Of a stretch of DNA of 64,000 nucleotides, positions 1 through 64,000 are shown in pieces; position 1 is the stretch's first letter, and each line of letters opens with the position of its first letter. The stretch covers positions 372,001-436,000 of the forward strand of contig NZ_FNFN01000004.1 in assembly GCF_900101045.1 (NCBI RefSeq). The letters run 5' to 3'. A program made the translations under genes and the position numbers. The stretch comes from Nocardioides sp. YR527. Its GTDB lineage: Bacteria; Actinomycetota; Actinomycetes; Propionibacteriales; Nocardioidaceae. Below the pieces are notes generated by a model, which was not told where the DNA came from, searched no databases, and worked only from the letters and a program-made list of their open reading frames with translations.

Positions 1-983
1 GCGACCGCTACACCTACGAGGTCCGCGAGGACTACACCTGGGGCCCCGACGGCGCCACCACCGCGGCGGAGGGCACCCCGGCCACCATCGAGGCCAAGAT
101 CGTCGCCAACGACACCACGGTCGCGAACCAGCTGCTCTCCGGGGAGCTCAACGCCGCCTCGATCATGGGTCAGGACGCCGCCCGGCTGGACGCCGCGAAG
201 CTCAACCGGGTCGACGCGCAGGCCGTGGTCGGCGAGCAGTGGTTCAACCACAACGAGGGCCACCCGACCGCTGATCCCGCGGTACGTGCCGCGCTGACCC
301 AGGCGCTCGACCTGGCCGAGCTGCAGAAGGTGATCACCGCCGACAAGGGTGGTCCGGCGACCCAGCTCGCCGTCGTCGAGCCCGCCGGCTGCACCGGCTC
401 CTCCGTCGAAGGCAACCTCGCCGACAACGACACCGCTGCCGCCGAGAAGGCGCTCGAGGATGCCGGCTGGGCCGCAGGTGCCGACGGCGTTCGCACCAAG
501 GCCGGCAAGCCGCTCGTGGTCGAGTTCGTCTACGACTCCTCGCTCGGCGCGCCCGGCACCGCCGCCGCCGAGCTGGCCGTCGCGGCGTGGAAGAAGGTCG
601 GCATCGAGGCCAAGGCCACGTCCCTGGACCAGACCGCCATCCAGACCGCGATGTTCGGCACGGGGGACTGGGACGTCGCCTGGGAGCCGGTCAACATCAA
701 CACCCCCGACCAGATCGTCCCGTTCCTCTCCGGGCCGGCGCCCGCCGAGGGCGGCAACAACTTCGCCGGCATCGCCAACACCGGCTACGACGCAGCGGTG
801 AAGACCGCGATGGCCGAGAACGGCGCCGAGGGCTGCGCCGACTGGCTGGCCGCGGAGGCAAGCCTGTTCGAGTCGTACGACGTGGTGCCGTTCGCCAACA
901 ACCTGCTGCCGTTCTTCTCCCAGGGTGCCGAGCTCGAGGTCGTCGGCGGTGTCGTCCCGACCAGCATCCGGATGCTGGGTTGA
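1..983 (+). CDS. Peptide ABC transporter substrate-binding protein, C-terminal part
   Basis: The reading frame is open from base 3 at the window edge, so about 326 C-terminal residues are present and the N-terminus with its signal or lipobox lies outside. The sequence resembles the C-terminal lobe of SBP family 5 (DppA/OppA type): the stretch around bases 430-540 (EKALEDAGW, then a K.L.VEFVYDS pattern) and the later TSLDQTAIQTAMF and WDVAWEPVN segments are typical. Family proteins are about 500-550 residues and bind peptides or nickel outside the membrane. It lies 11 bp upstream of the permease gene, which supports its role as the binding subunit of the importer that follows. Peptides as ligand are inferred from the hydrolases in the operon. 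Confidence 0.88.
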   Translation, partial: DRYTYEVREDYTWGPDGATTAAEGTPATIEAKIVANDTTVANQLLSGELNAASIMGQDAARLDAAKLNRVDAQAVVGEQWFNHNEGHPTADPAVRAALTQALDLAELQKVITADKGGPATQLAVVEPAGCTGSSVEGNLADNDTAAAEKALEDAGWAAGADGVRTKAGKPLVVEFVYDSSLGAPGTAAAELAVAAWKKVGIEAKATSLDQTAIQTAMFGTGDWDVAWEPVNINTPDQIVPFLSGPAPAEGGNNFAGIANTGYDAAVKTAMAENGAEGCADWLAAEASLFESYDVVPFANNLLPFFSQGAELEVVGGVVPTSIRMLG

Positions 984-994
984 GGCAGGCGTCG

Positions 995-2002
995 ATGACA
1001 GCGACACCAGCGGCGCCTGCGCCTCCGACGACGGGGGCGCCGGGCACCCTGGGCGGGCGGTGGACCCAGTTCGCCCTGCGCCGCGGTGGCCGGCTGCTGG
1101 TGTCGCTGTTCGTGCTGGTCACCGCATCGTTCCTGATGATCCATCTGGTGCCCGGCGACCCGGTGCGGGCCGCGCTCGGGATGACCGCGCCGACCGAGCT
1201 CGTCGAGGCGCGGCGGCACGCGCTCGGCCTCGACGACCCGCTCCTGACCCAGTACCTGGACTATCTCGGCGGCCTGTTCCGCGGTGACCTCGGCGAGTCG
1301 ATCCAGACCCAGCTGCCTGTCGGGGAGACCATCGGCCGGCGCCTGGGCGCCACCGTCTCGCTCGGCCTGATCGCCTTCGTCCTCGCTCTCCTGATCGCCG
1401 TACCGCTCGGCGTCTGCGTCGCGGTCGCGACGCGCCGCGGGCGCCGCCAACGTACGTCGCTGGGGTTCGCCTCCGGCAGCGTGGTGATCGGCTCGATCCC
1501 CGACTTCCTGATCGGCGTGGTGCTGGTCGCGGTCTTCGCGGTCGGCCTCGGCTGGCTCCCGGTCGCGGGCCGCGAGGACGGGGCCGCGTCCTACGTCCTG
1601 CCGGTCCTCGCCCTGGCGATCGGCCCGGCCGCGATGCTCGCCCGGATCGTCCGCGTCGAGATGATCTCCGTGCTGGAGTCCGACTACATCCGCACCGCAC
1701 GGGCCAAGCGGCTCCCGGCACGCCGGATCCACCTGGTGCACGCCCTGCCGAACGCGGTCACCGCCACGCTGACCCTCGGTGGGATGCTGCTGGCCTCGAT
1801 GGTCGCCGGCACGGTGCTGGTCGAGAACGTCTTCGCCTGGCCCGGGCTCGGCAGCACCATCGTCTCCTCGATCGTCACCAAGGACTATCCGGTCGTGCAG
1901 GGCACCGTGCTCGTCTACGGGGTGATCGTGCTGCTGGTCAACACGCTCGTCGACGTCGCGCTCGCCGTGCTCGATCCCCGCTCGACGGTGGGGGAGGCGT
2001 GA
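995..2002 (+). CDS. ABC transporter permease, DppB type
   Basis: About 335 residues from the ATG at 995. After a Pro/Thr-rich cytoplasmic N-terminus comes a first membrane helix (LLVSLFVLVTASFLMIHLVPGD), a hallmark of DppB/OppB permeases, followed by the periplasmic loop, five more hydrophobic segments and the EAA-like loop near SDYIRTARAKRLP that contacts the ATPase. It forms the membrane channel for peptide import with the permease half of the next protein. The TGA stop shares one base with the next ATG (TGATG), so translational coupling is likely. An in-frame reading that starts much earlier is only overlap with the binding-protein gene. Confidence 0.92.
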   Translation: MTATPAAPAPPTTGAPGTLGGRWTQFALRRGGRLLVSLFVLVTASFLMIHLVPGDPVRAALGMTAPTELVEARRHALGLDDPLLTQYLDYLGGLFRGDLGESIQTQLPVGETIGRRLGATVSLGLIAFVLALLIAVPLGVCVAVATRRGRRQRTSLGFASGSVVIGSIPDFLIGVVLVAVFAVGLGWLPVAGREDGAASYVLPVLALAIGPAAMLARIVRVEMISVLESDYIRTARAKRLPARRIHLVHALPNAVTATLTLGGMLLASMVAGTVLVENVFAWPGLGSTIVSSIVTKDYPVVQGTVLVYGVIVLLVNTLVDVALAVLDPRSTVGEA

Positions 2003-3855
2003 TGAGGGCGCTGCGTACGCCGGTGGGGGCGACCGGCGCGGGCCTGCTCGCCACGGTGCTGCTGCTGGCCGTCCTGGCTCCGGTCGCGTTCGGCGACGGG
2101 GCGGCCGCCGTCGACACCGACAACCTGCTCGCCGGGCCCTCGGCGGAGCACTGGTTCGGCACCGACAACGCCGGCCGCGACCTGTTCCTGCGGGTCCTGG
2201 TCGCCACCAGGCTCTCGATCACCCTGGCGCTGCTGGCGACCGCGATCGCGGTGCTCACCGGGCTGGTGCTCGGCTCGCTGCCGTGGCTGCTCGGCCCACG
2301 GCTCGGGCGACCGGTGACGGCGCTGGTCAACATCCTGGTCGCCTTCCCCGGACTGCTCCTGGTCCTCTCCCTGGCCACCGTGTTCGGAGTCGGTGCCCGC
2401 GGGGCCGTGCTGGCGATCGGGTTCGCCGGTGCGCCCACGTTCGCCCGCCTCTGCCAGACGCTGATCGCCGGGATCGCCGCTCGCGACTATGTCGCCGCGG
2501 CCGAGATCGCCGGCCTCGGCCGGATCCGGATCCTGGTGCGGCACGTGCTGCCCAACGTCGCGGAGCCGCTCGTCGTCAACGCCACCATCGGCGCCGGGAG
2601 CGCGCTGCTCGCCTTCGCCGGCCTCTCCTTCCTCGGCCTCGGCGTCCAGGCGCCCGCCTACGACTGGGGGCGGCTGATGCAGGACGGTCTGGCCGGGGTC
2701 TACCTCCACCCGCTCGCCGCGCTCGCGCCGGGGATCGCGGTCGTCATCGCCGGCCTGGCCTTCAACCTCACCGGCGAGGCGGTCGCCGGTGCCTTGGGCG
2801 TGACGCCGGTCGTCGGGCCACGGGCCTGGTCGGTGCCGGCTCGCTCGACTCCGGCGAGGTCGCCGGCGCAGGGAGAGGACCTGGTGCTCGACGTACGCGA
2901 TCTCGCTGTCGCCTTCCCCGGCCCGTCGGCCCCGGTCACCCCGGTCCGTGGCGTCTCCCTCTCGCTGCGTTCCGGTGAGGCCGTGGGGATCGTGGGGGAG
3001 TCGGGGTCGGGCAAGTCGCTCACCGCGCTCGCGATCGCCCAGCTCGTCGAGGAACCCGGCCGGGTCACCGGCGAGGTCACCCTCTGCGGCACCGACCTGA
3101 ACGACGGCGGCCACCACGAGGACCTGCTCGGCACCTCGCTCGCGGTCGTCTTCCAGGACCCGATGACCTCGCTCAACCCGGCCATGCGGGTCGGCCCGCA
3201 GCTCGCCGAGGTGAGCCGCTTCCACCAGAGCCTCGGCCGGCGTGCGGCGCTGGCCCGCGCCGTCGACCGCCTGCGCGCGGTGCGGCTGCGTGACCCGGAG
3301 CGGGCGGCCCAAGCGTACCCGTTCGAGCTCTCCGGCGGCATGCGTCAGCGCGCCATGATCGGGATGGGCCTGATGGGCACGCCGCGGCTGATCATCGCCG
3401 ACGAGCCCACGACCGCCCTGGACGTCACCGTCCAGAAGCAGGTCCTGGCGCTCCTGGAGGACGTACGCCGCGAGCACGGCACCGCGATCCTGCTGATCTC
3501 CCACGACGTGTCCGTCATCGGCGAGATCTGCGACCGGGTGCTGGTGATGTACGCCGGGCGCATCGTCGAGGAGATCGCCGCCGGCGACCTCCACGGCGAC
3601 GCCCGGCACCCCTACACCCGGGCACTGGTCGCGGCGGTTCCGTCGATGAGCACATCGCGGGACGAGCCGCTGGCCACCATCCCCGGCCAGCCGGTCGACC
3701 CCGCCGCGCTTCCCCCGGGCTGTGCGTACGCCGCCAGGTGCCCGCTCGCGACCGACCAGTGCCTGAGCGAGGAGCCCGCGCTCCTCGACGGGGTCGCGTG
3801 CTGGCGTGCGGGTGACCCGCTCCCGATGGAGCAGACGAAGCAGGTGAGCGTATGA
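2002..3855 (+). CDS. Fused ABC transporter permease-ATPase (DppC-DppD type)
   Basis: 617 residues in one frame. Residues 1-265 are a DppC-type permease (GTDNAGRDLF motif, then helices, with the EAA loop around RDYVAAAEIAGLG). Residues 285-617 are a DppD-type ATPase with Walker A GESGSGKS near 333, signature LSGGMRQR near 443, Walker B LIIADEP near 464, and the C-terminal oligopeptide/dipeptide domain (HPYTRALVAAVPS, then Cys-rich CAYAARCPLA). These are normally separate genes. A linker rich in Pro, Ala and Ser joins them with no internal stop. The ATG at 2002 overlaps the previous stop; a GTG directly before it is also possible. The gene ends in an ATGA overlap with the next ATPase. Confidence 0.93.
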   Translation: MRALRTPVGATGAGLLATVLLLAVLAPVAFGDGAAAVDTDNLLAGPSAEHWFGTDNAGRDLFLRVLVATRLSITLALLATAIAVLTGLVLGSLPWLLGPRLGRPVTALVNILVAFPGLLLVLSLATVFGVGARGAVLAIGFAGAPTFARLCQTLIAGIAARDYVAAAEIAGLGRIRILVRHVLPNVAEPLVVNATIGAGSALLAFAGLSFLGLGVQAPAYDWGRLMQDGLAGVYLHPLAALAPGIAVVIAGLAFNLTGEAVAGALGVTPVVGPRAWSVPARSTPARSPAQGEDLVLDVRDLAVAFPGPSAPVTPVRGVSLSLRSGEAVGIVGESGSGKSLTALAIAQLVEEPGRVTGEVTLCGTDLNDGGHHEDLLGTSLAVVFQDPMTSLNPAMRVGPQLAEVSRFHQSLGRRAALARAVDRLRAVRLRDPERAAQAYPFELSGGMRQRAMIGMGLMGTPRLIIADEPTTALDVTVQKQVLALLEDVRREHGTAILLISHDVSVIGEICDRVLVMYAGRIVEEIAAGDLHGDARHPYTRALVAAVPSMSTSRDEPLATIPGQPVDPAALPPGCAYAARCPLATDQCLSEEPALLDGVACWRAGDPLPMEQTKQVSV

Positions 3856-4592
3856 GCATGCGGTTCGAGCAGGTCAGCGTCCGGTTCGGGCGCACCCAGG
3901 TGCTCCACGAGGTGAGTCTGGAAGTGCCCGACGGCTCGATCATGGGCTTGGTGGGGGAGTCCGGTTCGGGCAAGTCGACGCTCGCCCGGGCCGCCGTCGG
4001 GCTGGTGCCGGTCAGCACCGGTCGCGTCCTGGTCGACGGCGTCCCGGCCGGACGGCGATCCGGGGTCCAGATGGTCTTCCAGGATCCCTACTCCTCCCTC
4101 GACCCGCGGATGAGCATCGGCGAGAGCATCGCCGAGGCGATCCCCGGACGGACCTCGAAGTCAGAACGGGCCGGCGAGGTCGCCCGCCTCCTCCGGCTGG
4201 TCCATCTCGACCCGGGCCGCGCCGGCCAGCGCCCGGGGAGCCTCTCGGGCGGCCAGCGGCAACGGGTCGCCCTGGCCCGCGCGCTGGCCGGCCGGCCCCA
4301 GGTGCTCATCGCCGACGAGATCACCTCGGCGCTCGACGTCTCCGTCCAGGGCGCCGTCCTCAACCTCGTCCGCGAGATGCAGCGCGAGCTCGGCCTCTCG
4401 ATGCTGTTCATCTCCCACAACCTGGCCGTGGTGCGCTACGTGGCCGACACGGTCGCGGTGATGAGCCACGGACACATCGTCGAGCACGGGCCGGCGGCCG
4501 ACGTACTGGAGAACCCGAGTCATCGCTATACCCAAGAGCTTCTCGCCGCCGTCCCCGGTGGCACCTCGAACACCCTCACCAAGGAGACCTGA
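3852..4592 (+). CDS. ABC transporter ATP-binding protein, DppF type
   Basis: 246 residues, shorter than most DppF proteins (about 320) because the C-terminal oligopeptide domain is mostly absent. Walker A GESGSGKS lies near residue 36, the Q-loop in VFQDPYSSLDPRM, signature LSGGQRQR near 129 and Walker B VLIADEI near 151. It is the second nucleotide-binding subunit and should pair with the ATPase half of the upstream fusion. Its ATG lies in an ATGA overlap with the fusion gene, and its TGA overlaps the ATG of the serine hydrolase, so transporter and hydrolase are one translational unit. Confidence 0.92.
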   Translation: MSMRFEQVSVRFGRTQVLHEVSLEVPDGSIMGLVGESGSGKSTLARAAVGLVPVSTGRVLVDGVPAGRRSGVQMVFQDPYSSLDPRMSIGESIAEAIPGRTSKSERAGEVARLLRLVHLDPGRAGQRPGSLSGGQRQRVALARALAGRPQVLIADEITSALDVSVQGAVLNLVREMQRELGLSMLFISHNLAVVRYVADTVAVMSHGHIVEHGPAADVLENPSHRYTQELLAAVPGGTSNTLTKET

Positions 4593-5977
4593 TGACCATC
4601 GATTCCGCTCACTGGCAGACCCGGCTCGCCGAGCTGACGAAGAAGCACGGCGTCCCCGGGGCCCAGCTCGGCATCCTCCGGGTCGGCCGCGACGGCGCTG
4701 AGGACGAGCAGGTCACGCTCGCCACCGGCGTGCTCCACCTCGGCACCGGCCAGCCCGCGACGACCGACTCCGTGTGGCAGATCGGCTCGATCTCCAAGGT
4801 CTGGACCGCGACCGTGGTGATGCAGCTGGTCGATGAGGGCAGGCTCGCCCTCGACACCCCGGTCAAGGAGATCATCGGTGATCTCGATCTGCGTGACCCC
4901 GAGGTCACCGAGAAGGTCACGATCCACCACCTGCTCACCCACACCAGCGGCATCGACGGTGACGTCTTCACCGACACCGGACGCGGCGACGACGTACTGG
5001 AGAAGTACGTCGCCCGACTCGGCGAGGCCGCCCAGAACCACCCGCTGGGCGCGACCTGGTCCTACTGCAACTCCGGCTACGTGCTGCTCGGACGGGTCAT
5101 CGAGGTCGTCACCGGTCAGACCTGGGACCAGGCGATGCGTGAGCGGCTCTTCACGCCGCTCGGCCTCACCCACACCGGCACCCTGCCCGAGGAGGCGATG
5201 CTCCACGCGCTGGCGATGGGCCACCTCGGCACCGGCGACGAGATCGCTCCGGCGCCGGTATGGGGGCTGCCCCGCTCGTGCGGCCCGGCCGGTCTGATCA
5301 CCGCGACCGCTGCCGACGTGCTCGCCTTCGCCCGGATGCACCTGAGCGATGGAGTGGCGAAGGACGGCACCCGGGTGCTCTCCGCCGAGTCGGTGGCGGC
5401 GATGGCCGACTTCCAGGTCGACTGTCCGGAGAAGGACCTGCTCGGCGACTCGTGGGGCCTGGGCTGGTTCCGCTGCGACTGGCACGGGGCGCGTGCGATC
5501 GGCCACGACGGCAACACCATCGGGCAGGCCGCGTTCCTGAGGCTGCTTCCCGAGGCCGGCATCGCGGTCTCGCTCAACACCAACGTCGCCAGCGCCATCG
5601 CGCTCTACCAGGACCTCTTCGAGGAGATCTTCGCCGAGCTCGCCGACGTCCGCCTCCCTGACCGCTTCGAGATCCCCGACGACGCGCCCGAGGTCGACAT
5701 CACCCCCTTCCTCGGCGAGTACTCGCGCGAGTCGGTGCTGGAGGAGGTCCTGGTCCTCGACGGCAAGCCGGTGATGCGGACGACCGTCTCCGGACCCGTC
5801 GCCGAGCTCGAAGGTGCCTCCGAGCCCGAGGTGCACGAGCTGGTGCCGGTCGCGGAGGCGATCTTCGCGGTCAAGCCCGACAAGTCCGCGGCCTACTTCC
5901 CCGTACGCTTCTACACGTTGCCGACCGGCGAGCGATACCTCCACTTCGGCGCCCGCGCGACCCCGAAGAAGGCCTGA
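4592..5977 (+). CDS. Serine hydrolase, beta-lactamase/D-aminopeptidase fold (class C, S12)
   Basis: 461 residues. The penicillin-binding fold motifs are visible: S66-I-S-K69 (nucleophile and general base), Y158-C-N160, and a GHDGN segment near 306 in the place of the KTG box. There is no signal peptide, so the enzyme is probably cytoplasmic and acts on imported substrates rather than as a secreted beta-lactamase. The S12 family includes D-aminopeptidases and esterases. A C-terminal region of about 100 residues forms an extra beta-rich domain. Its place between a peptide importer and an M20 deacylase/racemase set suggests cleavage of peptides holding D-residues. The exact substrate is not shown by the sequence. 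Confidence 0.85.
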   Translation: MTIDSAHWQTRLAELTKKHGVPGAQLGILRVGRDGAEDEQVTLATGVLHLGTGQPATTDSVWQIGSISKVWTATVVMQLVDEGRLALDTPVKEIIGDLDLRDPEVTEKVTIHHLLTHTSGIDGDVFTDTGRGDDVLEKYVARLGEAAQNHPLGATWSYCNSGYVLLGRVIEVVTGQTWDQAMRERLFTPLGLTHTGTLPEEAMLHALAMGHLGTGDEIAPAPVWGLPRSCGPAGLITATAADVLAFARMHLSDGVAKDGTRVLSAESVAAMADFQVDCPEKDLLGDSWGLGWFRCDWHGARAIGHDGNTIGQAAFLRLLPEAGIAVSLNTNVASAIALYQDLFEEIFAELADVRLPDRFEIPDDAPEVDITPFLGEYSRESVLEEVLVLDGKPVMRTTVSGPVAELEGASEPEVHELVPVAEAIFAVKPDKSAAYFPVRFYTLPTGERYLHFGARATPKKA

Positions 5978-7126
5978 ATGCGTCGACCTCAGATCGATCT
6001 CCACCGGCTCCTGGACGACATCCGGGAGCTGGTCGAGACCGAGTCGCCCTCCACCGACCTGGGCGCCGTGGCGCGCTCGGCCGAGGTCGTGGCCCGCCTC
6101 GGCGCCGCCCATCTCGGCGTCCCCCCGGAGCGCATCGTCGTCGACGGGGTCACCCATCTGCGCTGGCGCTTCGGGCCCGGACCCCACGTCCTGCTGCTCG
6201 GCCACCACGACACGGTGTGGCCGCACGGCACGCTGGAGAGGATGCCGTACGCCGTCACCGACGGTGTCCTGCGCGGCCCCGGCTGCTTCGACATGCTCGC
6301 CGGTCTGGTCATGGCACTGCACGCGGTCGCCGCACTGCCGGCTCCCGACGGGATCTGCCTCCTGGTCACCGGCGACGAGGAGCTCGGCTCGCCGTCCTCG
6401 CGCGCGCTGATCGAGGCCGAGGCCCGAGAGGCGTCCGCGGTCCTCGTGCTGGAGGCATCGGTGGGCGACGGAGACCTCAAGACGGCCCGGAAAGGCACCT
6501 CGATGTACGAGGTCGAGGTCGTCGGACGTGCCGCCCATGCCGGCCTGGAGCCCGACAAGGGCGTCAACGCCACCATCGAGCTGGCCCACCAGGTGCCCGC
6601 GGTGGCCGCACTCGCCGACCCGTCCGCGGGCACGACGGTGACCCCGACGTCCGCATCCGCAGGCACCACGCTCAACACCGTCCCGGGCGCGGCCCGGTTC
6701 ACGGTCGACGTACGCGCCTGGAGCGCGGCCGAGCAGGAACGGGTCGACGCCGGGATGCGTGCTCTGGAGCCGGCGCTCGACGGCGCGAAGCTGGTCGTGC
6801 ACGGCGGGATCAACCGGCCGCCGCTGGAGGAGTCCATGTCGGCGCGGCTGTTCGACCGGGCGGTCGCCGTCGCGACCCGGCTCGGGCTGCCGGTGCCGGG
6901 TCAGGCCGCGGTCGGCGGGGCCTCCGACGGCAATTTCGCCGCCGGGGTCGGCACCCCGACGCTCGACGGGCTCGGCGCGGTCGGCGGCGGGGCGCACGCC
7001 GAGGACGAGCACGTGCTCGTCGACCGGCTGATCGACCGGACGCTGCTGTTGCACGGGCTGTTGCACGACCTGCTCGAGGAGCAGGTGGCCGGCGGTCCGG
7101 CCGACGGATCGAGAGGCCGGCCGTGA
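5978..7126 (+). CDS. M20 family metallohydrolase (candidate N-succinyl/N-acyl-L-amino acid deacylase)
   Basis: 382 residues, starting directly after the previous stop. Metal ligands of the M20 family are visible: H76-x-D78 in GHHDTVWPHG, the bridging Asp in GPGCFDMLAG near 106, the Glu pair in TGDEELGS near 134, and a C-terminal His in GGGAHAEDEHV. A dimerisation domain lies between (RAAHAGLEPDKGVNA). The family removes acyl or glutamyl groups from amino acids and peptides. Because a GNAT transferase and an N-succinylamino acid racemase follow, the best guess is the L-specific desuccinylase that ends a D-to-L conversion route; glutamate carboxypeptidase-like activity is an alternative. The stop overlaps the next GTG. 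Confidence 0.87.
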   Translation: MRRPQIDLHRLLDDIRELVETESPSTDLGAVARSAEVVARLGAAHLGVPPERIVVDGVTHLRWRFGPGPHVLLLGHHDTVWPHGTLERMPYAVTDGVLRGPGCFDMLAGLVMALHAVAALPAPDGICLLVTGDEELGSPSSRALIEAEAREASAVLVLEASVGDGDLKTARKGTSMYEVEVVGRAAHAGLEPDKGVNATIELAHQVPAVAALADPSAGTTVTPTSASAGTTLNTVPGAARFTVDVRAWSAAEQERVDAGMRALEPALDGAKLVVHGGINRPPLEESMSARLFDRAVAVATRLGLPVPGQAAVGGASDGNFAAGVGTPTLDGLGAVGGGAHAEDEHVLVDRLIDRTLLLHGLLHDLLEEQVAGGPADGSRGRP

Positions 7127-7929
7127 CGCGGGCATGGGGGGCGTACGTCCGGGCCGCCGAGGCCGCCCGGGTCACCGTCCGCGAGCTCGACGGGATCGCC
7201 GAGCTGCAGCGGGCCGAGAAGGTGCTCGGCGGGATCTGGGGTGTTCCGGACAATCCGCCGCTCGGGTCCGAGCTGATGCGCGCGATGCGCAAGGCCGAGG
7301 GCTACGTCGCCGGCGCGTTCGACGATGCCGGCGGGGAGATGGTCGGCGTCTGCGTCGGGTTCCACTCGGTGCCGGCCGCCCGCACGATGCACAGCCATAT
7401 CGCCGGCGTGGTCCCGGAGATGGCCGGTCGGCATGCGGGTTTCGCGCTCAAGCTCCACCAGCGGGCCTGGTGCCTGGAACGTGGGATCACGCTGATGGAG
7501 TGGACCTTCGACCCGCTCGTGGCCCGCAACGCCTACTTCAACCTGGCCAAGCTCGGCACCCGGGTCGCGGAGTATCTCCCCGACTTCTACGGCTCGATGG
7601 GCGACGGCATCAACGACGCCGAGGACGCCAGCGACCGGATCCTGGTGCACTGGGACCTGGACTCGCCACAGGTCGCGTCCGCGTGCGACGGCAGCCCGGT
7701 CGAGATCGCCGAGGTCGCTGCGGCCGCCGCCGGGCCGGGTGCGTCCTGGGTCGAGGTGCCCCGCGACATCGAGGCGATGCGCCTCTCCGACCCCGGCGAG
7801 GCCAGGGCGTGGCGTACCAAGGTCCGTGACCAGCTTCTGAGCGGGCTGGAGTCGGGCCGGGTCGCCGGCTTCGACCGCGACCACGGATATCTGCTCACCG
7901 GCACAGCCCCGAAGGAAGGAACCGAATGA
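7123..7929 (+). CDS. GNAT-superfamily acyltransferase, COG3375 type (candidate D-amino acid N-succinyltransferase)
   Basis: 268 residues from the GTG at 7123, which overlaps the M20 stop as GTGA. Recognisable features are the N-terminal ELDGIAELQRAEKVLGGIWG segment, GNAT-like strands (VGVCVGFHSVPA), the acyl-CoA loop region (EMAGRHAGFALKLHQRAW) and the EWTFDPLVARNAYFNLAKLG block typical of the COG3375 group. In Geobacillus this group supplies the succinyltransferase that pairs with N-succinylamino acid racemase. The next gene is a racemase of that kind, and their ends overlap by four bases (ATGA), which supports a shared pathway. Biochemical specificity is inferred. Confidence 0.82.
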   Translation: MTRAWGAYVRAAEAARVTVRELDGIAELQRAEKVLGGIWGVPDNPPLGSELMRAMRKAEGYVAGAFDDAGGEMVGVCVGFHSVPAARTMHSHIAGVVPEMAGRHAGFALKLHQRAWCLERGITLMEWTFDPLVARNAYFNLAKLGTRVAEYLPDFYGSMGDGINDAEDASDRILVHWDLDSPQVASACDGSPVEIAEVAAAAAGPGASWVEVPRDIEAMRLSDPGEARAWRTKVRDQLLSGLESGRVAGFDRDHGYLLTGTAPKEGTE

Positions 7930-9062
7930 AGCTGGAAGGGATGAAGCTGGAAGGGATGGAGCTGCGACGGGTGTCGATGCCACTGGTGTCGCCCTTCCGG
8001 ACGTCCTTCGGCACCCAGAACGAGCGCGACATCCTGCTGCTGCGCGCGGTGACCTCGCAGAGCGAGGGGTGGGGCGAGTGCGTCGCGATGGCCGACCCGC
8101 TCTACTCCTCCGAGTACGTCGAGGCGACCGCGGACGTGCTCCGTCGGTTCCTGCTCCCCGCGCTGGCCGCGGCCGGCGGTGAGCTGGAGCGGCACGGGGC
8201 GTGCGCGGTGGGAAAGGTGCTGCACCCGTTCAAGGGACACCGGATGGCGAAGGCGGCGCTGGAGATGGCGCTGCTCGACGCGGAGCTGCGCGCGGCCGGG
8301 AGGTCCTGGGCCCGCGAGCTGGGCGCCGTGCACGACCGGGTGCCGAGCGGTGTCTCGGTCGGCATCTTCGACTCCGTACCCCACCTGCTGGACGTGGTCG
8401 GCGGCTACCTGGACGAGGGCTACGTGCGGATCAAGCTCAAGATCGAGCCGGGCTGGGACATCGAGCCGGTGGCCGCGGTCCGGGAGCGGTTCGGCGACAT
8501 CCCGCTGCAGGTCGACGCCAACACCGCCTACACGCTGCGCGACGCCCGCCACCTGGCGAAGCTGGATCCGTTCGACCTGCTCCTCATCGAGCAGCCGCTG
8601 GACGAGGAGGACGTCCTCGGCCACGCGAAGCTGGCCCGCGAGATCCGCACCCCGGTGTGCCTGGACGAGTCGATCGTCTCCGCACAGACGGCCGCCGCCG
8701 CGATCTCGCTCGGTGCCTGCTCGATCATCAACATCAAGCCCGGCCGCGTGGGCGGCTACCTGGAGGCCGTACGCATCCACGACCTCGCCGCCGCGCACGG
8801 ACTCGCGGTCTGGTGCGGTGGCATGGTCGAGACCGGGCTGGGGCGCGCCGCCAACGCTGCCCTGGGCGCGCTGCCGGGGTTCACCCTGCCCGGGGACATC
8901 TCCGCCTCCGACCGGTTCTATCGCACCGACATCACCGAGCCGCTCACCATCGAGGACGGCCATATGAGCGTCCCGACCGGACCGGGGCTGGGAGTCACTC
9001 CGATCCCGGAGGTCCTGGAGTCGTTCACCACCTCGACCGAATGGATCCCGCTCGGTGCGTAG
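7926..9062 (+). CDS. N-succinylamino acid racemase / o-succinylbenzoate synthase family protein
   Basis: 378 residues of the enolase superfamily, MenC type 2. Catalytic pieces are K170-x-K172 (RIKLK), metal ligands D197, E222 and D247 (VDANTAY, LIEQPL, CLDES) and the opposite-face K271 (KPGRVGG). The family both makes o-succinylbenzoate for menaquinone and racemises N-succinyl amino acids. No other men gene is nearby, while an M20 deacylase and a GNAT acyltransferase precede it, so racemisation is favoured. The N-terminus is odd: a 15-base unit encoding MKLEG is repeated in tandem, giving possible ATG starts at 7926, 7941 and 7956. The first overlaps the upstream stop and was kept. Confidence 0.88.
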   Translation: MKLEGMKLEGMELRRVSMPLVSPFRTSFGTQNERDILLLRAVTSQSEGWGECVAMADPLYSSEYVEATADVLRRFLLPALAAAGGELERHGACAVGKVLHPFKGHRMAKAALEMALLDAELRAAGRSWARELGAVHDRVPSGVSVGIFDSVPHLLDVVGGYLDEGYVRIKLKIEPGWDIEPVAAVRERFGDIPLQVDANTAYTLRDARHLAKLDPFDLLLIEQPLDEEDVLGHAKLAREIRTPVCLDESIVSAQTAAAAISLGACSIINIKPGRVGGYLEAVRIHDLAAAHGLAVWCGGMVETGLGRAANAALGALPGFTLPGDISASDRFYRTDITEPLTIEDGHMSVPTGPGLGVTPIPEVLESFTTSTEWIPLGA

Positions 9063-9091
9063 CCCTGATGCGTCGTGTTGGGATCCGGCAC

Positions 9092-9097
9092 TAGTAT
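9092..9097 (+). promoter_or_regulatory. Candidate -10 element of leaderless pucR-type gene
   Basis: TAGTAT lies seven bases before the GTG at 9105. This TANNNT-N6/7-start layout is the usual form of leaderless actinobacterial genes. It implies that the PucR gene has its own promoter in the 42-bp gap after the racemase. Confidence 0.55.
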
Positions 9098-9104
9098 TCC
9101 GGGC

Positions 9105-10754
9105 GTGAGCCAGCGTCCGCGCGCGAGTCTGGGCCGCGTTCTCGACGACCTGGGCGACACCCTGCTGGAGCTGCTGGCCGGCGACCCGGCCCACGACGGT
9201 GAGATCGGCGGCGTGGTGATCCACGATCCCGACGACGAGCCGGTGCACCCCGCCGGGGCGCTGGTGCTGGCCGTCGGGGTGCGGTCGGGCGAGCTGCCCG
9301 AGCTCGTTCGCGAGGTGGGCCGCCGCGGGGCGGTCGGGCTGGTCGTCCGCGCCCCCGTCGTGCTGACCGATGCCCTGGCTGCCGCGGTCGAGGAGAGCCG
9401 GACCGCCCTGCTCGGCCTGCGCCGCGGCGCGACCTGGGCGCAGCTGACCGCACTGCTGCGCTCGCTCCTCGCCGAGGGCGACATCGGCCCGGCTGAGGCG
9501 GAGACGCTCGGTGGTCTGCCCTCCGGCGACCTGTTCGCGGTCGCCAACGCGATCGGCGCGCTGCTGGACGCGCCGGTGACGATCGAGGACCGCAGCTCGC
9601 GGGTGCTGGCCTTCTCCGGCCGTCAGGACGAGGCCGACGCCTCGCGGGTCGAGACGGTCATCGGCCGCCAGGTTCCCGAACGCTACGCCCGGATGCTCAC
9701 CGACCTAGGCGTCTTCCGCGAGCTCTACCGCGAGCACCGCCCCGTCGTCGTCGACCCGGCCCGGCTCGACGAGGACAGGATCAGCAAGCAGCGTGTCGCG
9801 ATCGCGGTCCGTGCCGGCGACGAGGTCCTCGGCTCGATCTGGGCGGCGATGGACGGTGAGGTCACGCCCGAGCGGAGCGCGGCGCTGCGCGACGCCGCCA
9901 GCCTGGTCGCGCTCCACATGCTGCGCGTGCGGGCCGGCGCCGATGTGCACCGGCGGTTGCGTACGGATCTGGTCAGCTCGGTCCTCGAGGGCGCGGCCGG
10001 TGCTCGAGACGCGCTGGGCCGGCTCGGCCTCGCCGGGCGGCCGGTCGTCGTGCTCGCCCTGGCCCTGCGGCACGAGCCGTCGGCCGAGCACGATCACGAA
10101 CCCGACCCGGGCGGCGCCAGCACGCTCGAGCGTGCCGCCGACGCGCTGGCGGTGCACCTCTCGGCCGCCGTGCCGGCCTCGGCGGTCGCGGTCGTCGGCG
10201 GCATCGTCCATGCCCTGGTCCCGCTCCCCGGCGACGGCTCCGAGCCCGAGGAACGGGCCGCCCGGCTGGCCGGGGAGTTCTGCGAGCGTCTCGGCACGCG
10301 GCTGCCGGTCGTCGTCGGCGTCGGTGGTGCCGGCTCGGACATCAGCGCCATCGTCGCCTCCCGCGAGGCCGCGACCCGGGCCATGCGGGTGCTTCGCGAC
10401 GGCGTCGCCCCGGGCGGCGAGACGCGCTCGGTGGCGCGGCTCGCCGACGTCTACACCCAGTCGTTGCTCCTCGAGCTCCGCGACCTCGCCGCCGCCCGGG
10501 ACGAGCGTCCGGTCGGCCCGATCGCGCTGCTCCTCGACTACGACGAGCGCAACGACTCCGGTCTTGCCGAGACCCTGGACGCGTGGCTGGACGCGAACGG
10601 CGACGTACGCGCCGCTGCCGCCGCCCTCTTCATCCACCCCAACACGCTGCGCTACAGGCTGCGCCGGCTCGAGCAGGTCAGCGGCCTGGACCTCGCCGAC
10701 CCCGAGCAACGTTTCGGGGCGGCGCTCCAGCTGCGACTCCTGGCGCTGCGCTGA
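9105..10754 (+). CDS. PucR family transcriptional regulator
   Basis: 549 residues from the GTG at 9105. The N-terminal half has a purine-catabolism-regulator-like sensor region (AVGVRSGELPELV, GLVVRAPVVLTD), the middle resembles a GGDEF-like effector domain without its active motif, and the last 60 residues are the classic PucR helix-turn-helix: DANGDVRAAAAALFIHPNTL followed by RYRLRRLEQVSG. An earlier in-frame GTG at 9075 adds ten residues, but the TAGTAT element and leaderless spacing favour 9105. The regulator lies just after the peptide/D-amino acid operon on the same strand, so it probably controls that operon. The ligand is unknown. Confidence 0.88.
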   Translation: MSQRPRASLGRVLDDLGDTLLELLAGDPAHDGEIGGVVIHDPDDEPVHPAGALVLAVGVRSGELPELVREVGRRGAVGLVVRAPVVLTDALAAAVEESRTALLGLRRGATWAQLTALLRSLLAEGDIGPAEAETLGGLPSGDLFAVANAIGALLDAPVTIEDRSSRVLAFSGRQDEADASRVETVIGRQVPERYARMLTDLGVFRELYREHRPVVVDPARLDEDRISKQRVAIAVRAGDEVLGSIWAAMDGEVTPERSAALRDAASLVALHMLRVRAGADVHRRLRTDLVSSVLEGAAGARDALGRLGLAGRPVVVLALALRHEPSAEHDHEPDPGGASTLERAADALAVHLSAAVPASAVAVVGGIVHALVPLPGDGSEPEERAARLAGEFCERLGTRLPVVVGVGGAGSDISAIVASREAATRAMRVLRDGVAPGGETRSVARLADVYTQSLLLELRDLAAARDERPVGPIALLLDYDERNDSGLAETLDAWLDANGDVRAAAAALFIHPNTLRYRLRRLEQVSGLDLADPEQRFGAALQLRLLALR

Positions 10755-10777
10755 GGCTCCGCACCGACGGGTCCCGC

Positions 10778-11644
10778 TCAGACCACCATCGCGACCACGG
10801 CCGCCGCGGCGAGGACCGTGGCGGCGATGCGTACCTTCCCGATCGGCTCGTGCAGCACCAACGCTGCCGAGAGCGCGACCCAGATCAGGCTCGAGCTGCG
10901 GACGGCCGCCACCAGCGAGACCGGCGCGTGCAAGGTGGCGTAGAGGCTGAGGACGTACGAGGTAGGGATCAGCACCGCGAGCACGGCCACGGTCCGGGCA
11001 TGGATCCTCGCCTGGCGCAGCCCCTCGGCGTACTTGCCGCGCACGATCACGCTCCACAGCACCACCTGGATGACCGTGCCGACCGCGTAGTAGGCGATCG
11101 GGTCGAGGCCGCGCTCGACGACCACCCAGCCGTCGTAGGTCGTGTAGCCGGCGATCGATACGGCGATGCAGCCCGACCACAGCAGCGGCTTCGCCTGCAG
11201 TGAGCCCCTGGTGCGGACGGTCTCGAACAGCAGCGCCCCGACCGCCGCCGCCATCAGGAGTACGCCACCCCACTGCGCCCAGCTCAGCCACTGCCCGAGC
11301 ACCACCATGCCGGTGAGCGCCACCACGACCGGGGCCAGGCCGCGGGAGAGCGGGTAGATCTGGCTCACGTCGAAGTCCTGGTAGGCGACCTGGACCAGGC
11401 CCATGGTCAGCGCGTGCATCGCGGTGCTGCCGAGCGAGAGCAGGAGGAGCTCCCAGGACACCGCGATGCCGTGCCCGCGCACGATCATCACCACCGAGGT
11501 GACCGTGACGACCAGGCAGCTCTCCACGATCGCAACCGCCCACAGCGCCGGTCTCCCCGCGGGGGCGATGGTCTTCGACGCCGTGTTCCAGGCTGCGTGG
11601 GCGATCGCCGAGCCCAGGGCGAGAACGACTCCGAGCAGCAGCAT
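10778..11644 (-). CDS. DMT superfamily transporter (EamA family)
   Basis: 288 residues with about ten hydrophobic segments and two EamA repeats. The N-terminal repeat shows HAAWNTASK in helix 1 and the PLSRGLAPVVVALTGMVVLGQWL block; the second ends with SLIWVALSAALVLHEPIGKVRI. Such proteins export or import small metabolites such as amino acids at the inner membrane, but the substrate cannot be read from sequence. It converges on the PucR gene with only 23 bp between the stops. Its ATG lies seven bases after a TAGGCT hexamer on the minus strand, so it is probably leaderless and transcribed alone. Confidence 0.85.
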   Translation of the reverse strand: MLLLGVVLALGSAIAHAAWNTASKTIAPAGRPALWAVAIVESCLVVTVTSVVMIVRGHGIAVSWELLLLSLGSTAMHALTMGLVQVAYQDFDVSQIYPLSRGLAPVVVALTGMVVLGQWLSWAQWGGVLLMAAAVGALLFETVRTRGSLQAKPLLWSGCIAVSIAGYTTYDGWVVVERGLDPIAYYAVGTVIQVVLWSVIVRGKYAEGLRQARIHARTVAVLAVLIPTSYVLSLYATLHAPVSLVAAVRSSSLIWVALSAALVLHEPIGKVRIAATVLAAAAVVAMVV

Positions 11645-11651
11645 TCGGGTG

Positions 11652-11657
11652 AGCCTA
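11652..11657 (-). promoter_or_regulatory. Candidate -10 element of leaderless DMT transporter gene
   Basis: On the minus strand TAGGCT is followed by seven bases and then the ATG ending at 11644. This fits the leaderless TANNNT-start spacing seen at several other genes in the window. Confidence 0.45.
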
Positions 11658-11692
11658 CGGCGTCGCTGCGCGGATCATGACCGGACTACTCC

Positions 11693-11698
11693 TAGGGT
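11693..11698 (+). promoter_or_regulatory. Candidate -10 element for the DoxX gene
   Basis: TAGGGT lies 37 bases before the ATG at 11736, and a GAGGA ribosome-binding site lies within the predicted leader near 11723. The -35 region is not clear. Confidence 0.3.
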
Positions 11699-11735
11699 GG
11701 GCCACTCCAACCCCACAACACCGAGGAACTCTGTG

Positions 11736-12281
11736 ATGGACCCCGTCGACCTGGCTCTGATGCTTCTCCGGCTCGCGGTGGGTGGCACGATGATCGCCCA
11801 CGGCGTCAACCATTGGCGCGGAGGCGGCAAGATCGCCGGCACCGCAGGCTGGTTCGAGAGCCTCGGCCTTCGCCACGGCACCCTGCAGGCGTGGGCCAGC
11901 GTGGTGACCGAGATCGGGGCCGGCGTACTCCTGATCCTGGGCCTGATCACGCCGCTGGCCGCAGCCGCCGTCGTCGCGGTGATGCTCGTGGCCGCGCTGC
12001 TGGCGCACCGCCCCAACGGGTTCTTCGTCTTCAAGGACGGCTGGGAGTACGTCATGATCCTGGCCGTCGTCGCAGTCGTGCTCGGCGTCACAGGACCCGG
12101 GACGATCTCGCTCGATGCGTCCCTCGACATCGTCTACGACGGCTGGGTTGGCGGCGCGGTAGCGCTAGGCGGCGGCGTCGCCGGCACCGCCCTGCTCCTC
12201 GCCGCTTTCTGGCGCCCGCAGCGCGAGGACACCCCCGCCGAAGAAGCCCCCGCCGACGAAGCCCCCGCCGACGACGCCTGA
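11736..12281 (+). CDS. DoxX family membrane protein
   Basis: 181 residues from the ATG at 11736, with GAGGA about nine bases upstream. Four membrane helices follow the DoxX pattern: LALMLLRLAVGGTMIAHGVN, then a cytoplasmic GWFESLGL segment, ASVVTEIGAGVLLILGLITP, and a third and fourth helix separated by the PNGFFVFKDGWEY loop. An extra C-terminal helix is followed by a short acidic repeat tail (EEAPADEAPADDA). Family members are small quinol-oxidase-like or redox-partner membrane proteins of poorly known role. The C-terminal tail leads straight into the 31-bp repeat array seven bases past the stop. Confidence 0.87.
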   Translation: MDPVDLALMLLRLAVGGTMIAHGVNHWRGGGKIAGTAGWFESLGLRHGTLQAWASVVTEIGAGVLLILGLITPLAAAAVVAVMLVAALLAHRPNGFFVFKDGWEYVMILAVVAVVLGVTGPGTISLDASLDIVYDGWVGGAVALGGGVAGTALLLAAFWRPQREDTPAEEAPADEAPADDA

Positions 12282-12287
12282 CCCGTC

Positions 12288-12558
12288 GCCGAGTCGGCGC
12301 AAACTGACGAGGTCCGACGCCGAGTCGGCGCAAACTGACGAGGCCCGTCGCCGAGTCGGCGCAAACTGACGAGGTCCGACGCCGAGTCGGCGCAAACTGA
12401 CGAGGTCCGACGCCGAGTCGGCGCAAACTGACGAGGCCCGACGCCGAGTCGGCGCAAACTGACGAGGTCCGACGCCGAGTCGGCGCAAACTGACGAGGCC
12501 CGACGCCGAGTCGGCGCAAACTGACGAGGTCCGACGCCGAGTCGGCTCGTCATGACGC
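12288..12558. repeat. Tandem array A of a 31-bp unit, eight full copies plus a partial ninth
   Basis: Units start at 12288, 12319, 12350, 12381, 12412, 12443, 12474, 12505 and 12536 with an exact 31-base period. Each unit has an 11-base dyad core GCCGAGTCGGC, then GCAAACTGAC, then GAGGYCCGAC (Y and one A/T position vary). The core is two 5-base arms, GCCGA and TCGGC, around one base. 31 bp is about three helical turns, so all cores face the same side of the DNA. The ninth core leads into a 34-bp near-perfect palindrome at 12536-12569 centred on CGTCATGACG. The minus strand is open in several frames here, but only because the unit has no stop codon. Confidence 0.95.
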
Positions 12559-12662
12559 GCCGACTCGGCGGGGGAGTCGGTCAGGATGAGCCGACTCGGC
12601 GGGGGAGTCGGTCAGGATGAGCCGACTCGGCGGGGGAGTCGGTCAGGATGAGCCGACTCGGC
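12559..12662. repeat. Tandem array B, inverted relative of the 31-bp unit, three full copies plus a partial fourth
   Basis: Cores GCCGACTCGGC start at 12559, 12590, 12621 and 12652, again every 31 bases. Read on the minus strand, each unit is the same 11-base core, then TCATCCTGAC, then CGACTCCCCC, so it shares the core and CTGAC with array A but has a different second half. The two arrays therefore face each other, with a 23-base step between the last A core and the first B core. No gene lies between the DoxX stop and the membrane protein start at 12734; the array fills most of this 452-bp gap. Confidence 0.93.
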
Positions 12663-12721
12663 GCGACCAAAGTCGAGCGAGGTCGCGACGGAAGGACGAT
12701 GCCGCGACGCCGGCTCGTTCC

Positions 12722-12727
12722 TAGCCT
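12722..12727 (+). promoter_or_regulatory. Candidate -10 element of leaderless membrane protein gene
   Basis: TAGCCT is followed by six bases and the ATG at 12734. No ribosome-binding site is visible, which fits a leaderless transcript starting just after the repeat arrays. Confidence 0.45.
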
Positions 12728-12733
12728 GGATTC

Positions 12734-14122
12734 ATGCGTCGGCAACAGATGGTCCCGGTAGCGCTCCTGGTCGCCGCGGTCGGTCTGCTCGGACTGGGTG
12801 TCGTCGGCCCGCCGACGGCGGATGGCGGCATCCGGATCACGCCAGGGTTGCCGATCCTGCTGGTCGCGGCAGGGGTGAGCTGGTGGTGGCGGGGGAGTGC
12901 CGGCGCCGTCCTCGGTGTGGTCGCGGTCGCCGTCGTGACGGTAGCCTCGATCGGCGCCGGACTCGGGTCGGACCTGGTCGGTGACCGCGGGCTGCCGGTT
13001 GCCGTGGCACGCTGGGTCCAGGTGGTGGGGCTGGCTGCCGCGACGTACGCCTTGGTCCGGCGGCTGGTGGCAGGACGGTCGCCGGTGGGGACAGCCGGTG
13101 AGCGACCTCGCCGTGACCGGAGCAAAGTACTCCAGGTCACGGGTCTGCTGGTGCTGTGCGGGATCGGAGCCGAGCTGCTGGCAGCGTACGGGGACAGCAC
13201 GGGGGACCCGGGAGGGATCGCCTTCGCGCTGGTCTTCTTCGGCGCGCTCTACGGAGCGCCGGCGCTGCTCGCCCGAGACCTGGTGCGCCGCCTCGGCTGG
13301 GGCTGGCCGAGCCTGCTGCTGATCTTCGCAGCTCTGGGCACGGCACAGGCCGGCCTCATCGACCAGTCGCTGTTCAGCGTCGACTACGGCGGTTACGAGG
13401 GCTGGGAGGAGAACCGTGAGCCGACCCTCATCCCGGCCGTCGGGCTCAGCGGCTACAACGCCTACTCCTTCATCGTCGGGCACGTGATCTTCAGCTTCGC
13501 CGCGCCTGTTGCACTGGCTGAGGCATGGGTGCCCGCACGGGCCAGGAAGCCGTGGCTGGGTCCGGTCGGCATCACCTTTGCCGCGATCGCGTACGCCGTC
13601 GCCGCCGTGCTGATCGTGACCGACCCGGAGTCACGGTCGGGGAGCAAGGCTCAGCTGCTCGCCATGGCAGGGCTGGTCGGTGCTCTGGTGATCCTCGCCG
13701 TCATCGTCGGTCGGCGCCACCAGGAGGACCACGCCGGTCCCGGGAAGCCTGGCGTCTCGATCTGGTTGGTCCTCGGTGTCGCGTTCGTCCTCGCGCTCAT
13801 TCCTGATCTCATGCCTGCGACCTGGTTGGGCGTGATCGGCGCGGCGACCGCGACGGCGACGGTCGGAGTGCTGCTCCTTCTTGCCGCCCAGACGCGAGCC
13901 TGGACGATCCGGCACACCGCGGCGGTCGGTGCTGCGTTCCTGCTCGAGCGGGGGTTGCTGGCGTTCACCTACTTCCCCCTCATCGGTGATGTCGCGGTAG
14001 GCCCGAAGTACGCCCACAACGTGTCCATGCTCCTCGTCGTCGCGCTCGCGGGATGGCTCGCCCTGCGGGGTCGTACTGCTATGGCCCCGCCTGCGGAGCG
14101 CACCGCTCTGCCGGCTGGTTAG
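12734..14122 (+). CDS. Multi-pass membrane protein of unknown function
   Basis: 462 residues with roughly ten to twelve hydrophobic segments spread over the whole length, for example MVPVALLVAAVGLLGLGVVG at the start and SMLLVVALAGWLALRG near the end. A soluble loop around residue 215-240 holds YGGYEGWEENREPT. I recognise no catalytic or transporter motif and give no function. The ATG is preceded by a TAGCCT element at leaderless spacing. The TAG stop overlaps the TAA stop of the convergent HNH gene by two bases (14119-14122), so there is no room for a terminator between them. Confidence 0.7.
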   Translation: MRRQQMVPVALLVAAVGLLGLGVVGPPTADGGIRITPGLPILLVAAGVSWWWRGSAGAVLGVVAVAVVTVASIGAGLGSDLVGDRGLPVAVARWVQVVGLAAATYALVRRLVAGRSPVGTAGERPRRDRSKVLQVTGLLVLCGIGAELLAAYGDSTGDPGGIAFALVFFGALYGAPALLARDLVRRLGWGWPSLLLIFAALGTAQAGLIDQSLFSVDYGGYEGWEENREPTLIPAVGLSGYNAYSFIVGHVIFSFAAPVALAEAWVPARARKPWLGPVGITFAAIAYAVAAVLIVTDPESRSGSKAQLLAMAGLVGALVILAVIVGRRHQEDHAGPGKPGVSIWLVLGVAFVLALIPDLMPATWLGVIGAATATATVGVLLLLAAQTRAWTIRHTAAVGAAFLLERGLLAFTYFPLIGDVAVGPKYAHNVSMLLVVALAGWLALRGRTAMAPPAERTALPAG

Positions 14123-15393
14123 GGGCGGCGGGTGAATCTGATGGTGCCGTCCGGTAGGCGTTCATGGAGGTACGCCGGGGCGTGGGCTAGGCGGTGATGA
14201 TGGAGACAGAGCAGTGCGCCGTCTTTGAGGTCTGTCTTGCCGCCGGCCGCCCACGGGTTGAGATGGTGGGCGTCGCACCATTCGGGTGGCATGTCACACC
14301 CTTCGGCTTGGCAGCACTTGGCCTGCAGCCGCAGCGCTTTGCGTTGGATGGGTTGGAAGAATCTGCTGGCTCGGCCGGCGTCGAGGACCTCGCCCTCGCT
14401 GCCCAACACCCAGGGAATGATGGTGGCGTTACACGCCATCCGCCGGGCTTCTGCGGCGCTGATGGCGGTGCCGTTGGCCTCGTCGTAGCCCAGGCTGGCG
14501 ATCCCGAGGTCTTTGCGGAGCTCCTCGAGCGAGATCACCACATTGAGGGTGGTGGCGTCGCCGCCGTGGCGGGGCAGCGCGGCGGGGTCGAGGGTCTCCA
14601 ACAGGCGGGAGAACCCCTGCCCCATCAACCGTTCCCAGGGCGGCAGTCCCGCGCCCTTCTCGACAAGCTGTTGCTTGCGGGGCTGGGCGTAGGCCTCGAC
14701 CAGCCGCTTGAACCTCAACCCCATCGAGACCGGCAGCACCCCGTCGAACCCGACGGTTCCGTCGTGGTTGTCCCACACCCGGAGCGCGGTCTTCTGCTGG
14801 GCGCGTTCTTCCTCGGCGAGGAGGGCTTGGGCTTCGGCGTTCTCGAACCGGGCCGGGTCGATCTCGGCCAGGATCTTCCGGCCCACGATCGCCAGTTCGT
14901 TCGCGGTGAGCCGGGTGGCGTAGTCGACCAGCAGCTTCTCGGCCAGGACCAAGTCTTCGGCGCTGGCGACCGGGTCGGCCTCGATCTTGTCCAGGGCCGT
15001 CGTGATCACCCGGGCCTTGTCCGGGGAGACGACACCGGCCGCGAGACCGTCGGCGACGAGCTCGTATTTGGCGATCTTGGTGGCGAGTTTGATCTGGGAT
15101 CGGGCCACGGCTTTGTCGACCAAGAGTTCGGCGCGCATCCAGGCGGAGGCGTCCTTGTCGCCGGTCTCCTGGGCGATATCGCCGGCCGTGGCCAACACCC
15201 GGAGCTTCAGCGCGGCCTGTTGGGTCTGGATGGTCTCCAGCCGGGCCAGCAGGTCCTTCTTGGTCGAGGTTCGCCAGTAGGTGGGGTCGGTGGCGAGCAG
15301 GTCGCGGAGGGAGGACTCAATGACAGCCAGAGCAGCGTCAATCGCATCACCGGGGTGGCTGCCCCAGTGGTCGAGGTCGTGCTCGAGACTCAT
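14119..15393 (-). CDS. DUF222 / HNH endonuclease domain protein (13E12 repeat type)
   Basis: 424 residues. The N-terminal 300 residues are the DUF222 helical region (LARLETIQTQQAALKLRVLA, SQIKLATKIAKYELVADGLA). The C-terminus is an HNH nuclease: LRLQAKCCQAEGCDMPPEW, CDAHHLNPWAAGGKTDLKDG, then LCLHHHRLAHA, with the two zinc-type cysteines and catalytic His. Such genes occur in many copies in Actinobacteria and are often linked to mobile DNA, but their natural role is unclear. A good ribosome-binding site (GAAGGGAGGG on the minus strand) precedes the ATG. The gene is followed upstream by an unusually repeat-rich gap. Confidence 0.9.
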   Translation of the reverse strand: MSLEHDLDHWGSHPGDAIDAALAVIESSLRDLLATDPTYWRTSTKKDLLARLETIQTQQAALKLRVLATAGDIAQETGDKDASAWMRAELLVDKAVARSQIKLATKIAKYELVADGLAAGVVSPDKARVITTALDKIEADPVASAEDLVLAEKLLVDYATRLTANELAIVGRKILAEIDPARFENAEAQALLAEEERAQQKTALRVWDNHDGTVGFDGVLPVSMGLRFKRLVEAYAQPRKQQLVEKGAGLPPWERLMGQGFSRLLETLDPAALPRHGGDATTLNVVISLEELRKDLGIASLGYDEANGTAISAAEARRMACNATIIPWVLGSEGEVLDAGRASRFFQPIQRKALRLQAKCCQAEGCDMPPEWCDAHHLNPWAAGGKTDLKDGALLCLHHHRLAHAPAYLHERLPDGTIRFTRRP

Positions 15394-15460
15394 CGTGATC
15401 CCTCCCTTCAGAGGTGTGTTGTGATGGGTCTGAGTCTACGCCCGCGAGGGGATACCTAGC

Positions 15461-15472
15461 CACCTATAGGTG
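15461..15472. promoter_or_regulatory. Perfect 12-bp palindrome CACCTATAGGTG upstream of the HNH gene
   Basis: The palindrome lies 68 bases upstream of the HNH start, in the expected promoter region. It could be an operator, but no regulator is linked to it. Confidence 0.35.
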
Positions 15473-15630
15473 CAGGTCAGATGCCAGTTTCGCGGTGAGC
15501 GAACGGCCTCGTTTCTGTGGATGGTAAGTGGCCCGAAGGGCCACCCCTCCACCCCTACAAGCCCCACCAATCCCATCAAGAATCTTCCGCGCCACACCCG
15601 GGCCGCCGCCCCGATAGCCAGCCAAATCTT

Positions 15631-15719
15631 TTCTCGATCTGGTCCGGAGTCCAGGACCGCGAAGCGGCCGGCGAAGCCGGCGCCCGCAGGGCGTCCTTGA
15701 CGCCGGACCAGATCGAGAA
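15631..15719. repeat. 89-bp hairpin-forming inverted repeat with 17-bp perfect arms
   Basis: The left arm 15631-15647 (TTCTCGATCTGGTCCGG) is the exact reverse complement of 15703-15719. Inside, AGTCCAGGAC and GTCCTTGACG pair at most positions, and the tip is GCCGGC-GAA-GCCGGC. The whole element could fold into one long stem. It resembles an extragenic palindromic element or the remains of a small mobile element. There is no run of T that would suggest a simple terminator. Confidence 0.8.
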
Positions 15720-15864
15720 CACCCTCCAGAAAGGGTCGGCGGCCCACGGTCCCCCGAAGAAACAGTCCCCGACAACTGCCAGAACGAACTCAACAAGGTC
15801 GAAACACCCCGACCAGACCCGGAAGCGACCGTGTTGGTCTCGACACGCTCGCTGGCGCTCGCGG

Positions 15865-15940
15865 CTCGACCAGCGGGGCGGGCGGCTCGACCAGCGATGG
15901 AGCGCCGCTCAACCAGCGATGGAGCGCGGCGAGACCAGCG
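15865..15940. repeat. Four copies of a CTCGACCAGCG-like element every 21-22 bp
   Basis: Copies start at 15865, 15886, 15908 and 15930, the last two with changes (CTCAACCAGCG, CGAGACCAGCG), separated by GATGGAGCG-type spacers. They follow a CTCGACACGCTCGCTGG stretch at 15839. Similar GCTCGACCAGCG phrases are common between genes in related actinobacteria (from memory). The array stops 19 bp before the 3' end of the nhaA fusion. Confidence 0.65.
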
Positions 15941-15958
15941 AGGGAGCGAGGCAGAACC

Positions 15959-17842
15959 TCAGCGGCGCGAGCGGATCCCGAGCCGAGCGGTCTCGCCGGT
16001 AGCTGAGCGCTCGAGCTCGGCGATGAGAGTGCGGGCGTCGTAGCGACCCTCGTGGCGGTGCGTACCGACGAAGAACGTCGGCGTGCCGCGGGCGCCGCTG
16101 TCGTTGGCCGAGGCCATGTCCTCGCGGACGTGCTCGGCCAGGTCCGGGTCCTCGAGGTCGCGGAGGAACTGTTCGACGTCGAGCCCGAGGGCTCCGGCGT
16201 AGCCGGCCAGGTCCTGGTGCTCGAGCTCGTTCTGGTGGTCGAAGAGGTGCTTGTGCATCTCCCAGAACCGACCCTGCCGTCCCGCGGCCTCGGCGGCGAC
16301 CGCGGCCAGTTCGGCGTGCGGATGCTGGGGGAGGGGCAGGTGGCGTACGACGTAGCGGATCCGCGGCCCGAAGTAGTCGCGGACCTCGTTGGCGGTGCCG
16401 GTGGCGCGGGCGCAGAAGGGGCACTCGTAGTCGAGGTACTCGAGCAGGGTGATCTCGGCGTCCTCGGCCCCGTAGATGTGGTCGCGCTCCGGGTCGACCG
16501 GAGTCGAGAGCACCTTCGGCAGCGCCGCGTCGCGCTGGCCGAGGAAGCGCGCGGAGAGCTGGAAGATCACCCAGCCCAGCGCGGAGGCGAGCACCACGGA
16601 GAGGAGTACGCCGACGATCGCATCGCGCTGAAGCGTCTCGGAGTCGAAGGCGAGGGTGGTGATCAGCAGCGCGACGGTGAAGCCGATCCCCGACAGCGCC
16701 GCGCCGCCGAGAACATGGCCGCCGCCGACGCCCTGGGGCAGCTGCCCGAGCCGCAGCCGCGTGGCCACGAGTGCGCCGCCGCCGATCCCGAGCGTCTTGC
16801 CCAGGACCAGGCCGGCCACGACGCCCCAGGTCACCGGCGAGCTCAGCGCCTCCCCGAGCACGCCGTCGCGCAGGTCGACGCCTGCGTTGGCGAGCGCGAA
16901 GACCGGCACGATGAAATAGCTCGTCGGTACGTGCAGCGTCTCCTGGAGCCGCTCGTTGACCGAGATCGTGCGGGTCAGCTCGTCGCGGGTCTCCCGCTGC
17001 AGCGTGGGCAGCGGCGACTGCCGGAAGGCCCGGAACCGCGAGGTCGCGACCTCCATCTGGGCCCGGGTCGGCTCCGCCGCCGGCACCAGCAGACCGGCCA
17101 GCATCCCGGCGATCGAGGCATGCAGGCCGGCGCCGAGGGTGGCCACCCAGGCGATCAGGACGAGCAGTACGTAGGGCCCGGCCCGCCATACCTTCACCCG
17201 GTCGAGCACGAAGATCCCGACGAGGGCCAGCCCGGCCACCACCAGCGGCCCGATCTCGAGCTGCTCGGTGTAGGCGACGCCGATCACGCTGACCGCGACG
17301 ATGTCGTCGATGACGGTCAGCGTGAGCAGGAAGATCCGCAGCTGGGTGGAGACCGCCGGCCCGACCAGCGCGAGCATGCCGAGCAGGAACGCGGTGTCGG
17401 TGCCGATCACGATGCCCCACCCGCGGGCCGCCTCACCGGAGGGGTTCAGCAGCACGTAGATCAGCGCCGGCAGGAGCAGGCCGCCCGCGCCTGCGATCAG
17501 CGGGACCACCATGCGGCGACGGTCGGTGAGCTCGCCGACGGCGAGCTCGCGGCGTACCTCCAGGCCGACGACGAAGAAGAAGACCACCATCAGGCCGTCG
17601 TTGACCCAGTGGTGCAGGCTCATCGAGAGGCCGACGTCGCCGAACCGGACCGAGACCACTGTCTCCCACAGGTGCTCGTAGCCGTGCGACCACGGCGAGT
17701 TGGCCCAGGCCAGCGCCAGCAGCGAGGCGATGACCAGCAGCGTGGCGCTGGTCGACTCCAGATGCATGAAGTGCCGCAGCCTGGTGCCGAGCTGCCCGGT
17801 CAGGTCGTCGTCACGCCGGCACTTCGTCTGCTGTTTCCCCAC
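15959..17842 (-). CDS. nhaA: Na+/H+ antiporter NhaA fused to a DsbA-like thioredoxin domain
   Basis: 627 residues from a GTG start. Residues 20-430 are NhaA: a helix pair with [20 protein letters not shown], then the ion-binding Asp pair D179-D180 in [13 protein letters not shown]. Residues 450-615 are a thioredoxin/DsbA-like domain with the active site C474-P-F-C477 and a cis-Pro loop GTPTFFVG near 586. NhaA alone is about 390 residues. The thioredoxin domain should lie on the cytoplasmic side if the 12-helix topology holds. The fusion is known in Actinobacteria; redox control of antiport is a reasonable but unproven idea. The gene starts just after the MscS-like gene and seems to have its own leaderless promoter. 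Confidence 0.93.
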
Positions 17843-17848
17843 AGGGGG

Positions 17849-17854
17849 ATCCTA
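17849..17854 (-). promoter_or_regulatory. Candidate -10 element of leaderless nhaA fusion, overlapping the upstream stop codon
   Basis: On the minus strand TAGGAT is followed by six bases and the GTG ending at 17842. Its TAG is the stop codon of the MscS-like gene at 17852-17854, so promoter and stop share bases. Confidence 0.5.
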
Positions 17855-19264
17855 GGCGCGTTGACCATCCGCCGTGTTGGCGCGCCGCGCTTCGGCCACC
17901 TCGCTGAGCCGCCGGGCGACGCCGTGCTTGGCCACGACGAGCTGGTCGACCACCACGAGCGGCAGCTCCAGGACCTCGGTCAGGGTGAGCGCCGTCGCGG
18001 TCAGGATGGCGCTCTCGCCCAGGAGCGCCTCGGCGGTGACGACCTGGCCCCGGTCGAGGCGCGCCACGACGACCGTGCCGCCGGAGCCACCCGAGGAGCC
18101 GGCGGGAGCGGTCACCTCGACCACGCCGCTGGCCACGAACCCGTACGTCGTCGGCACTCGTCCCGGGCGGACGATGTGCTCGCCGGCGCCGAACGTGTTC
18201 AGGCGGCACTGCGGCGCGAGCGCCTCGACCTCCTCATCCGTGAGCTCGAGCGTGGTCGAGACCGACCGGAGCGCCGCCTCGACATCGGCCGTCGGGCGGG
18301 TCACCGGGGTGACGCCGTCGAGGGTGAGGCCGGCCCGGCGGGCCGCGTACCAGAGCTGCGTGCGAAGCGTCGAGCTCGCGATGCCGGCCTCGGAGGCGCT
18401 GGCCAGCGGCAGGGTCACGTCATAGGCGCCGCCACCGGTGGCGCGCACCGTCGCGACGGACCCGGGCCGGAGCGACGGCAGCGCCGCGGCGGTCGTCGTC
18501 ACCGTCTCCACGACCTCGTGCGGAGGGTCGGCCGCCCCGAAGTCCAGGCTGAAGGTGTGGTCGTGAGCGCGGGTGGGACGGCTGTCGTTGGTGAACGAGG
18601 CCGCGGCCAGCGCGGAGTTGGGGATGACCTGGACCCCGCTGCCGGTGTCGAGGTGGGTGGAGCGCCAGTTCATCTCGACGACCCGGCCCCTGGCGCCGGC
18701 GACGTCGAGGGTGTCGCCGAGCCGGAAGGGCTGCTCGAAGAGGAGCAAAAGCCCGGAGACGACGCTGCCGATCGCGTTCTGCAGCGCGAGGCCGATCACG
18801 ATCGACCCGACACCCAAAGTCGCCCACAGCCCGCCGACGTCGAAGCCCCACACCATCGAGGCCACGATCGCGGCGCCGGCTACGACCAGGACGAGCCGGG
18901 CGAGGTCGACGAAGATCCCCGGCAGCCGCTCGCGCCAGCTGCCCCGGTCGGCGTTGTCGAACAGGAGCGCGTTGAGGGCGCCGAGCGCGATGCTCACCGC
19001 CAGCACCCCGACGACCGTCGCCACGATGCGTACGCCGTTGTTGTCGGCCGGCAGGCTGCCCACCTGGGTGAGCAGCACCAGCAGCCCGGCTCCGGGCAGC
19101 AGCCATAGCCGCAGCCGGTTCACAGGGGCCGCGAGCCCGCTGCCGCGGCGCACCAGGCGCAGGTGGACCTCGGAGAGGACCAGCAGCAGGATCGGCAGCC
19201 CGACGATGAGCGCCATCGCCCACCCGAACCAGGACGTGCCGCCGACGTCGACGATGTGGGTCAT
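17852..19264 (-). CDS. MscS-family mechanosensitive channel with C-terminal cyclic nucleotide-binding domain (bCNG type)
   Basis: 470 residues from the ATG at 19264, chosen because it overlaps the cyclase stop as ATGA. Several N-terminal helices lead to the MscS pore-lining helix and beta domain (GLWATLGVGSIVIGLALQNA, then FEQPFRLGDTLDV, and QVIPNSALAAASFTND). Residues 345-465 are a cNMP-binding domain (LAPQCRLNTFGAGEHIVRPG, then YGFVASGVVEV). Such bacterial CNG channels sit in the inner membrane and are proposed to gate with cyclic nucleotides, though a studied member still answered to tension. The overlap with a cyclase-like receptor strongly suggests the two work together. Confidence 0.9.
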   Translation of the reverse strand: MTHIVDVGGTSWFGWAMALIVGLPILLLVLSEVHLRLVRRGSGLAAPVNRLRLWLLPGAGLLVLLTQVGSLPADNNGVRIVATVVGVLAVSIALGALNALLFDNADRGSWRERLPGIFVDLARLVLVVAGAAIVASMVWGFDVGGLWATLGVGSIVIGLALQNAIGSVVSGLLLLFEQPFRLGDTLDVAGARGRVVEMNWRSTHLDTGSGVQVIPNSALAAASFTNDSRPTRAHDHTFSLDFGAADPPHEVVETVTTTAAALPSLRPGSVATVRATGGGAYDVTLPLASASEAGIASSTLRTQLWYAARRAGLTLDGVTPVTRPTADVEAALRSVSTTLELTDEEVEALAPQCRLNTFGAGEHIVRPGRVPTTYGFVASGVVEVTAPAGSSGGSGGTVVVARLDRGQVVTAEALLGESAILTATALTLTEVLELPLVVVDQLVVAKHGVARRLSEVAEARRANTADGQRA

Positions 19265-21516
19265 GACAGCACCACCTGCCACACCGGCCGGTCGTCGATG
19301 GTGCCGACCTTCTCGAAGTCGTACGCCGAGGAGAGCTGGTTCTTGACCTCGTCGGTCACGTAGATGCCGGCCTCGCCGGCGATGGTGCGGACCCGGTAGG
19401 CGAGGTCGACCGCCTCGCCCCACAGGTTGTAGACCATGTCGCCCTGACCGACCAGCCCACCGCGTACGTCACCGGTGTGGACCCCGGCGCGCAGGACCAG
19501 GTTGGCGCCGTTGGTGACGTTGAAGCGCTCGACCATCCGCGCCACGTCGACGGCGAAGTCGGCGACCCTACGGACGTGGTCGACGCGCTGGACGATGAGG
19601 CCGCTGCTGCCGATGTAGCCGGTGCCGACGCTGCGTACCTTCTCGATCCCGGCGCGGTGGGCGGCCGCGTCGAAGCCGGCGGAGAGCTCCTTGAGCATGG
19701 CCAGCGACTCCTCGGCGGGTCGTTTGCCGGCGAACGCGTCGAAGCCGTCGATCTCGGTGTAGACGACCGAGGCGTTCTGATGTTCGGCGGAGATCGTGGT
19801 CTCCCCGTGCTGATAGCGGTCGGCGACGGCCTCGGGCATCAGCGACCGCAGGATGCGGGAGTTCTCCGCCTGCTGGGCGTCGACGAGCTCCTGCTTGGCG
19901 GCCAGGTTCGCGCTGAGGTCGTTGAACGCCGTCGCCAGGTCGCCGAACTCGTCGCGCGACCCGGCGTCCACCTGAGCGCCGAGATCACCGCCGGCCACGG
20001 CGCGGACCCCGCGCATCAGCCGCCCGACCGGGCGGGTGAAGACCCGCGCCAGCAGGATCGAGATGGCACACACGAGCAGGATCACCGCGGCCGTGGCCAC
20101 CAGTACGTTGCGGGCGAACCCCTGCACGGGCGCGAGCGCCTCCTCGGTCTCGATGGTCGCGACCAGCGACCAGTCCAGGCCTTCGACATCGAGGGGCTCG
20201 TACGCCGCCAGCACCTCCTTGCCCGCGTAGTCGGTCACTTCAGCGACGCCGGTGCTGCCGTCCTTCGCGACCGCGGAGATGTCGGGCCCCGCGGAGAGCA
20301 GCCCGACGGCCAGCTTCATCCGGAGCATCTTGTCGACCGTCTCCTCGCTGGCGCCGTTCTCGCGCATCTGCCCGGCGAACGCCTTCGGATCGGCGAGCAG
20401 CCGGCGGGAGTTGGTGCGCAGGACGCCGTCCGTGCCGACGATGTAGGACTCGCCGGTCTCGCCGAGGCCGGTGACCTTCTCGGCGGTGCCGGACCCGGTG
20501 GTGAGCATGGTGATCGCGTTGGAGGAGACCTCGTAGACCAGCACGCCGGTCGCGTCGCCGCCGGTGCCGATCGGGGAGGCGACGAACATCCGTGGCCTGC
20601 CGAACGCCGGCTGGTAGCTCTCGTAGTCCGAGATCGCCACGTAGTCGCGATTGTTGGACCTCAGCGCCTCGCGCCACAGCGACTCCAGCGCCCCGTCGCG
20701 GAGCTCGCCGGTATCGACGTCGCTGCCGAGGTCGGAACCCTTGTCGGTCGTGTAGACGATGCGTCCGTCGGTGTCGATCATCATCACGTCGTCGAGCCCG
20801 AGCGAGTCGCGTACGGCCCGCCAGTAGGGGTTCCACTTCTTGTTGGCCGCGGTCCAGGCCGAGCCGTCACCGGCGTCGTCGATGTCGGAGACTGGACGTG
20901 AGGTGTCGGTCTCGGTGGTCGCCTCGACCGTGTAGCGCGCCTGCAGGTAGGTCCGCGCGGGGGAGGTCGGGATGAACGCCTCGGCGTTGATCTCACCGCC
21001 GAGGTTCTCCTGCAGATGAGGTGCGTAGTAGTCGTTGTAGTAGCGGGTCAGCGCCGCCGTGTCGGCCGGGTTCACCGTGCCGCGCGCCAGCTCGTCGTAG
21101 GCCGAGCTGAAGTCGGCCATCGACTCGGGTCCGACGCCTTGGCTGTCGAGAGTCACGCCGCCGGAGACGTTGTTGATCATCGCCGAGACCCGCGAGGCGC
21201 GCTCGTCGAGCACGTCCTGGAGCCGGCTGCGGGTGGAGTCCTCGAGCGCCTGCGTACCGCTGCGATAGCCGAAGTAGCCCACCACGATCGTCGACAGCAC
21301 GCTGGTCAGCACCAGCATCAGCAGCAGCTTGGACTGAATGCTGCCGAAGCCCCGCCTACTGACGCGTCTCCGGGTCGAGAGTGGTTGCTCCGGACCATCG
21401 GGATCACCGTTCCCGCCGAGTGCGGATCCTACTTGGTCGGTTGCCGGCGGCGCCTGCGTCTGCGCCGCACTCGCGTGGCCGCCCATCCGCCGGACGACCG
21501 CGTCGCTCTGCCCCAT
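19261..21516 (-). CDS. Membrane receptor with extracellular sensor, HAMP and class III cyclase-like domain
   Basis: 751 residues from the ATG at 21516, which has an AGGGGGAA ribosome-binding site; a longer frame to 21579 is less likely. TM1 is about residues 63-82, a large extracellular dCache-like sensor fills 90-460, TM2 (VLVATAAVILLVCAISILLA) is followed by HAMP, and 575-735 is a class III cyclase-like domain. The usual catalytic residues are changed: the first metal Asp is E588 (YTEIDGF), the second is T632 (SVGTGYIG), and the transition-state Asn is D704, while R708 remains. Activity is therefore doubtful. It is translationally coupled to the MscS-like channel. Confidence 0.85.
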   Translation of the reverse strand: MGQSDAVVRRMGGHASAAQTQAPPATDQVGSALGGNGDPDGPEQPLSTRRRVSRRGFGSIQSKLLLMLVLTSVLSTIVVGYFGYRSGTQALEDSTRSRLQDVLDERASRVSAMINNVSGGVTLDSQGVGPESMADFSSAYDELARGTVNPADTAALTRYYNDYYAPHLQENLGGEINAEAFIPTSPARTYLQARYTVEATTETDTSRPVSDIDDAGDGSAWTAANKKWNPYWRAVRDSLGLDDVMMIDTDGRIVYTTDKGSDLGSDVDTGELRDGALESLWREALRSNNRDYVAISDYESYQPAFGRPRMFVASPIGTGGDATGVLVYEVSSNAITMLTTGSGTAEKVTGLGETGESYIVGTDGVLRTNSRRLLADPKAFAGQMRENGASEETVDKMLRMKLAVGLLSAGPDISAVAKDGSTGVAEVTDYAGKEVLAAYEPLDVEGLDWSLVATIETEEALAPVQGFARNVLVATAAVILLVCAISILLARVFTRPVGRLMRGVRAVAGGDLGAQVDAGSRDEFGDLATAFNDLSANLAAKQELVDAQQAENSRILRSLMPEAVADRYQHGETTISAEHQNASVVYTEIDGFDAFAGKRPAEESLAMLKELSAGFDAAAHRAGIEKVRSVGTGYIGSSGLIVQRVDHVRRVADFAVDVARMVERFNVTNGANLVLRAGVHTGDVRGGLVGQGDMVYNLWGEAVDLAYRVRTIAGEAGIYVTDEVKNQLSSAYDFEKVGTIDDRPVWQVVLS

Positions 21517-21746
21517 GTGCGTTCCCCCTGCCGGTGCGCACCCGTGGCGGGGGAGTCCCGAGACGGGTGCTACAGGCACCGTGAGATTTCACTTGTCGGT
21601 GTGTGGGGGAGTTGTTGCCTCTGCGCGACACGACCGGCTGTGCCGCTCGTGCGAGCGTACATGTGACCGAAGCCAAATCGCAGCGATCCGATCGATATGG
21701 TCGCTTCCGAGGGTTTCGCGAAGCATCAGGACCGGAACCGGAGGTT

Positions 21747-23135
21747 TCAGCGTCGAACGGCGACCAGTCCGGCGAGCGTGCCCTGGAGCAGGGTGCCGTC
21801 GGGGAGGATCGTGCCGACCATCTGCAGGGTGTTGGCCAGCGGTCCGAGGCCGAGGAAGGTCTCGGAGAGGATCTCGCCGTCGGCCGGGTCGATCCGGGCC
21901 AGGCGCCAGGTCAGCCCGCTGCCGCGGCGGGTGACGGTGTAGAGGACGTCCTCGCCGCGGGAGAGCCGGGGGACCGCGGCCGAGGGCACCTCGTTGCGCC
22001 AGACCGACGTGCAGGTGCCGGCGCGCCCATCGACGTCGATGCGCTCCATGCCGCCCGCGAAGTCCGCCTTCGCAGGCACGGACTCGCCTGCGTCCTCGGT
22101 CGCCTGCGCCGGATAGGGGTAGCCGTAGGTGCTGGCGATGTAGACCGAGTTCCCCCAGGCCACCGGCGAGTTCTCGGTGCCGCTGCTCTCCTCGGTGAGG
22201 ATCGGCAGCCGGCAGACCTCCCGACCGTCGCGGGCCCGGTAGACGAGAAGGCTCTCGCGCGGGGAGGCGTTGTCGGTGATCACCACGAGCTCGGCGCCCG
22301 TACGCTCCCCGAAGAACGTCGGCGTCGACCCGCTGCCGTGGCTGAGCTGTCCCGGCTTGCGGGCCTCCCCGCGGTCGTAGGCCTGCCGCCAGACGGTCCG
22401 CACCTCGTCGCCTTCGGCGCGCAGGAGGTACGTCGCGTGGTCGGTCGTCACCGCGACGCCGCTGGGGGCGCTGGAGATGGAGTTGGCGACCTTCTCCTCG
22501 CCGGTCCCGAGGCTCGCGGTGACGACGTCGCCATCGGGCGTGACGTACCCGGCGCGGCCCTGGGCCGTCGCGAACCAGACGTTGGCGTCGTAACCCGGTC
22601 CGACGGTCGTGACCGCGTCGCCCTCGGGCAGGGTCAGCGGCACCTCGCGCTCCACGTCGATCGACCAGCCGAGGCCCGACCTGGAGTGCGCCAGCCAGAG
22701 CAGGGAGCCGGATCCGTCGACGGTGACGAGTCGCGACTCGTCGTCGATGTAGGCATAGACACCACCGAGCAGCGAGCCGGCGGAGAGATGGCGCCGGGCG
22801 ACGGGGAGGAGTGTGGTCGGGTCGAGGAGGTAGAGGCTGGGCGCCCGGTCGATGTACTCGGTGCACAGTGCCTGCACCATCCCGTCGGCTCCGCTGAGGA
22901 TCGTCGGGCACACCGCGGGCAGCGGGACCGGCTGCGCGGGGGAGGGGTCGGCGCCCGGGCCCTCGAACGGCGTCGTGTCGGAGGCTCCGGCGTCGCCGTG
23001 CATGTTCCAGGTGCCGTCCGGCCCGGCGTACGGGTTCGGCGGCATCGCCGCGCCGGCCGCAGGACCGGCCGTGGGGCCGGTCACGAGGACGACGAGGGCC
23101 AAGAGGACGGTGGCGGGCGCGGTCCGGCGGATCAT
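21747..23135 (-). CDS. Secreted protein of unknown function, probable beta-propeller
   Basis: 462 residues. A Sec signal peptide is clear (MIRRTAPATVLLALVVLVTG, then AGPAAGAA). The mature part has repeated short blocks of the form LYLLDP, LVTVDGSGSLLW, ANVWFATAQGRAGYV, TYLLRAEGDEVRTVW and LARIDPADGEIL, which suggests a PQQ/WD40-like propeller. Two Cys pairs (C75/C91 region and C302/C361 region) could form disulfides. No enzyme motif was seen. It stands alone: a 230-bp gap separates its stop from the start of the cyclase gene, and it is divergent from the TetR gene. Confidence 0.75.
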   Translation of the reverse strand: MIRRTAPATVLLALVVLVTGPTAGPAAGAAMPPNPYAGPDGTWNMHGDAGASDTTPFEGPGADPSPAQPVPLPAVCPTILSGADGMVQALCTEYIDRAPSLYLLDPTTLLPVARRHLSAGSLLGGVYAYIDDESRLVTVDGSGSLLWLAHSRSGLGWSIDVEREVPLTLPEGDAVTTVGPGYDANVWFATAQGRAGYVTPDGDVVTASLGTGEEKVANSISSAPSGVAVTTDHATYLLRAEGDEVRTVWRQAYDRGEARKPGQLSHGSGSTPTFFGERTGAELVVITDNASPRESLLVYRARDGREVCRLPILTEESSGTENSPVAWGNSVYIASTYGYPYPAQATEDAGESVPAKADFAGGMERIDVDGRAGTCTSVWRNEVPSAAVPRLSRGEDVLYTVTRRGSGLTWRLARIDPADGEILSETFLGLGPLANTLQMVGTILPDGTLLQGTLAGLVAVRR

Positions 23136-23480
23136 GCTGAGGATCTAAGCACGAGTAAGTCGAGCGGGTCGCTCGAAGATCATGTGGTGGTCGCCACAGG
23201 CGTTACACGAATGTCCAACAGATGCGTGACCTGTCACCCACATCGTCGTTAGCCACTCTGACGGTGGGTAACAGCCGGATGACAGCGCCGAACCGAGTGG
23301 CGCGACCCGGTGCCTGCCGTGCATGGGGGCTTCCGGCGTATGTGTCCGGGTGTTGGCGGACGCAAACACGCACATCGTGGACATAGCCCGATCGAACTAT
23401 GTCCTATAGGTCTTATGGCTCATATTTTGTAGAGGATAAAGTCCTTTCAAGTCTTCCTTGAAAGTCTGGATGGGAGTTAG
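23136..23480. other. 345-bp divergent intergenic region, AT-rich at its right end
   Basis: No gene is visible. Bases 23390-23480 are markedly richer in A and T than the surrounding DNA, which fits a promoter region for the TetR gene, and they include the inverted repeat at 23444-23464. The left part should hold the promoter of the secreted protein on the minus strand, but I could not place it. Confidence 0.5.
23444..23464. promoter_or_regulatory. Candidate TetR operator, CTTTCAAG-N5-CTTGAAAG
   Basis: Perfect 8-base arms with a 5-base spacer lie 16 bases before the ATG at 23481. Position and symmetry fit autorepression by the TetR-family protein encoded next. Confidence 0.55.
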
Positions 23481-24203
23481 ATGGGCAACATGACAACTAG
23501 GCGTTCTCGGCCCGGCCGCCCTAGGCATGTTCCCGATTCAGGTACGACCTCACCGCGCGACCAGATCCTGGATGCCGCATCGCGGCTGTTCGTCTCCCAG
23601 GGTTTCGCGGCGACGTCTACCCGCGAGATCGCCGACATGGTCGGCATCCGCCAGGCATCCCTCTACTACCACTTCGCGGGGAAGGACGAGATCCTCGGCG
23701 AGCTGCTCCGCCGGTCGGTCCGCCCGACCACGGACAAGGTCGAGAAGATCCTCGACCGGGTGCCGCCGCTCGACTACGAGACCGCGCTCTACCTGCTGGT
23801 CCTCGTCGACGTGCGCACCCTCGCCGACGTTCCGCACAACGTCGGCATGCTCTACCAGCTCCCCGACGTGGCCAAGTGCGAGGTCTACGACGAGTTCCGC
23901 AACGAGCACGCGGAGCTGGCCGGGCACTACGCCCACCTGGCCGGTGAGATCGCCTCGAAGACGGTGCGCTCGACGGTCAGCCGCAAGCAACTGGGTGACC
24001 TGCTCATCCAGCAGGTCGAGGGCGTGATCAACATGCGCACCGAGGACCCGACCCGTCGGATCCCGTGCCGCGAGGCCTGGGCGATCGCCGCCACCTGCCT
24101 GCGGATCTGCGACGTGCCGCAGGAGAAGATCGACGCCGCCGCGCCTATCGCCATCGAGCTGCTCCCGCAGTTCATCGACGAGAAGGTCGTCGAGCCCGCC
24201 TGA
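23481..24203 (+). CDS. TetR family transcriptional regulator
   Basis: 240 residues. The N-terminal helix-turn-helix is canonical: ILDAASRLFVSQGFAATSTR, then EIADMVGIRQASLYYHFAGK. The C-terminal ligand domain has LLVLVDVRTLADVPHNVGML and a Cys-containing segment, but its ligand cannot be inferred. GGGAG lies four bases before the ATG at 23481; an ATG three codons later is an alternative. A perfect inverted repeat just upstream suggests autoregulation. It may also control the VOC gene downstream on the same strand or the divergent secreted protein. Confidence 0.88.
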   Translation: MGNMTTRRSRPGRPRHVPDSGTTSPRDQILDAASRLFVSQGFAATSTREIADMVGIRQASLYYHFAGKDEILGELLRRSVRPTTDKVEKILDRVPPLDYETALYLLVLVDVRTLADVPHNVGMLYQLPDVAKCEVYDEFRNEHAELAGHYAHLAGEIASKTVRSTVSRKQLGDLLIQQVEGVINMRTEDPTRRIPCREAWAIAATCLRICDVPQEKIDAAAPIAIELLPQFIDEKVVEPA

Positions 24204-24265
24204 CCCCGCCTGTGTGACCGTCATAACCGGTGGACTCGGGTGTGCGCGTACGTTTCGATGTGGGC

Positions 24266-24682
24266 ATGACCCTCTTCGTCTCGCACACCACCATCGACTG
24301 CCACGACGCGTACGCGCTCTCGGAGTGGTGGAAGGCCCTGCTCGGCTACGTCGACGTGGAGGGTGATCCGAACCTCCCCGGTCACGAGGAGTGCATGATC
24401 CTCGACCCGGAGACCGGCCACCGACTGCTGTTCATCGAGGTGCCCGCCGAGGAACTGCCCGCCAAGCGGATCCATCTCGATCTGCGCCCGCGCACCGGCA
24501 CCCGCGACGAGGAGGTCGAGCGGCTCCTCGAGCTTGGCGCGACCCAGATCGCCGACCACCGCGGGAAGTACGGCCCCGGGACCGGCTGGGTGATCTTCGC
24601 CGATCCCGAGGGCAACCAGCTCTGCGTGCTGCGCTCCGAGGCGGAGGTCGCCGCCTGGGAGGCACAGACGTCAGGGGCGTAG
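24266..24682 (+). CDS. VOC/glyoxalase-like domain protein
   Basis: 138 residues from the ATG at 24266. The fold motifs are SHTTIDCHDAYALSEWWKAL at the N-terminus, HRLLFIEVPAEELPAKRIHL in the middle and the typical VIFADPEGNQLCVL near the C-terminus. This matches actinobacterial single-domain glyoxalase-like proteins of unknown substrate. An upstream in-frame start at 24230 would add 12 residues without family support; a TACGTT element at 24249 suggests transcription begins just before 24266. The 3' end overlaps the convergent oxidoreductase by 12 bases. Confidence 0.8.
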   Translation: MTLFVSHTTIDCHDAYALSEWWKALLGYVDVEGDPNLPGHEECMILDPETGHRLLFIEVPAEELPAKRIHLDLRPRTGTRDEEVERLLELGATQIADHRGKYGPGTGWVIFADPEGNQLCVLRSEAEVAAWEAQTSGA

Positions 24683-25546
24683 CAGCTCATACATGCTGGA
24701 GAACCCCTGGTCGCCGTGGCCCTGGCCGATCCGGCGGTCCATGAGCGCCTTCACCTCCCGCATCCGTACGGCCTCGACGCCGGTCGACTCCCGGTGCCCG
24801 ATCAGGTCGGCCATGAGCGCGGCCTGGACGTCGAGGTCGCCGAGGTCGGGGCCGTACGTCCCGCTCTTGATGGCGCCGGCCATCAGCTGCAACAGCCCGG
24901 CATAGCCGTTCAGCGACCCGGCCAGCCGCTCGGTGAACGCCTCCAGGTCCATGCCCTCGGCCTCGACCAGGCTGAGAGTGTGCAGGTATCCGATCAGGAA
25001 CTCGTAGCCCATCGCGACCTGGGCGTTGAACTCGACAGCGGCATACCCCGCGTCCGGGCCGTGGTAGAGGACGGAGCCGAGCTCCTGCAGCGCCGGCCGG
25101 GCGATCTCGTACGCGTCGCGGTTCCCGCTGAACGCCAGCGACATCCTGGGCGTGCCGACGTCGGGCGGGTCACCCATGACCTTCCCGTCGACGTACGCCG
25201 CCCCGTGCCCGGCCGCCCAGGCGTCGTTGGCACGCGCCTGGGCCGGGGACCCGCTGGTCAGGCTGACCAGGATCCGCCCCGCGGCTGCCTCGCCGACCGA
25301 ATCCAGCACGTCCTCGACCGCGGTGTTGTCCAGCAGGCTCAGGATCGTGATCGGGCTGGCCGTCACCGCCTTCGCGGCGGTCGAGGCGACCACGGCGCCG
25401 GCGTCGGCGAGCGCCTCGGCCTTGTCGGCGGTCCGGTTCCAGACGGTGGTCCGATAGCCGCGCTCGAGGTAGGCCCGGGCGAGCGCCGATCCCATGTTTC
25501 CCATCCCGATCACGGTGACGGCGGGTCGGTCGTTGGGTTCCGTCAT
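24671..25546 (-). CDS. NAD(P)-dependent oxidoreductase, imine reductase-like (6PGDH fold)
   Basis: 291 residues. The N-terminal Rossmann domain starts with VTVIGMGNMGSALARAYLER and has WNRTADKAEALADAGA, which places an Arg-Thr after the second strand as in NADPH-binding imine reductases and beta-hydroxyacid dehydrogenases. The typical SGSPAQARANDAWAAGHGA and VDGKVMGDP segments follow. The all-helical C-terminal part has EFNAQVAMGYEFLIGYLHTL, and the end GHGDQGFSSMYELLR resembles imine reductases rather than 3-hydroxyisobutyrate dehydrogenase, whose catalytic Lys is not obvious. The natural substrate is not known. Confidence 0.83.
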   Translation of the reverse strand: MTEPNDRPAVTVIGMGNMGSALARAYLERGYRTTVWNRTADKAEALADAGAVVASTAAKAVTASPITILSLLDNTAVEDVLDSVGEAAAGRILVSLTSGSPAQARANDAWAAGHGAAYVDGKVMGDPPDVGTPRMSLAFSGNRDAYEIARPALQELGSVLYHGPDAGYAAVEFNAQVAMGYEFLIGYLHTLSLVEAEGMDLEAFTERLAGSLNGYAGLLQLMAGAIKSGTYGPDLGDLDVQAALMADLIGHRESTGVEAVRMREVKALMDRRIGQGHGDQGFSSMYELLRP

Positions 25547-25605
25547 GGTGCAGCTCCATCTCTCGTCGGTGTGTCTTCATGGTCGAAGATGAAGCCGACT
25601 TGAGG

Positions 25606-25758
25606 TCAAGGGAGCTCGGTCGCCTCGGTGAGCTCCGCGTCGTTGGCCGCGATCGCGCCGGCGAAGGCACCGGCGCCGAGTGCGAGCGCGGCGACGCCGA
25701 GGAGCCTGCGTCGGGTGATCGGCGTCGAGCTGGCCGGGGTGTCGGGGTCCTCGGACAC
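25606..25758 (-). CDS. Small twin-arginine signal-like protein, 50 residues
   Basis: From a GTG at 25758 the protein is 50 residues. It has a polar N-terminus, then TRRRLLGVAALALGAGAFAG, which resembles a Tat signal, and only about 15 residues after it (ANDAELTEATELP). It follows the 73-residue gene on the same strand by ten bases. GAGGACGG lies upstream at ribosome-binding distance. I do not recognise the family. It could be a signal-anchored peptide or a partner for the preceding small protein. Coding status rests on the signal pattern and spacing. Confidence 0.45.
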   Translation of the reverse strand: MSEDPDTPASSTPITRRRLLGVAALALGAGAFAGAIAANDAELTEATELP

Positions 25759-25768
25759 GGTGCCGTCC

Positions 25769-25990
25769 TCAGCCGAGCGAGACGAGGTCGTGGCTGAGCA
25801 CGGCGTGCTGGAGGGTGCCGTCGGCGGTCGCCCACTCGACCTCCGCCGCGGTGGCCGGGTCGCCGGCGTCGTAGAAGAGGACGGCGGTGGTGAGCGCGGT
25901 GAGGTCGGCCGAGCCGGCACCGAGCGGCATCAGCGTCGGCGCGGTGCCTGTGGAGATGGTCAGGGCGAACGTGTCGAGGTGGTCGGGCAT
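25769..25990 (-). CDS. Small conserved-looking protein of unknown function, 73 residues
   Basis: Starts at ATG 25990 with AGGAG eight bases upstream. The sequence MPDHLDTFALTISTGTAPTL continues with DLTALTTAVLFYDAGDPATA and ends VLSHDLVSLG. It has no membrane segment and no motif I recognise. It is followed after ten bases by the Tat-like small gene, so the pair probably forms a short operon. The good ribosome-binding site makes it more likely to be real than a chance frame. Confidence 0.5.
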   Translation of the reverse strand: MPDHLDTFALTISTGTAPTLMPLGAGSADLTALTTAVLFYDAGDPATAAEVEWATADGTLQHAVLSHDLVSLG

Positions 25991-26075
25991 CGGGGCTCCT
26001 GTGGGGTGTCGGTGTTCCCACCGTCGCCCCGCCACCTGTGAGCGAGCCATGACCCGCATCGCGCGGGCCTGTGGG

Positions 26076-26894
26076 TCAGCCGGTGGCGACCGGGAGGTCG
26101 TGGTTGCTCCACTGGCTCCACGAGCCGGGGAAGAGGGCGGCGTCGTGGCCGGCGATCGCCAGTGCGGCGATCTGGTGGGCGGCGGTGACGCCGGAGCCGC
26201 AGTAGGCGGTCACGGGGGAGTCCGCCTCGACACCGAGCGCCGCGAAGCGGGCCCGGAGCTCATCGGCGGGCAGGAAGCGGCCGTCGGGACCCAGGTTGTC
26301 GGCCGTCGGGGCGGAGACCGCACCCGGGATGTGTCCCGCCTTCGGGTCGACGGGCTCGACCTCGCCGCGGTAGCGCTCGGCGGCGCGGGCGTCGAGCAGC
26401 AGACCCTGGTACGCCTCGACCTGCTCGAACGGCAGCACGGGCAGGTGGCCCGGAGTGAGCGTCACCGTGCCGGGCGCGGGCACGACGTCGTCGGTGGCCA
26501 GCGGGTGCCCGGCGGAGGTCCAGGCGCCGAGGGCGCCGTCGAGGAGGCGTACGTCGGCGACGCCCGCCCAACGCAACAGCCACCAGGCGCGGGCGGCGGA
26601 GGTGTTCCCGACCGCGTCGTAGGCGACCACGGTGTCATCTGCGGAGATGCCCCAGCGGCGGACGGCGGCCTGCAGGTCCGCGAGCTCGGGGAGCGGGTGG
26701 CGGCCGTCGGTCGGCGCGCCGTGGCGGGCCAGCTCGGTGTCGAGGTCGACGTAGACGGCGCCAGGGAGGTGGCCCCCGAGGTAGGACTCGTGTCCGGGAG
26801 GGCCGCCGAGCTGCCAGCGTACGTCGAGGAGGACCGGGGGCCGGTCGGAGGCGAGCGCGGTCGCGAGCTCGTCGGCGCTGATGAGTACGTTCAC
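26076..26894 (-). CDS. Thiosulfate/3-mercaptopyruvate sulfurtransferase (two rhodanese domains)
   Basis: 272 residues with an inactive N-terminal rhodanese domain (LLDVRWQLGGPPG, GAVYVDLDTEL) and an active C-terminal one. The active-site loop is C232-GSGVTA in VTAYCGSGVTAAH, which is the 3-mercaptopyruvate-type variant. The family moves sulfur from 3-mercaptopyruvate or thiosulfate to acceptors in the cytoplasm. There is no signal peptide. The gene is on the same strand as the MarR gene, 86 bases downstream of it, but a shared transcript is not certain. Confidence 0.92.
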   Translation of the reverse strand: MNVLISADELATALASDRPPVLLDVRWQLGGPPGHESYLGGHLPGAVYVDLDTELARHGAPTDGRHPLPELADLQAAVRRWGISADDTVVAYDAVGNTSAARAWWLLRWAGVADVRLLDGALGAWTSAGHPLATDDVVPAPGTVTLTPGHLPVLPFEQVEAYQGLLLDARAAERYRGEVEPVDPKAGHIPGAVSAPTADNLGPDGRFLPADELRARFAALGVEADSPVTAYCGSGVTAAHQIAALAIAGHDAALFPGSWSQWSNHDLPVATG

Positions 26895-26980
26895 GGGTGA
26901 AGTCTTTCAGGAAACCGGTCAGGTACGGGCCGGCCTGCTGGTCCACGCAGGCATCGGCCTCGCTCACGGCCGGGGACGTC

Positions 26981-27541
26981 TCAGGAGGCGACCTCGCCGT
27001 CGGTGTCGAAGTCGGCCTCGACGATGGAGCGCTCGAGCTTGCTGAGCAGCCTGGCGAGCTCGTCGCGCTCCTCCCTGGTCAGGTGGTGGAGCAGTGCGTT
27101 CTCCGCGCGCAGGTGGTCCTCGATCGCGCGGTTGATCACCTCGAGGCCCTGGTCGGTGAGCTGGGAGTAGACGACGCGGCGATCCTCCGCGTCGCGCTGG
27201 CGGGTGATGAGTCCGGCGGCCTCGAGGCGGTCGAGCCGGAAGGTCACGCCTGCCGAGGAGAGCAGCGATCCGTTCGCGAGTTCGCGGCCGGTCTTGCGGT
27301 AGGGCGCGCCCGCGCGGCGCAGCGCGGCAAGGACGTCGAACGAGGCCGAGTTGAGGTCATGGCGGCCGAAGACCGTGGTCAGGACCGACTGGTAGCGCAG
27401 GTAGATCCGGTGCACCCTCCCGAACAGCGCGATGGGAGAGGGGTCGAGGTCGGGGCGCTCGTGTGTCCACTGGGAGACGATCGCGTCGACCGCGTCATCG
27501 CCGCCCGAGGGCTGATCGACGCTGGATCCGGTGTGACTCAT
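26981..27541 (-). CDS. MarR family transcriptional regulator, divergent from the catabolic cluster
   Basis: 186 residues from the ATG at 27541. The winged helix is visible: RHDLNSASFDVLAALRRAGA, then GRELANGSLLSSAGVTFRLD, and the wing DRLEAAGLITRQRDAEDRRV. The start is set by a TACACT element six bases upstream, which points to a leaderless transcript; longer frames upstream run through the intergenic operator. It is divergent from the MFS-ALDH operon. A double TAAGCACTTA site between them, repeated before the dioxygenase gene, is the best candidate operator. The effector is probably the pathway substrate or a CoA or ring-cleavage intermediate, which is inference. Confidence 0.88.
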   Translation of the reverse strand: MSHTGSSVDQPSGGDDAVDAIVSQWTHERPDLDPSPIALFGRVHRIYLRYQSVLTTVFGRHDLNSASFDVLAALRRAGAPYRKTGRELANGSLLSSAGVTFRLDRLEAAGLITRQRDAEDRRVVYSQLTDQGLEVINRAIEDHLRAENALLHHLTREERDELARLLSKLERSIVEADFDTDGEVAS

Positions 27542-27547
27542 GGTCGC

Positions 27548-27553
27548 AGTGTA
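27548..27553 (-). promoter_or_regulatory. Candidate -10 element of leaderless marR-type gene
   Basis: On the minus strand TACACT is followed by six bases and the ATG ending at 27541, the same spacing as at four other genes in the window. Confidence 0.5.
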
Positions 27554-27630
27554 CGAGCCGACTCGGGCTCCGCGAGACAGGAAGTTAACACGAAGGGGGT
27601 TGACGGCGGATCGTGACGCACCGCACACTC

Positions 27631-27655
27631 TAAGCACTTAACGATTAAGCACTTA
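27631..27655. promoter_or_regulatory. Double TAAGCACTTA operator in the marR-MFS divergent region
   Basis: TAAGCACTTA occurs at 27631-27640 and again at 27646-27655, 15 bases apart. Each is an imperfect palindrome (TAAG-CA-CTTA). It lies 16-40 bases before a TAGAGT hexamer at 27671, so a bound protein would cover the -35 region of the MFS promoter. The same double site lies at 30631-30655. Confidence 0.7.
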
Positions 27656-27670
27656 GGGATTATTCGTCTG

Positions 27671-27676
27671 TAGAGT
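27671..27676 (+). promoter_or_regulatory. Candidate -10 element for the MFS-ALDH operon
   Basis: TAGAGT lies 25 bases before the ATG at 27701. The -35 position would fall in the second TAAGCACTTA site. Confidence 0.4.
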
Positions 27677-27700
27677 GCTGCGAACCGAAAGTACCCTCAC

Positions 27701-29077
27701 ATGGTCAACATCACCCCGGTGCCGCCGGCCGTCACGGCCGAGCAGATCAGTGCCCGGCTCGAGCGGTTGCCGCTCTCGCGCTGGCACGTCAAGACCCGCG
27801 TGCTCGTCGGCGTGGCCACCTTCTTCGACGGCTTCGACCAGCTGATGATCGCCTACGCGCTGCCGGTGCTCATCCCGTTCTTCGGTCTGAACCCGGGCAT
27901 GATCGCCTGGACGATCGCCATCGGCGGCATCGGCATGCTGCTCGGCGCGCTGGCAGGTGGCTGGCTGGCCGACCGGGTCGGCCGGGTGCCGGTCCTCGTC
28001 GGCTCGCTGGTGCTGTACGCCGTCATGAGCCTGCTCATGGCGGGCACCTCCACGCTGTGGATCTTCCTGGTGCTCCGCTTCGTCCAGGGCTTCGGGCTCG
28101 GTGCGGAGGTCCCGGTCGCGGCGACGTACATCGGTGAGATCACCCGCGCCCACCGCCGCGGTCGCTTCGTGCTGATCTACGAGCTGATCTTCCCGGCCGG
28201 ACTGGTCGCCTCGGCGCTGGTGGCGGCCTGGGTCGTGCCTGCCTTCGGGTGGCGCTGGCTGTTCGCGCTCGGCGCCATCCCGCTGATCCTGGTGCCGTTC
28301 ATGCGTCGCGTCCCGGAGTCGCCCCGCTGGCTCGCCGCCCGCGGTCGCTTGGAGGAGGCCGACCAGGCGACGCGCCGGATCGAGGCGGAGGTCGCCGCGC
28401 AGAAGGGTGAGCTGCCCGCCCCTGCGACCAGCGCGACGCAGGCGGTCCGGCAGGGCCGGGCCCGCCTCTCGGAGCTGTTCCAGGGTGTCTATCTGCGGCG
28501 CACGCTGATGCTGGCGACGGCCTGGCTCACGGCGTACTTCGTCAACTACGGCATCGCCGCCTGGCTGCCCACCATCTATGGCCGGGTCTTCCATCTCGAC
28601 GTCGACACCGCGCTGCGCTACAGCGTGGCCACCAGCGTCGCCGGCATCCTCGGCTGCATCGTCATCGCGCTGACCATCGACATCGTCGGTCGCCGAGCGG
28701 CGATCACGGTCGCGATGCTGGGCAGTGCGGCCACCCTGTTCGTGCTCGCCTCGACCGGAGCGACCAGCGCAAGCACCGTCCTGTTCTGGTCGGCGGCCTC
28801 GGCGATGTTCATCTTCGCGGTCAACCTCGCGCTGTACGTCTACACCGCAGAGCTCTATCCGACCCGGATGCGGGCGCTGGGCGTCAGTGTCGGTGGGGCG
28901 TTCGGCCGTCTCGGCATCATCGTCGGCCCGCTGGTCGTCGGCGGCCTGATCGGCCGCGGGTTCTCGATCGCCGACGTGTTCATCGTGATGGGTGCGGTCG
29001 CCGTCGTCGGCGCGCTCACCACGGTCGTGTTCGCGGTCGAGACCCGGGAGCGTACGTTGGAGGAGATCTCCCAGTGA
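27701..29077 (+). CDS. MFS transporter, aromatic acid/sugar porter type
   Basis: 458 residues with 12 predicted helices. Helix 1 holds GVATFFDGFDQLMIAYALPV, a pattern typical of the aromatic acid:H+ symporter group, and the loop 2-3 motif GGWLADRVGRVPVL is present. A second copy-like motif after helix 8 is DIVGRRAAITV, and TAELYPTRMRALGVS follows helix 10. It should import the substrate of the catabolic cluster across the inner membrane with protons; an aromatic acid is likely but not proven. The stop overlaps the GTG of the aldehyde dehydrogenase gene. Confidence 0.88.
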   Translation: MVNITPVPPAVTAEQISARLERLPLSRWHVKTRVLVGVATFFDGFDQLMIAYALPVLIPFFGLNPGMIAWTIAIGGIGMLLGALAGGWLADRVGRVPVLVGSLVLYAVMSLLMAGTSTLWIFLVLRFVQGFGLGAEVPVAATYIGEITRAHRRGRFVLIYELIFPAGLVASALVAAWVVPAFGWRWLFALGAIPLILVPFMRRVPESPRWLAARGRLEEADQATRRIEAEVAAQKGELPAPATSATQAVRQGRARLSELFQGVYLRRTLMLATAWLTAYFVNYGIAAWLPTIYGRVFHLDVDTALRYSVATSVAGILGCIVIALTIDIVGRRAAITVAMLGSAATLFVLASTGATSASTVLFWSAASAMFIFAVNLALYVYTAELYPTRMRALGVSVGGAFGRLGIIVGPLVVGGLIGRGFSIADVFIVMGAVAVVGALTTVVFAVETRERTLEEISQ

Positions 29078-30564
29078 GTGCTCCGGACCTGACGGACACG
29101 GTCGTCCCGGCCGACGAGATCCTGGTCGCGGGGGAGTGGCGTCGCGGCGGCGGATCGGGGTCGGAGAGCATCGACCCCGCCGACGGCGGCGTGATCACGA
29201 CCGTGCACCACGCCTCGGAGGCCGATGTCGAGGAGGCAGTCACCCGCGGAGCGGAGGCCGCCGCCGCGTGGGGCAGGCTGCTCCCGCAAGAGCGGGCGCG
29301 CCACCTGCACCGGATCGCCGAGGGGATCGAGGGCTCGGCCGAGCGGCTCGCCCGGCTGCAGACCAGGGACACCGGCAAGACGCTGACCGAGACCTCGGCG
29401 CTGGTCGCCAGCGCTGCGGGCACCTTTCGCTACCTGGCTGCCGCGCTGGAGACCTTCGACGAGGAGCTGACCGCGCCGCGTGGGCACTCGCTCACGATGA
29501 GCGTCCACGAGCCGATCGGCGTGGTCGGCGCGATCACCCCGTGGAACTCGCCGATCGCCAGCGACGCCCAGAAGATCGCGCCCGCGCTCGCCGCCGGCAA
29601 CGCGGTCGTGCTCAAGCCGGCCGAGTGGACCCCGCTGGTCTCGCTCGCCCTGGGCCGGATCATCACCGAGTCGGGGCTTCCCTCCGGCCTGGTCTCGGTG
29701 CTGCCCGGCCGGGGATCGGTCGTCGGCGACGCGATCGTGCGCCACCCCGGCGTCGGCAAGGTTTCCTTCACCGGAGGCACCACGACCGGCCGCCTCATCG
29801 CGCACGCCGCGGCCGAGAAGCTGATGCCGGTCACGCTCGAGCTGGGCGGCAAGTCCCCGACCATCGTGTTCGAGGACGCCGACGTCGAGGCCGCGATCGC
29901 GGGGATCCTGTTCGGCATCTACTCCAGCTCCGGGCAGAGCTGCATCGCCGGATCGCGGCTCTTCCTGCCCTCCGCCCGCGCCGAGGAGTTCCTCGAACGC
30001 CTGGTCAAGGCCGTCGCGCGCCTGCGCATCGGCCACGGGCTCGACCCGCTCACCCAGGTGGCGCCGCTGGTCCATCACCGGCATCGCGACAGCGTGGCCG
30101 GCCACGTCGATCGTGCCCGCGCGGCCGGCGGCGAGGTGCTGGTCGGTGGTGAAGTCCCCGACGGGGAGGCGTACGAAGCCGGTGCCTACTACCGCCCGAC
30201 CGTCATCGCCGGCCTGGACAACTCCTCGCCGACCTGCCAGGAGGAGATCTTCGGGCCGGTGCTCTCGGTGCTCACCTACGACGACGAGGACGACCTGGTC
30301 GCCCGTGCGAACGACTCGGTCTACGGGCTGGCCTGCGGCCTGTGGACCGGTGACTACCGGACCGCCTGGCGAGTGGCCCGTCGGATCGACGCCGGCACGG
30401 TGTGGATCAACACCTACAAGCAGTTCAGCATCTCCACCCCGTTCAGCGGGATGAAGGAGAGCGGCCTCGGCACCGAGAAGGGTCGTCGCGGCATCGCGGA
30501 GTACACGCGCCAAAAGAGCCTCTACTGGGGACTCGACGAGGCGCCGCACCCCTGGGCCGGCTGA
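29074..30564 (+). CDS. NAD(P)-dependent aldehyde dehydrogenase
   Basis: 496 residues from the GTG at 29074 (GTGA overlap with the MFS stop). Catalytic residues are E256 in LELGGKSP and C290 in SSGQSCIAGSR; the coenzyme Asn lies in ITPWNSPI and the Lys in LKPAEWTPL. The family oxidises aldehydes to acids. In a cluster with an extradiol dioxygenase it may act on a semialdehyde ring-cleavage product or on a side-chain aldehyde. A betaine-aldehyde-type substrate cannot be excluded. A new promoter lies after the gene, so the two-gene block and the genes from 30671 are separately controlled by the same operator type. Confidence 0.93.
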   Translation: MSAPDLTDTVVPADEILVAGEWRRGGGSGSESIDPADGGVITTVHHASEADVEEAVTRGAEAAAAWGRLLPQERARHLHRIAEGIEGSAERLARLQTRDTGKTLTETSALVASAAGTFRYLAAALETFDEELTAPRGHSLTMSVHEPIGVVGAITPWNSPIASDAQKIAPALAAGNAVVLKPAEWTPLVSLALGRIITESGLPSGLVSVLPGRGSVVGDAIVRHPGVGKVSFTGGTTTGRLIAHAAAEKLMPVTLELGGKSPTIVFEDADVEAAIAGILFGIYSSSGQSCIAGSRLFLPSARAEEFLERLVKAVARLRIGHGLDPLTQVAPLVHHRHRDSVAGHVDRARAAGGEVLVGGEVPDGEAYEAGAYYRPTVIAGLDNSSPTCQEEIFGPVLSVLTYDDEDDLVARANDSVYGLACGLWTGDYRTAWRVARRIDAGTVWINTYKQFSISTPFSGMKESGLGTEKGRRGIAEYTRQKSLYWGLDEAPHPWAG

Positions 30565-30614
30565 CCGGGCACCAAAAAGGGGTTCCGCAAGGTGACCTGG
30601 GTCATGGGTTCCTC

Positions 30615-30643
30615 TTGACACGAAAAAGACTAAGCACTTAAAT
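30615..30643 (+). promoter_or_regulatory. Candidate promoter of the dioxygenase operon
   Basis: TTGACA at 30615-30620 and TTAAAT at 30638-30643 are separated by 17 bases. The -10 region overlaps the double operator at 30631-30655, an arrangement that fits repression. GAAAGGAG precedes the ATG at 30671. Confidence 0.6.
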
Positions 30644-30655
30644 ATTAACCACAAA
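30631..30655. promoter_or_regulatory. Second double operator: TAAGCACTTA plus a degenerate copy
   Basis: TAAGCACTTA at 30631-30640 matches the site before the MFS gene exactly. Fifteen bases on, TAACCACAAA at 30646-30655 is a weaker copy at the same spacing. This ties the dioxygenase operon to the same regulator, most likely the MarR protein at 26981-27541. Confidence 0.65.
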
Positions 30656-30670
30656 GAGAAAGGAGTCGGA

Positions 30671-31636
30671 ATGTCGATCGCAACACTGCACTCGCTGCGC
30701 AGCGTCCAGCTGCAGGTGCCGACCCTCACCGAGTCGACGGACTTCTACTCCGAGGTCTGGGGCCTCTCGGTCATCGAGCAGGACCACGACGACACCTGGC
30801 TGCGGGGCACGGGGGAGAACCACCACGTCCTCCAGCTGACCCGCGCAGCACGCAACGGCCTCGGCGCCATCTCGTTCGCGGTGCGTACGCCGGCCGAGGT
30901 CGACGAGGCCGCGCGCCGGCTCGCTCTCCGGGGGATCCCGATGCTCACCGAGCCGGGTGCCCTGGACCAGGCGGGCGGCGGCTACGGCATCCGCTTCGCC
31001 GACCCCGAGGGCAGGGTGATCGAGCTCGTCGCCGACGTCCACGCCGTGAAGCCGCTCGACCGGGACCGTCCGGTCCCGATCGGGGTGACGCACGTCGTGC
31101 TCAACACGGTCGACATCGACCGTGCGGTGGCCTTCTACACCGACGTCCTCGGGATGCGGGTCTCGGACTGGTCCGAGCACCAGATGGCGTTCCTGCGCTG
31201 CAACACCGACCATCACAGCATCGCCTTCAACCAGGCGGCGTGGACCTCGGTCAACCACGTGGCGTACGAGATGCCGAGCATGGACCACTTCATGCGGGGC
31301 ATCGGCTCGCTCAAGCAGCAGGGCGTCACCCCGCTGTGGGGTCCTGGCCGCCACGGTCCGGGCAACAACACCTTCTCCTACTTCGCCGACCCCGCCGGGC
31401 TGGTGTGCGAGTACACCTCCGACGTCGCCCAGGTCGTCGAGGACCAGTGGCTGTGCAAGGTGTGGCGCCGGGTCCCCGAGCTGTCCGACCTGTGGGGGAC
31501 CGCGGGCCCGCCGTCCAAGGACGTACGCAGCCACATGGCCGGCATCGAGGACGCGGGCGTCTTCGCCGACCGTCCCGAGCTGGCCGCGGCCTACGCCCCG
31601 GCGACGGCCCGCGAGCTGGCGGAGGTGGCCCGATGA
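30671..31636 (+). CDS. Extradiol ring-cleavage dioxygenase, VOC type I (catechol 2,3-dioxygenase-like)
   Basis: 321 residues in two VOC domains. The Fe(II) 2-His-1-carboxylate set is visible in the C-terminal domain: H141 (IGVTHVVLNT), H196 (VNHVAYEMPS) and E247 (LVCEYTSD), with the family stretch FADPAGLVCEY. Type I enzymes open catechol-type rings next to the two hydroxyls. The first domain has no metal ligands, as expected. GAAAGGAG gives a strong ribosome-binding site. The ATGA overlap with the next gene and the operator before it place it at the head of the main catabolic operon. The true ring substrate is unknown. Confidence 0.88.
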   Translation: MSIATLHSLRSVQLQVPTLTESTDFYSEVWGLSVIEQDHDDTWLRGTGENHHVLQLTRAARNGLGAISFAVRTPAEVDEAARRLALRGIPMLTEPGALDQAGGGYGIRFADPEGRVIELVADVHAVKPLDRDRPVPIGVTHVVLNTVDIDRAVAFYTDVLGMRVSDWSEHQMAFLRCNTDHHSIAFNQAAWTSVNHVAYEMPSMDHFMRGIGSLKQQGVTPLWGPGRHGPGNNTFSYFADPAGLVCEYTSDVAQVVEDQWLCKVWRRVPELSDLWGTAGPPSKDVRSHMAGIEDAGVFADRPELAAAYAPATARELAEVAR

Positions 31637-32427
31637 CGAAGGTCAGCATCATCGGCGCCGGCGCCATCGGTCGGCCCGTGATCGAGGCCCTGGTGGCCGG
31701 CGCGGTCGAGGACGTCGAGGTCGTTGGAGTCGTCAACGACACCCCGGTCGGCGAGTGCCCGGTGCCGCAGATCAGGCTCGCCAAGGCGATCGAGAGCAGC
31801 GACGTGATCGTGGAGTGCGCCGGTCAGGCGGTCGTCTCCCGGCACGGGGTCGAGATCCTCGAGGCCGGTCGCGACCTGCTGATCACCTCGGCGGGAGCGC
31901 TGGCCGACCAGGAGCTGGTCGGCGCACTGAAGGCTGCTGGTCCGGGGCGGATGTTCATCACCTCCGGCGCGATCGGCGGTATCGACCTGCTGGTCAGCGC
32001 TGCCAGCCACGGTGCCGTGAAGCGGGCGTCGGTGACGACCACCAAGCTGCCCGCGACCCTGCTGCAGCCGTGGATGGACGACGAGACCCAGGAGCGGATC
32101 CGCGCCACCAGCGGGCCGACGACCATCTTCGAGGGCTCCGCCGCCGAGGCGGCGCTCTACTTCCCGCGCTCGCTCAACGTCGCGGCGACCGTCGGGCTGG
32201 CCGTGGGCGATCTGGAGCTGGTCGAGGTGCGCCTTGTCGCCGACCCGGCCGCCTCGCTGACCAGCCATGTCATCGAGGCGGACGCGGACGCGGGCAGCTA
32301 CCGCTTCGAGATCCGCAACCACCCCTCGGCGGCCAACCCGCGTACCAGCGGCGTCGTCTCGCGTGCCGTGGTCCGGTCCCTGTCCATGCTCGTCGGCCGC
32401 CCGGTCGGCGCGGTCAGCATCATCTGA
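31633..32427 (+). CDS. Aspartate dehydrogenase-like NAD(P)-dependent protein
   Basis: 264 residues from the ATG at 31633, in an ATGA overlap with the dioxygenase stop. The N-terminal Rossmann motif is VSIIGAGAIGRPVIEALVAG; VVECAGQAVVSRHG-like sequence and the SGAIGGIDLLVSA block follow, and the C-terminal DUF108-type segment has FPRSLNVAATVGLAV. NadX-type enzymes convert aspartate to iminoaspartate or the reverse. In this setting the role may instead be oxidation or reduction of a pathway keto acid or imine. No nad biosynthesis gene is near, which argues against an NAD synthesis role. Confidence 0.82.
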   Translation: MTKVSIIGAGAIGRPVIEALVAGAVEDVEVVGVVNDTPVGECPVPQIRLAKAIESSDVIVECAGQAVVSRHGVEILEAGRDLLITSAGALADQELVGALKAAGPGRMFITSGAIGGIDLLVSAASHGAVKRASVTTTKLPATLLQPWMDDETQERIRATSGPTTIFEGSAAEAALYFPRSLNVAATVGLAVGDLELVEVRLVADPAASLTSHVIEADADAGSYRFEIRNHPSAANPRTSGVVSRAVVRSLSMLVGRPVGAVSII

Positions 32428-32435
32428 GGCCCGCG

Positions 32436-33239
32436 ATGACCACCACCACGCTCCGCGCCACCGGGGTCCACGTCGAGGACACCGGCAGCGGCCCGACCAT
32501 CCTGTGCCTGCACGGCATCGGCTCCAGCTCGGCCTCGTTCGCACCCCAGGTCGCGGCGCTCGCCGGCGAGTTCCGGCTGCTGGCCTGGGACGCACCCGGC
32601 TACGCCCGCTCCGCCGACCCCGAGACCGCGCTCGACCTGGACGGCTTCGCCGACGCGGCGGCCGCCGTCATCGAGGAGTACGCAGCAGCCGGCCCGGTCC
32701 ACGTCCTGGGTGTCTCCTGGGGCGGGGTTATCGCGGTCCGGCTCGCCTCCCGCCACCCGCAGCTGGTCCGCAGCCTCGTGCTCGCCGATGCGAGCCGCGG
32801 CTCCGGCACGTCGCCGGAGAAGGCTGCGGCGATGCGTACGCGGGCCGCCGAGCTGGATGCCGCAGGCAGCGCCGGCTTCGCGAGCGGTCGCGGGCCGCGG
32901 CTGGTGAGTCCGGATGCCCCGGGCGAGCTGGTCGACCGGGTGGTCGCCACGATGCGGGACTCGATCCGGGTCCCGGGCTACGCCCTGGCCGCCGAGTCGA
33001 TGGCGGCGACCGACCTGACCGCCGAGCTCGGCGCGATCGACACCCCGACGCTCGTGCTCTGCGGCGACCAGGACCAGGTCACCGGGATCACCGAGTCGCA
33101 GGCGCTCGCCGGCGGTATCCCGGACGCGGTCCTGGTGACGCTGCGCGGCGCCGGCCACCTGGCCAACCAGGAGTCGCCCGAGGCGTTCAACGCCTGGCTC
33201 TCCTCCTTCGTCGGGATCGTCGAGCGCCTCTACGGCTGA
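32436..33239 (+). CDS. Alpha/beta hydrolase (candidate meta-cleavage product hydrolase)
   Basis: 267 residues from the ATG at 32436. The oxyanion region is ILCLHGIGSSSASF, the nucleophile S94 is in GVSWGG, the acid is D211 or D213 in LCGDQDQV, and H241 is in RGAGHLANQE. The sequence fits the 3-oxoadipate enol-lactonase and C-C bond hydrolase group. Downstream of an extradiol dioxygenase, hydrolysis of a ring-cleavage product is the natural guess. It starts eight bases after the previous stop. Confidence 0.86.
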   Translation: MTTTTLRATGVHVEDTGSGPTILCLHGIGSSSASFAPQVAALAGEFRLLAWDAPGYARSADPETALDLDGFADAAAAVIEEYAAAGPVHVLGVSWGGVIAVRLASRHPQLVRSLVLADASRGSGTSPEKAAAMRTRAAELDAAGSAGFASGRGPRLVSPDAPGELVDRVVATMRDSIRVPGYALAAESMAATDLTAELGAIDTPTLVLCGDQDQVTGITESQALAGGIPDAVLVTLRGAGHLANQESPEAFNAWLSSFVGIVERLYG

Positions 33240-33293
33240 CGGTCCTCACCCACCCCGAACCGAAAACGAACACCGCACGAAAGGAACGACCCC

Positions 33294-33818
33294 ATGTCGA
33301 TCACCCAGCAGCCCCTCACGTACGAGACGGCCGAGAGCCTGGAGGAGTTCACCGACTCCATCATCCTGACCCGCGCCTCGCGCCACGAGGACTGGGACAC
33401 CCTCGGCTTCCAGGCCAAGGCGGGCGACCAGTTCAAGCGTGCCCAGGTCCGCTACGTCGGCTCCGGCGCGACCGGCAACCACGAGAACGACAACCGCACC
33501 ATCAAGTCCCAGGGCTTCACCTTCTCCAACATGCTGCTGCCCCCGGGCGGCGAGGGCCCCGAGCACACCCACCACGACGCCGAGGAGGCCTTCTTCGTGC
33601 TCGAGGGCGAGGTGGAGGTCGGCGTGCACCGAGACGGCCAGGTCGTCAAGCGCACCCTCGGCTACCGCGACATGATCGTGGTGCCGGCCGGGGTGCCGCG
33701 CAGCCTGAAGAACAACGGCGACACCGACGCGCTCTTCTGCGTCATCATCGGTGCCCAGAAGCCGCAGGTCCCGACGTACCCGGAGACCTCCGCGATGCAC
33801 GGCGTCACCCGGGACTGA
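33294..33818 (+). CDS. Cupin domain protein
   Basis: 174 residues with AAAGGA upstream of the ATG at 33294. The cupin motif 1 is GPEHTHHDAEEAFFVLEGEV, with His and Glu metal ligands, and motif 2 is DMIVVPAGVPRSLKNNGD, in which the usual His is replaced by a Pro-Arg-Ser stretch. The protein may bind a metal with fewer ligands, or act as an isomerase, a decarboxylase or a sensor. The function cannot be read from the fold. It stands between the hydrolase and two SDR genes, three bases before the first of them. Confidence 0.83.
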   Translation: MSITQQPLTYETAESLEEFTDSIILTRASRHEDWDTLGFQAKAGDQFKRAQVRYVGSGATGNHENDNRTIKSQGFTFSNMLLPPGGEGPEHTHHDAEEAFFVLEGEVEVGVHRDGQVVKRTLGYRDMIVVPAGVPRSLKNNGDTDALFCVIIGAQKPQVPTYPETSAMHGVTRD

Positions 33819-33821
33819 CCC

Positions 33822-34562
33822 ATGAGTCTCGACGGTGCACCGGTTCTGGTCACGGGCGCGGGTCGCGGCCTCGGGCTGGCGATCTCCCGGCGCCTGGCCC
33901 AGGCCGGGGCCCGGGTGTGGCTCGCCGACATCCGCGAGGACTGGCTGGAGACGGCCGGTGCCACCCTCCGCGAGGAGGGCCACGACGTCTCGACCGTCCC
34001 GGTCGACGTCACCGACCACGCCTCGGTGCGGGCGATGGTGAAGGAGACCGGGCCGGTCCACGGCCTGGTCAACAACGCCGCCCGCGCCGACGGGGTCGGT
34101 GGCAAGCCGGTCCACGAGATCGACCCCGCCGAGTGGGACTCGCTGATGGCGGTCAACCTGCGTGGCCCGTGGCTGGTCAGCCGCGAGGTCGTCCCGGGGA
34201 TGATCGAGGCCGGCGGCGGCCGGGTGCTCAACATCGGCTCGGACTCGGCGCTCTACGGCTCGGCGAACCTCGCCCACTACATCGCCTCCAAGGGCGGTCT
34301 GGCGGCGCTGACCCGGGCGATGGCCCGGGACCTCGGCCCGTACGGGATCACCGTCAACACCCTCGCTGCCGGTCTGACGACCACCGAGGCCGCGCAGCAG
34401 ATCCCCGAGCACCGCCACCAGCTCTACCGCGACAACCGGGCGCTGACCCGGGACCAGGAGCCCGCCGACGTCGTCGGGGCCGCGGCCTTCCTGCTCGGCC
34501 CCGAGGCCGCGTACATCACCGGCCAGCAGCTCGTCGTCGACGGCGGCTTCGTCTTCCACTGA
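33822..34562 (+). CDS. Short-chain dehydrogenase/reductase, catalytically complete
   Basis: 246 residues. The coenzyme motif TGAGRGLG starts near residue 11, NNAA is at 84, and the catalytic set is S140, Y153 and K157 (AHYIASKGGL). The final ADVVGAAAFLLGPEAAYITG and QQLVVDGG segments are typical of FabG-like SDRs. It should oxidise or reduce an alcohol/keto group in the pathway. It is separated by three bases from the cupin gene and is followed after 11 bases by a second SDR. Confidence 0.9.
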   Translation: MSLDGAPVLVTGAGRGLGLAISRRLAQAGARVWLADIREDWLETAGATLREEGHDVSTVPVDVTDHASVRAMVKETGPVHGLVNNAARADGVGGKPVHEIDPAEWDSLMAVNLRGPWLVSREVVPGMIEAGGGRVLNIGSDSALYGSANLAHYIASKGGLAALTRAMARDLGPYGITVNTLAAGLTTTEAAQQIPEHRHQLYRDNRALTRDQEPADVVGAAAFLLGPEAAYITGQQLVVDGGFVFH

Positions 34563-34573
34563 CAGGACACACC

Positions 34574-35359
34574 ATGGACCTCCACCTCGCCGATCGCACC
34601 GTGCTCGTCACGGGCGGCAGCTCCGGCGTCGGCCTCGCGACCGTCGCCGCCCTCCTCGAGGAGGGCGCGAACGTGATCACCTGCGCCCGCCGTCTCGACG
34701 TGCTCGAGAAGGCGCTCGCCGACCTCGGCGCGCCGGCCGACCGGGTGCTCGCGATGGGCTGCGACGTACGCGACGCCGATCAGGTGAACGCGCTGGTCGA
34801 GGCGGGCGTGGCCCGGTTCGGCGGGATCGACGGGCTGGTCAACAACGCCGGCCAGTCCCGGATGCTCGGGCTGGACAAGGCGACCGTCGAGGACTTCCGC
34901 GACGAGCTCGACCTGAAGTTCGGTGGTGTCCTCAACGTGACCGGCGCCGCGCTTGCGCACCTGCGTGCCTCCGACGCCGCCGCGATCGTCACGATCAACG
35001 CGGTGCTCGCCCGCCAGCCCGAGCCGCGCCTGGTCACCACCTCGGCCGCGCGCGCCGGGCTGCTCAACCTGACCAAGTCGATGGCGTCGGAGTACGCACC
35101 CGACATCCGCGTCAACAGCGTCTGCCTCGGGCTGATCGACACCGGCCAGTGGCGTCGGCGCTTCGAGACGGACGAGCACGCGGACTCGTACGAGGCCTTC
35201 GAGCGTGAGCTCGCCGACGACCGCGGCATCTCGCTGGGCCGATTCGGCCGGGCCGAGGAGGTCGCCGCGATGGTCGTGACCCTGCTGTCCCCCCGCGCCT
35301 CGTACGTCACCGGTGCGGCGCTCGACGTGTGTGGCGGCGTTGCCCGCTATGTGGCCTGA
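34574..35359 (+). CDS. SDR family protein lacking the standard Tyr-Lys pair
   Basis: 261 residues from the ATG at 34574. TGGSSGVG (residue 13) and NNAG (90) show the normal SDR Rossmann fold. At the YxxxK position the sequence reads TTSAARAGLLNL, so T156 stands for Tyr and R160 for Lys. A related subgroup with SAAR in this place exists and may use other residues or another reaction. GGACAC lies upstream as a weak ribosome-binding site. It follows an intact SDR, so the two may do different steps or form a mixed complex. Confidence 0.86.
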   Translation: MDLHLADRTVLVTGGSSGVGLATVAALLEEGANVITCARRLDVLEKALADLGAPADRVLAMGCDVRDADQVNALVEAGVARFGGIDGLVNNAGQSRMLGLDKATVEDFRDELDLKFGGVLNVTGAALAHLRASDAAAIVTINAVLARQPEPRLVTTSAARAGLLNLTKSMASEYAPDIRVNSVCLGLIDTGQWRRRFETDEHADSYEAFERELADDRGISLGRFGRAEEVAAMVVTLLSPRASYVTGAALDVCGGVARYVA

Positions 35360-35369
35360 GGAGACCGAG

Positions 35370-37073
35370 ATGACCAACCTGACCACCGCCCCCGCACCCG
35401 ATGTGGTGACCTACGCCGACGGCGGCGACCTGCTCGTCGCGGTGCTCCGCGAGGTGGGCGTCGACACCGTCTTCGGCGTCATCTCCGTGCACAACCTGCC
35501 GCTCGTCGAGGCGGTCTCGCGCGAGCTGCGGTTCGTGCCGGTACGCCACGAGGCGAGCGCCGTCAACGCCGCCGACGGCTACGCCCGGGCGACCGGCGGC
35601 CTCGGCTGCGCCCTGACCAGCACCGGCACCGGCGCGGGCAACGCGGCCGGCTCGCTGGTCGAGTCGCTGAGCTCGGCCACCTCCGTGCTGCACGTGACCG
35701 GGCAGGTCGAGTCGGCCTACCTCGGCTCCGGACGCGGCTTCATCCATGAGACCAAGGACCAGCTCGGCATGCTCGAGGCGGTCTCGCTCGACGCGGTCTG
35801 CGTGCCCTCGCTCGAGGAGTCGGCCGGCATCCTGCGCGCCGCCGTCGACCGGGCCCTCGGCGGTCCCGGCCGGGCCGGTGGCCCGGTGAGCGTCGAGTGG
35901 CCCATCGACCTGCAGTACCTGCCGCAGCGTGAGGTCGTCACCCTGGTCGAGGAGTCCTCTGCCGAGCCGGGCCCCGGCGCTCCCGCGGGGATCGACGAGC
36001 TGATCGACCTTGTCGTCGCCGCCGAACGCCCGCTGATCTGGGCCGGTGGCGGCGTCGCCGAGGCCGGGGCGGCACTCACCGAGCTCATTGACGCCTGGGG
36101 CGCGGGATTGCTGACCTCCAACTCCGGCCGCGGCGCGGTCCCCGAGGACCACCTGCTCGTGGTGGGCAACTACGGCGCCACCCCTGGTGGCGGTGTGCTG
36201 CTCGCCGAGGCCGACCTGCTGCTCAGCATCGGCACCCACTTCCGCTCCAACGAGACCCGCGACTACGACCTCGTCCTGCCCGCGGTGCATGTCCAGGTCG
36301 ACCTCGATCCGGCCGCGCTCGGACGCGTCTTCCCGATCGCCGCCGGGGTGGCCGCGGACGCCCGTGACGTGCTCCCGTCCCTCACCGCCGCGGTCCGCCG
36401 CCGCGGCGCGGTCGCGGGGGAGTGGCGGGCCCGGGTGACGCGGGCACGCGAGGACGTACGCACCACCCAGCGCGAGGGGCTCGGCGACCACGCCGTGCTC
36501 GCCGACGCGCTGCGCTCCGCGCTGCCGCGCCGGTCGGTGCTCGCCCGCGACGTCACCATCGCGTCCTCGTCCTGGGGCAACCGACTCTTCGAGGTCTACG
36601 ACCCCCGTGACAACGTCTTCCCGCGCGGCGGCGGCATCGGCCAGGGGCTTGGCATGGGACTCGGTGCCGCGATGGGCCGTCCCGACGAGCCGACCGTGGT
36701 GATCGCCGGTGACGGCGGCCTGGCCGTACATCTCGGTGAGCTGCTCACGCTCGCCCAGGAACGGCCGTGGCTGGTGCTGCTGGTCTTCAACGACGGCGGC
36801 TACGGCGTGCTCCGCAACATGCAGGAGGCGCGCGGCGTGGACCGGGCCGGAGTCGACCTCACTACGCCCGACTTCGCCGCGCTCGCCGGCGCTCTCGGGC
36901 TCGACTACCAGCGGATCGGCACCGCCGCCGAGGCCGCGACCGAGCTCGAGCGGGCCGTCGCCCGGCGCGGACCGGTGCTGGTCGAGGTCGACCTGGCCTC
37001 CTTCGGCCCGATGCCGCGGCCGTTCACACCGCCGGTCAAGGTTCCCGACCCGACCACGAGGAGGTCGTCATGA
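35370..37073 (+). CDS. Thiamine pyrophosphate-dependent enzyme (acetolactate synthase/benzoylformate decarboxylase-like)
   Basis: 567 residues from the ATG at 35370, preceded by GAGGAGA; an earlier in-frame start at 35313 lies inside the SDR gene. The catalytic Glu of the PYR domain lies in VPVRHEASAVNAADGYARAT near residue 60. The PP domain has the metal motif GDGGLAVHLGELLTLAQ followed by NDGGYGVL. A central FAD/Rossmann-like domain is present. Family members decarboxylate 2-oxo acids or join or split C-C bonds. The product may be an aldehyde for the upstream aldehyde dehydrogenase. The stop overlaps the next ATG. Confidence 0.88.
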   Translation: MTNLTTAPAPDVVTYADGGDLLVAVLREVGVDTVFGVISVHNLPLVEAVSRELRFVPVRHEASAVNAADGYARATGGLGCALTSTGTGAGNAAGSLVESLSSATSVLHVTGQVESAYLGSGRGFIHETKDQLGMLEAVSLDAVCVPSLEESAGILRAAVDRALGGPGRAGGPVSVEWPIDLQYLPQREVVTLVEESSAEPGPGAPAGIDELIDLVVAAERPLIWAGGGVAEAGAALTELIDAWGAGLLTSNSGRGAVPEDHLLVVGNYGATPGGGVLLAEADLLLSIGTHFRSNETRDYDLVLPAVHVQVDLDPAALGRVFPIAAGVAADARDVLPSLTAAVRRRGAVAGEWRARVTRAREDVRTTQREGLGDHAVLADALRSALPRRSVLARDVTIASSSWGNRLFEVYDPRDNVFPRGGGIGQGLGMGLGAAMGRPDEPTVVIAGDGGLAVHLGELLTLAQERPWLVLLVFNDGGYGVLRNMQEARGVDRAGVDLTTPDFAALAGALGLDYQRIGTAAEAATELERAVARRGPVLVEVDLASFGPMPRPFTPPVKVPDPTTRRSS

Positions 37074-38032
37074 GTGCCGCCACCGAGGAGCAGGAGCTGG
37101 AGCTCCTGGTCAAGCAGATGACCCTGGAGGCCGACGGCGTACTGTCGCTGCGGCTCGTCCACCCCGACGGCCACGAGCTGCCGGAATGGAGCCCGGGCGC
37201 CCACGTCGACCTGACCCTGAAGGGGTCGCTGGTGCGGCAGTACTCGCTGTGCGGCGACCCCGCCGACCGGAGTGGCTACAGGGTCGCGGTGCTGCGCGAG
37301 CAGGCCGCCCTCGGCGGCTCCGAGTACGTCCACGAAGGCCTGCGCCCCGGCCACCGCCTCCGGGTGGTCGGCCCCCGCAACAACTTCGACTTCCTGCCCG
37401 CCAAGCGGTACGTCTTCGTCGCCGGAGGCATCGGGATCACCCCGCTGCTCGCGATGCTGACCGAGGCCGAGCGCCAGGGCACCGACTGGGAGCTGTGGTA
37501 CGGCGGCCGCCGCGAGGACTCGATGGCGTTCCTCGACGAGCTGGCCGCGTACAAGGACCGGGTGCGGGTCATCCCGGAGGAGACCCACGGCCGGCTCGAC
37601 CTCGCCGCCGCGCTGCCGACGCCCGACCCGGGCACGCTGGTCTACTGCTGTGGACCCGAGGGGCTGCTGGCCGCCGTCGAGGAGCACGCCGCCGGCTGGC
37701 CCGAAGGGACGCTCCAGGTCGAGCGCTTCAAGGCCAAGCAGATCGACGTCGACCCCGACGGCGAGCAGCCGATCGCCGTCGACTGCCGACGCTCGGGCCG
37801 GGTCGTACAGGTGCCTGCCGACGTACCGGTCATCGACGCCCTCGAGGGCGCCGGGATCACGGTCTCGAGCTCCTGTCGCGACGGCATCTGCGGCACCTGC
37901 GAGACGAAGGTGCTGGCCGGCACCCCCGACCACCGCGACTCCCTGCTCAGTGACACCGAGCAGGCGGCCGGAACCACCATGATGATCTGCGTCTCCCGGG
38001 CGCGGACCCCCGAGCTGGCGCTCGACATCTGA
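37070..38032 (+). CDS. Ferredoxin reductase, phthalate dioxygenase reductase/VanB type
   Basis: 320 residues from the ATG at 37070 (ATGA overlap). Order of domains is that of the PDR/VanB class: flavin domain with RQYSLCGDP, NAD-binding domain with VAGGIGITPLLAML and CCGPEGLL, then a C-terminal plant-type [2Fe-2S] domain with SSSCRDGICGTCETKVLAG, and a last Cys near MMICVSRA. It passes electrons from NAD(P)H to the Rieske oxygenase encoded at 38304. The RQYS motif suggests FMN. The intervening small gene is shared by the same transcript. Confidence 0.93.
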   Translation: MSAATEEQELELLVKQMTLEADGVLSLRLVHPDGHELPEWSPGAHVDLTLKGSLVRQYSLCGDPADRSGYRVAVLREQAALGGSEYVHEGLRPGHRLRVVGPRNNFDFLPAKRYVFVAGGIGITPLLAMLTEAERQGTDWELWYGGRREDSMAFLDELAAYKDRVRVIPEETHGRLDLAAALPTPDPGTLVYCCGPEGLLAAVEEHAAGWPEGTLQVERFKAKQIDVDPDGEQPIAVDCRRSGRVVQVPADVPVIDALEGAGITVSSSCRDGICGTCETKVLAGTPDHRDSLLSDTEQAAGTTMMICVSRARTPELALDI

Positions 38033-38069
38033 CGCGCCGCATCGACTGCACACGAGGGAGAACACAGCA

Positions 38070-38300
38070 ATGGGCTATCTAGCGCCGATCCAGGCGGCCG
38101 TCACCGAGACGACCCCGTGGGAGACCAAGCTCGCCGGTGCCATCGAAGAGGTCTTCGGCGGCGGACGGCACGACCTGCCGGGTCTCGTCGACGGGCTCAA
38201 CGAGCTCGGCATCCCGGCCCCCGGCGGCGGTCAGTGGACCGCCGAGGGATTCACGACAGCGATCGCCGAGCTCGCCGCGGCGGGGAAGCAGGAGGACTGA
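38070..38300 (+). CDS. Small protein between reductase and Rieske oxygenase, recombinase-like HTH domain type
   Basis: 76 residues with GAGGGAG upstream of the ATG at 38070. The sequence has helical stretches (ETKLAGAIEEVFGGG, LPGLVDGLNELGIPAP) and then GGQWTAEGFTTAIAELAA, a pattern like the DNA-recognition helix of the recombinase domain where (G)xxW(T/S)xxxV is usual. Such short proteins are sometimes labelled recombinase-like HTH next to Rieske oxygenases. No recombinase is near, so a role tied to the oxygenase, or regulation, is more likely. The Rieske gene starts after three bases. Confidence 0.68.
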   Translation: MGYLAPIQAAVTETTPWETKLAGAIEEVFGGGRHDLPGLVDGLNELGIPAPGGGQWTAEGFTTAIAELAAAGKQED

Positions 38301-38303
38301 GCC

Positions 38304-39371
38304 ATGGGACCGATGGTGAAACGACAGCTGAGCGCGGAGCAGATCCTCGCGACCGGCCTGCGCAACCAGTGGTACGCGATCTGCCCCTCCGAGATGGTGC
38401 CGCAGGGCGGCGTCCACAAGGTGCGCCGGCTCGGGATCGACTGGGTGCTGTTCCGGGAGTCCGACGGCACCCTGCGGATGCTCGAGGACCGCTGCCCCCA
38501 CCGCGGCGCGCCGCTCTCGCAGGGCCAGCACCTCGGTAGCAAGATCGCCTGCGCCTACCACGGTGTCCAGGTCGACGGCACCGGCAAGGTCGTCTCGGTG
38601 CCCGGCCTGCCCGGCTGCAACCTGGAGGGCAAGACGCTGGTCCCCAGCCCGCCGCTGCAGGAGCTGGGCGGCGCGATCCTCGCCTACATCGGCGACGAGC
38701 AGCACCCCGACCCCGCCCCGGTCGCGCTGCCCGACCCGCTGGTCGACGAGGAGATCTCCTCCTTCCTCTGCTACGCCGAGTGGGACACCCCGTGGCGCTA
38801 CGCCATGGAGAACCTCCTCGACCCGATGCACGGGGCCTTCCTGCACCGCGAGTCGCACTCGATGTTCGGGGGTGACGTCGAGGCGAGGTTCCGGATCCGC
38901 GAGACCGACCGCGGGTTCTTCTTCGAGAAGACCGACCAGCGTGGCGTGAACTTCGACTGGGTCGAGTTCTGCCGTACCGGCATCGACTGGGTCGACCTCT
39001 CCATCCCGTACCCGCCGACCGCCGGCCCCGGCGGCTCGTTCGGCATCGTCGGCATGGGCACCCCGATCGACGCGGGCACCACTGCGGTGTTCTTCTGGCG
39101 CTACCGCAAGGTCAGCGGCTGGGAGCGCGACGTGTGGCGCTTCCTCTACCGGACCAAGCTCGAGGCCCGCCACTGGCACGTGCTCGAGCAGGACCGGGTC
39201 ATGCTCGAGGCGATGGCCGAGGACGCCGACCAGGCCGAGAACCTCTACCAGCACGACCTCGGTGTGGTCCGGCTGCGGCGGCTCTACAAGAAGCTCGCCG
39301 AGGAGCAGGCGGCAGCACTCGCGCCTTCGCCTTCACCGTCACCTGAGCCGGTACCGGCCGGGCGCGCATGA
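38304..39371 (+). CDS. Rieske non-heme iron oxygenase, oxygenase component
   Basis: 355 residues. The Rieske [2Fe-2S] ligands are C64-x-H66 (EDRCPHRGAPL) and C83-xx-H86 (ACAYHG). The mononuclear iron ligands lie in ENLLDPMHGAFLHRESH: H176 and H181, with D173 as the bridging Asp. Length and layout fit the single-component type used with a VanB/PDR reductase (O-demethylases, phenylpropionate or phthalate group). It probably carries out the first attack on the substrate. A second ATG at 38313 is possible. The Pro/Ser-rich tail may be an artefact of a late stop. Confidence 0.92.
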   Translation: MGPMVKRQLSAEQILATGLRNQWYAICPSEMVPQGGVHKVRRLGIDWVLFRESDGTLRMLEDRCPHRGAPLSQGQHLGSKIACAYHGVQVDGTGKVVSVPGLPGCNLEGKTLVPSPPLQELGGAILAYIGDEQHPDPAPVALPDPLVDEEISSFLCYAEWDTPWRYAMENLLDPMHGAFLHRESHSMFGGDVEARFRIRETDRGFFFEKTDQRGVNFDWVEFCRTGIDWVDLSIPYPPTAGPGGSFGIVGMGTPIDAGTTAVFFWRYRKVSGWERDVWRFLYRTKLEARHWHVLEQDRVMLEAMAEDADQAENLYQHDLGVVRLRRLYKKLAEEQAAALAPSPSPSPEPVPAGRA

Positions 39372-39402
39372 GGCGAGCCCGGCCGGCCCTGCCGGAGAGG
39401 GA

Positions 39403-40944
39403 TCAGCGGACCGGAGCGCCCGGCCCGAGCGGGATCCCGAGCGCCCACCACAGGAAGAACAGGGCAGTCCAGGCCAGGCTCATCGCGATCGCCAGCGGCA
39501 GCGTGTAGGAGGCGAGGGTGCCGATGCCGGCGTCCTTGCGGTAGCGCTGCAGGAAGCCGAGGGCCATCACGAAGTACGGGCTCATCGGGGTGATCGCGGT
39601 GGAGCCGGAGTCGGCGATCCGGAAGAGCGCCTGGGTGGTCTCCGGCGGCACCGAGAGCAGCATCAGCATCGGCACCAGGACCGGCGCGGCGATGGACCAC
39701 ATCGCCGAGCCGCTGGTGACCATGATGTTGACGACGCTGAGCAGCGCCAGGACGAGCAGGAAGACCACCCACACCGGGATGTTGCTGGTCTCCAGGGCCT
39801 CGGCGGAGTTGACCGCGAGCACGTCACCGAGGTGGGACCACTCGAAGTACGCCAGGAACTGCGCGATCGCGAAGAAGAGCACGAGCACCGGCGCCATCTG
39901 CTTGATCCCCTGGCCCATCAGCGCCGGTACGTCGCCGGCCTTGGTGATCGAACCGGACAGCGTGCCGTACACGGTGCCGGCGAGGCCGAAGAGCACCGCG
40001 ACGATCGCGGCGATGCCGGTGAGGAACGGCGACTCGGTCAGCGACCCGTCCTCGCCGCGCAGGGGAGAGGACGGCGGGATCACGACGGCGGCGACGACCA
40101 CGATCGCGACCAGCAGGCTCACCAGGGACCAGCGCAGCGCCCGGCGCTCGCGGCCGTCGAGCTCGAGCGTGCCGAAGTCGCCGTCGTCGGCATCCTCGTC
40201 GGCGTCGAGGTCGGGCCGCTTGGAGAGGACGAACTTGGTCATCAGGGTGATCACCGCGGCCAGCAGCAGCGAGGAGGCGATGTTGAAGAACCAGTTGCTG
40301 ACGGGGGAGACGTACGCACTCTCGTCGACGATCTGGGCCGCGGCGGTGGTGATGCCGGCGAAGATCGCGTCGTTGGGCGTGGGGATCGGGCTGGCGTCGT
40401 ACCCGCTGGCGATCGCGGTGTAGGCGACCACGATCCCGAGGATCGGCGAGCGCCCCACGGCCCGGAAGGCGAGCCCGCCGAGCGGGACCAGGATGATGTA
40501 CGCAGCGGCCGAGGCCACGTGGGCGACGGTTCCGGTGAACGCGACGGCGAAGACCACCCAGCCGACGGGCACCCGGGAGATGCCGGTCTTCATCGCGGCG
40601 GTGAGGAAACCGGTGCGCTCGGCGACGGCGACGCCCATGATGACCACGACGATGGTCGCCATCGGCGGGAACTCGGCGAAGTTGGAGACCATCGTCGAGA
40701 CCGCCATCGCCAGGCCCTCTCCGCTGAGCAGGCTCTGGACGACGACCTCCTCCCCGTCGCTGGGGGAGATGACCGAGACGCCGGCGGCGGCACAGATCGC
40801 GCTGATCACGGCGAGGATCGCGGCGAGGATCCAGAAGAGCCAGAACGGGTGGGGGAGGGCGTTGCCGACGCGCTCGACGACGCCCATGGCGCGGATGATC
40901 CAGGGCAGTCTCTCGCTGCTGGTGGGGGTTGCGGTGCTGGTCAT
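39403..40944 (-). CDS. AbgT family transporter
   Basis: 513 residues from the ATG at 40944. About 11-13 membrane helices and characteristic segments are seen: NALPHPFWLFWILAAILAVI at the start, YTAIASGYDASPIPTPNDAI in the middle, and the second repeat with ADSGSTAITPMSPYFVM. The family takes up p-aminobenzoyl-glutamate or exports sulfonamides. Here it follows the esterase on the same strand by five bases and converges on the Rieske gene. It may move an amide- or ester-linked aromatic substrate for the cluster, which is speculation. Confidence 0.88.
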   Translation of the reverse strand: MTSTATPTSSERLPWIIRAMGVVERVGNALPHPFWLFWILAAILAVISAICAAAGVSVISPSDGEEVVVQSLLSGEGLAMAVSTMVSNFAEFPPMATIVVVIMGVAVAERTGFLTAAMKTGISRVPVGWVVFAVAFTGTVAHVASAAAYIILVPLGGLAFRAVGRSPILGIVVAYTAIASGYDASPIPTPNDAIFAGITTAAAQIVDESAYVSPVSNWFFNIASSLLLAAVITLMTKFVLSKRPDLDADEDADDGDFGTLELDGRERRALRWSLVSLLVAIVVVAAVVIPPSSPLRGEDGSLTESPFLTGIAAIVAVLFGLAGTVYGTLSGSITKAGDVPALMGQGIKQMAPVLVLFFAIAQFLAYFEWSHLGDVLAVNSAEALETSNIPVWVVFLLVLALLSVVNIMVTSGSAMWSIAAPVLVPMLMLLSVPPETTQALFRIADSGSTAITPMSPYFVMALGFLQRYRKDAGIGTLASYTLPLAIAMSLAWTALFFLWWALGIPLGPGAPVR

Positions 40945-40949
40945 GTCAG

Positions 40950-41924
40950 TCACCCTTCGCTGGTGAGGCGGTGGCGGGAGAAGAAGTCCCAGATCACCGT
41001 CGCGGACTCGATGGTGTGGGTGACGTGGCCGCCACCGGAGTAGATGTCGCCGCCCGGCCAGACGTGGCCCCCGCCGGCGACGGCTACGTGCTGGACCTCG
41101 GCGTCCTGGTCGCATCCGGTCCACCGGGTGGTCGCGATGTCGCGGCGGGTGCGGGTGGTGGAGGTGGTGCAGCCGTTGTGCTCGGCCCAGCCCTGCACCC
41201 ACTCGGGGATCGCGGGCAGGTCCCGGTCGGCGTCGCCCGCGTAGGGGATGGTCGCGTCGGCGACACCGTGGATCTCCAGGATCGGCGTCGGTGGCGCCTC
41301 TGCGCAGCCGGTCCGGGTGCCCGGGTAGAGCGCCGGGGCGACCGGGGCGACGGCCGCGAAGGTGTCCGGCAGCTGGCAGGCGAGGAGTGCGGCCAGGCCG
41401 GCGCCGTTGGACTTACCGGTGGCATAGACGCGGGTCGTGTCGATGCAGTGGTCGGCCTCGATCGCGGCGAGCAGGTCGCGGGTGAAGGCGACGTCGTCGA
41501 CGTCCGGGGCCTCGTACGGTGCGCCCTGCCAGGCCTTGCGGTAGCCGGACCCGGTGCCGATCGCACCGTCGGGGTAGGCGACCACGGCCGGGAGGTCGGA
41601 GAGCTCGGAGAAGCCCTCGACCTCGACGCCGGTGCTGCCGCGGCCGTGGAAGGCGAGGATCAGCGGCCAGTCGTCGCGGCGGTCGTAGCCCTCGGGCAGG
41701 CGCAGCACGTAGCTGCGCTCGAGGTCTCCGCTGGTCAGCTCGTACTTCTGGCTGCTGTCGGGCTCTTGGTCCGTGGGCTTGGCACAGCGCGTCGTCTCGC
41801 CGGCCGCACGGTCCGGGGCCGAGGTCGAGGTCAGCGCGGTGGTCGCGGTCGGGGCCAGGGACAGCGCGGCCACGGCGGCGACCGCGGCTGCCGGCGCCAG
41901 CAGGCGGAGGTGTCGTGGGGACAT
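40950..41924 (-). CDS. Secreted PHB depolymerase/feruloyl esterase-like hydrolase (LpqC type)
   Basis: 324 residues from the ATG at 41924 with AAAGGAG upstream. A signal peptide is clear (LLAPAAAVAAVAALSLAPTA). The catalytic domain has LILAFHGRGSTG, the nucleophile S172 in GKSNGAG, an acid in IHGVADATIPY and a His in GGGHVWPGG. Cys pairs suggest an exported protein. The family cleaves polyhydroxybutyrate or ferulic esters. Position next to the AbgT transporter and the aromatic cluster is consistent with release of an aromatic acid outside the cell. Confidence 0.85.
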   Translation of the reverse strand: MSPRHLRLLAPAAAVAAVAALSLAPTATTALTSTSAPDRAAGETTRCAKPTDQEPDSSQKYELTSGDLERSYVLRLPEGYDRRDDWPLILAFHGRGSTGVEVEGFSELSDLPAVVAYPDGAIGTGSGYRKAWQGAPYEAPDVDDVAFTRDLLAAIEADHCIDTTRVYATGKSNGAGLAALLACQLPDTFAAVAPVAPALYPGTRTGCAEAPPTPILEIHGVADATIPYAGDADRDLPAIPEWVQGWAEHNGCTTSTTRTRRDIATTRWTGCDQDAEVQHVAVAGGGHVWPGGDIYSGGGHVTHTIESATVIWDFFSRHRLTSEG

Positions 41925-42030
41925 GTCGTGCTCCTTTCGGGGCATCATCTGGGGGGCATGAGGGTGTGCTGGATCGCCCGGCGACGCGGTGCGCGTCCCG
42001 GTCGGGTCCCGAGCTGGAGGGGCGGGTGGC

Positions 42031-42792
42031 CTAGGTGTCGAGCCACTCCTTGATGAAGGCGACGAGGCGGTCGGTCGCCTCGGCGAGGATCGCGCGGCCG
42101 TCCTCGGCGGTGGCGCGACGCGGGTCGCCGAGCACACCGGTGGGGGAGAGCCGGTCGTAGGGGAGCGCCACGGCGGGATGGCTCACCGAGCGGGCCAGCC
42201 GGGCGAACGGGTCGAGCTGGTCGGGCGCGGTCGTGCCCGGGGCGAGCAGTTCCTGACGTACGAGATGAGGGGCGATGTGCAGCATCTGGGCGGTCTCGGC
42301 CTCGCCGCTGTGACCGGAGACCGGGCTGAGCTCCATCGTGGCCACGGCGTCCCTGGCCAGGACGGTGACCGGCGCCCAGGCGAGCTCGAGCTCGGGGCGG
42401 TCGCGCAGCAGCTCCTGGGCCAGGGTGCCGAGGGTGGCGTTGTTGCCGCCGTGCCCGGTCACCACCAGGAACCGGCGCCAGCCGTGAGCGGCCAGCGACT
42501 CGACGTACTCACGTACGACGGCGGCGAACAGCGCCGGGCGCAGGCTCACCGTGCCGGCGAAGGCCTGATGGTGGGGCGAGACGCCGACCGGTACGCCCGG
42601 ACCGATGACGACCTTGCCGGGGAGGGCCTCGGCCACCGCGTCGGCGAGGGCCTCGGCGCGGATCTGGTCGGTGGCCAGGGGTAGTCCGGCACCGTGCTGC
42701 TCGAACGCGCCGACGGGGATGACCACGACCGTCCCGCTCTCGGCGGCCGCCGCGGCCTCGAGGGTGGTCATCTCCGCGAGCTTCGCGGTCAT
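42031..42792 (-). CDS. Creatininase family amidohydrolase
   Basis: 253 residues. The metal set of creatininase is visible as E31 and H33 (GAFEQHGAGLPL), D42 (ATDQIRAEALA) and the later VTGHGGNNATLG with His. The family hydrolyses creatinine and other cyclic or simple amides, and includes MftE. There is no mycofactocin set here. It overlaps its FadR-type regulator by four bases (ATGA). The gene probably acts with the esterase and transporter downstream; 106 bp lie between. Confidence 0.85.
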   Translation of the reverse strand: MTAKLAEMTTLEAAAAAESGTVVVIPVGAFEQHGAGLPLATDQIRAEALADAVAEALPGKVVIGPGVPVGVSPHHQAFAGTVSLRPALFAAVVREYVESLAAHGWRRFLVVTGHGGNNATLGTLAQELLRDRPELELAWAPVTVLARDAVATMELSPVSGHSGEAETAQMLHIAPHLVRQELLAPGTTAPDQLDPFARLARSVSHPAVALPYDRLSPTGVLGDPRRATAEDGRAILAEATDRLVAFIKEWLDT

Positions 42793-43478
42793 CGGGCCTG
42801 CTCCGGTCCGAGCGTGGAGGCGATCGCCTCGCGGATCGCGACCAGGTGCTCGCGGGTCAGAGCTGCCGCAGCGTCGGCGTCCCCGTCGCGTACGGCCTCG
42901 ACGATCCGGAGGTGGTCGGCGTGGTCGCGGTCGCGGTCGGTGTAGCGGTGCCGGATCTCGATCTGGTCGCGGGCCCTCACCTGCAGCAGCGCCTCGACGG
43001 TCTCGCGCAGCAGCAGGTTGCCCGAGGCGCCGGCGAGCGCGACGTGGAAGTGCAGCTCGGGCCGCTCGTCGGCGTACTGCGGCTTGAGCGAGTTGTCGGC
43101 CGAGAGGGTCAGCGCGGTGAGGTCCTCGTCGGTGCGCTGCGCGGCCGCGGCCGCCGCGACCGGCGGCTCGAGCACGATCCGGGCGTCGAGGAGCTCGAGG
43201 ACCGACTCGCTGCGCGACTCCGAGACATGCGGGTTGACCAGCAGCCGCCGGTTCACACCGCCGCTCACGTAGGTGCCCGATCCGTGCCGGAAGCGGATCA
43301 CGTCGGTCGCCTCCAGGCGGCGCAGCGCCTCCCGGATCGTCGGTGTGGTCACCTCGAACCGTTTGGCCAGCTCGCGGGAGGAGGCCAGGGCGTCGCCCGG
43401 CTCCAGGCCCGCGGCCTCGATCATGGCGACGATCCCGTCGGCGATGCGTTCAGAGAGCGATGATGTGTTGCTGGTCAC
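42789..43478 (-). CDS. FadR-type GntR regulator (FCD domain)
   Basis: 229 residues from a GTG at 43478. The N-terminal winged helix reads SSRELAKRFEVTTPTIREAL, then RRLEATDVIRFRHGSGTYV. The C-terminal FCD domain carries metal-binding His residues (DHADHLRIVEAVRDGDADAA and the EHLVAIREA end). A palindrome AAGTGA-N5-TCACTT lies four bases before the start, as expected for autorepression. It is the first gene of the creatininase-esterase-AbgT block. Confidence 0.9.
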   Translation of the reverse strand: MTSNTSSLSERIADGIVAMIEAAGLEPGDALASSRELAKRFEVTTPTIREALRRLEATDVIRFRHGSGTYVSGGVNRRLLVNPHVSESRSESVLELLDARIVLEPPVAAAAAAQRTDEDLTALTLSADNSLKPQYADERPELHFHVALAGASGNLLLRETVEALLQVRARDQIEIRHRYTDRDRDHADHLRIVEAVRDGDADAAAALTREHLVAIREAIASTLGPEQAR

Positions 43479-43481
43479 AGG

Positions 43482-43498
43482 AAGTGACTAAATCACTT
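43482..43498. promoter_or_regulatory. Candidate GntR/FadR operator AAGTGA-N5-TCACTT
   Basis: A perfect 6-base inverted repeat with a 5-base spacer lies directly upstream of the FadR-type gene (minus strand) in the divergent region shared with the LacI gene. Confidence 0.6.
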
Positions 43499-43527
43499 AT
43501 TGAATTACGCGTCAAGGGCGACGACGC

Positions 43528-43558
43528 TTGCAGACAGCTTGCGTAAAGCGGTTATATT
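43528..43558 (+). promoter_or_regulatory. Candidate promoter of the LacI gene
   Basis: TATATT at 43553-43558 is a strong -10 hexamer; TTGCAG at 43528 is a possible -35 with a 19-base spacer. The ATG at 43568 lies nine bases after TATATT, so the leader is very short. Confidence 0.5.
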
Positions 43559-43567
43559 CTTGCGCTC
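43537..43567. promoter_or_regulatory. Candidate LacI operators before the lacI-type gene
   Basis: GCTTGCGTAAAGC at 43537-43549 has TT-CG-AA symmetry usual for LacI-family sites. TTCTTGCGCTC at 43557-43567 ends exactly at the start codon and recurs at 44609-44619 before the alpha-glucosidase operon. Confidence 0.45.
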
Positions 43568-44587
43568 ATGAGTAGACGTCTTGCCGACGCAGCCGCCCGC
43601 GCCAAGGTCTCCGAGGCGACCGTGAGCCGGGTGCTCAACGGCAAGCCGGGGGTCTCGGAGGCGACCCGCGAACGGGTGCTGACCGCGCTCGACGTGCTCG
43701 GCTACGAGCGGCCGGTGAAGCTTCGCGGTGAGCGCGCCAGGCTGGTGGGTCTGGTGCTGCCCGAGCTGCAGAACCCGATCTTCCCGGCGCTCGCCGAGGT
43801 CCTCGGCGCCCACCTCGCCCAGCAGGGGCTGACCCCGGTGCTGTGCACGCAGACCGCCGGCGGTGTGACCGAGTCGGAGTACGTCGACCTGCTCCTGGAG
43901 CAGCAGGTGGCCGGGGTCGTCTTCGCCGGCGGCGCCTACGCGCAGCGGGACGCGGGCCATGCCCACTACGACCGTCTCGCCGGCCGCAACCTTCCCGTCG
44001 TGCTCATCAACGCGGCCATCGACGACCTGCCGTTTCCCCGCGTGGTCTGTGACGACGCCGATGCGATGGAGCAGGCCGCCGAGCACCTGATCGCGCTCGG
44101 GCACGAGCGGATAGGGCTGGTACTGGGCCCGCGTGACCACGTTCCCTCCGAGCGCAAGCTGGCTGCCTTCCGCGCCGTCTGCGACCGGACCGGGGTGCCG
44201 TTCGACGAGGATCTGGTCGTACGCAGCCTCTACTCGCTCCAGAGCGGACAGGCCTCTGCGGCGCGCCTGGTCGAGCAGGGCGCGACCGGCATCGTGTGCG
44301 CCAGTGACCCGCTCGCGCTGGGCGCGGTCAGGGCGGTGCGCCGGGCCCGGCTCTCGACGCCTGCGGACGTGTCGGTGATCGGCTTCGACGACTCGGCGTT
44401 CATGGCGTTCACCGACCCGCCGCTGACCACCATCCGGCAGCCGATCGAGGCGATGGGCCGGGCGGCGGTCGACTTCCTGGTGAGCCAGATCGACGGCACC
44501 CTCGGGCCGGTCGACGAGCTGCTCTTCGAGGGCGAGCTGGTGGTCCGGCGGTCTACCGGACCCGCAAGCCGGCGCGCAAAGTCCTGA
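43568..44587 (+). CDS. LacI family transcriptional regulator
   Basis: 339 residues. The LacI DNA-binding head is plain: LADAAARAKVSEATVSRVLN followed by GKPGVSEATRERVLTALDVL. The effector domain has the periplasmic-binding-protein fold (LVGLVLPELQNPIFPALAEV, and FDDSAFMAFTDPPLTTIRQP near the end). It lies just before the alpha-glucosidase/sugar ABC operon on the same strand and shares sequence elements with that operon's upstream region, so it most likely represses sugar uptake and its own gene, with a maltose- or isomaltose-like inducer. Confidence 0.92.
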   Translation: MSRRLADAAARAKVSEATVSRVLNGKPGVSEATRERVLTALDVLGYERPVKLRGERARLVGLVLPELQNPIFPALAEVLGAHLAQQGLTPVLCTQTAGGVTESEYVDLLLEQQVAGVVFAGGAYAQRDAGHAHYDRLAGRNLPVVLINAAIDDLPFPRVVCDDADAMEQAAEHLIALGHERIGLVLGPRDHVPSERKLAAFRAVCDRTGVPFDEDLVVRSLYSLQSGQASAARLVEQGATGIVCASDPLALGAVRAVRRARLSTPADVSVIGFDDSAFMAFTDPPLTTIRQPIEAMGRAAVDFLVSQIDGTLGPVDELLFEGELVVRRSTGPASRRAKS

Positions 44588-44591
44588 AATT

Positions 44592-44619
44592 AATTACGCA
44601 CTGTCAAGTTCTTGCGCTC
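44592..44619 (+). promoter_or_regulatory. Shared elements upstream of the alpha-glucosidase operon
   Basis: AATTACGC at 44592-44599 and GTCAAG at 44603-44608 also occur at 43503-43516, and TTCTTGCGCTC at 44609-44619 recurs at 43557-43567. The repeated set suggests a LacI operator region. Confidence 0.45.
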
Positions 44620-44703
44620 CTTCTGTGGCTGGCTCTACGGTCGCTGCACGCCGTCAAGGTGATGGCGATCACATGAGTGTGAACTGCCGAGAACGGAGTG
44701 CCC

Positions 44704-46383
44704 GTGACCGCCACGGAATCTCGACGGAGCGAGCCGGCACCGGCGTCGCTCCCGGTCTTCACCGAGCGCCCCGCCGACTGGTGGCGCTCCGCGGCGATCT
44801 ATCAGATCTACCCGCGCAGCTTCGCCGACGCCAACGGCGACGGCACCGGTGACCTGGCCGGGGTGCGGGCCCGCCTGACCTACCTGCGCGACCTCGGGGT
44901 CGACGCGATCTGGTTCACCCCGTGGTTCCCCTCGCCGATGGCGGACGGGGGCTACGACGTCGCCGACTACCGTGCGATCGACCCGGTCTTCGGCGACCTC
45001 GCCGAGGCGGAGGCGCTGATCCGGGACGCCCTCGAGCTCGGCATCCGCACGATCATCGACATCGTCCCCAACCACGTCTCGGACCAGCACCGATGGTTCC
45101 GGGCCGCGGTCGCCGCCGGGCCCGGGGCACCCGAGCGGGAGCGGTTCTGGTTCCGAGACGGCCGCGGCGCCGATGGCGAGCTGCCGCCCAACGACTGGAC
45201 CTCGGAGTTCGGCGGCACGCCATGGACCCGGCTGACGACCCCCGACGGCGTCCCCGAGCAGTGGTACCTGCACCTCTTCTCCGCCGAGCAGCCCGACCTC
45301 AACTGGCAGCACGAGGACGTACGCCTCGAGCACGAGGAGATCCTGCGGTTCTGGTTCGACCGGGAAGTCGCCGGGATCCGGATCGACTCCGCCGCCCTGC
45401 TCGCCAAGGACCCGGACCTCCCCGACGTCCCCGCCGACCCGCGACCGGGCGAGCACCCCTACGTCGACCGCGAGGAGCTCCAGGAGATCTACCGCGGCTG
45501 GCGCCGGATCGCCCAGGAGTACGGCACCGACCGCGCCCTGATCGGCGAGGTCTGGCTCCCCGACACCGCCAGGTTCATCCGCTACCTGCGCCCCGACGTG
45601 CTGCACGCGGCGTTCAACTTCGACTTCATGACCGCGCCGTGGGACGCCGAGGCGCTGCGTACCTCCATCGAGACGACGCTGCGCGTGCACGGCGAGGCCG
45701 ATGCGCCGGCCACCTGGGTGCTCTCCAACCACGACGTCACCCGGCCGGTGACCCGCTACGGCCGCGCGGACACCGCGTTCGCTTTCGAGACCAAGCGTTT
45801 CGGCACCCCGACCGACCGAGCTCTCGGCGAGCGGCGGGCACGCGCGGCGGCGATGCTGGCGATGGGGCTGCCCGGGGCGTACTACCTCTACCAGGGCGAG
45901 GAGCTGGGCCTGGACGAGGCCGACATCCCGCCCGACCGGATCCAGGACCCGATGCACTTCCGCAGCGGTGGCGTCGACCCCGGCCGGGACGGCTGCCGGG
46001 TGCCGCTGCCGTGGAGCGGGGACCGGCCGCCGTACGGCTTCAGCCCGGCAGGCGTGAAGACCTGGCTGCCCCAGCCCGAGGGCTGGGCGCAGCGGACGGC
46101 GCAGGCGCAGTCGGCCGACCCGCGCTCGATGCTCTCGCTGCACCGGATGGCGCTGCTGATCAGGCGTACGCACCCCGACCTCGTCACCGGCGACTTCAGC
46201 TGGATCGACACCGCCCCCGGGATCCTCGCCTTCCGCCGCGGCGCCCATTTCGCCTGCGTGGTCAACCTGACCGACACCCCCGTGGAGCTGCCGAGCAGCG
46301 ACCACGTCTGGCTCGCCAGCTCGCCGCTCGAGGCGGGCCGGCTCCTTCCCGATGCCGCGGTCTGGCTGCGGCCCACGACCTGA
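44704..46383 (+). CDS. Alpha-glucosidase, glycoside hydrolase family 13
   Basis: 559 residues. GGAG lies five bases before the GTG at 44704; a GTG at 44698 would sit on the ribosome-binding site. GH13 signatures are the start AIYQIYPRSFADANGDGTGD, the IDIVPNHVSDQH region, nucleophile D228 (GIRIDSAAL), acid E282 (LIGEVWLPD) and H343-D344 (LSNHDV). It matches oligo-1,6-glucosidase/maltase-type enzymes in the cytoplasm (no signal peptide) that release glucose from imported oligosaccharides. It opens the sugar uptake operon. Confidence 0.93.
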   Translation: MTATESRRSEPAPASLPVFTERPADWWRSAAIYQIYPRSFADANGDGTGDLAGVRARLTYLRDLGVDAIWFTPWFPSPMADGGYDVADYRAIDPVFGDLAEAEALIRDALELGIRTIIDIVPNHVSDQHRWFRAAVAAGPGAPERERFWFRDGRGADGELPPNDWTSEFGGTPWTRLTTPDGVPEQWYLHLFSAEQPDLNWQHEDVRLEHEEILRFWFDREVAGIRIDSAALLAKDPDLPDVPADPRPGEHPYVDREELQEIYRGWRRIAQEYGTDRALIGEVWLPDTARFIRYLRPDVLHAAFNFDFMTAPWDAEALRTSIETTLRVHGEADAPATWVLSNHDVTRPVTRYGRADTAFAFETKRFGTPTDRALGERRARAAAMLAMGLPGAYYLYQGEELGLDEADIPPDRIQDPMHFRSGGVDPGRDGCRVPLPWSGDRPPYGFSPAGVKTWLPQPEGWAQRTAQAQSADPRSMLSLHRMALLIRRTHPDLVTGDFSWIDTAPGILAFRRGAHFACVVNLTDTPVELPSSDHVWLASSPLEAGRLLPDAAVWLRPTT

Positions 46384-46413
46384 GACCCCACCACAACATC
46401 CAGGAGACAGACC

Positions 46414-47781
46414 ATGAGAACCACTCGGTTGCGCAGCGTCGCGCTCGCCGCGGTCGCGGCTGTCGTGCTCGGCTCGCTCGCCGCTTGCGGCGAGACGTCG
46501 GACGACGGCGACGGCGTCACCATCACCGTCGAGGGCTGGCGCCCCGGCGACAAGCAGGCCACGATCGACGCCGTCAAGGCGCAGGCGGCGGCCTTCAACA
46601 AGGAGCATCCCGACATCACCGTGAAACCGGTGGAGTGGCAGTGGAACGCACAGACCTTCCCCGCCCAGCTCTCCGGCGGCACGCTCCCGATCTCGTTCCG
46701 GGTGCCGTTCACCGACACCAAGGGTCTCGTCGAGCGCAAGCAGGTCGCCGACGTCGACGCGGAGGTCCGTGAGCTGCCCTACTTCGACCAGCTCAACCCG
46801 ACGGTGCTGGCCGCGGCGCAGGGCACCGACGGGAAGGTCTACGGGCTGCCCTCCGACGTCTACGCCAACGCGCTCCACTACAACCGCGACCTGTTCACGA
46901 AGGCCGGCCTCGACCCCGACAAGCCGCCGACCACGTGGGAGGAGCTGCGGGCCGCGGCCAAGCAGATCAACGAGCGGACCGGTGCCACCGGTTATGCCGA
47001 GATGACCACGGGCAACACCGGTGGCTGGATCCTCACGACCCTCACCTACGCCCTCGGCGGCCGGATGGAGACGCAGGACGGGGACACGTTCACCGCGACC
47101 GTCGACAACCCGCAGACGGAAGAGGCGCTCCAGCTGCTGCACGACATGCGCTGGACCGACAAGTCCTTCTCCGGCAGCACGGCCTACGACTGGAACAGCA
47201 TCAACCAGGCGTTCGCGGCGGGGAAGGTCGCGATGTTCATCAGCGGCTCGGACGTCTACAACTCCCTCGTCACCACCGCGGCGATCGACCCGAAGTCGTA
47301 CGGGCTCACCGCGGTCCCGATGGGGGACTCGGCCGACGCCGGCGCGCTCGGCGGCGGCTCGGTCAACGTCGTCAGCGCCAAGGCGAGCGAGGCGGAGGCC
47401 GAGGCGGCCGTGGCCTGGGCGGACTTCTTCCGGGTCCGCAAGTACACCGACGAGTCGGCGGCCGTCGCCGACGCGAAGACCCAGACCGCTGCCGAGCAGC
47501 CCGTGGGGACGCCGACCTTCCCGATCTTCGACGAGACCTCCTACACCACCTACCAGGGCTGGGTGAAGGACTACGTCAACGTGCCGCTGGACCAGATGAC
47601 CGGCTACACCTCGCGGATGTTCGACCTCACCCTGGTCGCCGAGCCGCCCGCCCAGACCCAGGCCGTGTACGGCGCGCTCGACCCGGTCGTGCAGAAGGTG
47701 CTCAGCGACGAGAACGCAGACATCCCCGCGCTGCTGAAGGACGCCGACGCCTCGGTGCAGCAGATCCTGGACAAGGGGTGA
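46414..47781 (+). CDS. Sugar ABC transporter substrate-binding lipoprotein
   Basis: 455 residues. The N-terminus is a lipoprotein signal with the lipobox LAAC (VLGSLAACGETS), so the mature protein is anchored outside the membrane. The mature part is SBP family 1: VEGWRPGDKQATIDAVKAQA, EWQWNAQTFPAQLSGGTLPI and LPSDVYANALHYNRDLFTKA are typical. It should bind an alpha-glucoside, given the enzyme upstream. CAGGAGA precedes the ATG. The next gene starts within the overlap of its stop. Confidence 0.93.
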   Translation: MRTTRLRSVALAAVAAVVLGSLAACGETSDDGDGVTITVEGWRPGDKQATIDAVKAQAAAFNKEHPDITVKPVEWQWNAQTFPAQLSGGTLPISFRVPFTDTKGLVERKQVADVDAEVRELPYFDQLNPTVLAAAQGTDGKVYGLPSDVYANALHYNRDLFTKAGLDPDKPPTTWEELRAAAKQINERTGATGYAEMTTGNTGGWILTTLTYALGGRMETQDGDTFTATVDNPQTEEALQLLHDMRWTDKSFSGSTAYDWNSINQAFAAGKVAMFISGSDVYNSLVTTAAIDPKSYGLTAVPMGDSADAGALGGGSVNVVSAKASEAEAEAAVAWADFFRVRKYTDESAAVADAKTQTAAEQPVGTPTFPIFDETSYTTYQGWVKDYVNVPLDQMTGYTSRMFDLTLVAEPPAQTQAVYGALDPVVQKVLSDENADIPALLKDADASVQQILDKG

Positions 47782-47783
47782 GG

Positions 47784-48749
47784 GTGGCCGTCGACATCTC
47801 CCGCGTGAGTGGGCCGGCCCTCGTGAGAGGGCCGGCTCGCCGGCGTACGTCCTTCGTCTCCGGGCTCGCGAGGTGGTGGCGCGGCAGCGCGGCGACCGTG
47901 GTCTTCCTGCTGCCGATGCTCCTCGTCTTCGGGCTGTTCTCGTGGTGGCCGATCGCCCGGACCGTGGTCATGAGCCTGCAGGAGACCAACCTCGTCGGGC
48001 CCGCGGCATGGGTGGGCCTGGACAACTTCCGCACCGTGCTCAGCGACCCGCTGCTCCCGGTGGCGCTGCGCAACACGGCCGTCTTCGCGGCGATCGCGTT
48101 CGTCTTCGGCTACCCGATCCCGCTGGTCATGGCGGTGGTGTTCAGCTCGCTGCGGAAGCTGCGCGGCCTCTACGCCTGCCTGGCCTACCTGCCGGTCGTG
48201 GTGCCGCCGGCGGTGGCGGTGCTGCTGTGGAAGACCTTCTACGACGCCGGGTCCGGGGGAGTGTTCAACACGGTCCTGGGCTGGGTCGGGCTCGGGCCGG
48301 TGCCGTGGCTGGAGTCGGCCGACTGGGTGCTGCCCTCGCTGGTGATGGAGGCGACCTGGGCCGCGGCCGGCGGCACGGTGATCATCTATCTCGCGGCGCT
48401 GACCACGGTGCCGCAGGAGCTCTACGACGCCGCCTCGGCCGATGGCGCGGGCGTGCTCGGCAAGGTCTGGCACGTCACCCTGCCGCACCTTCGCCCGGTC
48501 CTGCTGATCACCTTGATCCTCCAGATCATCGGCACCGCCCAGGTCTTCCTGGAGCCCTACCTCTTCACCGGCGGCGGTCCCTCGCACGCGTCCTTGACGC
48601 TGCTGCTCCTGATCTACGAGTACGCCTTCGGCAGCACCACCGGCGGCGGCGACTACGGCCCGGCGACCGCGCTGAGCCTGATGATGGCGGTCGGGCTGGC
48701 GCTGCTGTCGTGGATCTACTTCCGGCTGACTCGCGGCTGGAGCGACTGA
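47784..48749 (+). CDS. Sugar ABC transporter permease, MalF type
   Basis: 321 residues from the GTG at 47784, with AAGGGG five bases upstream; a GTG at 47778 overlapping the previous stop is an alternative. Six helices are predicted, and the EAA loop is EELYDAASADGAGVLGKVWH-like (QELYDAASADGAG). A long first periplasmic loop as in MalF is absent. The protein pairs with the next permease to form the channel. Its TGA shares a base with the next ATG. Confidence 0.9.
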   Translation: MAVDISRVSGPALVRGPARRRTSFVSGLARWWRGSAATVVFLLPMLLVFGLFSWWPIARTVVMSLQETNLVGPAAWVGLDNFRTVLSDPLLPVALRNTAVFAAIAFVFGYPIPLVMAVVFSSLRKLRGLYACLAYLPVVVPPAVAVLLWKTFYDAGSGGVFNTVLGWVGLGPVPWLESADWVLPSLVMEATWAAAGGTVIIYLAALTTVPQELYDAASADGAGVLGKVWHVTLPHLRPVLLITLILQIIGTAQVFLEPYLFTGGGPSHASLTLLLLIYEYAFGSTTGGGDYGPATALSLMMAVGLALLSWIYFRLTRGWSD

Positions 48750-49618
48750 TGAGCTTCGTCTCCTCCCTCGACCGGCGGCGTACGTCGGTGCGCTGGGGTC
48801 TCCGCGGTGTGCAGGCGGCGATGCTGCTCGCACTGGTGGTGGTCTGTCTCGGGCCGCTGCTGTGGCTCGCGAAGTCGGCGGTGACGCCCACCCAGGACAC
48901 GCTGCGCTCGCCGATCTCGCTGTGGCCGAACGGGCCGGACCTCTCGATCGTGACGCAGGCGTGGACCGAGCTCGGCCTGTCGGCCTACCTGGTCAACACG
49001 GTGGTCATCGCCGCCGGGTCCTGGGCCGTCCAGGTGCTGGTCGCCACGACCGCGGGCTATGCGCTCTCGGTGCTTCGGCCGCGGTTCGGACGGATCATCT
49101 ACGCAGCCGTGCTCGCCACCATGTTCGTGCCGATCGTGCTGCTGCTCGTCCCGCTCTACCTCACCGTGCTGAGCCTGCCGGTCGTGCACTGGTCCCTGGT
49201 CGGGACGTACGCAGGCGCCTTCCTGCCCGCGGGCGCCTCGGCGTTCAACGTGGTGATCATGAAGCGGTTCTTCGACAGCCTGCCCCGCGAGATCCTGGAC
49301 GCCGCGCGGATCGACGGCGCCGGGCCGTACCGGCTCTTCTGGTCGGTGGTCCTGCCGATGTCGCGGCCGGTGCTCGGTGTGGTGTCGGTCTTCGCCGTCC
49401 TGGCCGCGTGGAAGGACTTCATCTGGCCCCTGATCGTGCTGCCCGACCCGGCCAAGCAGCCCATCGCGGTCCGGCTGCCGTCCATCGCCCCGACCACCGA
49501 CCTCTCCGTCCTGCTCGCCGCGATGGCGATCTCCGCGGCGCTGCCGATCCTCTTCTTCCTCCTCTTCCAGCGGCTCTTCCTGCACAGCGAGGGGCTCGAG
49601 GGGGCGGTGAAGGGATAG
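48749..49618 (+). CDS. Sugar ABC transporter permease, MalG type
   Basis: 289 residues with six helices and the EAA loop REILDAARIDGAGPYRLFW. The start overlaps the previous stop as TGATG. The operon ends here without an ATPase gene, so a shared MsmK-like ATPase encoded elsewhere is needed for function. A short hairpin (GACGG/CCGTC at 49645-49660) follows and overlaps the end of the convergent universal stress gene. Confidence 0.92.
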   Translation: MSFVSSLDRRRTSVRWGLRGVQAAMLLALVVVCLGPLLWLAKSAVTPTQDTLRSPISLWPNGPDLSIVTQAWTELGLSAYLVNTVVIAAGSWAVQVLVATTAGYALSVLRPRFGRIIYAAVLATMFVPIVLLLVPLYLTVLSLPVVHWSLVGTYAGAFLPAGASAFNVVIMKRFFDSLPREILDAARIDGAGPYRLFWSVVLPMSRPVLGVVSVFAVLAAWKDFIWPLIVLPDPAKQPIAVRLPSIAPTTDLSVLLAAMAISAALPILFFLLFQRLFLHSEGLEGAVKG

Positions 49619-49658
49619 GCCAAGCGATCGGGCCTGCGGTTCGGGACGGTCGAGTCCG

Positions 49659-50582
49659 TCACCCCGGCAGCGGAAGCACGTCGACCGGGCAGGCAGCTTC
49701 ACGCAGCAGGGCCCGGGTGACGCCACCCAGATGTGGGAAGGCAAGAAGGTGCGATGCGCGTCCCACGACGAGGAGGGTGGCGGCGTCCCCGGCTGCCACC
49801 AGCGCATCGGCAGGTGCCTCGGCGAGGACCCGGCCCTCGAGCGATGTCCGAGCGTTCTCGGGCGCCTGCGACCGAGCTCTCTCGATGAGGTCCGCCAGGT
49901 ATCGCTCGGCGCGTGTCTTCCATTCGTGGGTCGTGACGTGGTCGGCGAACTCGCCGTGGAGAGCCATCAGGTCGAGACCGTGGAGAACTGTCACCGGCTC
50001 GTCCAGGCGGCTCGCTTCGTCGAGGCCATGAGCCAGCACCTGGTCGTCGGTCTTGTCGTTGCCGACGCCGACGACGACGCCGGTGCGTCCATCGGCCGAC
50101 CAACCCTCGGGGACGACGGTGACCGGACAGTGGGCGTGCGCGGCGACGTGGGCGGAGACGGACCCGGTGAAGACCCGGCGGACGCGGGAGATCGCCCGGC
50201 GTTGGAGCATGACCCGGTGAGCGCCTTCGGACTCCTTGATCAGGACGTGCGCCGCATGGCCGCGCAACAGCTCGCCGGTGACCTCGACCGCGCCGTCGAC
50301 GATGTCTCGGATGCGAGCGGTCGCCTCGGACAGACGCTGCTCGGCCAGCCGTCCGACCGCGGAGTCGTCGATGATCATCGACCGCGGCTCCATCGCGCCG
50401 GGGAGCCCGAGGATCGGATCCCCGAACAGGACATTGGCCTGGACGACGTACACCAGACGCAGCGGGTGTCCGCCGGTCGCCGCCAGGCGACCGGCATGCT
50501 CCAGCAGCGCGGTCTGTGTCGACGGGTCCAGGATGCCGACGAGGACGGGCGCGGCGGGAACGGGCTCGGCCGGGGTGGTCAT
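49659..50582 (-). CDS. Universal stress protein, two UspA domains
   Basis: 307 residues from the ATG at 50582, overlapping the upstream small gene's stop as ATGA. Two tandem Usp domains are visible. The first starts VLVGILDPSTQTALLEHAGR and ends GSVSAHVAAHAHCPVTVVPE; the second has GVVVGVGNDKTDDQVLAHGL and ends VVGRASHLLAFPHLGGVTRA. The G-2x-G-9x-G ATP-binding spacing is partly kept. Such tandem Usp proteins mark hypoxia or dormancy regulons in Actinobacteria. It is the last gene of an operon with the CBS-BON and small secreted genes. Confidence 0.9.
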   Translation of the reverse strand: MTTPAEPVPAAPVLVGILDPSTQTALLEHAGRLAATGGHPLRLVYVVQANVLFGDPILGLPGAMEPRSMIIDDSAVGRLAEQRLSEATARIRDIVDGAVEVTGELLRGHAAHVLIKESEGAHRVMLQRRAISRVRRVFTGSVSAHVAAHAHCPVTVVPEGWSADGRTGVVVGVGNDKTDDQVLAHGLDEASRLDEPVTVLHGLDLMALHGEFADHVTTHEWKTRAERYLADLIERARSQAPENARTSLEGRVLAEAPADALVAAGDAATLLVVGRASHLLAFPHLGGVTRALLREAACPVDVLPLPG

Positions 50583-50785
50583 GTCATCACGCACACGTGG
50601 TCGGCGGTGAAGCCGTGGAATCCCTGGTGCATGCCCGGGTTGTGCGTGCCGTCGAAACCGACGGCCTGGGTGTAGTGGACGACATGCTGCCCGAACTCAC
50701 GCCCGTCTGCCGCAGCGGCTGCTGTCGGGAGGAGGAGAGCGGTGCCGGCTGCCGCCGCTACCACGACGATGGCGAGGCGTCTCAT
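50579..50785 (-). CDS. Small secreted protein, 68 residues, of unknown function
   Basis: The N-terminus is a signal peptide (MRRLAIVVVAAAAGTALLLP, then TAAAAADG). The mature part is about 40 residues: REFGQHVVHYTQAVGFDGTH followed by NPGMHQGFHGFTADH. The GF.G.HNPG.H.G motif recurs in small secreted actinobacterial proteins from memory, but no function is known. The many His residues could bind metal. The ATG lies seven bases after the CBS gene stop and its stop overlaps the Usp gene, so it is part of the stress operon. Confidence 0.75.
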   Translation of the reverse strand: MRRLAIVVVAAAAGTALLLPTAAAAADGREFGQHVVHYTQAVGFDGTHNPGMHQGFHGFTADHVCVMT

Positions 50786-50792
50786 GGTGAGG

Positions 50793-51410
50793 TCACTCCT
50801 CGGTGTTCAAGGCTTCCGGCTGGTCGATCCGCACCCGGGTGACTCCGGCGACCGTCGCCGCGGCGGACTCGGCCAGGGCGCGGTCCTTCGGCGTGTTCGG
50901 CCCGCTGATCACGACACTCCCGTCGGCGACCACGACGAGCCAGTCGGGGTGCCCGAGCTTGGTGATGAGCGTGGTGAGCTCCTGATCCAGCGTGTCGTCG
51001 TCGCGGGCCAGGGCGGCCGCCACGTCGCTTCTGCTGATCACACCGACCAGGACGTCGTCGTCATCGAGGACCGGCAGGCTCTTCAGAGCCCGCTCGGCCA
51101 TGATGTCCACGGCGACCGACACCTCCGAGCCATCGCGCACGGCGACCGTCACCGGGTTCATCACCCGCTCGACGTACGCGGGGGGCAGCTCGGTCACCGG
51201 ATCCGGTGAGAGCAGGTGGGCGCGCGGGTCCGGCAGGACACGGTCGCGGATCAGGTCGATCTCGGCGACGACGCCGCAGACCTGTCCCGAGGAGGTCACC
51301 ACCGGCATCGCGGTGATGTGATGGTCACGAAGAAGCGCGAGCGCCTCCCGGACGGGAGTGTCTCTCCGTGCGGTGACGGGCGATGAGGTCATGATCTCTC
51401 GGACCAGCAT
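50793..51410 (-). CDS. CBS domain pair with C-terminal BON domain
   Basis: 205 residues from the ATG at 51410. Two CBS domains (MTSSPVTARRDTPVREALAL, and MNPVTVAVRDGSEVSVAVDI) are followed by a BON domain (LITKLGHPDWLVVVADGSVV). CBS pairs sense adenosine nucleotides; BON domains bind membranes or ligands. The M. tuberculosis CBS protein Hrp1 belongs to the DosR regulon, but lacks BON. The gene heads the three-gene stress operon and faces carbamate kinase across a gap with DosR-like boxes. Confidence 0.9.
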   Translation of the reverse strand: MLVREIMTSSPVTARRDTPVREALALLRDHHITAMPVVTSSGQVCGVVAEIDLIRDRVLPDPRAHLLSPDPVTELPPAYVERVMNPVTVAVRDGSEVSVAVDIMAERALKSLPVLDDDDVLVGVISRSDVAAALARDDDTLDQELTTLITKLGHPDWLVVVADGSVVISGPNTPKDRALAESAAATVAGVTRVRIDQPEALNTEE

Positions 51411-51675
51411 GATCAACTCCGTGGCAAGGTTTCGATTGCTATGGGGAGAGCCTCGTGGAGCAGGGCGAAAGCGGTCATGAGTGCAAGGTCCCGTCGGCAC
51501 AAGACCTTCGGCCCGACGGAAGGACCTTCGTCATCGAGCCGACGGACGAACGTCATCACGGTCCGGACCACCCGGCACTCCTGCCGGGTCGCGGTCAGGA
51601 GTGTGCTGGAGCAGTCGCGATCCATGACGGAAGACCCCTGGTGATGGCTGATGCTGCCGGCTGAGGAGAGATGAG
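51411..51675. other. 265-bp divergent gap between the CBS operon and carbamate kinase, no gene
   Basis: The gap holds three DosR-like boxes at 51485-51535 and a perfect hairpin CCCGGCA-CTCC-TGCCGGG at 51571-51588. The hairpin is not followed by a T run. A TAGAGAT-like -10 was not found. GAGGAGAG precedes the carbamate kinase ATG. Confidence 0.5.
51485..51535. promoter_or_regulatory. Three DosR-like boxes in the CBS/arcC divergent promoter region
   Basis: On the plus strand, AAGACCTTCGGCCCG (51500-51515 region) and AAGGACCTTCGTCATC (51520-51535) resemble the GGGACCTTNGNCCC form of DosR sites, and AAGGTCCCGTC at 51485 is a copy on the other strand. Divergent Usp/CBS and metabolic genes are typical DosR targets. 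Confidence 0.5.
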
Positions 51676-52575
51676 ATGAGGATCGTCGTCGCCATCGGCG
51701 GCAACGCCCTGCTGCGGCGAGGTGAGCGGCCGGACGCCGCACCCCAGCGCCGGCACGTGGCGACTGCTGCGGCCGCGCTCGCGGGGATCGCCCGCGAGCA
51801 CGAGCTCGTGGTGGTTCACGGCAACGGACCCCAGGTCGGACTGCTCGCGCTCCAGAGCGGTGCCGATACGAGCCTGTCCGAGCCCTATCCGCTCGCCGAC
51901 CTCGTCGCTGAGTCCCAGGGCCTGATCGGACTCTGGCTCCAGCAGGCACTCGTCGATGAGGGCGCGGGCGACGTGGTGACCCTGGTCACCCAGACCGTCG
52001 TCGACCCCGAGGACCCGGCGTTCCAGGAGCCGACCAAGCTCATCGGCCAGTTCTACGACGAGTCGGCGGCCGGCGGTCTCGCAGGCCGCCACGGCTGGGC
52101 CTTCCGAGCCGTCCAGGATGGCTGGCGACGGGTCGTGGCGTCTCCGCTTCCCTGCGGCATCGTCGAGCTCCCCGTGGCCGAGCGCCTTCTCGACGCGGGC
52201 GTCACCGTCGTGCTCGCCGGCGGCGGCGGAGTGCCTGTCGTGGTCCGTGACCATCGATACGAGAGCGTCGACGCGGTGGTCGACAAGGACCACGTCGCGG
52301 CCCTCGCCGCCGAGACGCTCGATGCCGACCTGCTGCTCGTCCTCACCGACGTCGAGGGCGTGCTCCGGGACTTCGGCGGTCCCGCCGAGACGTTGCTGCG
52401 GGAGGTGAGTCCTGCCGAGCTGTCCTCGATGCGGTTCCCCGCAGGATCGATGGGACCGAAGGTGGCCGCCGTCTGCGCCTTCACCCGTCGGACCGGTCGA
52501 CGCGCGGCCATCGGGGGTCTCGACGAGGTCGACGGAGTGCTCGCGGGCACGGCGGGCACTCAGGTGCGGAGCTGA
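51676..52575 (+). CDS. arcC: Carbamate kinase
   Basis: 299 residues. The amino acid kinase fold begins VVAIGGNALLRRGERPD, then VVHGNGPQVGLLALQS; EDPAFQEPTKLIGQFYDE and VVDKDHVAALAAETLDADLL follow, and the end has MRFPAGSMGPKVAAVC. It converts carbamoyl phosphate and ADP to ATP, CO2 and ammonia, a way to make ATP when oxygen is low. No arcA or arcB gene is present, so carbamoyl phosphate must come from elsewhere. A truncated P-type ATPase gene starts five bases after its stop. Confidence 0.95.
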   Translation: MRIVVAIGGNALLRRGERPDAAPQRRHVATAAAALAGIAREHELVVVHGNGPQVGLLALQSGADTSLSEPYPLADLVAESQGLIGLWLQQALVDEGAGDVVTLVTQTVVDPEDPAFQEPTKLIGQFYDESAAGGLAGRHGWAFRAVQDGWRRVVASPLPCGIVELPVAERLLDAGVTVVLAGGGGVPVVVRDHRYESVDAVVDKDHVAALAAETLDADLLLVLTDVEGVLRDFGGPAETLLREVSPAELSSMRFPAGSMGPKVAAVCAFTRRTGRRAAIGGLDEVDGVLAGTAGTQVRS

Positions 52576-52580
52576 GGCCG

Positions 52581-52991
52581 GTGCCGACACACGCAGACCC
52601 TCGGTCCGGTGGGCTCACGGCCGCGCAGGCGGCGCTCCGGTTGGCGCGGGACGGCCCCAATGCGGTGCCTGCGGCTCCGCCGACCACGTTGGCCGCTCGG
52701 GTCGTGACGCAGCTGCGGGACCCGATGATCCTGTTGCTCGGGGCCGCATTCGTGGTGGTCCTCGCCCTGGGAGATGTGCCGGACGCGAGCGTCATCGCGG
52801 TCGTGGTCGTGGTCAACACCGCTATCGGAGTCGTGCAGGAGCGGCGTGCCGAGCAGGCCATGGCGGCCCTGAGCAGGCTGGCGGCTCCGCGCGCCCAGGT
52901 GCTCAGGGACGGACGGGTGAGCGACGTCGACGCGGCCGAGCTGGTGCGGGGCGACGTTGTACGTCTCGAGGCGGGCGACGCCGTCCCGGCC
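52581..52991 (+). pseudogene. Truncated P-type cation ATPase, N-terminal remnant
   Basis: From a GTG at 52581 about 137 residues match the start of a P2-type ATPase: GLTAAQAALRLARDGPNAVP, two helices (MILLLGAAFVVVLALGD, ASVIAVVVVVNTAIGV), then QVLRDGRVSDVDAAELVRGD and RLEAGDAVPA of the actuator domain. Homology ends near 52991, before the TGES loop and the whole catalytic part. The frame then runs on without a stop into the antisense of the intact ATPase, which is chance. The remnant differs from the intact copy, so an internal deletion of a second ATPase gene is likely. Confidence 0.82.
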
Positions 52992-53077
52992 TGCCGGGAC
53001 TCGCGATCGCTGTGGGACGGCCGATCGGACACCTGTCCCGCCGCCACGACGGCTGACCCGAATCTCCGACCTGGTCC

Positions 53078-55753
53078 TCAAGCCGTGGTCGATCGGCGGC
53101 GGATGCTGCGCCAGGCCTTGTGGACCCGGTCGACGAGCAGCAGGGCCGACCCCGCGCCGAGCGCCCACCACCAGCCCTCGGCGGAGGGCCAGCTGCCGCC
53201 GAGCATCTCGGAGAGCCACGGCAGACCGAGGAAGGCCGCGAGCAGCACGATCTCGACCGCGACGGCGGCCAGCACCAGCGGGTTGCGGCGCGGATCGACG
53301 CGCCATGCCGGTCGCGACTCGCTGCGGCACGCGAACGCGTTGGCGACCTGGCTGATCGCGATCACCGCGAAGGCGGTCCCCGAGGCCTGCGTGAGCAAGG
53401 TGGCGCCTGGTGTCGCACCGGGCTCCCACCCGCCACCGGTCAGGACCCAGACGAAGGCGGCGACGGCGGCGACGGCCTCGACAGGCCCGAGCACCAGGAA
53501 CGCGCGGTGCAGCACCGAGCCACTGGCCACCCGCTCCCGCGGACGAGGACCGTCCATGGTCCGCCTGCTGGGAGGCTCCGCCCCCAGAGCCAGGGCGGGC
53601 AGCATGTCCGTTCCGATGTCGAGCGCGAGGATCTGGAGCACACCGAGCGCGGGCGGTATCGAGCCGCCCGAGAGCGCCCACACCGCGAACGGCGCGAGCT
53701 CGGCCACGTTGTCGGTCAGGTGGAAGGTCAGGAACCGGCGGATGTTGGCGTACGTCGCCCTGCCCAGCTCGATCGCCTTGACGATCGTGGCGAAGTGGTC
53801 GTCGAGCAGCACCAGGTCGGCCGCGTCCCGGGCGACGTCGCTGCCCCCGAGCCCCATCGCCACGCCGACGTCCGCGCCGCGGAGGGCGGCGGCGTCGTTG
53901 ACGCCGTCGCCGGTCATCGCGACCACGTGGCCGTGCAGCCGCAGCGCGTTCGCGATCCTGAGCTTGTCGGCGGGCGTGACCCGGGCGACCACAGCGCCCC
54001 TGGCGTCGTCGAGGAGGTCCGCCAGCGCCGCGTCCTCCGCAGGAAGCCCGGCACCCTCCACGACGACACCGCCCGGTCGAAGAAGGCCGACCTCCGTGGC
54101 GATGGCTGCGGCCGTACGGGCGTTGTCACCGGTCATCATCGCCACCCGGATCCCGGCCGTCCGGCACGACTCCAGGGCCTCGCGTACGCCGTCTCGCGGT
54201 GGGTCCTCGATGGCCAGCAGAGCGAGCAGCTCCATCGGACCTTCCAGGAGGTCGGCGAGCTCCGCGGACGTGCTGGGCTCTCGACGGGTGCCGGACCTGG
54301 CCACGGCGACCACCCGCCGTCCCTCGTCGGCGTAGGCCGTCAGGACCGGAGCAGCGGCCTCACCCGGGGGACCGCACCCGGGCAGGATCCGCTCAGGGGC
54401 CCCGAGGAAGTAACCGCGACCGCCGACCACGGCGGCGCTGAAGCGCCGCTCGGTGACGAACGGCACCCGGATCCTCGGGTCCGTGCGGTCGGTGTCCAAG
54501 CGAGCCGCAACGACATCGATGGCGACCTCCATCGGGTCCCCCGCGGGGTGCCACGCCCCGTCCTCGAGGACGGCACGCCCGGTGACGCAGGCGCGTGCGG
54601 CGCCTGCGGCCTCGGCTGCCGTACGTACCGCGGCCTGCTCGCCCGACACGCTGCCCGTGGGCTCGTAGCCGACGCCCTGCGGCACCACGCGTCCAGCCGG
54701 CGTCCAGATCTCCACCACCGTCATCTCGTTGCGCGTGAGCGTGCCGGTCTTGTCGGTGCAGATGAACGTGGTGGAACCGAGCGTCTCGACGGCCTCCAGG
54801 TGCCGCACCAGGGCCTTGCTCTCCGCCATCCGCTGGGCACCTCGGGCCAGGGACAGGGTCACGGTGGGCAGCAGCCCCTCGGGGACGAGGGCGACGCTGA
54901 CCCCGACTGCGAAGAGCAGCGCGCCGGTCGCCGTCCCGCCGAGCAGCAGCGAGATCACGCCCAGGACGACTCCCACCGTCAGTGCGACGGCGGCGATGAT
55001 CCTGACGAGCCGGTCGAGCTCGCGGTCCAGCGGGCTCGGTGGCCTTCGGGCGCTGGAGATGAGGCCTGCGACCGAAGCCACCTCGGTCCGTGCGCCCGTC
55101 GCCGTGACGAGGGCGCGGCCGCTTCCCTGGACCAGGAACGTGGCAGCACGGATCTCGGTGCCCACGGGCTTGTGCACCGGCACGCTCTCGCCGGTGAGCA
55201 TCGACTCGTCGGCGGCGACCTCCTCGCTGCGCAGGAGGGTCCCGTCGGCGGGCACCCTGTCGCCCGCCTCGAGCAGCACGACGTCGCCGGGGACCACCTG
55301 GGCCGCCGAGACCTCCTGCATCCGGCCGTCGCGGAGGATGCGCGTGCTGGCGGGCATCAGGGAGCCCAGCTTCTGGGCGGCCCGGTCGGCACGATGCTCC
55401 TGGGCGTAGGCGAACACGCCATTGAGCAGGACGATGACCGCGATGGCCACGGCCAGGGTCGGCATCCCGGCCAGCAGGGCGAGGGCCGCGGCACCCCACA
55501 GGAGCAGCGCGAAGAAGTGCGTGAGCTGGGAGACGAGCAGCCGCCACCAGGGGCGCCGTGGCGGGCGTGCGAGCTCGTTCGGCCCGAACCGGTCGAGCTG
55601 TGCCGCGGCCTCGGCGGAGCTCAGCCCACCGTTCTCCTCGTCCACGACGTCGCCCTCGGCCTGCCCGGCGGTCAAGGTCGCCTCCTCCGCGGGACTTCGC
55701 TCGAGCCCCTCCGCCCGACTCTTGCCGACCCAGGTGCACTGCCGCAGGTCCAT
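53078..55753 (-). CDS. P-type cation-transporting ATPase, P2 type (CtpF-like)
   Basis: 891 residues from the ATG at 55753. Landmarks are the N-terminal LSSAEAAAQLDRFGPNELAR, TGES at 187-190 in the actuator domain, PEGL at 291-294 in helix 4, phosphorylation site D334 in DKTGTLT, and the hinge GDGVNDAAALRGADVGVAMG. The PEGL motif places it with Ca2+/Na+-type pumps; the ion is not certain. CtpF of M. tuberculosis, a similar pump, is in the DosR regulon. A DosR-like box overlaps the ATG, so the GTG at 55645 (giving VDEENGGLSSAE) is a possible true start. Confidence 0.93.
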   Translation of the reverse strand: MDLRQCTWVGKSRAEGLERSPAEEATLTAGQAEGDVVDEENGGLSSAEAAAQLDRFGPNELARPPRRPWWRLLVSQLTHFFALLLWGAAALALLAGMPTLAVAIAVIVLLNGVFAYAQEHRADRAAQKLGSLMPASTRILRDGRMQEVSAAQVVPGDVVLLEAGDRVPADGTLLRSEEVAADESMLTGESVPVHKPVGTEIRAATFLVQGSGRALVTATGARTEVASVAGLISSARRPPSPLDRELDRLVRIIAAVALTVGVVLGVISLLLGGTATGALLFAVGVSVALVPEGLLPTVTLSLARGAQRMAESKALVRHLEAVETLGSTTFICTDKTGTLTRNEMTVVEIWTPAGRVVPQGVGYEPTGSVSGEQAAVRTAAEAAGAARACVTGRAVLEDGAWHPAGDPMEVAIDVVAARLDTDRTDPRIRVPFVTERRFSAAVVGGRGYFLGAPERILPGCGPPGEAAAPVLTAYADEGRRVVAVARSGTRREPSTSAELADLLEGPMELLALLAIEDPPRDGVREALESCRTAGIRVAMMTGDNARTAAAIATEVGLLRPGGVVVEGAGLPAEDAALADLLDDARGAVVARVTPADKLRIANALRLHGHVVAMTGDGVNDAAALRGADVGVAMGLGGSDVARDAADLVLLDDHFATIVKAIELGRATYANIRRFLTFHLTDNVAELAPFAVWALSGGSIPPALGVLQILALDIGTDMLPALALGAEPPSRRTMDGPRPRERVASGSVLHRAFLVLGPVEAVAAVAAFVWVLTGGGWEPGATPGATLLTQASGTAFAVIAISQVANAFACRSESRPAWRVDPRRNPLVLAAVAVEIVLLAAFLGLPWLSEMLGGSWPSAEGWWWALGAGSALLLVDRVHKAWRSIRRRSTTA

Positions 55754-55759
55754 TGGTCC
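55747..55759. promoter_or_regulatory. DosR-like box GGTCCATTGGTCC at the ATPase start
   Basis: On the minus strand it reads GGACCAATGGACC. It overlaps the assumed ATG of the ATPase gene, which suggests translation may start further in. Confidence 0.4.
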
Positions 55760-55788
55760 TCGGCCGGCCGGACATCCGTCCTGCTGCC

Positions 55789-55800
55789 GGACCTAGGTCC
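55789..55800. promoter_or_regulatory. DosR-like palindrome GGACCTAGGTCC in the ATPase/Usp divergent gap
   Basis: A perfect 12-base palindrome that keeps the GGAC-N4-GTCC frame of DosR sites. It lies between the divergent ATPase and universal stress genes, about 95 bases before the Usp start. Confidence 0.5.
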
Positions 55801-55895
55801 CGCACTCGCGGCACCGATGGCCCTGACACCCGTGAAGAGGCCCGGCGAGATTGGGAGCAACACCCGACGCACACACTGAGCCCGCAGGAGGGAAG

Positions 55896-56798
55896 ATGGC
55901 CGAGCACGACCGGATCCTGGTCGGCATCGATGGGGGAGAGGGCGGCCGAGCCGCGATCCGGCATGCCGCCGAGCGAGCCGGTCGAAGCGGTGCCGGACTG
56001 TGGCTCGTCCATGTGATCGACCTCGCCATCGCGACGGGCGTCTTCTACCCCTACGGCTATTCGGGCCTCGCGGACCAGATTCGCGAGGCCGGGGCGACCG
56101 CACTCGAGCACGCGGAGAAGGAAGCCGCCGAGCTCGTCGGGGCGGAGAACGTGACCACGACGCTCCTGGACGGGGGAGTGGTGACGGAGCTCGTGCACGC
56201 GGCGGCCGACTCCACGATGGTCGTTCTCGGCGACGAGCGCCACCACGGCCTGTCCCGCATCGTGACGGGCTCGGTGACCGGCCGGGTCGCCTCACGCGCA
56301 CCGGTACCCGTCGTGATCGTGCCGGCCGCCTGGCCCGACGCCCGCGAGGCCCGCGACGCCCGCATGGTGGTCGTGGCTGTCGCCGACTGCGACACCTCCA
56401 CGGACCTGGTCGCCCGAGCCCTCGCAGAGGCGGTGGACCGTGGTGGCGGTCTGGTGATCGTCCATGGATGGGACGTCCCGGCCGTCTACTACGAGTCGAC
56501 GCTGGGGCAGCTGGATGCGGCAGGCCTGGCGGCGGACGCGCGTCATCAGCTGATGCAGACCCTCGAACGTGCCCGGCAGCTGGTTCCGAACTCTGCCGGG
56601 GTCGACGCGTGGATCGAGGTACGCCGGGGTCAGCCGGCCCGGGTGGTCGCCGAGGCGACGAAGAAGGCAGCCCTGCTGGTCATCGGCCGACGCGGGCACG
56701 CGTTCCCGCTGCGCCGCCTGGGCGGCACCGGCCATGCTCTGCTGCGTGAGTCCGCATGTCCCGTCGAGGTCGTTCCTCCGGTTTCTTCGACACCATGA
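55896..56798 (+). CDS. Universal stress protein, two UspA domains
   Basis: 300 residues from the ATG at 55896, which has the strong ribosome-binding site AGGAGGG. The first Usp domain runs from ILVGIDGGEGGRAAIRHAAE to GSVTGRVASRAPVPVVIVPA, the second from MVVVAVADCDTSTDLVARAL to LGGTGHALLRESACPVEVVP. The protein is of the tandem type linked with hypoxia in mycobacteria. Its stop overlaps the ABC ATPase ATG (ATGA), so the Usp and the exporter form one operon. Confidence 0.92.
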   Translation: MAEHDRILVGIDGGEGGRAAIRHAAERAGRSGAGLWLVHVIDLAIATGVFYPYGYSGLADQIREAGATALEHAEKEAAELVGAENVTTTLLDGGVVTELVHAAADSTMVVLGDERHHGLSRIVTGSVTGRVASRAPVPVVIVPAAWPDAREARDARMVVVAVADCDTSTDLVARALAEAVDRGGGLVIVHGWDVPAVYYESTLGQLDAAGLAADARHQLMQTLERARQLVPNSAGVDAWIEVRRGQPARVVAEATKKAALLVIGRRGHAFPLRRLGGTGHALLRESACPVEVVPPVSSTP

Positions 56799-57784
56799 AC
56801 GTCGAGACCTCCTCGACGCACGCGGCCGAGGTCGCGCCGCCGACGGCGGTGGGGGACGTGCTGCGGTGCACCGATCTGCGCCGGTCCTTCGGAGCGGTCC
56901 AGGCGGTGGACGCCGTCTCGTTCCGGATACACGCAGGGGAGACGTACGGCCTCCTCGGCCCGAACGGGGCCGGCAAGACGACCGTGATCTCGATGGTCTC
57001 TGGCGTACTGGAGGCCGACTCGGGTTCGGTGCTGGTCGACGGTGTCGAGATGCATCCCGGTGCCCTCACGGCCAAGGCGGCCATCGGGTACGTGCCCCAG
57101 GACGTCGCGCTCTACCCCGACCTGACCGGTCGGGAGAACCTGCTCTTCTTCGCCTCGCTGTACCGGATCGGTCGCCGCCGGGCCCGGAGCAGGGTCGCGG
57201 AGGTCCTCGACATCGTCGGGCTGACCGAGCGGGCGAGCGACCGGGTGGAGACGTACTCGGGAGGAATGAAGCGTCGGCTCAACATCGCGGTCGGCCTGAT
57301 CCACCGACCCCGTCTTCTGGTGCTCGACGAGCCCACGGTGGGCGTCGACCCGCAGAGCCGCAACGCCATCCTGGGCAGCGTCGAGCGGCTCAGCACCGAG
57401 GGGATGGGGGTTCTCTACACGACCCACTACATGGAGGAGGCCGAGCGACTCTGCGACCGGGTCGCGATCATGGACCTCGGGCGCCTGATCGCCGAGGGGA
57501 GGCCTCGGCAGCTGACTGCGCGGCTGGGTGACTCCGAGCACATCCGCCTCACCCTCGAGGGTGACTCGACCCGTGCGGTCGCCGCCCTACGTGACCTCCC
57601 GCGCGTCACCGGTGCGACCGCGACGGACGATGCGATCGACGTGCTCGTGCCGGACGCCGAGTCGGCACTCCCGCAGGTGATCCAGGTCGCCGCCGCCCAG
57701 GGCACGGTGCGTTCGGTCAGCGTGGACGAGCCGGACCTGGAAACGGTCTTCCTCCGCCTGACCGGCAAGCGGCTGCGTGACTGA
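56795..57784 (+). CDS. ABC exporter ATP-binding protein, DrrA/ABC-2 type
   Basis: 329 residues from the ATG at 56795. Walker A is GPNGAGKTT, the Q-loop GYVPQDVALYPD, the signature YSGGMKRRLN and Walker B LLVLDEPTVG; a C-terminal extension of about 90 residues (DSEHIRLTLEGDSTRAVAAL onward) is typical of the DrrA/CcmA group. It powers an exporter with two permeases encoded next. The overlap with the universal stress gene implies stress-linked expression. Substrate unknown; lipids, drugs or polysaccharides are possible. Confidence 0.92.
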   Translation: MNVETSSTHAAEVAPPTAVGDVLRCTDLRRSFGAVQAVDAVSFRIHAGETYGLLGPNGAGKTTVISMVSGVLEADSGSVLVDGVEMHPGALTAKAAIGYVPQDVALYPDLTGRENLLFFASLYRIGRRRARSRVAEVLDIVGLTERASDRVETYSGGMKRRLNIAVGLIHRPRLLVLDEPTVGVDPQSRNAILGSVERLSTEGMGVLYTTHYMEEAERLCDRVAIMDLGRLIAEGRPRQLTARLGDSEHIRLTLEGDSTRAVAALRDLPRVTGATATDDAIDVLVPDAESALPQVIQVAAAQGTVRSVSVDEPDLETVFLRLTGKRLRD

Positions 57785-57786
57785 CG

Positions 57787-58962
57787 ATGCACCCCAGCCT
57801 GCAGATCGCGGCCAAGGACCTGAGGCAGCGCGCCCGCGACCGGTCCGCCTTCCTGCTCGCCATCGTGGTTCCCTTCGTGCTGGCCGCGGTCTTCAGCCTG
57901 CTGTTCGGGCCTGCGGCCACCCCACGAGCCTTCGACTACGCCGTCGTCGATCTGGACGGCACCGCCGCGTCGCGGGCCTTCACGGTCGACGTGCTCGGTG
58001 CACTGCAGGCACAGGGCGTCGCGGAGGTGAGCGAGGTCGACGAGCCGGAGGCCCGGGCCGGCGTTCGGGACGGCGACCTGGACGCCGCCTTCGTGCTGCC
58101 GCCGGGGTTCGCCGCGGACGTCGCGAGCCCACGTCCCGCCGAGCTGCGGGTGATCGGCAGCGCCGACTCACCCACGGCGACCGTCGTGGCGCGCTCGGTC
58201 GCCCGGTCCTACGTCGAGGGCCTCGACGCGGCCCGGGTGGCGGTGGCCGCGGTCCGGGCCGCGCGCCCTGCGCTGACCCCCGCCGAGATCGAGCGGGTCG
58301 CGCAGGAGACCGTGCACGACGTCTCGCCGGTGGTGGTCGAGGATGTCTCCGCGACCGCGCGGGTGCTCGACGCGAAGACCTACTTCGCGGCTGCGATGGC
58401 GGTCTTCTTCCTGCTGTTCACGGTCCAGTTCGGCGTCTCCTCGCTGATCGACGAGCGTGGCGAGGGCACCTTGGCCCGCCTCCTGGCGGCACCGATACGC
58501 CGCTGGGAGATCCTCGCCGGGAAGCTGCTCACCAGCGTGGTCCTCGGCATCGTCAGCCTGACGGTCCTGCTGGTGGCCAGCGCGGCGATGCTCGGTGCCC
58601 GCTGGGGCGACCCGCTCGGCGTCGGACTCCTGGTCGTCTCCGGGGTGCTGGCCGGGACCGGCATCACCTCCGTCATCGCCTCGTTGGCGAGAACCTCCGA
58701 GCAGGCCGGGACCTGGCAGGCAGTCGTCGCCGTGACCCTGGGCCTCCTGGGCGGCGCGTTCTTCCCGGTGCGGCAGGCAGGTGCGGTGATCGCGAACCTC
58801 AGCCTGGTGACGCCGCACGCCTGGTTCCTGGGCGGTCTGGGCGACCTCGCGGGCGGCGGTGGGGCCGCTGGGGCGCTCCCGTCGGTCGCGGTCCTGCTGG
58901 GCATCGCCGCGGTCACCACGGGAGTCGCGCTGCTGCGGATCGGGCGGACGGTGGCGCCGTGA
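57787..58962 (+). CDS. ABC-2 type exporter permease, first subunit
   Basis: 391 residues with the ABC-2 layout: a short N-terminal cytoplasmic part and helix 1 (FLLAIVVPFVLAAVFSLLFG), a large extracytoplasmic domain (residues about 50-200), then five helices from YFAAAMAVFFLLFTVQFGVS with LARLLAAPIRRWEILAGKLL. It pairs with the next permease. It begins two bases after the ATPase stop. The substrate is not known. Confidence 0.88.
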   Translation: MHPSLQIAAKDLRQRARDRSAFLLAIVVPFVLAAVFSLLFGPAATPRAFDYAVVDLDGTAASRAFTVDVLGALQAQGVAEVSEVDEPEARAGVRDGDLDAAFVLPPGFAADVASPRPAELRVIGSADSPTATVVARSVARSYVEGLDAARVAVAAVRAARPALTPAEIERVAQETVHDVSPVVVEDVSATARVLDAKTYFAAAMAVFFLLFTVQFGVSSLIDERGEGTLARLLAAPIRRWEILAGKLLTSVVLGIVSLTVLLVASAAMLGARWGDPLGVGLLVVSGVLAGTGITSVIASLARTSEQAGTWQAVVAVTLGLLGGAFFPVRQAGAVIANLSLVTPHAWFLGGLGDLAGGGGAAGALPSVAVLLGIAAVTTGVALLRIGRTVAP

Positions 58963-60122
58963 CCGCGCTCATGATCGCGTGGACCAACCTCCGCCGCTCC
59001 CTGCAGGACCGCACCAGTGCCTTCTTCTTCGTGCTCTTTCCTCTGCTGATGATCACGGTCCTGGGTGTCGCGTTCGGTGGCGGGTACGAGCCCCGGGTCG
59101 GGGTGGTGTCACCGGCGACGGGCGCGCTCGCGGGTGATCTGGTCGTGGCTCTCGAGGACGCCGAGGGCATCGACGTACGCCGCGTGGAGAGCCGCGCCGA
59201 GGCGGTCGAGGCGGTCGAGGACGGAGGCCTCGAGGCCGCGGTCCTCATCCCGAACACGTACGACACCCGGCTCGAGGACGGACAGGACACCGCGGTGCGG
59301 TACCTCTCGCGCGCAGACCGCAACGCCCAGCAGATCGGCATGATCGTCCGTGCCGTCGTCGACGACCAGGCCGGGCGGTACCGGGTGGCCAGAACCCTGC
59401 AGCGCGAGCTCGGGGGCGGGCTCGATGAGAATCTCGTCCGCGGGGACGCGTTCGCGGGCCGAGTCGCCGACGTGGCCGTGTCGACCACCACGGTCGGGTC
59501 CGCGCCGCTCCCCGAGGACCTCGGCCGCTTCGACCTCGGCGCGAGCAGCCAGCTGCTGCTGTTCACCTTCGTCACGTCCATGACGACGGCGGCGTCACTG
59601 ATCGAGACCCGGCGGCTCGGAGTCGCGCGCAGGATGTTCGCCACTCCCACCCGGGTCTCCACGATCGTGGCGGGGGAGGCTCTCGGCCGGGTGGCGATCG
59701 CGGTCGTGCAGGGTCTGGTCATCATGGTCGGCGCCGCCGTGCTGTTCGGCGTCTCGTGGGGCGACCCGGTCGCCGCTGCGCTGATGCTGCTGTCGTTCGC
59801 GACCGTCGCGGGAGGAGCCGGGCTGGTGCTCGGGGCGGCCGCCGCAAACACCCAGCAGTCCGTCGCGATCGGCCTACTGGCCGGGCTCGGGATCTCGGCT
59901 CTCGGCGGTTCGATGATGCCGCTCGAGTTCTACTCGCCCACGATGCTCACCATCGCCCATCTGACCCCGCACGCCTGGGCCGCCGACGGCTTCGCGACGC
60001 TGGTGCGACACGACGGAACGGTGCTCGACGTCCTGCCCGAGCTGGGGGTGCTCGCCACGTTCGCGGCGGTCCTGTTCGGGGTCGGCTCGTGGGCACTTCG
60101 CCGCCGGATCCTCACCGGGTGA
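58959..60122 (+). CDS. ABC-2 type exporter permease, second subunit
   Basis: 387 residues from the GTG at 58959 (GTGA overlap). The same architecture as its neighbour is seen: helix 1 FFFVLFPLLMITVLGVAFGG, a large outer domain, and a C-terminal membrane part with SMTTAASLIETRRLGVARRM and FATPTRVSTIVAGEALGRVA. The end LGVLATFAAVLFGVGSWALR forms the last helix. The operon ends here; a new promoter region follows. Confidence 0.88.
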   Translation: MTALMIAWTNLRRSLQDRTSAFFFVLFPLLMITVLGVAFGGGYEPRVGVVSPATGALAGDLVVALEDAEGIDVRRVESRAEAVEAVEDGGLEAAVLIPNTYDTRLEDGQDTAVRYLSRADRNAQQIGMIVRAVVDDQAGRYRVARTLQRELGGGLDENLVRGDAFAGRVADVAVSTTTVGSAPLPEDLGRFDLGASSQLLLFTFVTSMTTAASLIETRRLGVARRMFATPTRVSTIVAGEALGRVAIAVVQGLVIMVGAAVLFGVSWGDPVAAALMLLSFATVAGGAGLVLGAAAANTQQSVAIGLLAGLGISALGGSMMPLEFYSPTMLTIAHLTPHAWAADGFATLVRHDGTVLDVLPELGVLATFAAVLFGVGSWALRRRILTG

Positions 60123-60153
60123 GGCTCGGATGGCCGAACGTCCCCATTGCGGA

Positions 60154-60166
60154 GGACGTACGGCCC
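60154..60166. promoter_or_regulatory. DosR-like box GGACGTACGGCCC before the acyl-CoA synthetase gene
   Basis: It keeps the GGAC-N4-GGCCC form and lies about 115 bases upstream of the ATG at 60280, between the exporter operon and the next operon. Confidence 0.4.
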
Positions 60167-60279
60167 CGAGCCCTCGGACTCCGTTCTCTCACGGCGGGCG
60201 GTCCTCAGGCGGTTCGCTGGTGCCCATGGCACTACCCGACGACATGGCACTGCGCGGAGAACGACAGCAGGAGGTAAGG

Positions 60280-62997
60280 ATGACCGGGGAGGACGTGCTC
60301 CTGCGGGACGGCACGATCGCGCGCGTACGCGATGCAGTGGCGGGGGACCGGGACCAGCTGGTCGAGCTCCACGACCTGCTCTCCGAGCGCCATCGCTACG
60401 AGCGGTTCTTCCACGTCGGGGAGCTCGACGGCCTCCGCTTCGTCGAGGATCTGCTGCCGCGGCTGGCCGCGGGCGAGGCGGTCGCCAAGGTGATCGTCGT
60501 CGAGGGCCGCATCATCGGGCTGGCGAGCGGCACGAGGACGGGCGCGGACGGGGAGGCCGAGCTGGCCCTGGTCGTCGCCGACCGGTATGCCCATCACGGC
60601 GTGGCCACTCTTCTCCTCGAGCACCTGGCCGTCGCGGCGACCGGAGCGGGCGTGACGGACCTGGTGGCGTACGTGATGGCTGACAACGCCCCCGCGTTCG
60701 ACGTCCTGCGGCACGCAGGGTTCGACCTCACCTCGACCTCGCACGAGGACACCGTCGAGGTACGTTTCCCGGTGCGGCTCACCGAGCGCGTGCTGGAGGC
60801 GATGATCTCCCGCGAGCAGCGGACGGACGCCGACTCCGTCGCCGCGCTGCTGCGGCCGCGCTCGGTGGCCGTGATCGGCGCGAGCCGGCGCGCGGACCAC
60901 CCCGGCCACCAGGTCGTGCGCAACCTGTTGCGGGCGCGGTTCGCCGGCACCGTCCACCCCGTCAACCCTCACTGCGACTTCCTGCTGGGACAGCGCTGCC
61001 ACCCGTCGGTGCTCGACGTCGGGCCGGTGGACCTGGCCGTGGTCGCGGTGCCCGCGGCCGAGGTGCTGAAGGTCGTGGAGGAGTGTGCCCGCAGCGGCGT
61101 ACGCGACCTGGTGATCCTCTCCAGCGGCTTCGCCGAGGCGGGCCCGGACGGGCGACGCCTGCAGGACGAGGTCCTGGCGGTCGCCCGCGAGTCGGGCATG
61201 CGCGTGGTGGGGCCCAACTGTCTCGGGATCGCCAACACCGACCCCGACGTCCGCCTGGACGCCACCTTCTCGCCCACCTCGACCGGTCGCGGGAGCGTGG
61301 CGATGATGGCGCAGTCCGGGGCGGTCGGGATCGCCGCGCTGCAACGGGCCGACGAGCTCGGCGTGGGGCTCTCGGCGTTCATCTCCGCCGGCAACAAGGC
61401 CGACGTCAGCTGCAACGACCTCCTCATGTACGCCGCCGAGGACGAGGCAACCGAGGTGGTCTCGCTCTATCTGGAGTCGTTCGGCAACCCGCGCAAGTTC
61501 TCGCGCCTGGCCCGGCGGTTGGCCGACCACACGCCGGTCGTCGCCCTGGTCGGGGGCAGCAGCCAAGCCGGCCGGCGGGCGGCGGTCGGCCACACCGCCT
61601 CGGCGGTGACGTCCGCGGAGGCGGTCGACGCGCTCTTCCGGCAGTGCGGGGTGATCGGCGTGCACAGCCTCGAGCAGCTGCTGCAGACCACCAGCGTGAT
61701 CGCGAACCAGCCCCTGCCGGGTGGGCGCCGGGTCGGGATCGTCGGAAATGCCGGCGGGCCGGGCGTCCTGGCCGCCGACGCCTGCGAGAGCGAAGGGTTG
61801 CGGCTCGCCACGCTGAGCGCGGAGACCATGGCCGCGATCCGGGCGATCGTGCCCGACGCGTCGTCGGTCCAGATGCCCATCGACCTCGGTTCCGGCATCG
61901 GCTGGGAGGCCTACTCCGAGGTGCTCTCGACGCTCACCCGCAGTGGCGAGGTCGACATGCTGATCGCCTTGCGTACACCGTTGCCGGCTCTCCCGTACGC
62001 AGCCTTCACGCGTGCGCTGCGCACCGCGGTGCGTGCCGATCCGGAACAGACCGCACCGCCGGTCGCGACCGTGGCCGTCATGCTCGACCCGCACGGTCCG
62101 GGCCGACCCATCAGCGTCGGGAGCGGCCATGTACCCGTCTTCGCGTTCCCGGAGGATGCCGCGCGTGCCCTCGGCCCGATCGTCAGGTATGCGGACTGGC
62201 GCGCCCGGCCCCACACCCCCGTCACCGAGGCGCCTCCTGGTAGCCGCGCGACTGCTCGCGATGTGATCGCCCGGACGCTGCGGGTGAGCCCGGAAGGGGG
62301 CCGGCTGGCCGAGCCGGACACGCGTCAGCTGCTGGCTGCGTACGGGATCGGGGTCCTGCCGAGCGTGCTCGCCGACGGTGCCGAGGAAGCCGTCGACGCA
62401 GCCGAGTGGGTGGGCTACCCGGTCGTGCTCAAGGTCGCCGACCCCGCCATCGCGCATCGCACCGATGTGGGTGGCGTTCGCGTCGGTCTGAGGAGTCCCG
62501 ACGAGGTACGCGTCGCCGCGCACGCGCTCCTCGGCGTCCGGGTCGAGCATCCGGGCCTGATCGTCCAGCGCCAGGTCGCCGCCGGCGTCGAGCTGATCGC
62601 CGGCGTCACCCAGGACGAGCTCTTCGGGCCGCTGGTCATGGTGGGATACGGCGGCGCCTACACCGAGCTGATCGGCGACCGCAGCTTCCGGCTGACTCCG
62701 CTCAGCCGCTCCGATGCCGCTGCCGCGCTCCGGGACCTGCGCACCGCGCCGCTGCTGGCGGGATACCGCGGCGCACCGCCGGCGGACGCCGCCGCCGTCG
62801 AGCATCTCCTGGTGTCCCTCGGGCGTCTCGCAGACGATCTGCCCGAGGTGGCCGAGATCGACCTCAATCCCCTGATCGTGCACGAGCGTGGCGTCTCGGT
62901 CGTCGATGCGAAGGTCCGGCTGCAACCGGTGCCGCCGGTCTCGGAGCCCGCCCTGAGAAGCCTGCTCCCGCCCGTCGGTCCCGGTGAGGACACCTGA
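60280..62997 (+). CDS. GNAT acetyltransferase fused to ADP-forming acyl-CoA synthetase-like protein
   Basis: 905 residues from the ATG at 60280, which has AGGAGGTAAGG upstream; the frame opens earlier but without support. Residues 10-165 are a GNAT domain (VVADRYAHHGVATLLLEHLA). A CoA-binding domain (VAVIGASRRADHPGHQVVRN), a succinyl-CoA ligase-like domain with a His in VGHTASAVTSA, and a C-terminal ATP-grasp domain (GYPVVLKVADPAIAHRTDVG) follow. The layout is that of Pat-type protein acetyltransferases or acyl-CoA synthetases, with the GNAT part at the N-terminus. The role in protein acylation under stress is inferred. Confidence 0.9.
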   Translation: MTGEDVLLRDGTIARVRDAVAGDRDQLVELHDLLSERHRYERFFHVGELDGLRFVEDLLPRLAAGEAVAKVIVVEGRIIGLASGTRTGADGEAELALVVADRYAHHGVATLLLEHLAVAATGAGVTDLVAYVMADNAPAFDVLRHAGFDLTSTSHEDTVEVRFPVRLTERVLEAMISREQRTDADSVAALLRPRSVAVIGASRRADHPGHQVVRNLLRARFAGTVHPVNPHCDFLLGQRCHPSVLDVGPVDLAVVAVPAAEVLKVVEECARSGVRDLVILSSGFAEAGPDGRRLQDEVLAVARESGMRVVGPNCLGIANTDPDVRLDATFSPTSTGRGSVAMMAQSGAVGIAALQRADELGVGLSAFISAGNKADVSCNDLLMYAAEDEATEVVSLYLESFGNPRKFSRLARRLADHTPVVALVGGSSQAGRRAAVGHTASAVTSAEAVDALFRQCGVIGVHSLEQLLQTTSVIANQPLPGGRRVGIVGNAGGPGVLAADACESEGLRLATLSAETMAAIRAIVPDASSVQMPIDLGSGIGWEAYSEVLSTLTRSGEVDMLIALRTPLPALPYAAFTRALRTAVRADPEQTAPPVATVAVMLDPHGPGRPISVGSGHVPVFAFPEDAARALGPIVRYADWRARPHTPVTEAPPGSRATARDVIARTLRVSPEGGRLAEPDTRQLLAAYGIGVLPSVLADGAEEAVDAAEWVGYPVVLKVADPAIAHRTDVGGVRVGLRSPDEVRVAAHALLGVRVEHPGLIVQRQVAAGVELIAGVTQDELFGPLVMVGYGGAYTELIGDRSFRLTPLSRSDAAAALRDLRTAPLLAGYRGAPPADAAAVEHLLVSLGRLADDLPEVAEIDLNPLIVHERGVSVVDAKVRLQPVPPVSEPALRSLLPPVGPGEDT

Positions 62998-63995
62998 TGA
63001 CGACGATGAGGGGGTGGCGGACGAGAGGCGACGGCCGCCTGTCGATCGGTGAGCTCGTCGTCCCGGAGCCGACCTCGGGCGAGGTCCTGATCGGGGTGGA
63101 GGCGTGTGGTGTGTGCCGGACCGACCTCCATGTCGTGGACGGCGACCTTCCCGCGCGCCGCAGCCCGGTGGTGCCGGGGCACCAGATCGTGGGCCGCGTG
63201 CTGGTCCGCTTCGACCATGACGCCGGCGGGCCGCGTATCGGCACCCGGGTCGGAGTGCCGTGGCTGCGCTCCACCTGCGGGCACTGCCGCTGGTGCCGGA
63301 CGGGCGCGGAGAACCTCTGCGAGCAGTCCCGATACACCGGGTGGGACGCCGACGGCGGCTACGCCGAGTACGCCGTCGCCCCGACCGCGTACCTCTACCG
63401 GATCCCGGACTCGCTGGAACCGAGCCAGGCGGCGCCCCTGCTGTGCGCGGGGATCATCGGATACCGGGCCCTGCGGCGCTCGGCCCTCCCACCGGGAGGC
63501 CGCCTGGGGCTGTACGGGTTCGGGGCGAGCGCACATCTGACCGCGCAGATCGCGATCCGTCAGGGAGCCGAGGTGCACGTCGTCAGCCGCGGCGAGGTGG
63601 CACGCGGGCTCGCGCTCGACCTCGGCGCGGCCTCCGCGGTCGCGCCCGGCGGTGCAGTCCCGCCGCTCGACTCCGCGATCGTGTTCGCGCCGGCGGGCGA
63701 GGTCGTCCGCGAGGCGCTCGCCGGTCTGGGCCCCTCCGGGACCTGCGCGGTCGCCGGCATCCACCTCTCCGACCTCCCACCTCTCGACTACCAGCGCCAT
63801 CTCTTCCGCGAGCGAACACTCACCAGCGTCACCTCCAACACACGCGCCGACGGGGCCGAGCTCTTCCGGCTCGCCGGCCGGCTGGACCTGCGAGCCGAGG
63901 TCACTTCGTACGCCATGAGTGAGGCCGACCGGGCGCTGACCGACCTCGCCGAGGACCGGGTGCGTGGCGTCGCGGTCCTGGACGCGACCCGATGA
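62997..63995 (+). CDS. Zinc-dependent alcohol dehydrogenase
   Basis: 332 residues, starting in a TGATGA overlap with the synthetase gene. Zinc ligands are C40 (ACGVCRTDLH) and H62 (PGHQIVG, with Gln where Glu is common) for the catalytic site, and C94, C97, C100 and C108 (CGHCRWCRTGAENLC) for the structural site. A Rossmann part LGLYGFGASAHLTAQIAIRQ follows. It may dispose of reducing power in low oxygen. The gene ends five bases before the window edge. Confidence 0.93.
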   Translation: MTTMRGWRTRGDGRLSIGELVVPEPTSGEVLIGVEACGVCRTDLHVVDGDLPARRSPVVPGHQIVGRVLVRFDHDAGGPRIGTRVGVPWLRSTCGHCRWCRTGAENLCEQSRYTGWDADGGYAEYAVAPTAYLYRIPDSLEPSQAAPLLCAGIIGYRALRRSALPPGGRLGLYGFGASAHLTAQIAIRQGAEVHVVSRGEVARGLALDLGAASAVAPGGAVPPLDSAIVFAPAGEVVREALAGLGPSGTCAVAGIHLSDLPPLDYQRHLFRERTLTSVTSNTRADGAELFRLAGRLDLRAEVTSYAMSEADRALTDLAEDRVRGVAVLDATR

Positions 63996-64000
63996 CGAAC

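Follow-up and report, generated by a model that had tools for sequence, protein, structure and literature searches.

A candidate REP-like family of phased palindromic cores at gene 3ʹ ends in Nocardioides

In bidirectional intrinsic terminators, convergent genes are separated by a strong symmetric hairpin. Multi-site operators and centromere-like arrays, such as the iterons of parC/ParR systems, repeat a palindromic core at near-integral helical turns. The closest described elements are the REPs, and those of other phyla, which carry GTAG or CGTC tags, are located mostly between convergent or tandem genes at less than 20 bp from 3ʹ ends (PMC3733652). CGTC REPs are described there as having no dedicated transposase, and the REP passages of the same paper do not mention Actinobacteria. 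The REP listing of a survey includes three Actinomycetota, none of which is Nocardioides (PMC12306157), and the word Nocardioides is absent from the main text of both publications. Literature searches by core sequence and by genus plus repeat terms found no description of a Nocardioides repeat family.

The window, which is the entire 64,000-nucleotide stretch of Nocardioides sp. YR527 DNA analysed here, carries two opposed arrays of an 11-bp palindromic core (hereafter A-core). The original prediction proposed nine and four opposed cores spaced at 31 bp, and a pattern search located precisely these: nine exact copies of GCCGAGTCGGC at 12288 to 12536 and four exact copies of GCCGACTCGGC at 12559 to 12652, with every step equal to 31 bp. 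The left arm (12288..12546, plus strand) contains eight 20-bp spacers composed of GCAAACTGAC and about 10 additional bp, which occur as three near-identical variants, and the right arm (12559..12662, minus strand) contains three identical spacers. Tandem-repeat detection reported 8.5 copies with a 96% match at 12283-12546 and 3.4 copies with a 100% match at 12559-12663. If one mismatch is allowed, the window holds 35 matches to the core (shuffle mean 11.6; none of 100 shuffles reached 35), and one additional exact core at position 57656 resides inside a called gene.

When read in a consistent orientation, the unit in both arms consists of the core GCCGAGTCGGC, a 10-bp extension (GCAAACTGAC in the left arm and TCATCCTGAC in the right arm), and about 10 more bases. 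Once the two opposed arms are turned into a common orientation, the CTGAC previously noted in both flanks is present at an equal position relative to the core. Between the arms, two opposed cores surround TCGTCATGACGC to create the near-perfect palindrome that had also been predicted (12536..12569, no strand assigned), in which 32 of 34 positions equal their own reverse complement, leaving one mismatched pair. This segment is predicted to form a 34-nt hairpin with an MFE of -26.5 kcal/mol. The face-to-face step at the junction is 23 bp, or about 2.2 turns, which rotates one arm by about 70 degrees relative to the other. The proposal that all sites occupy one DNA face thus holds within each arm, but only roughly across the junction. 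No Rfam model matched the window at gathering scores.

The array follows a DoxX-family gene (11733..12281, plus strand; PF07681, E 1e-20), with 6 bp between the end of its stop codon and the first core. The called start of the downstream gene (12749..14122, plus strand), which appears by eye to encode a membrane protein-like product and has no Pfam match at E 0.001, lies 86 bp beyond the array. At the array end, inspection by eye revealed a native inverted repeat, CGCGACC..GGTCGCG (12662..12687, no strand assigned), a counterpart of which is visible by eye at array-free sites of two relatives (G053 and G127). Pfam assignments for four window neighbours of the array are DoxX, no match, DUF222 and EamA. 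A link between the arrays and DUF222, whose representative in the window is presumably 13E12-like, was rejected: no homolog was found among 571 array-locus proteins and two were found among 364 background proteins, in a comparison where the window’s own DUF222 gene falls outside those array loci. Likewise, no gene family neighbouring the arrays was enriched among the largest clusters listed.

Two other symmetric features reside in the same region. A second phased array at 15860-15952 has a 22-bp pitch (CGCGGCTCGACCAGCGAGGGAG), is separated by 6 bp from the stop codon of a gene on the minus strand (15959-17842), and resembles the GCTGGTCGAG hairpin family that fills one orthologous gap (that of YR527 element L021) in relatives G127, G124 and G015. 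An intergenic inverted repeat, CTCGATCTGGTCCGG .. CCGGACCAGATCGAG, was seen by eye at about 15633-15717 beside the DUF222 gene.

The original prediction also called for searches of the genome and its relatives for the core at fixed spacing, and these revealed that the layout recurs genome-wide and genus-wide with quantised spacings. The YR527 genome (6.19 Mb, 22 contigs) carries 290 exact cores, versus 28 matches to a reversed control pattern. These cores are scattered across many contigs and, in the elements examined, reside mostly at 3ʹ gene ends, which led us to reject the earlier suggestion of a partition site, where few copies beside par genes are expected. For a 127-bp query, 40 of 151 candidate regions were scored and gave 99 matches; up to 40 candidate regions per genome were scored both in this search and in the look-ups of two YR527 sites described below. 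The commonest form seen in the genome has four cores across 96 bp with 31-23-31 spacing. Among 58 distinct YR527 spacers, the extension is TCGTCCTGAC-like and the final ten bases are variable and AT-rich at the centre. Each unit of the element has a fixed 11-bp core joined to a lineage-specific extension of about 10 bp, and the 31/32-bp forms add a variable linker, for which the profiles of two genomes show AT-richness.

Among 39 sampled genomes, 14 contain core pairs separated by 10-30 bp, and all of these belong to the genus (14 of 25, including YR527, versus none of 14 others from the order; the reversed control matched in 4 of 39), with 0 to 128 pairs per genome in the genus sample. Facing core pairs are present in 56 of 196 genus genomes, again including YR527, at 0 to 46 per genome, and the reversed control gave 0 in all 196. 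A scan of named genomes yielded at least 104 stretches with the element. Among the matches listed (80 rows), 78 derive from Nocardioides or Nocardioidaceae, and two from MAGs labelled Sorangium and Proteobacteria. This conservation of spacing and symmetry across genome and genus agrees with the earlier view that the array is not random satellite DNA, and we tentatively regard the window array as an enlarged copy of a dispersed REP/BIME-like extragenic element of Nocardioides. The longest array seen (L199 1979-2627, on contig C14 of G021) is a one-way arrangement of about 30 cores with a 22-bp pitch. In a viral scan, IMGVR_UViG_3300025915_000004 (L329, 10733-10791) was the only viral contig with a facing A-core pair.

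The elements immediately follow stop codons and often occupy the whole interval between convergent genes. Among 128 elements sampled in five A-core genomes, 59 are convergent, 55 tandem and 3 divergent; the other 11 overlap a called gene or sit at an edge and were set aside, so that 117 were scored. Background gene pairs number 41 tandem, 6 convergent and 6 divergent in the window, and 238, 61 and 60, respectively, in a relative (G013). Stop-side distances have a median of 11 bp, with 117 of 173 at 20 bp or less, versus a start-side median of 71, with 8 of 61 at 20 bp or less. The samples came from the core and 127-bp searches for the YR527 genome (G000) and were picked from listings for G001, G068, G018 and G021. 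Genes were called with a purpose-built caller, and counts vary by one as its training set grew. An exception to this placement is an array between two divergent genes, which from reading their sequences we take to be ispH-like and xseA-like, that is 30 bp from one gene and touches, or is less than 20 bp from, the start of the other. This arrangement is kept in N. albus.

Spacings between cores fall mostly at 21-24, 29-33 and 38-44 bp. Across 42 genome labels, the distinct direct spacings are 22, 24, 30, 31, 32, 41 and 44 bp, and the distinct opposed spacings are 21-23, 29-33, 38-42, 48 and 52 bp; these were taken from 78 listed Nocardioides rows of the at least 104 loci, with search patterns that restricted which gaps could appear. 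Among distinct genome-spacing values, 32 of 33 direct and 53 of 59 opposed deviate by no more than 2 bp from a multiple of 10.5 (the fraction expected under uniformity is 0.41), although the labels are not independent, given that they include related species and possibly the same species under two labels. The quantised spacing supports helical phasing, but ten-base modules would look alike.

One explanation for this regularity is that the cores are sites for a dedicated Nocardioides DNA-binding protein that would act cooperatively on one helix face, as the clustering near multiples of 10.5 bp suggests. We consider this rather unlikely. Similarly doubtful is the extension by which the putative protein would make a roadblock, a supercoiling insulator or a nucleoid-organising site at gene ends. 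The pooled spacings fit a period of about 9.5 better than 10.5, 10-bp building blocks suffice to explain them, and both the shared ancestry of the labels and the search patterns temper the numerical support. In addition, no candidate protein emerged and no gene family stood out beside the arrays. The original prediction is upheld in that spacing and symmetry are conserved, and a regulatory or nucleoid-protein site is conceivable, but the evidence from position and covariation suits a hairpin-forming, REP-like 3ʹ-end element at least as well.

The inner stem that separates facing cores is a species-specific inverted repeat, reading GCGCACATGTGCGC between core edges in G068, AGCAACGTGCT in G095 and GCCAGATTGC..GCAATCTGGC in G052. 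Among orthologues of one site (L092) the cores are constant and the stem is altered on both sides (GCGTTCTGACGC, CCGTCTTGACGG, GCGTTCTAACGC, GCATCCTCAGCGGAGGATGC). Complementarity of the inner arms is 0.83 within elements versus 0.44 between elements (101 facing pairs from named loci). At the outermost position of the inner stem, occupied by T-A or G-C, 29 of 34 YR527 elements form a Watson-Crick pair (permutation mean 18; none of 5000 as high). The fifth inner pair, which would leave a two-base loop, shows no covariation within YR527 elements (22 of 34 matched, permutation mean 19.6, p 0.23) but covaries when species are pooled (58 of 77, permutation mean 41.9), where pooling mixes differing species consensus. 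A longer hairpin through the linkers was rejected because, across 40 elements, linkers of the two arms show no covariation (0.438 within versus 0.417 between, permutation p 0.19). Covariation of the first inner pair, but not of the linkers, matches what a short-loop hairpin would show, and is not predicted if the cores serve only a DNA-binding protein. In five orthologous comparisons of 31-23-31 elements, identity is 95-100% for cores, 88-90% for extensions, 87% for junctions and 62-70% for linkers. The excess of core over linker identity would suit a protein-binding site, but the comparisons represent four YR527 elements whose counterparts were partly fetched for exact cores, which favours inner cores.

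Facing elements also carry the G+C-rich hairpin of an intrinsic terminator, and this feature is weaker in one-way arrays. When the sequence beyond the hairpin is read outwards on either side, positions +5 to +8 form a T-rich tract in G000 (40-60% T), G001 (38-75%) and G068 (67/61/14/78%), but named loci have only 24-36% T at these positions. The window copy lacks a T-tract, and a terminator scan found no terminator there. One-way arrays are frequent in certain species (G018, 24 of 30 sampled; G021, 8 of 12) and have no T-run after the last core in these two genomes. The genus-wide search found no facing pair within 8-30 bp in G018, although a separate analysis of that genome shows two opposed pairs, at 22 and 42 bp. 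Thus, a perfect hairpin is not universal, and arrays lacking hairpin partners speak for a DNA-binding protein. Core orientation relative to the nearer gene is inconsistent in one-way arrays (11 GAG to 9 CTC in G018, and 5 to 2 in G021). An RNA motif that functions solely in the sense of the upstream gene is unsupported in both genomes.

The window array is absent at the orthologous site, located via the downstream gene, in three relatives (G053, G127 and G124). In G053 and G127, about 7 bp separate the stop codon from the GCGACCAAAGTCGAG stretch, which in the window comes right after the array, and this occupied/empty comparison, made for one site and read in these two genomes, reveals no obvious target-site duplication of the kind that a MITE, with its TIRs, leaves on insertion. 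In G001, the DoxX gene was not found beside the orthologue of the downstream gene. Such absences, together with the range from 0 to 128 core pairs per genome in the genus sample, might be expected of a selfish or neutral repeat, spread by some enzyme, that has no host role and persists only where it is harmless, after stops. Selection against insertion into promoters or genes alone can produce positional bias, and REPs of other phyla exhibit the same placement (PMC3733652). However, we judge this possibility to be improbable. By eye, 13 of 14 other YR527 elements have a counterpart in the same position in one or more relatives, frequently with a different number of cores, in a sample biased to sharing since relatives’ loci were fetched for elements of their own. 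Retention of this kind, with cores preserved as linkers drift, and the filling of the same gaps by unrelated hairpins both argue against a repeat without function.

The latter observation comes from two convergent YR527 sites (L012 and L021) examined in six relatives. Of the 12 gaps, one measures just 7 bp and the other 11 are longer than 20 bp. Nine of the 11 have MFE z-scores from -4.6 to -13.4 for the strand folded, and of these one belongs to the same family (G011, L021 site) and eight are other strong hairpins; the remaining two gaps (L401, L403) have weak or no structure. By eye, the replacing hairpins include the GCTGGTCGAG family and another one repeated at a pitch of about 21 bp. For background, G013 gaps of 40-300 bp had z-scores below -4 in 6 of 22 cases between convergent genes, in 5 of 75 between tandem genes and in 0 of 53 between divergent genes, and none of 18 gaps of this size in the window did so, all z-scores being derived from mononucleotide shuffles. 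Replacement by unrelated hairpins is also not predicted by a DNA-binding protein. The L012-orthologous site carries an unrelated hairpin family (GAGARGTCGRTTTCTG-like by eye, with a pitch of about 21 bp in places) in L400, L402, L404 and L405. At another YR527 element (L006), the orthologous site of a relative (L245) holds an unrelated long palindrome, GTAACACGCTGTTCGTAG..CTACGAACAGCGTGTTAC.

Mobilisation by a RAYT was ruled out as far as PF01797 can tell: this domain was found in 1 of 196 genus genomes and not in that of YR527, whereas 5 of 14 control genomes, including E. coli, match.

Some relatives employ a variant core. In G013, a relative without the A-core, a GCCGGGTCGGC repeat (G-core) is enriched in the 400 kb sampled. 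Direct G-core pairs occur in 59 of 196 genomes (control in 7 of 196), although some pairs, such as those with a recurring CTCGAACTC spacer, resemble coding sequence. Among 17 genomes with at least 10 G-core pairs, exact facing A-core pairs are lacking in 14 and limited to a single pair in each of the other three, and among 17 with at least 10 facing A-core pairs the highest G-core count is 6. The two cores are therefore nearly exclusive per genome, as judged from counts of exact opposed pairs for the A-core and exact direct pairs for the G-core, which are not like for like. G-core elements of some relatives have the same layout as in A-core genomes. Most G137 elements have cores spaced 32-40/41-32 around a stem, and of 16 elements 9 are convergent, 3 tandem and 4 overlapping a called gene, with several touching a stop codon. 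Four G-core elements of G078 are one-way (3 tandem, 1 convergent), and some G-core sites in the G013 sample are between divergent genes, which leaves 3ʹ-end placement unsupported in that genome.

Near-exclusivity of core types would be expected of a DNA-binding protein, whose specificity could have changed between lineages from a GASTC to a GGGTC core or the reverse, a proposal we regard with the same doubt as the protein itself. A more elaborate and quite unlikely possibility is a genus-specific system in which a putative protein reads GCCGR-S-TCGGC cores at whole helical turns to form cooperative bidirectional transcription roadblocks or supercoil insulators between convergent genes, with the recognised core switched between lineages and the inner 10 bp re-invented in each species.

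The explanation that we prefer, with somewhat less than even confidence, is that these elements constitute a REP-like family of bidirectional 3ʹ-end hairpins without a RAYT. When transcribed from either side, facing cores and inner stem would fold into a strong hairpin that may end transcripts or protect 3ʹ ends on both strands. Arms would lengthen through tandem duplication of whole units, and the elements would be copied or spread by a mechanism other than a RAYT-type Y1 transposase. The genome-wide family, its 3ʹ-end placement, covariation of the inner stem, the T-rich tracts of G000, G001 and G068, sequence replacement with structure kept, and the lack of a RAYT all count in favour of this explanation. 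Counting against them are the window copy without a T-tract, the one-way arrays and their inconsistent orientation, the array between divergent genes, and the three relatives that lack the window array. The replacement evidence comes from two loci, at which two of the 11 longer gaps have weak or no structure. Furthermore, quantised spacing and a fixed 11-bp core are not required of a terminator, and the regularity is better explained by a DNA-binding factor.

This abundant extragenic repeat family of a large actinobacterial genus, with no RAYT, a fixed core, replaceable stems and quantised spacing, opens two questions to experiment: by what route REPs without a transposase spread, and whether RNA hairpins or a DNA-bound protein mediate the action of phased repeats where convergent genes end. 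Compared with bidirectional terminators, the elements share a symmetric hairpin and, in three Nocardioides genomes, T-rich sequence downstream on both strands, but differ in their repeated arms, fixed core, weak or absent T-tract and one-way arrays. As in parC/ParR-type arrays, a palindromic core is repeated at near-integral helical turns, but here dozens of copies are dispersed at gene ends and no partner gene stood out. The closest resemblance is to REP/BIME elements, which are described as short, palindromic, dispersed, intergenic, near 3ʹ ends and often arranged as opposed dimers (PMC3733652). The Nocardioides family is likewise a high-copy, short palindromic intergenic repeat near 3ʹ gene ends. 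However, its arms are tandem arrays with a fixed 22- or 31/32-bp pitch, its core, an odd palindrome of 11 bp, carries no unpaired GTAG or CGTC tag, and its inner stem is replaced between species. By eye, no GTAG tag was seen, and the CGTC or CGTT that follows the core in the YR527 lineage is inside the inner stem, where G068, G095, G052 and G189 have other sequences. The Nocardioides family combines phased multi-core arms with an absence of tags, and we file it as a new REP-like variant, apart from any named REP family.
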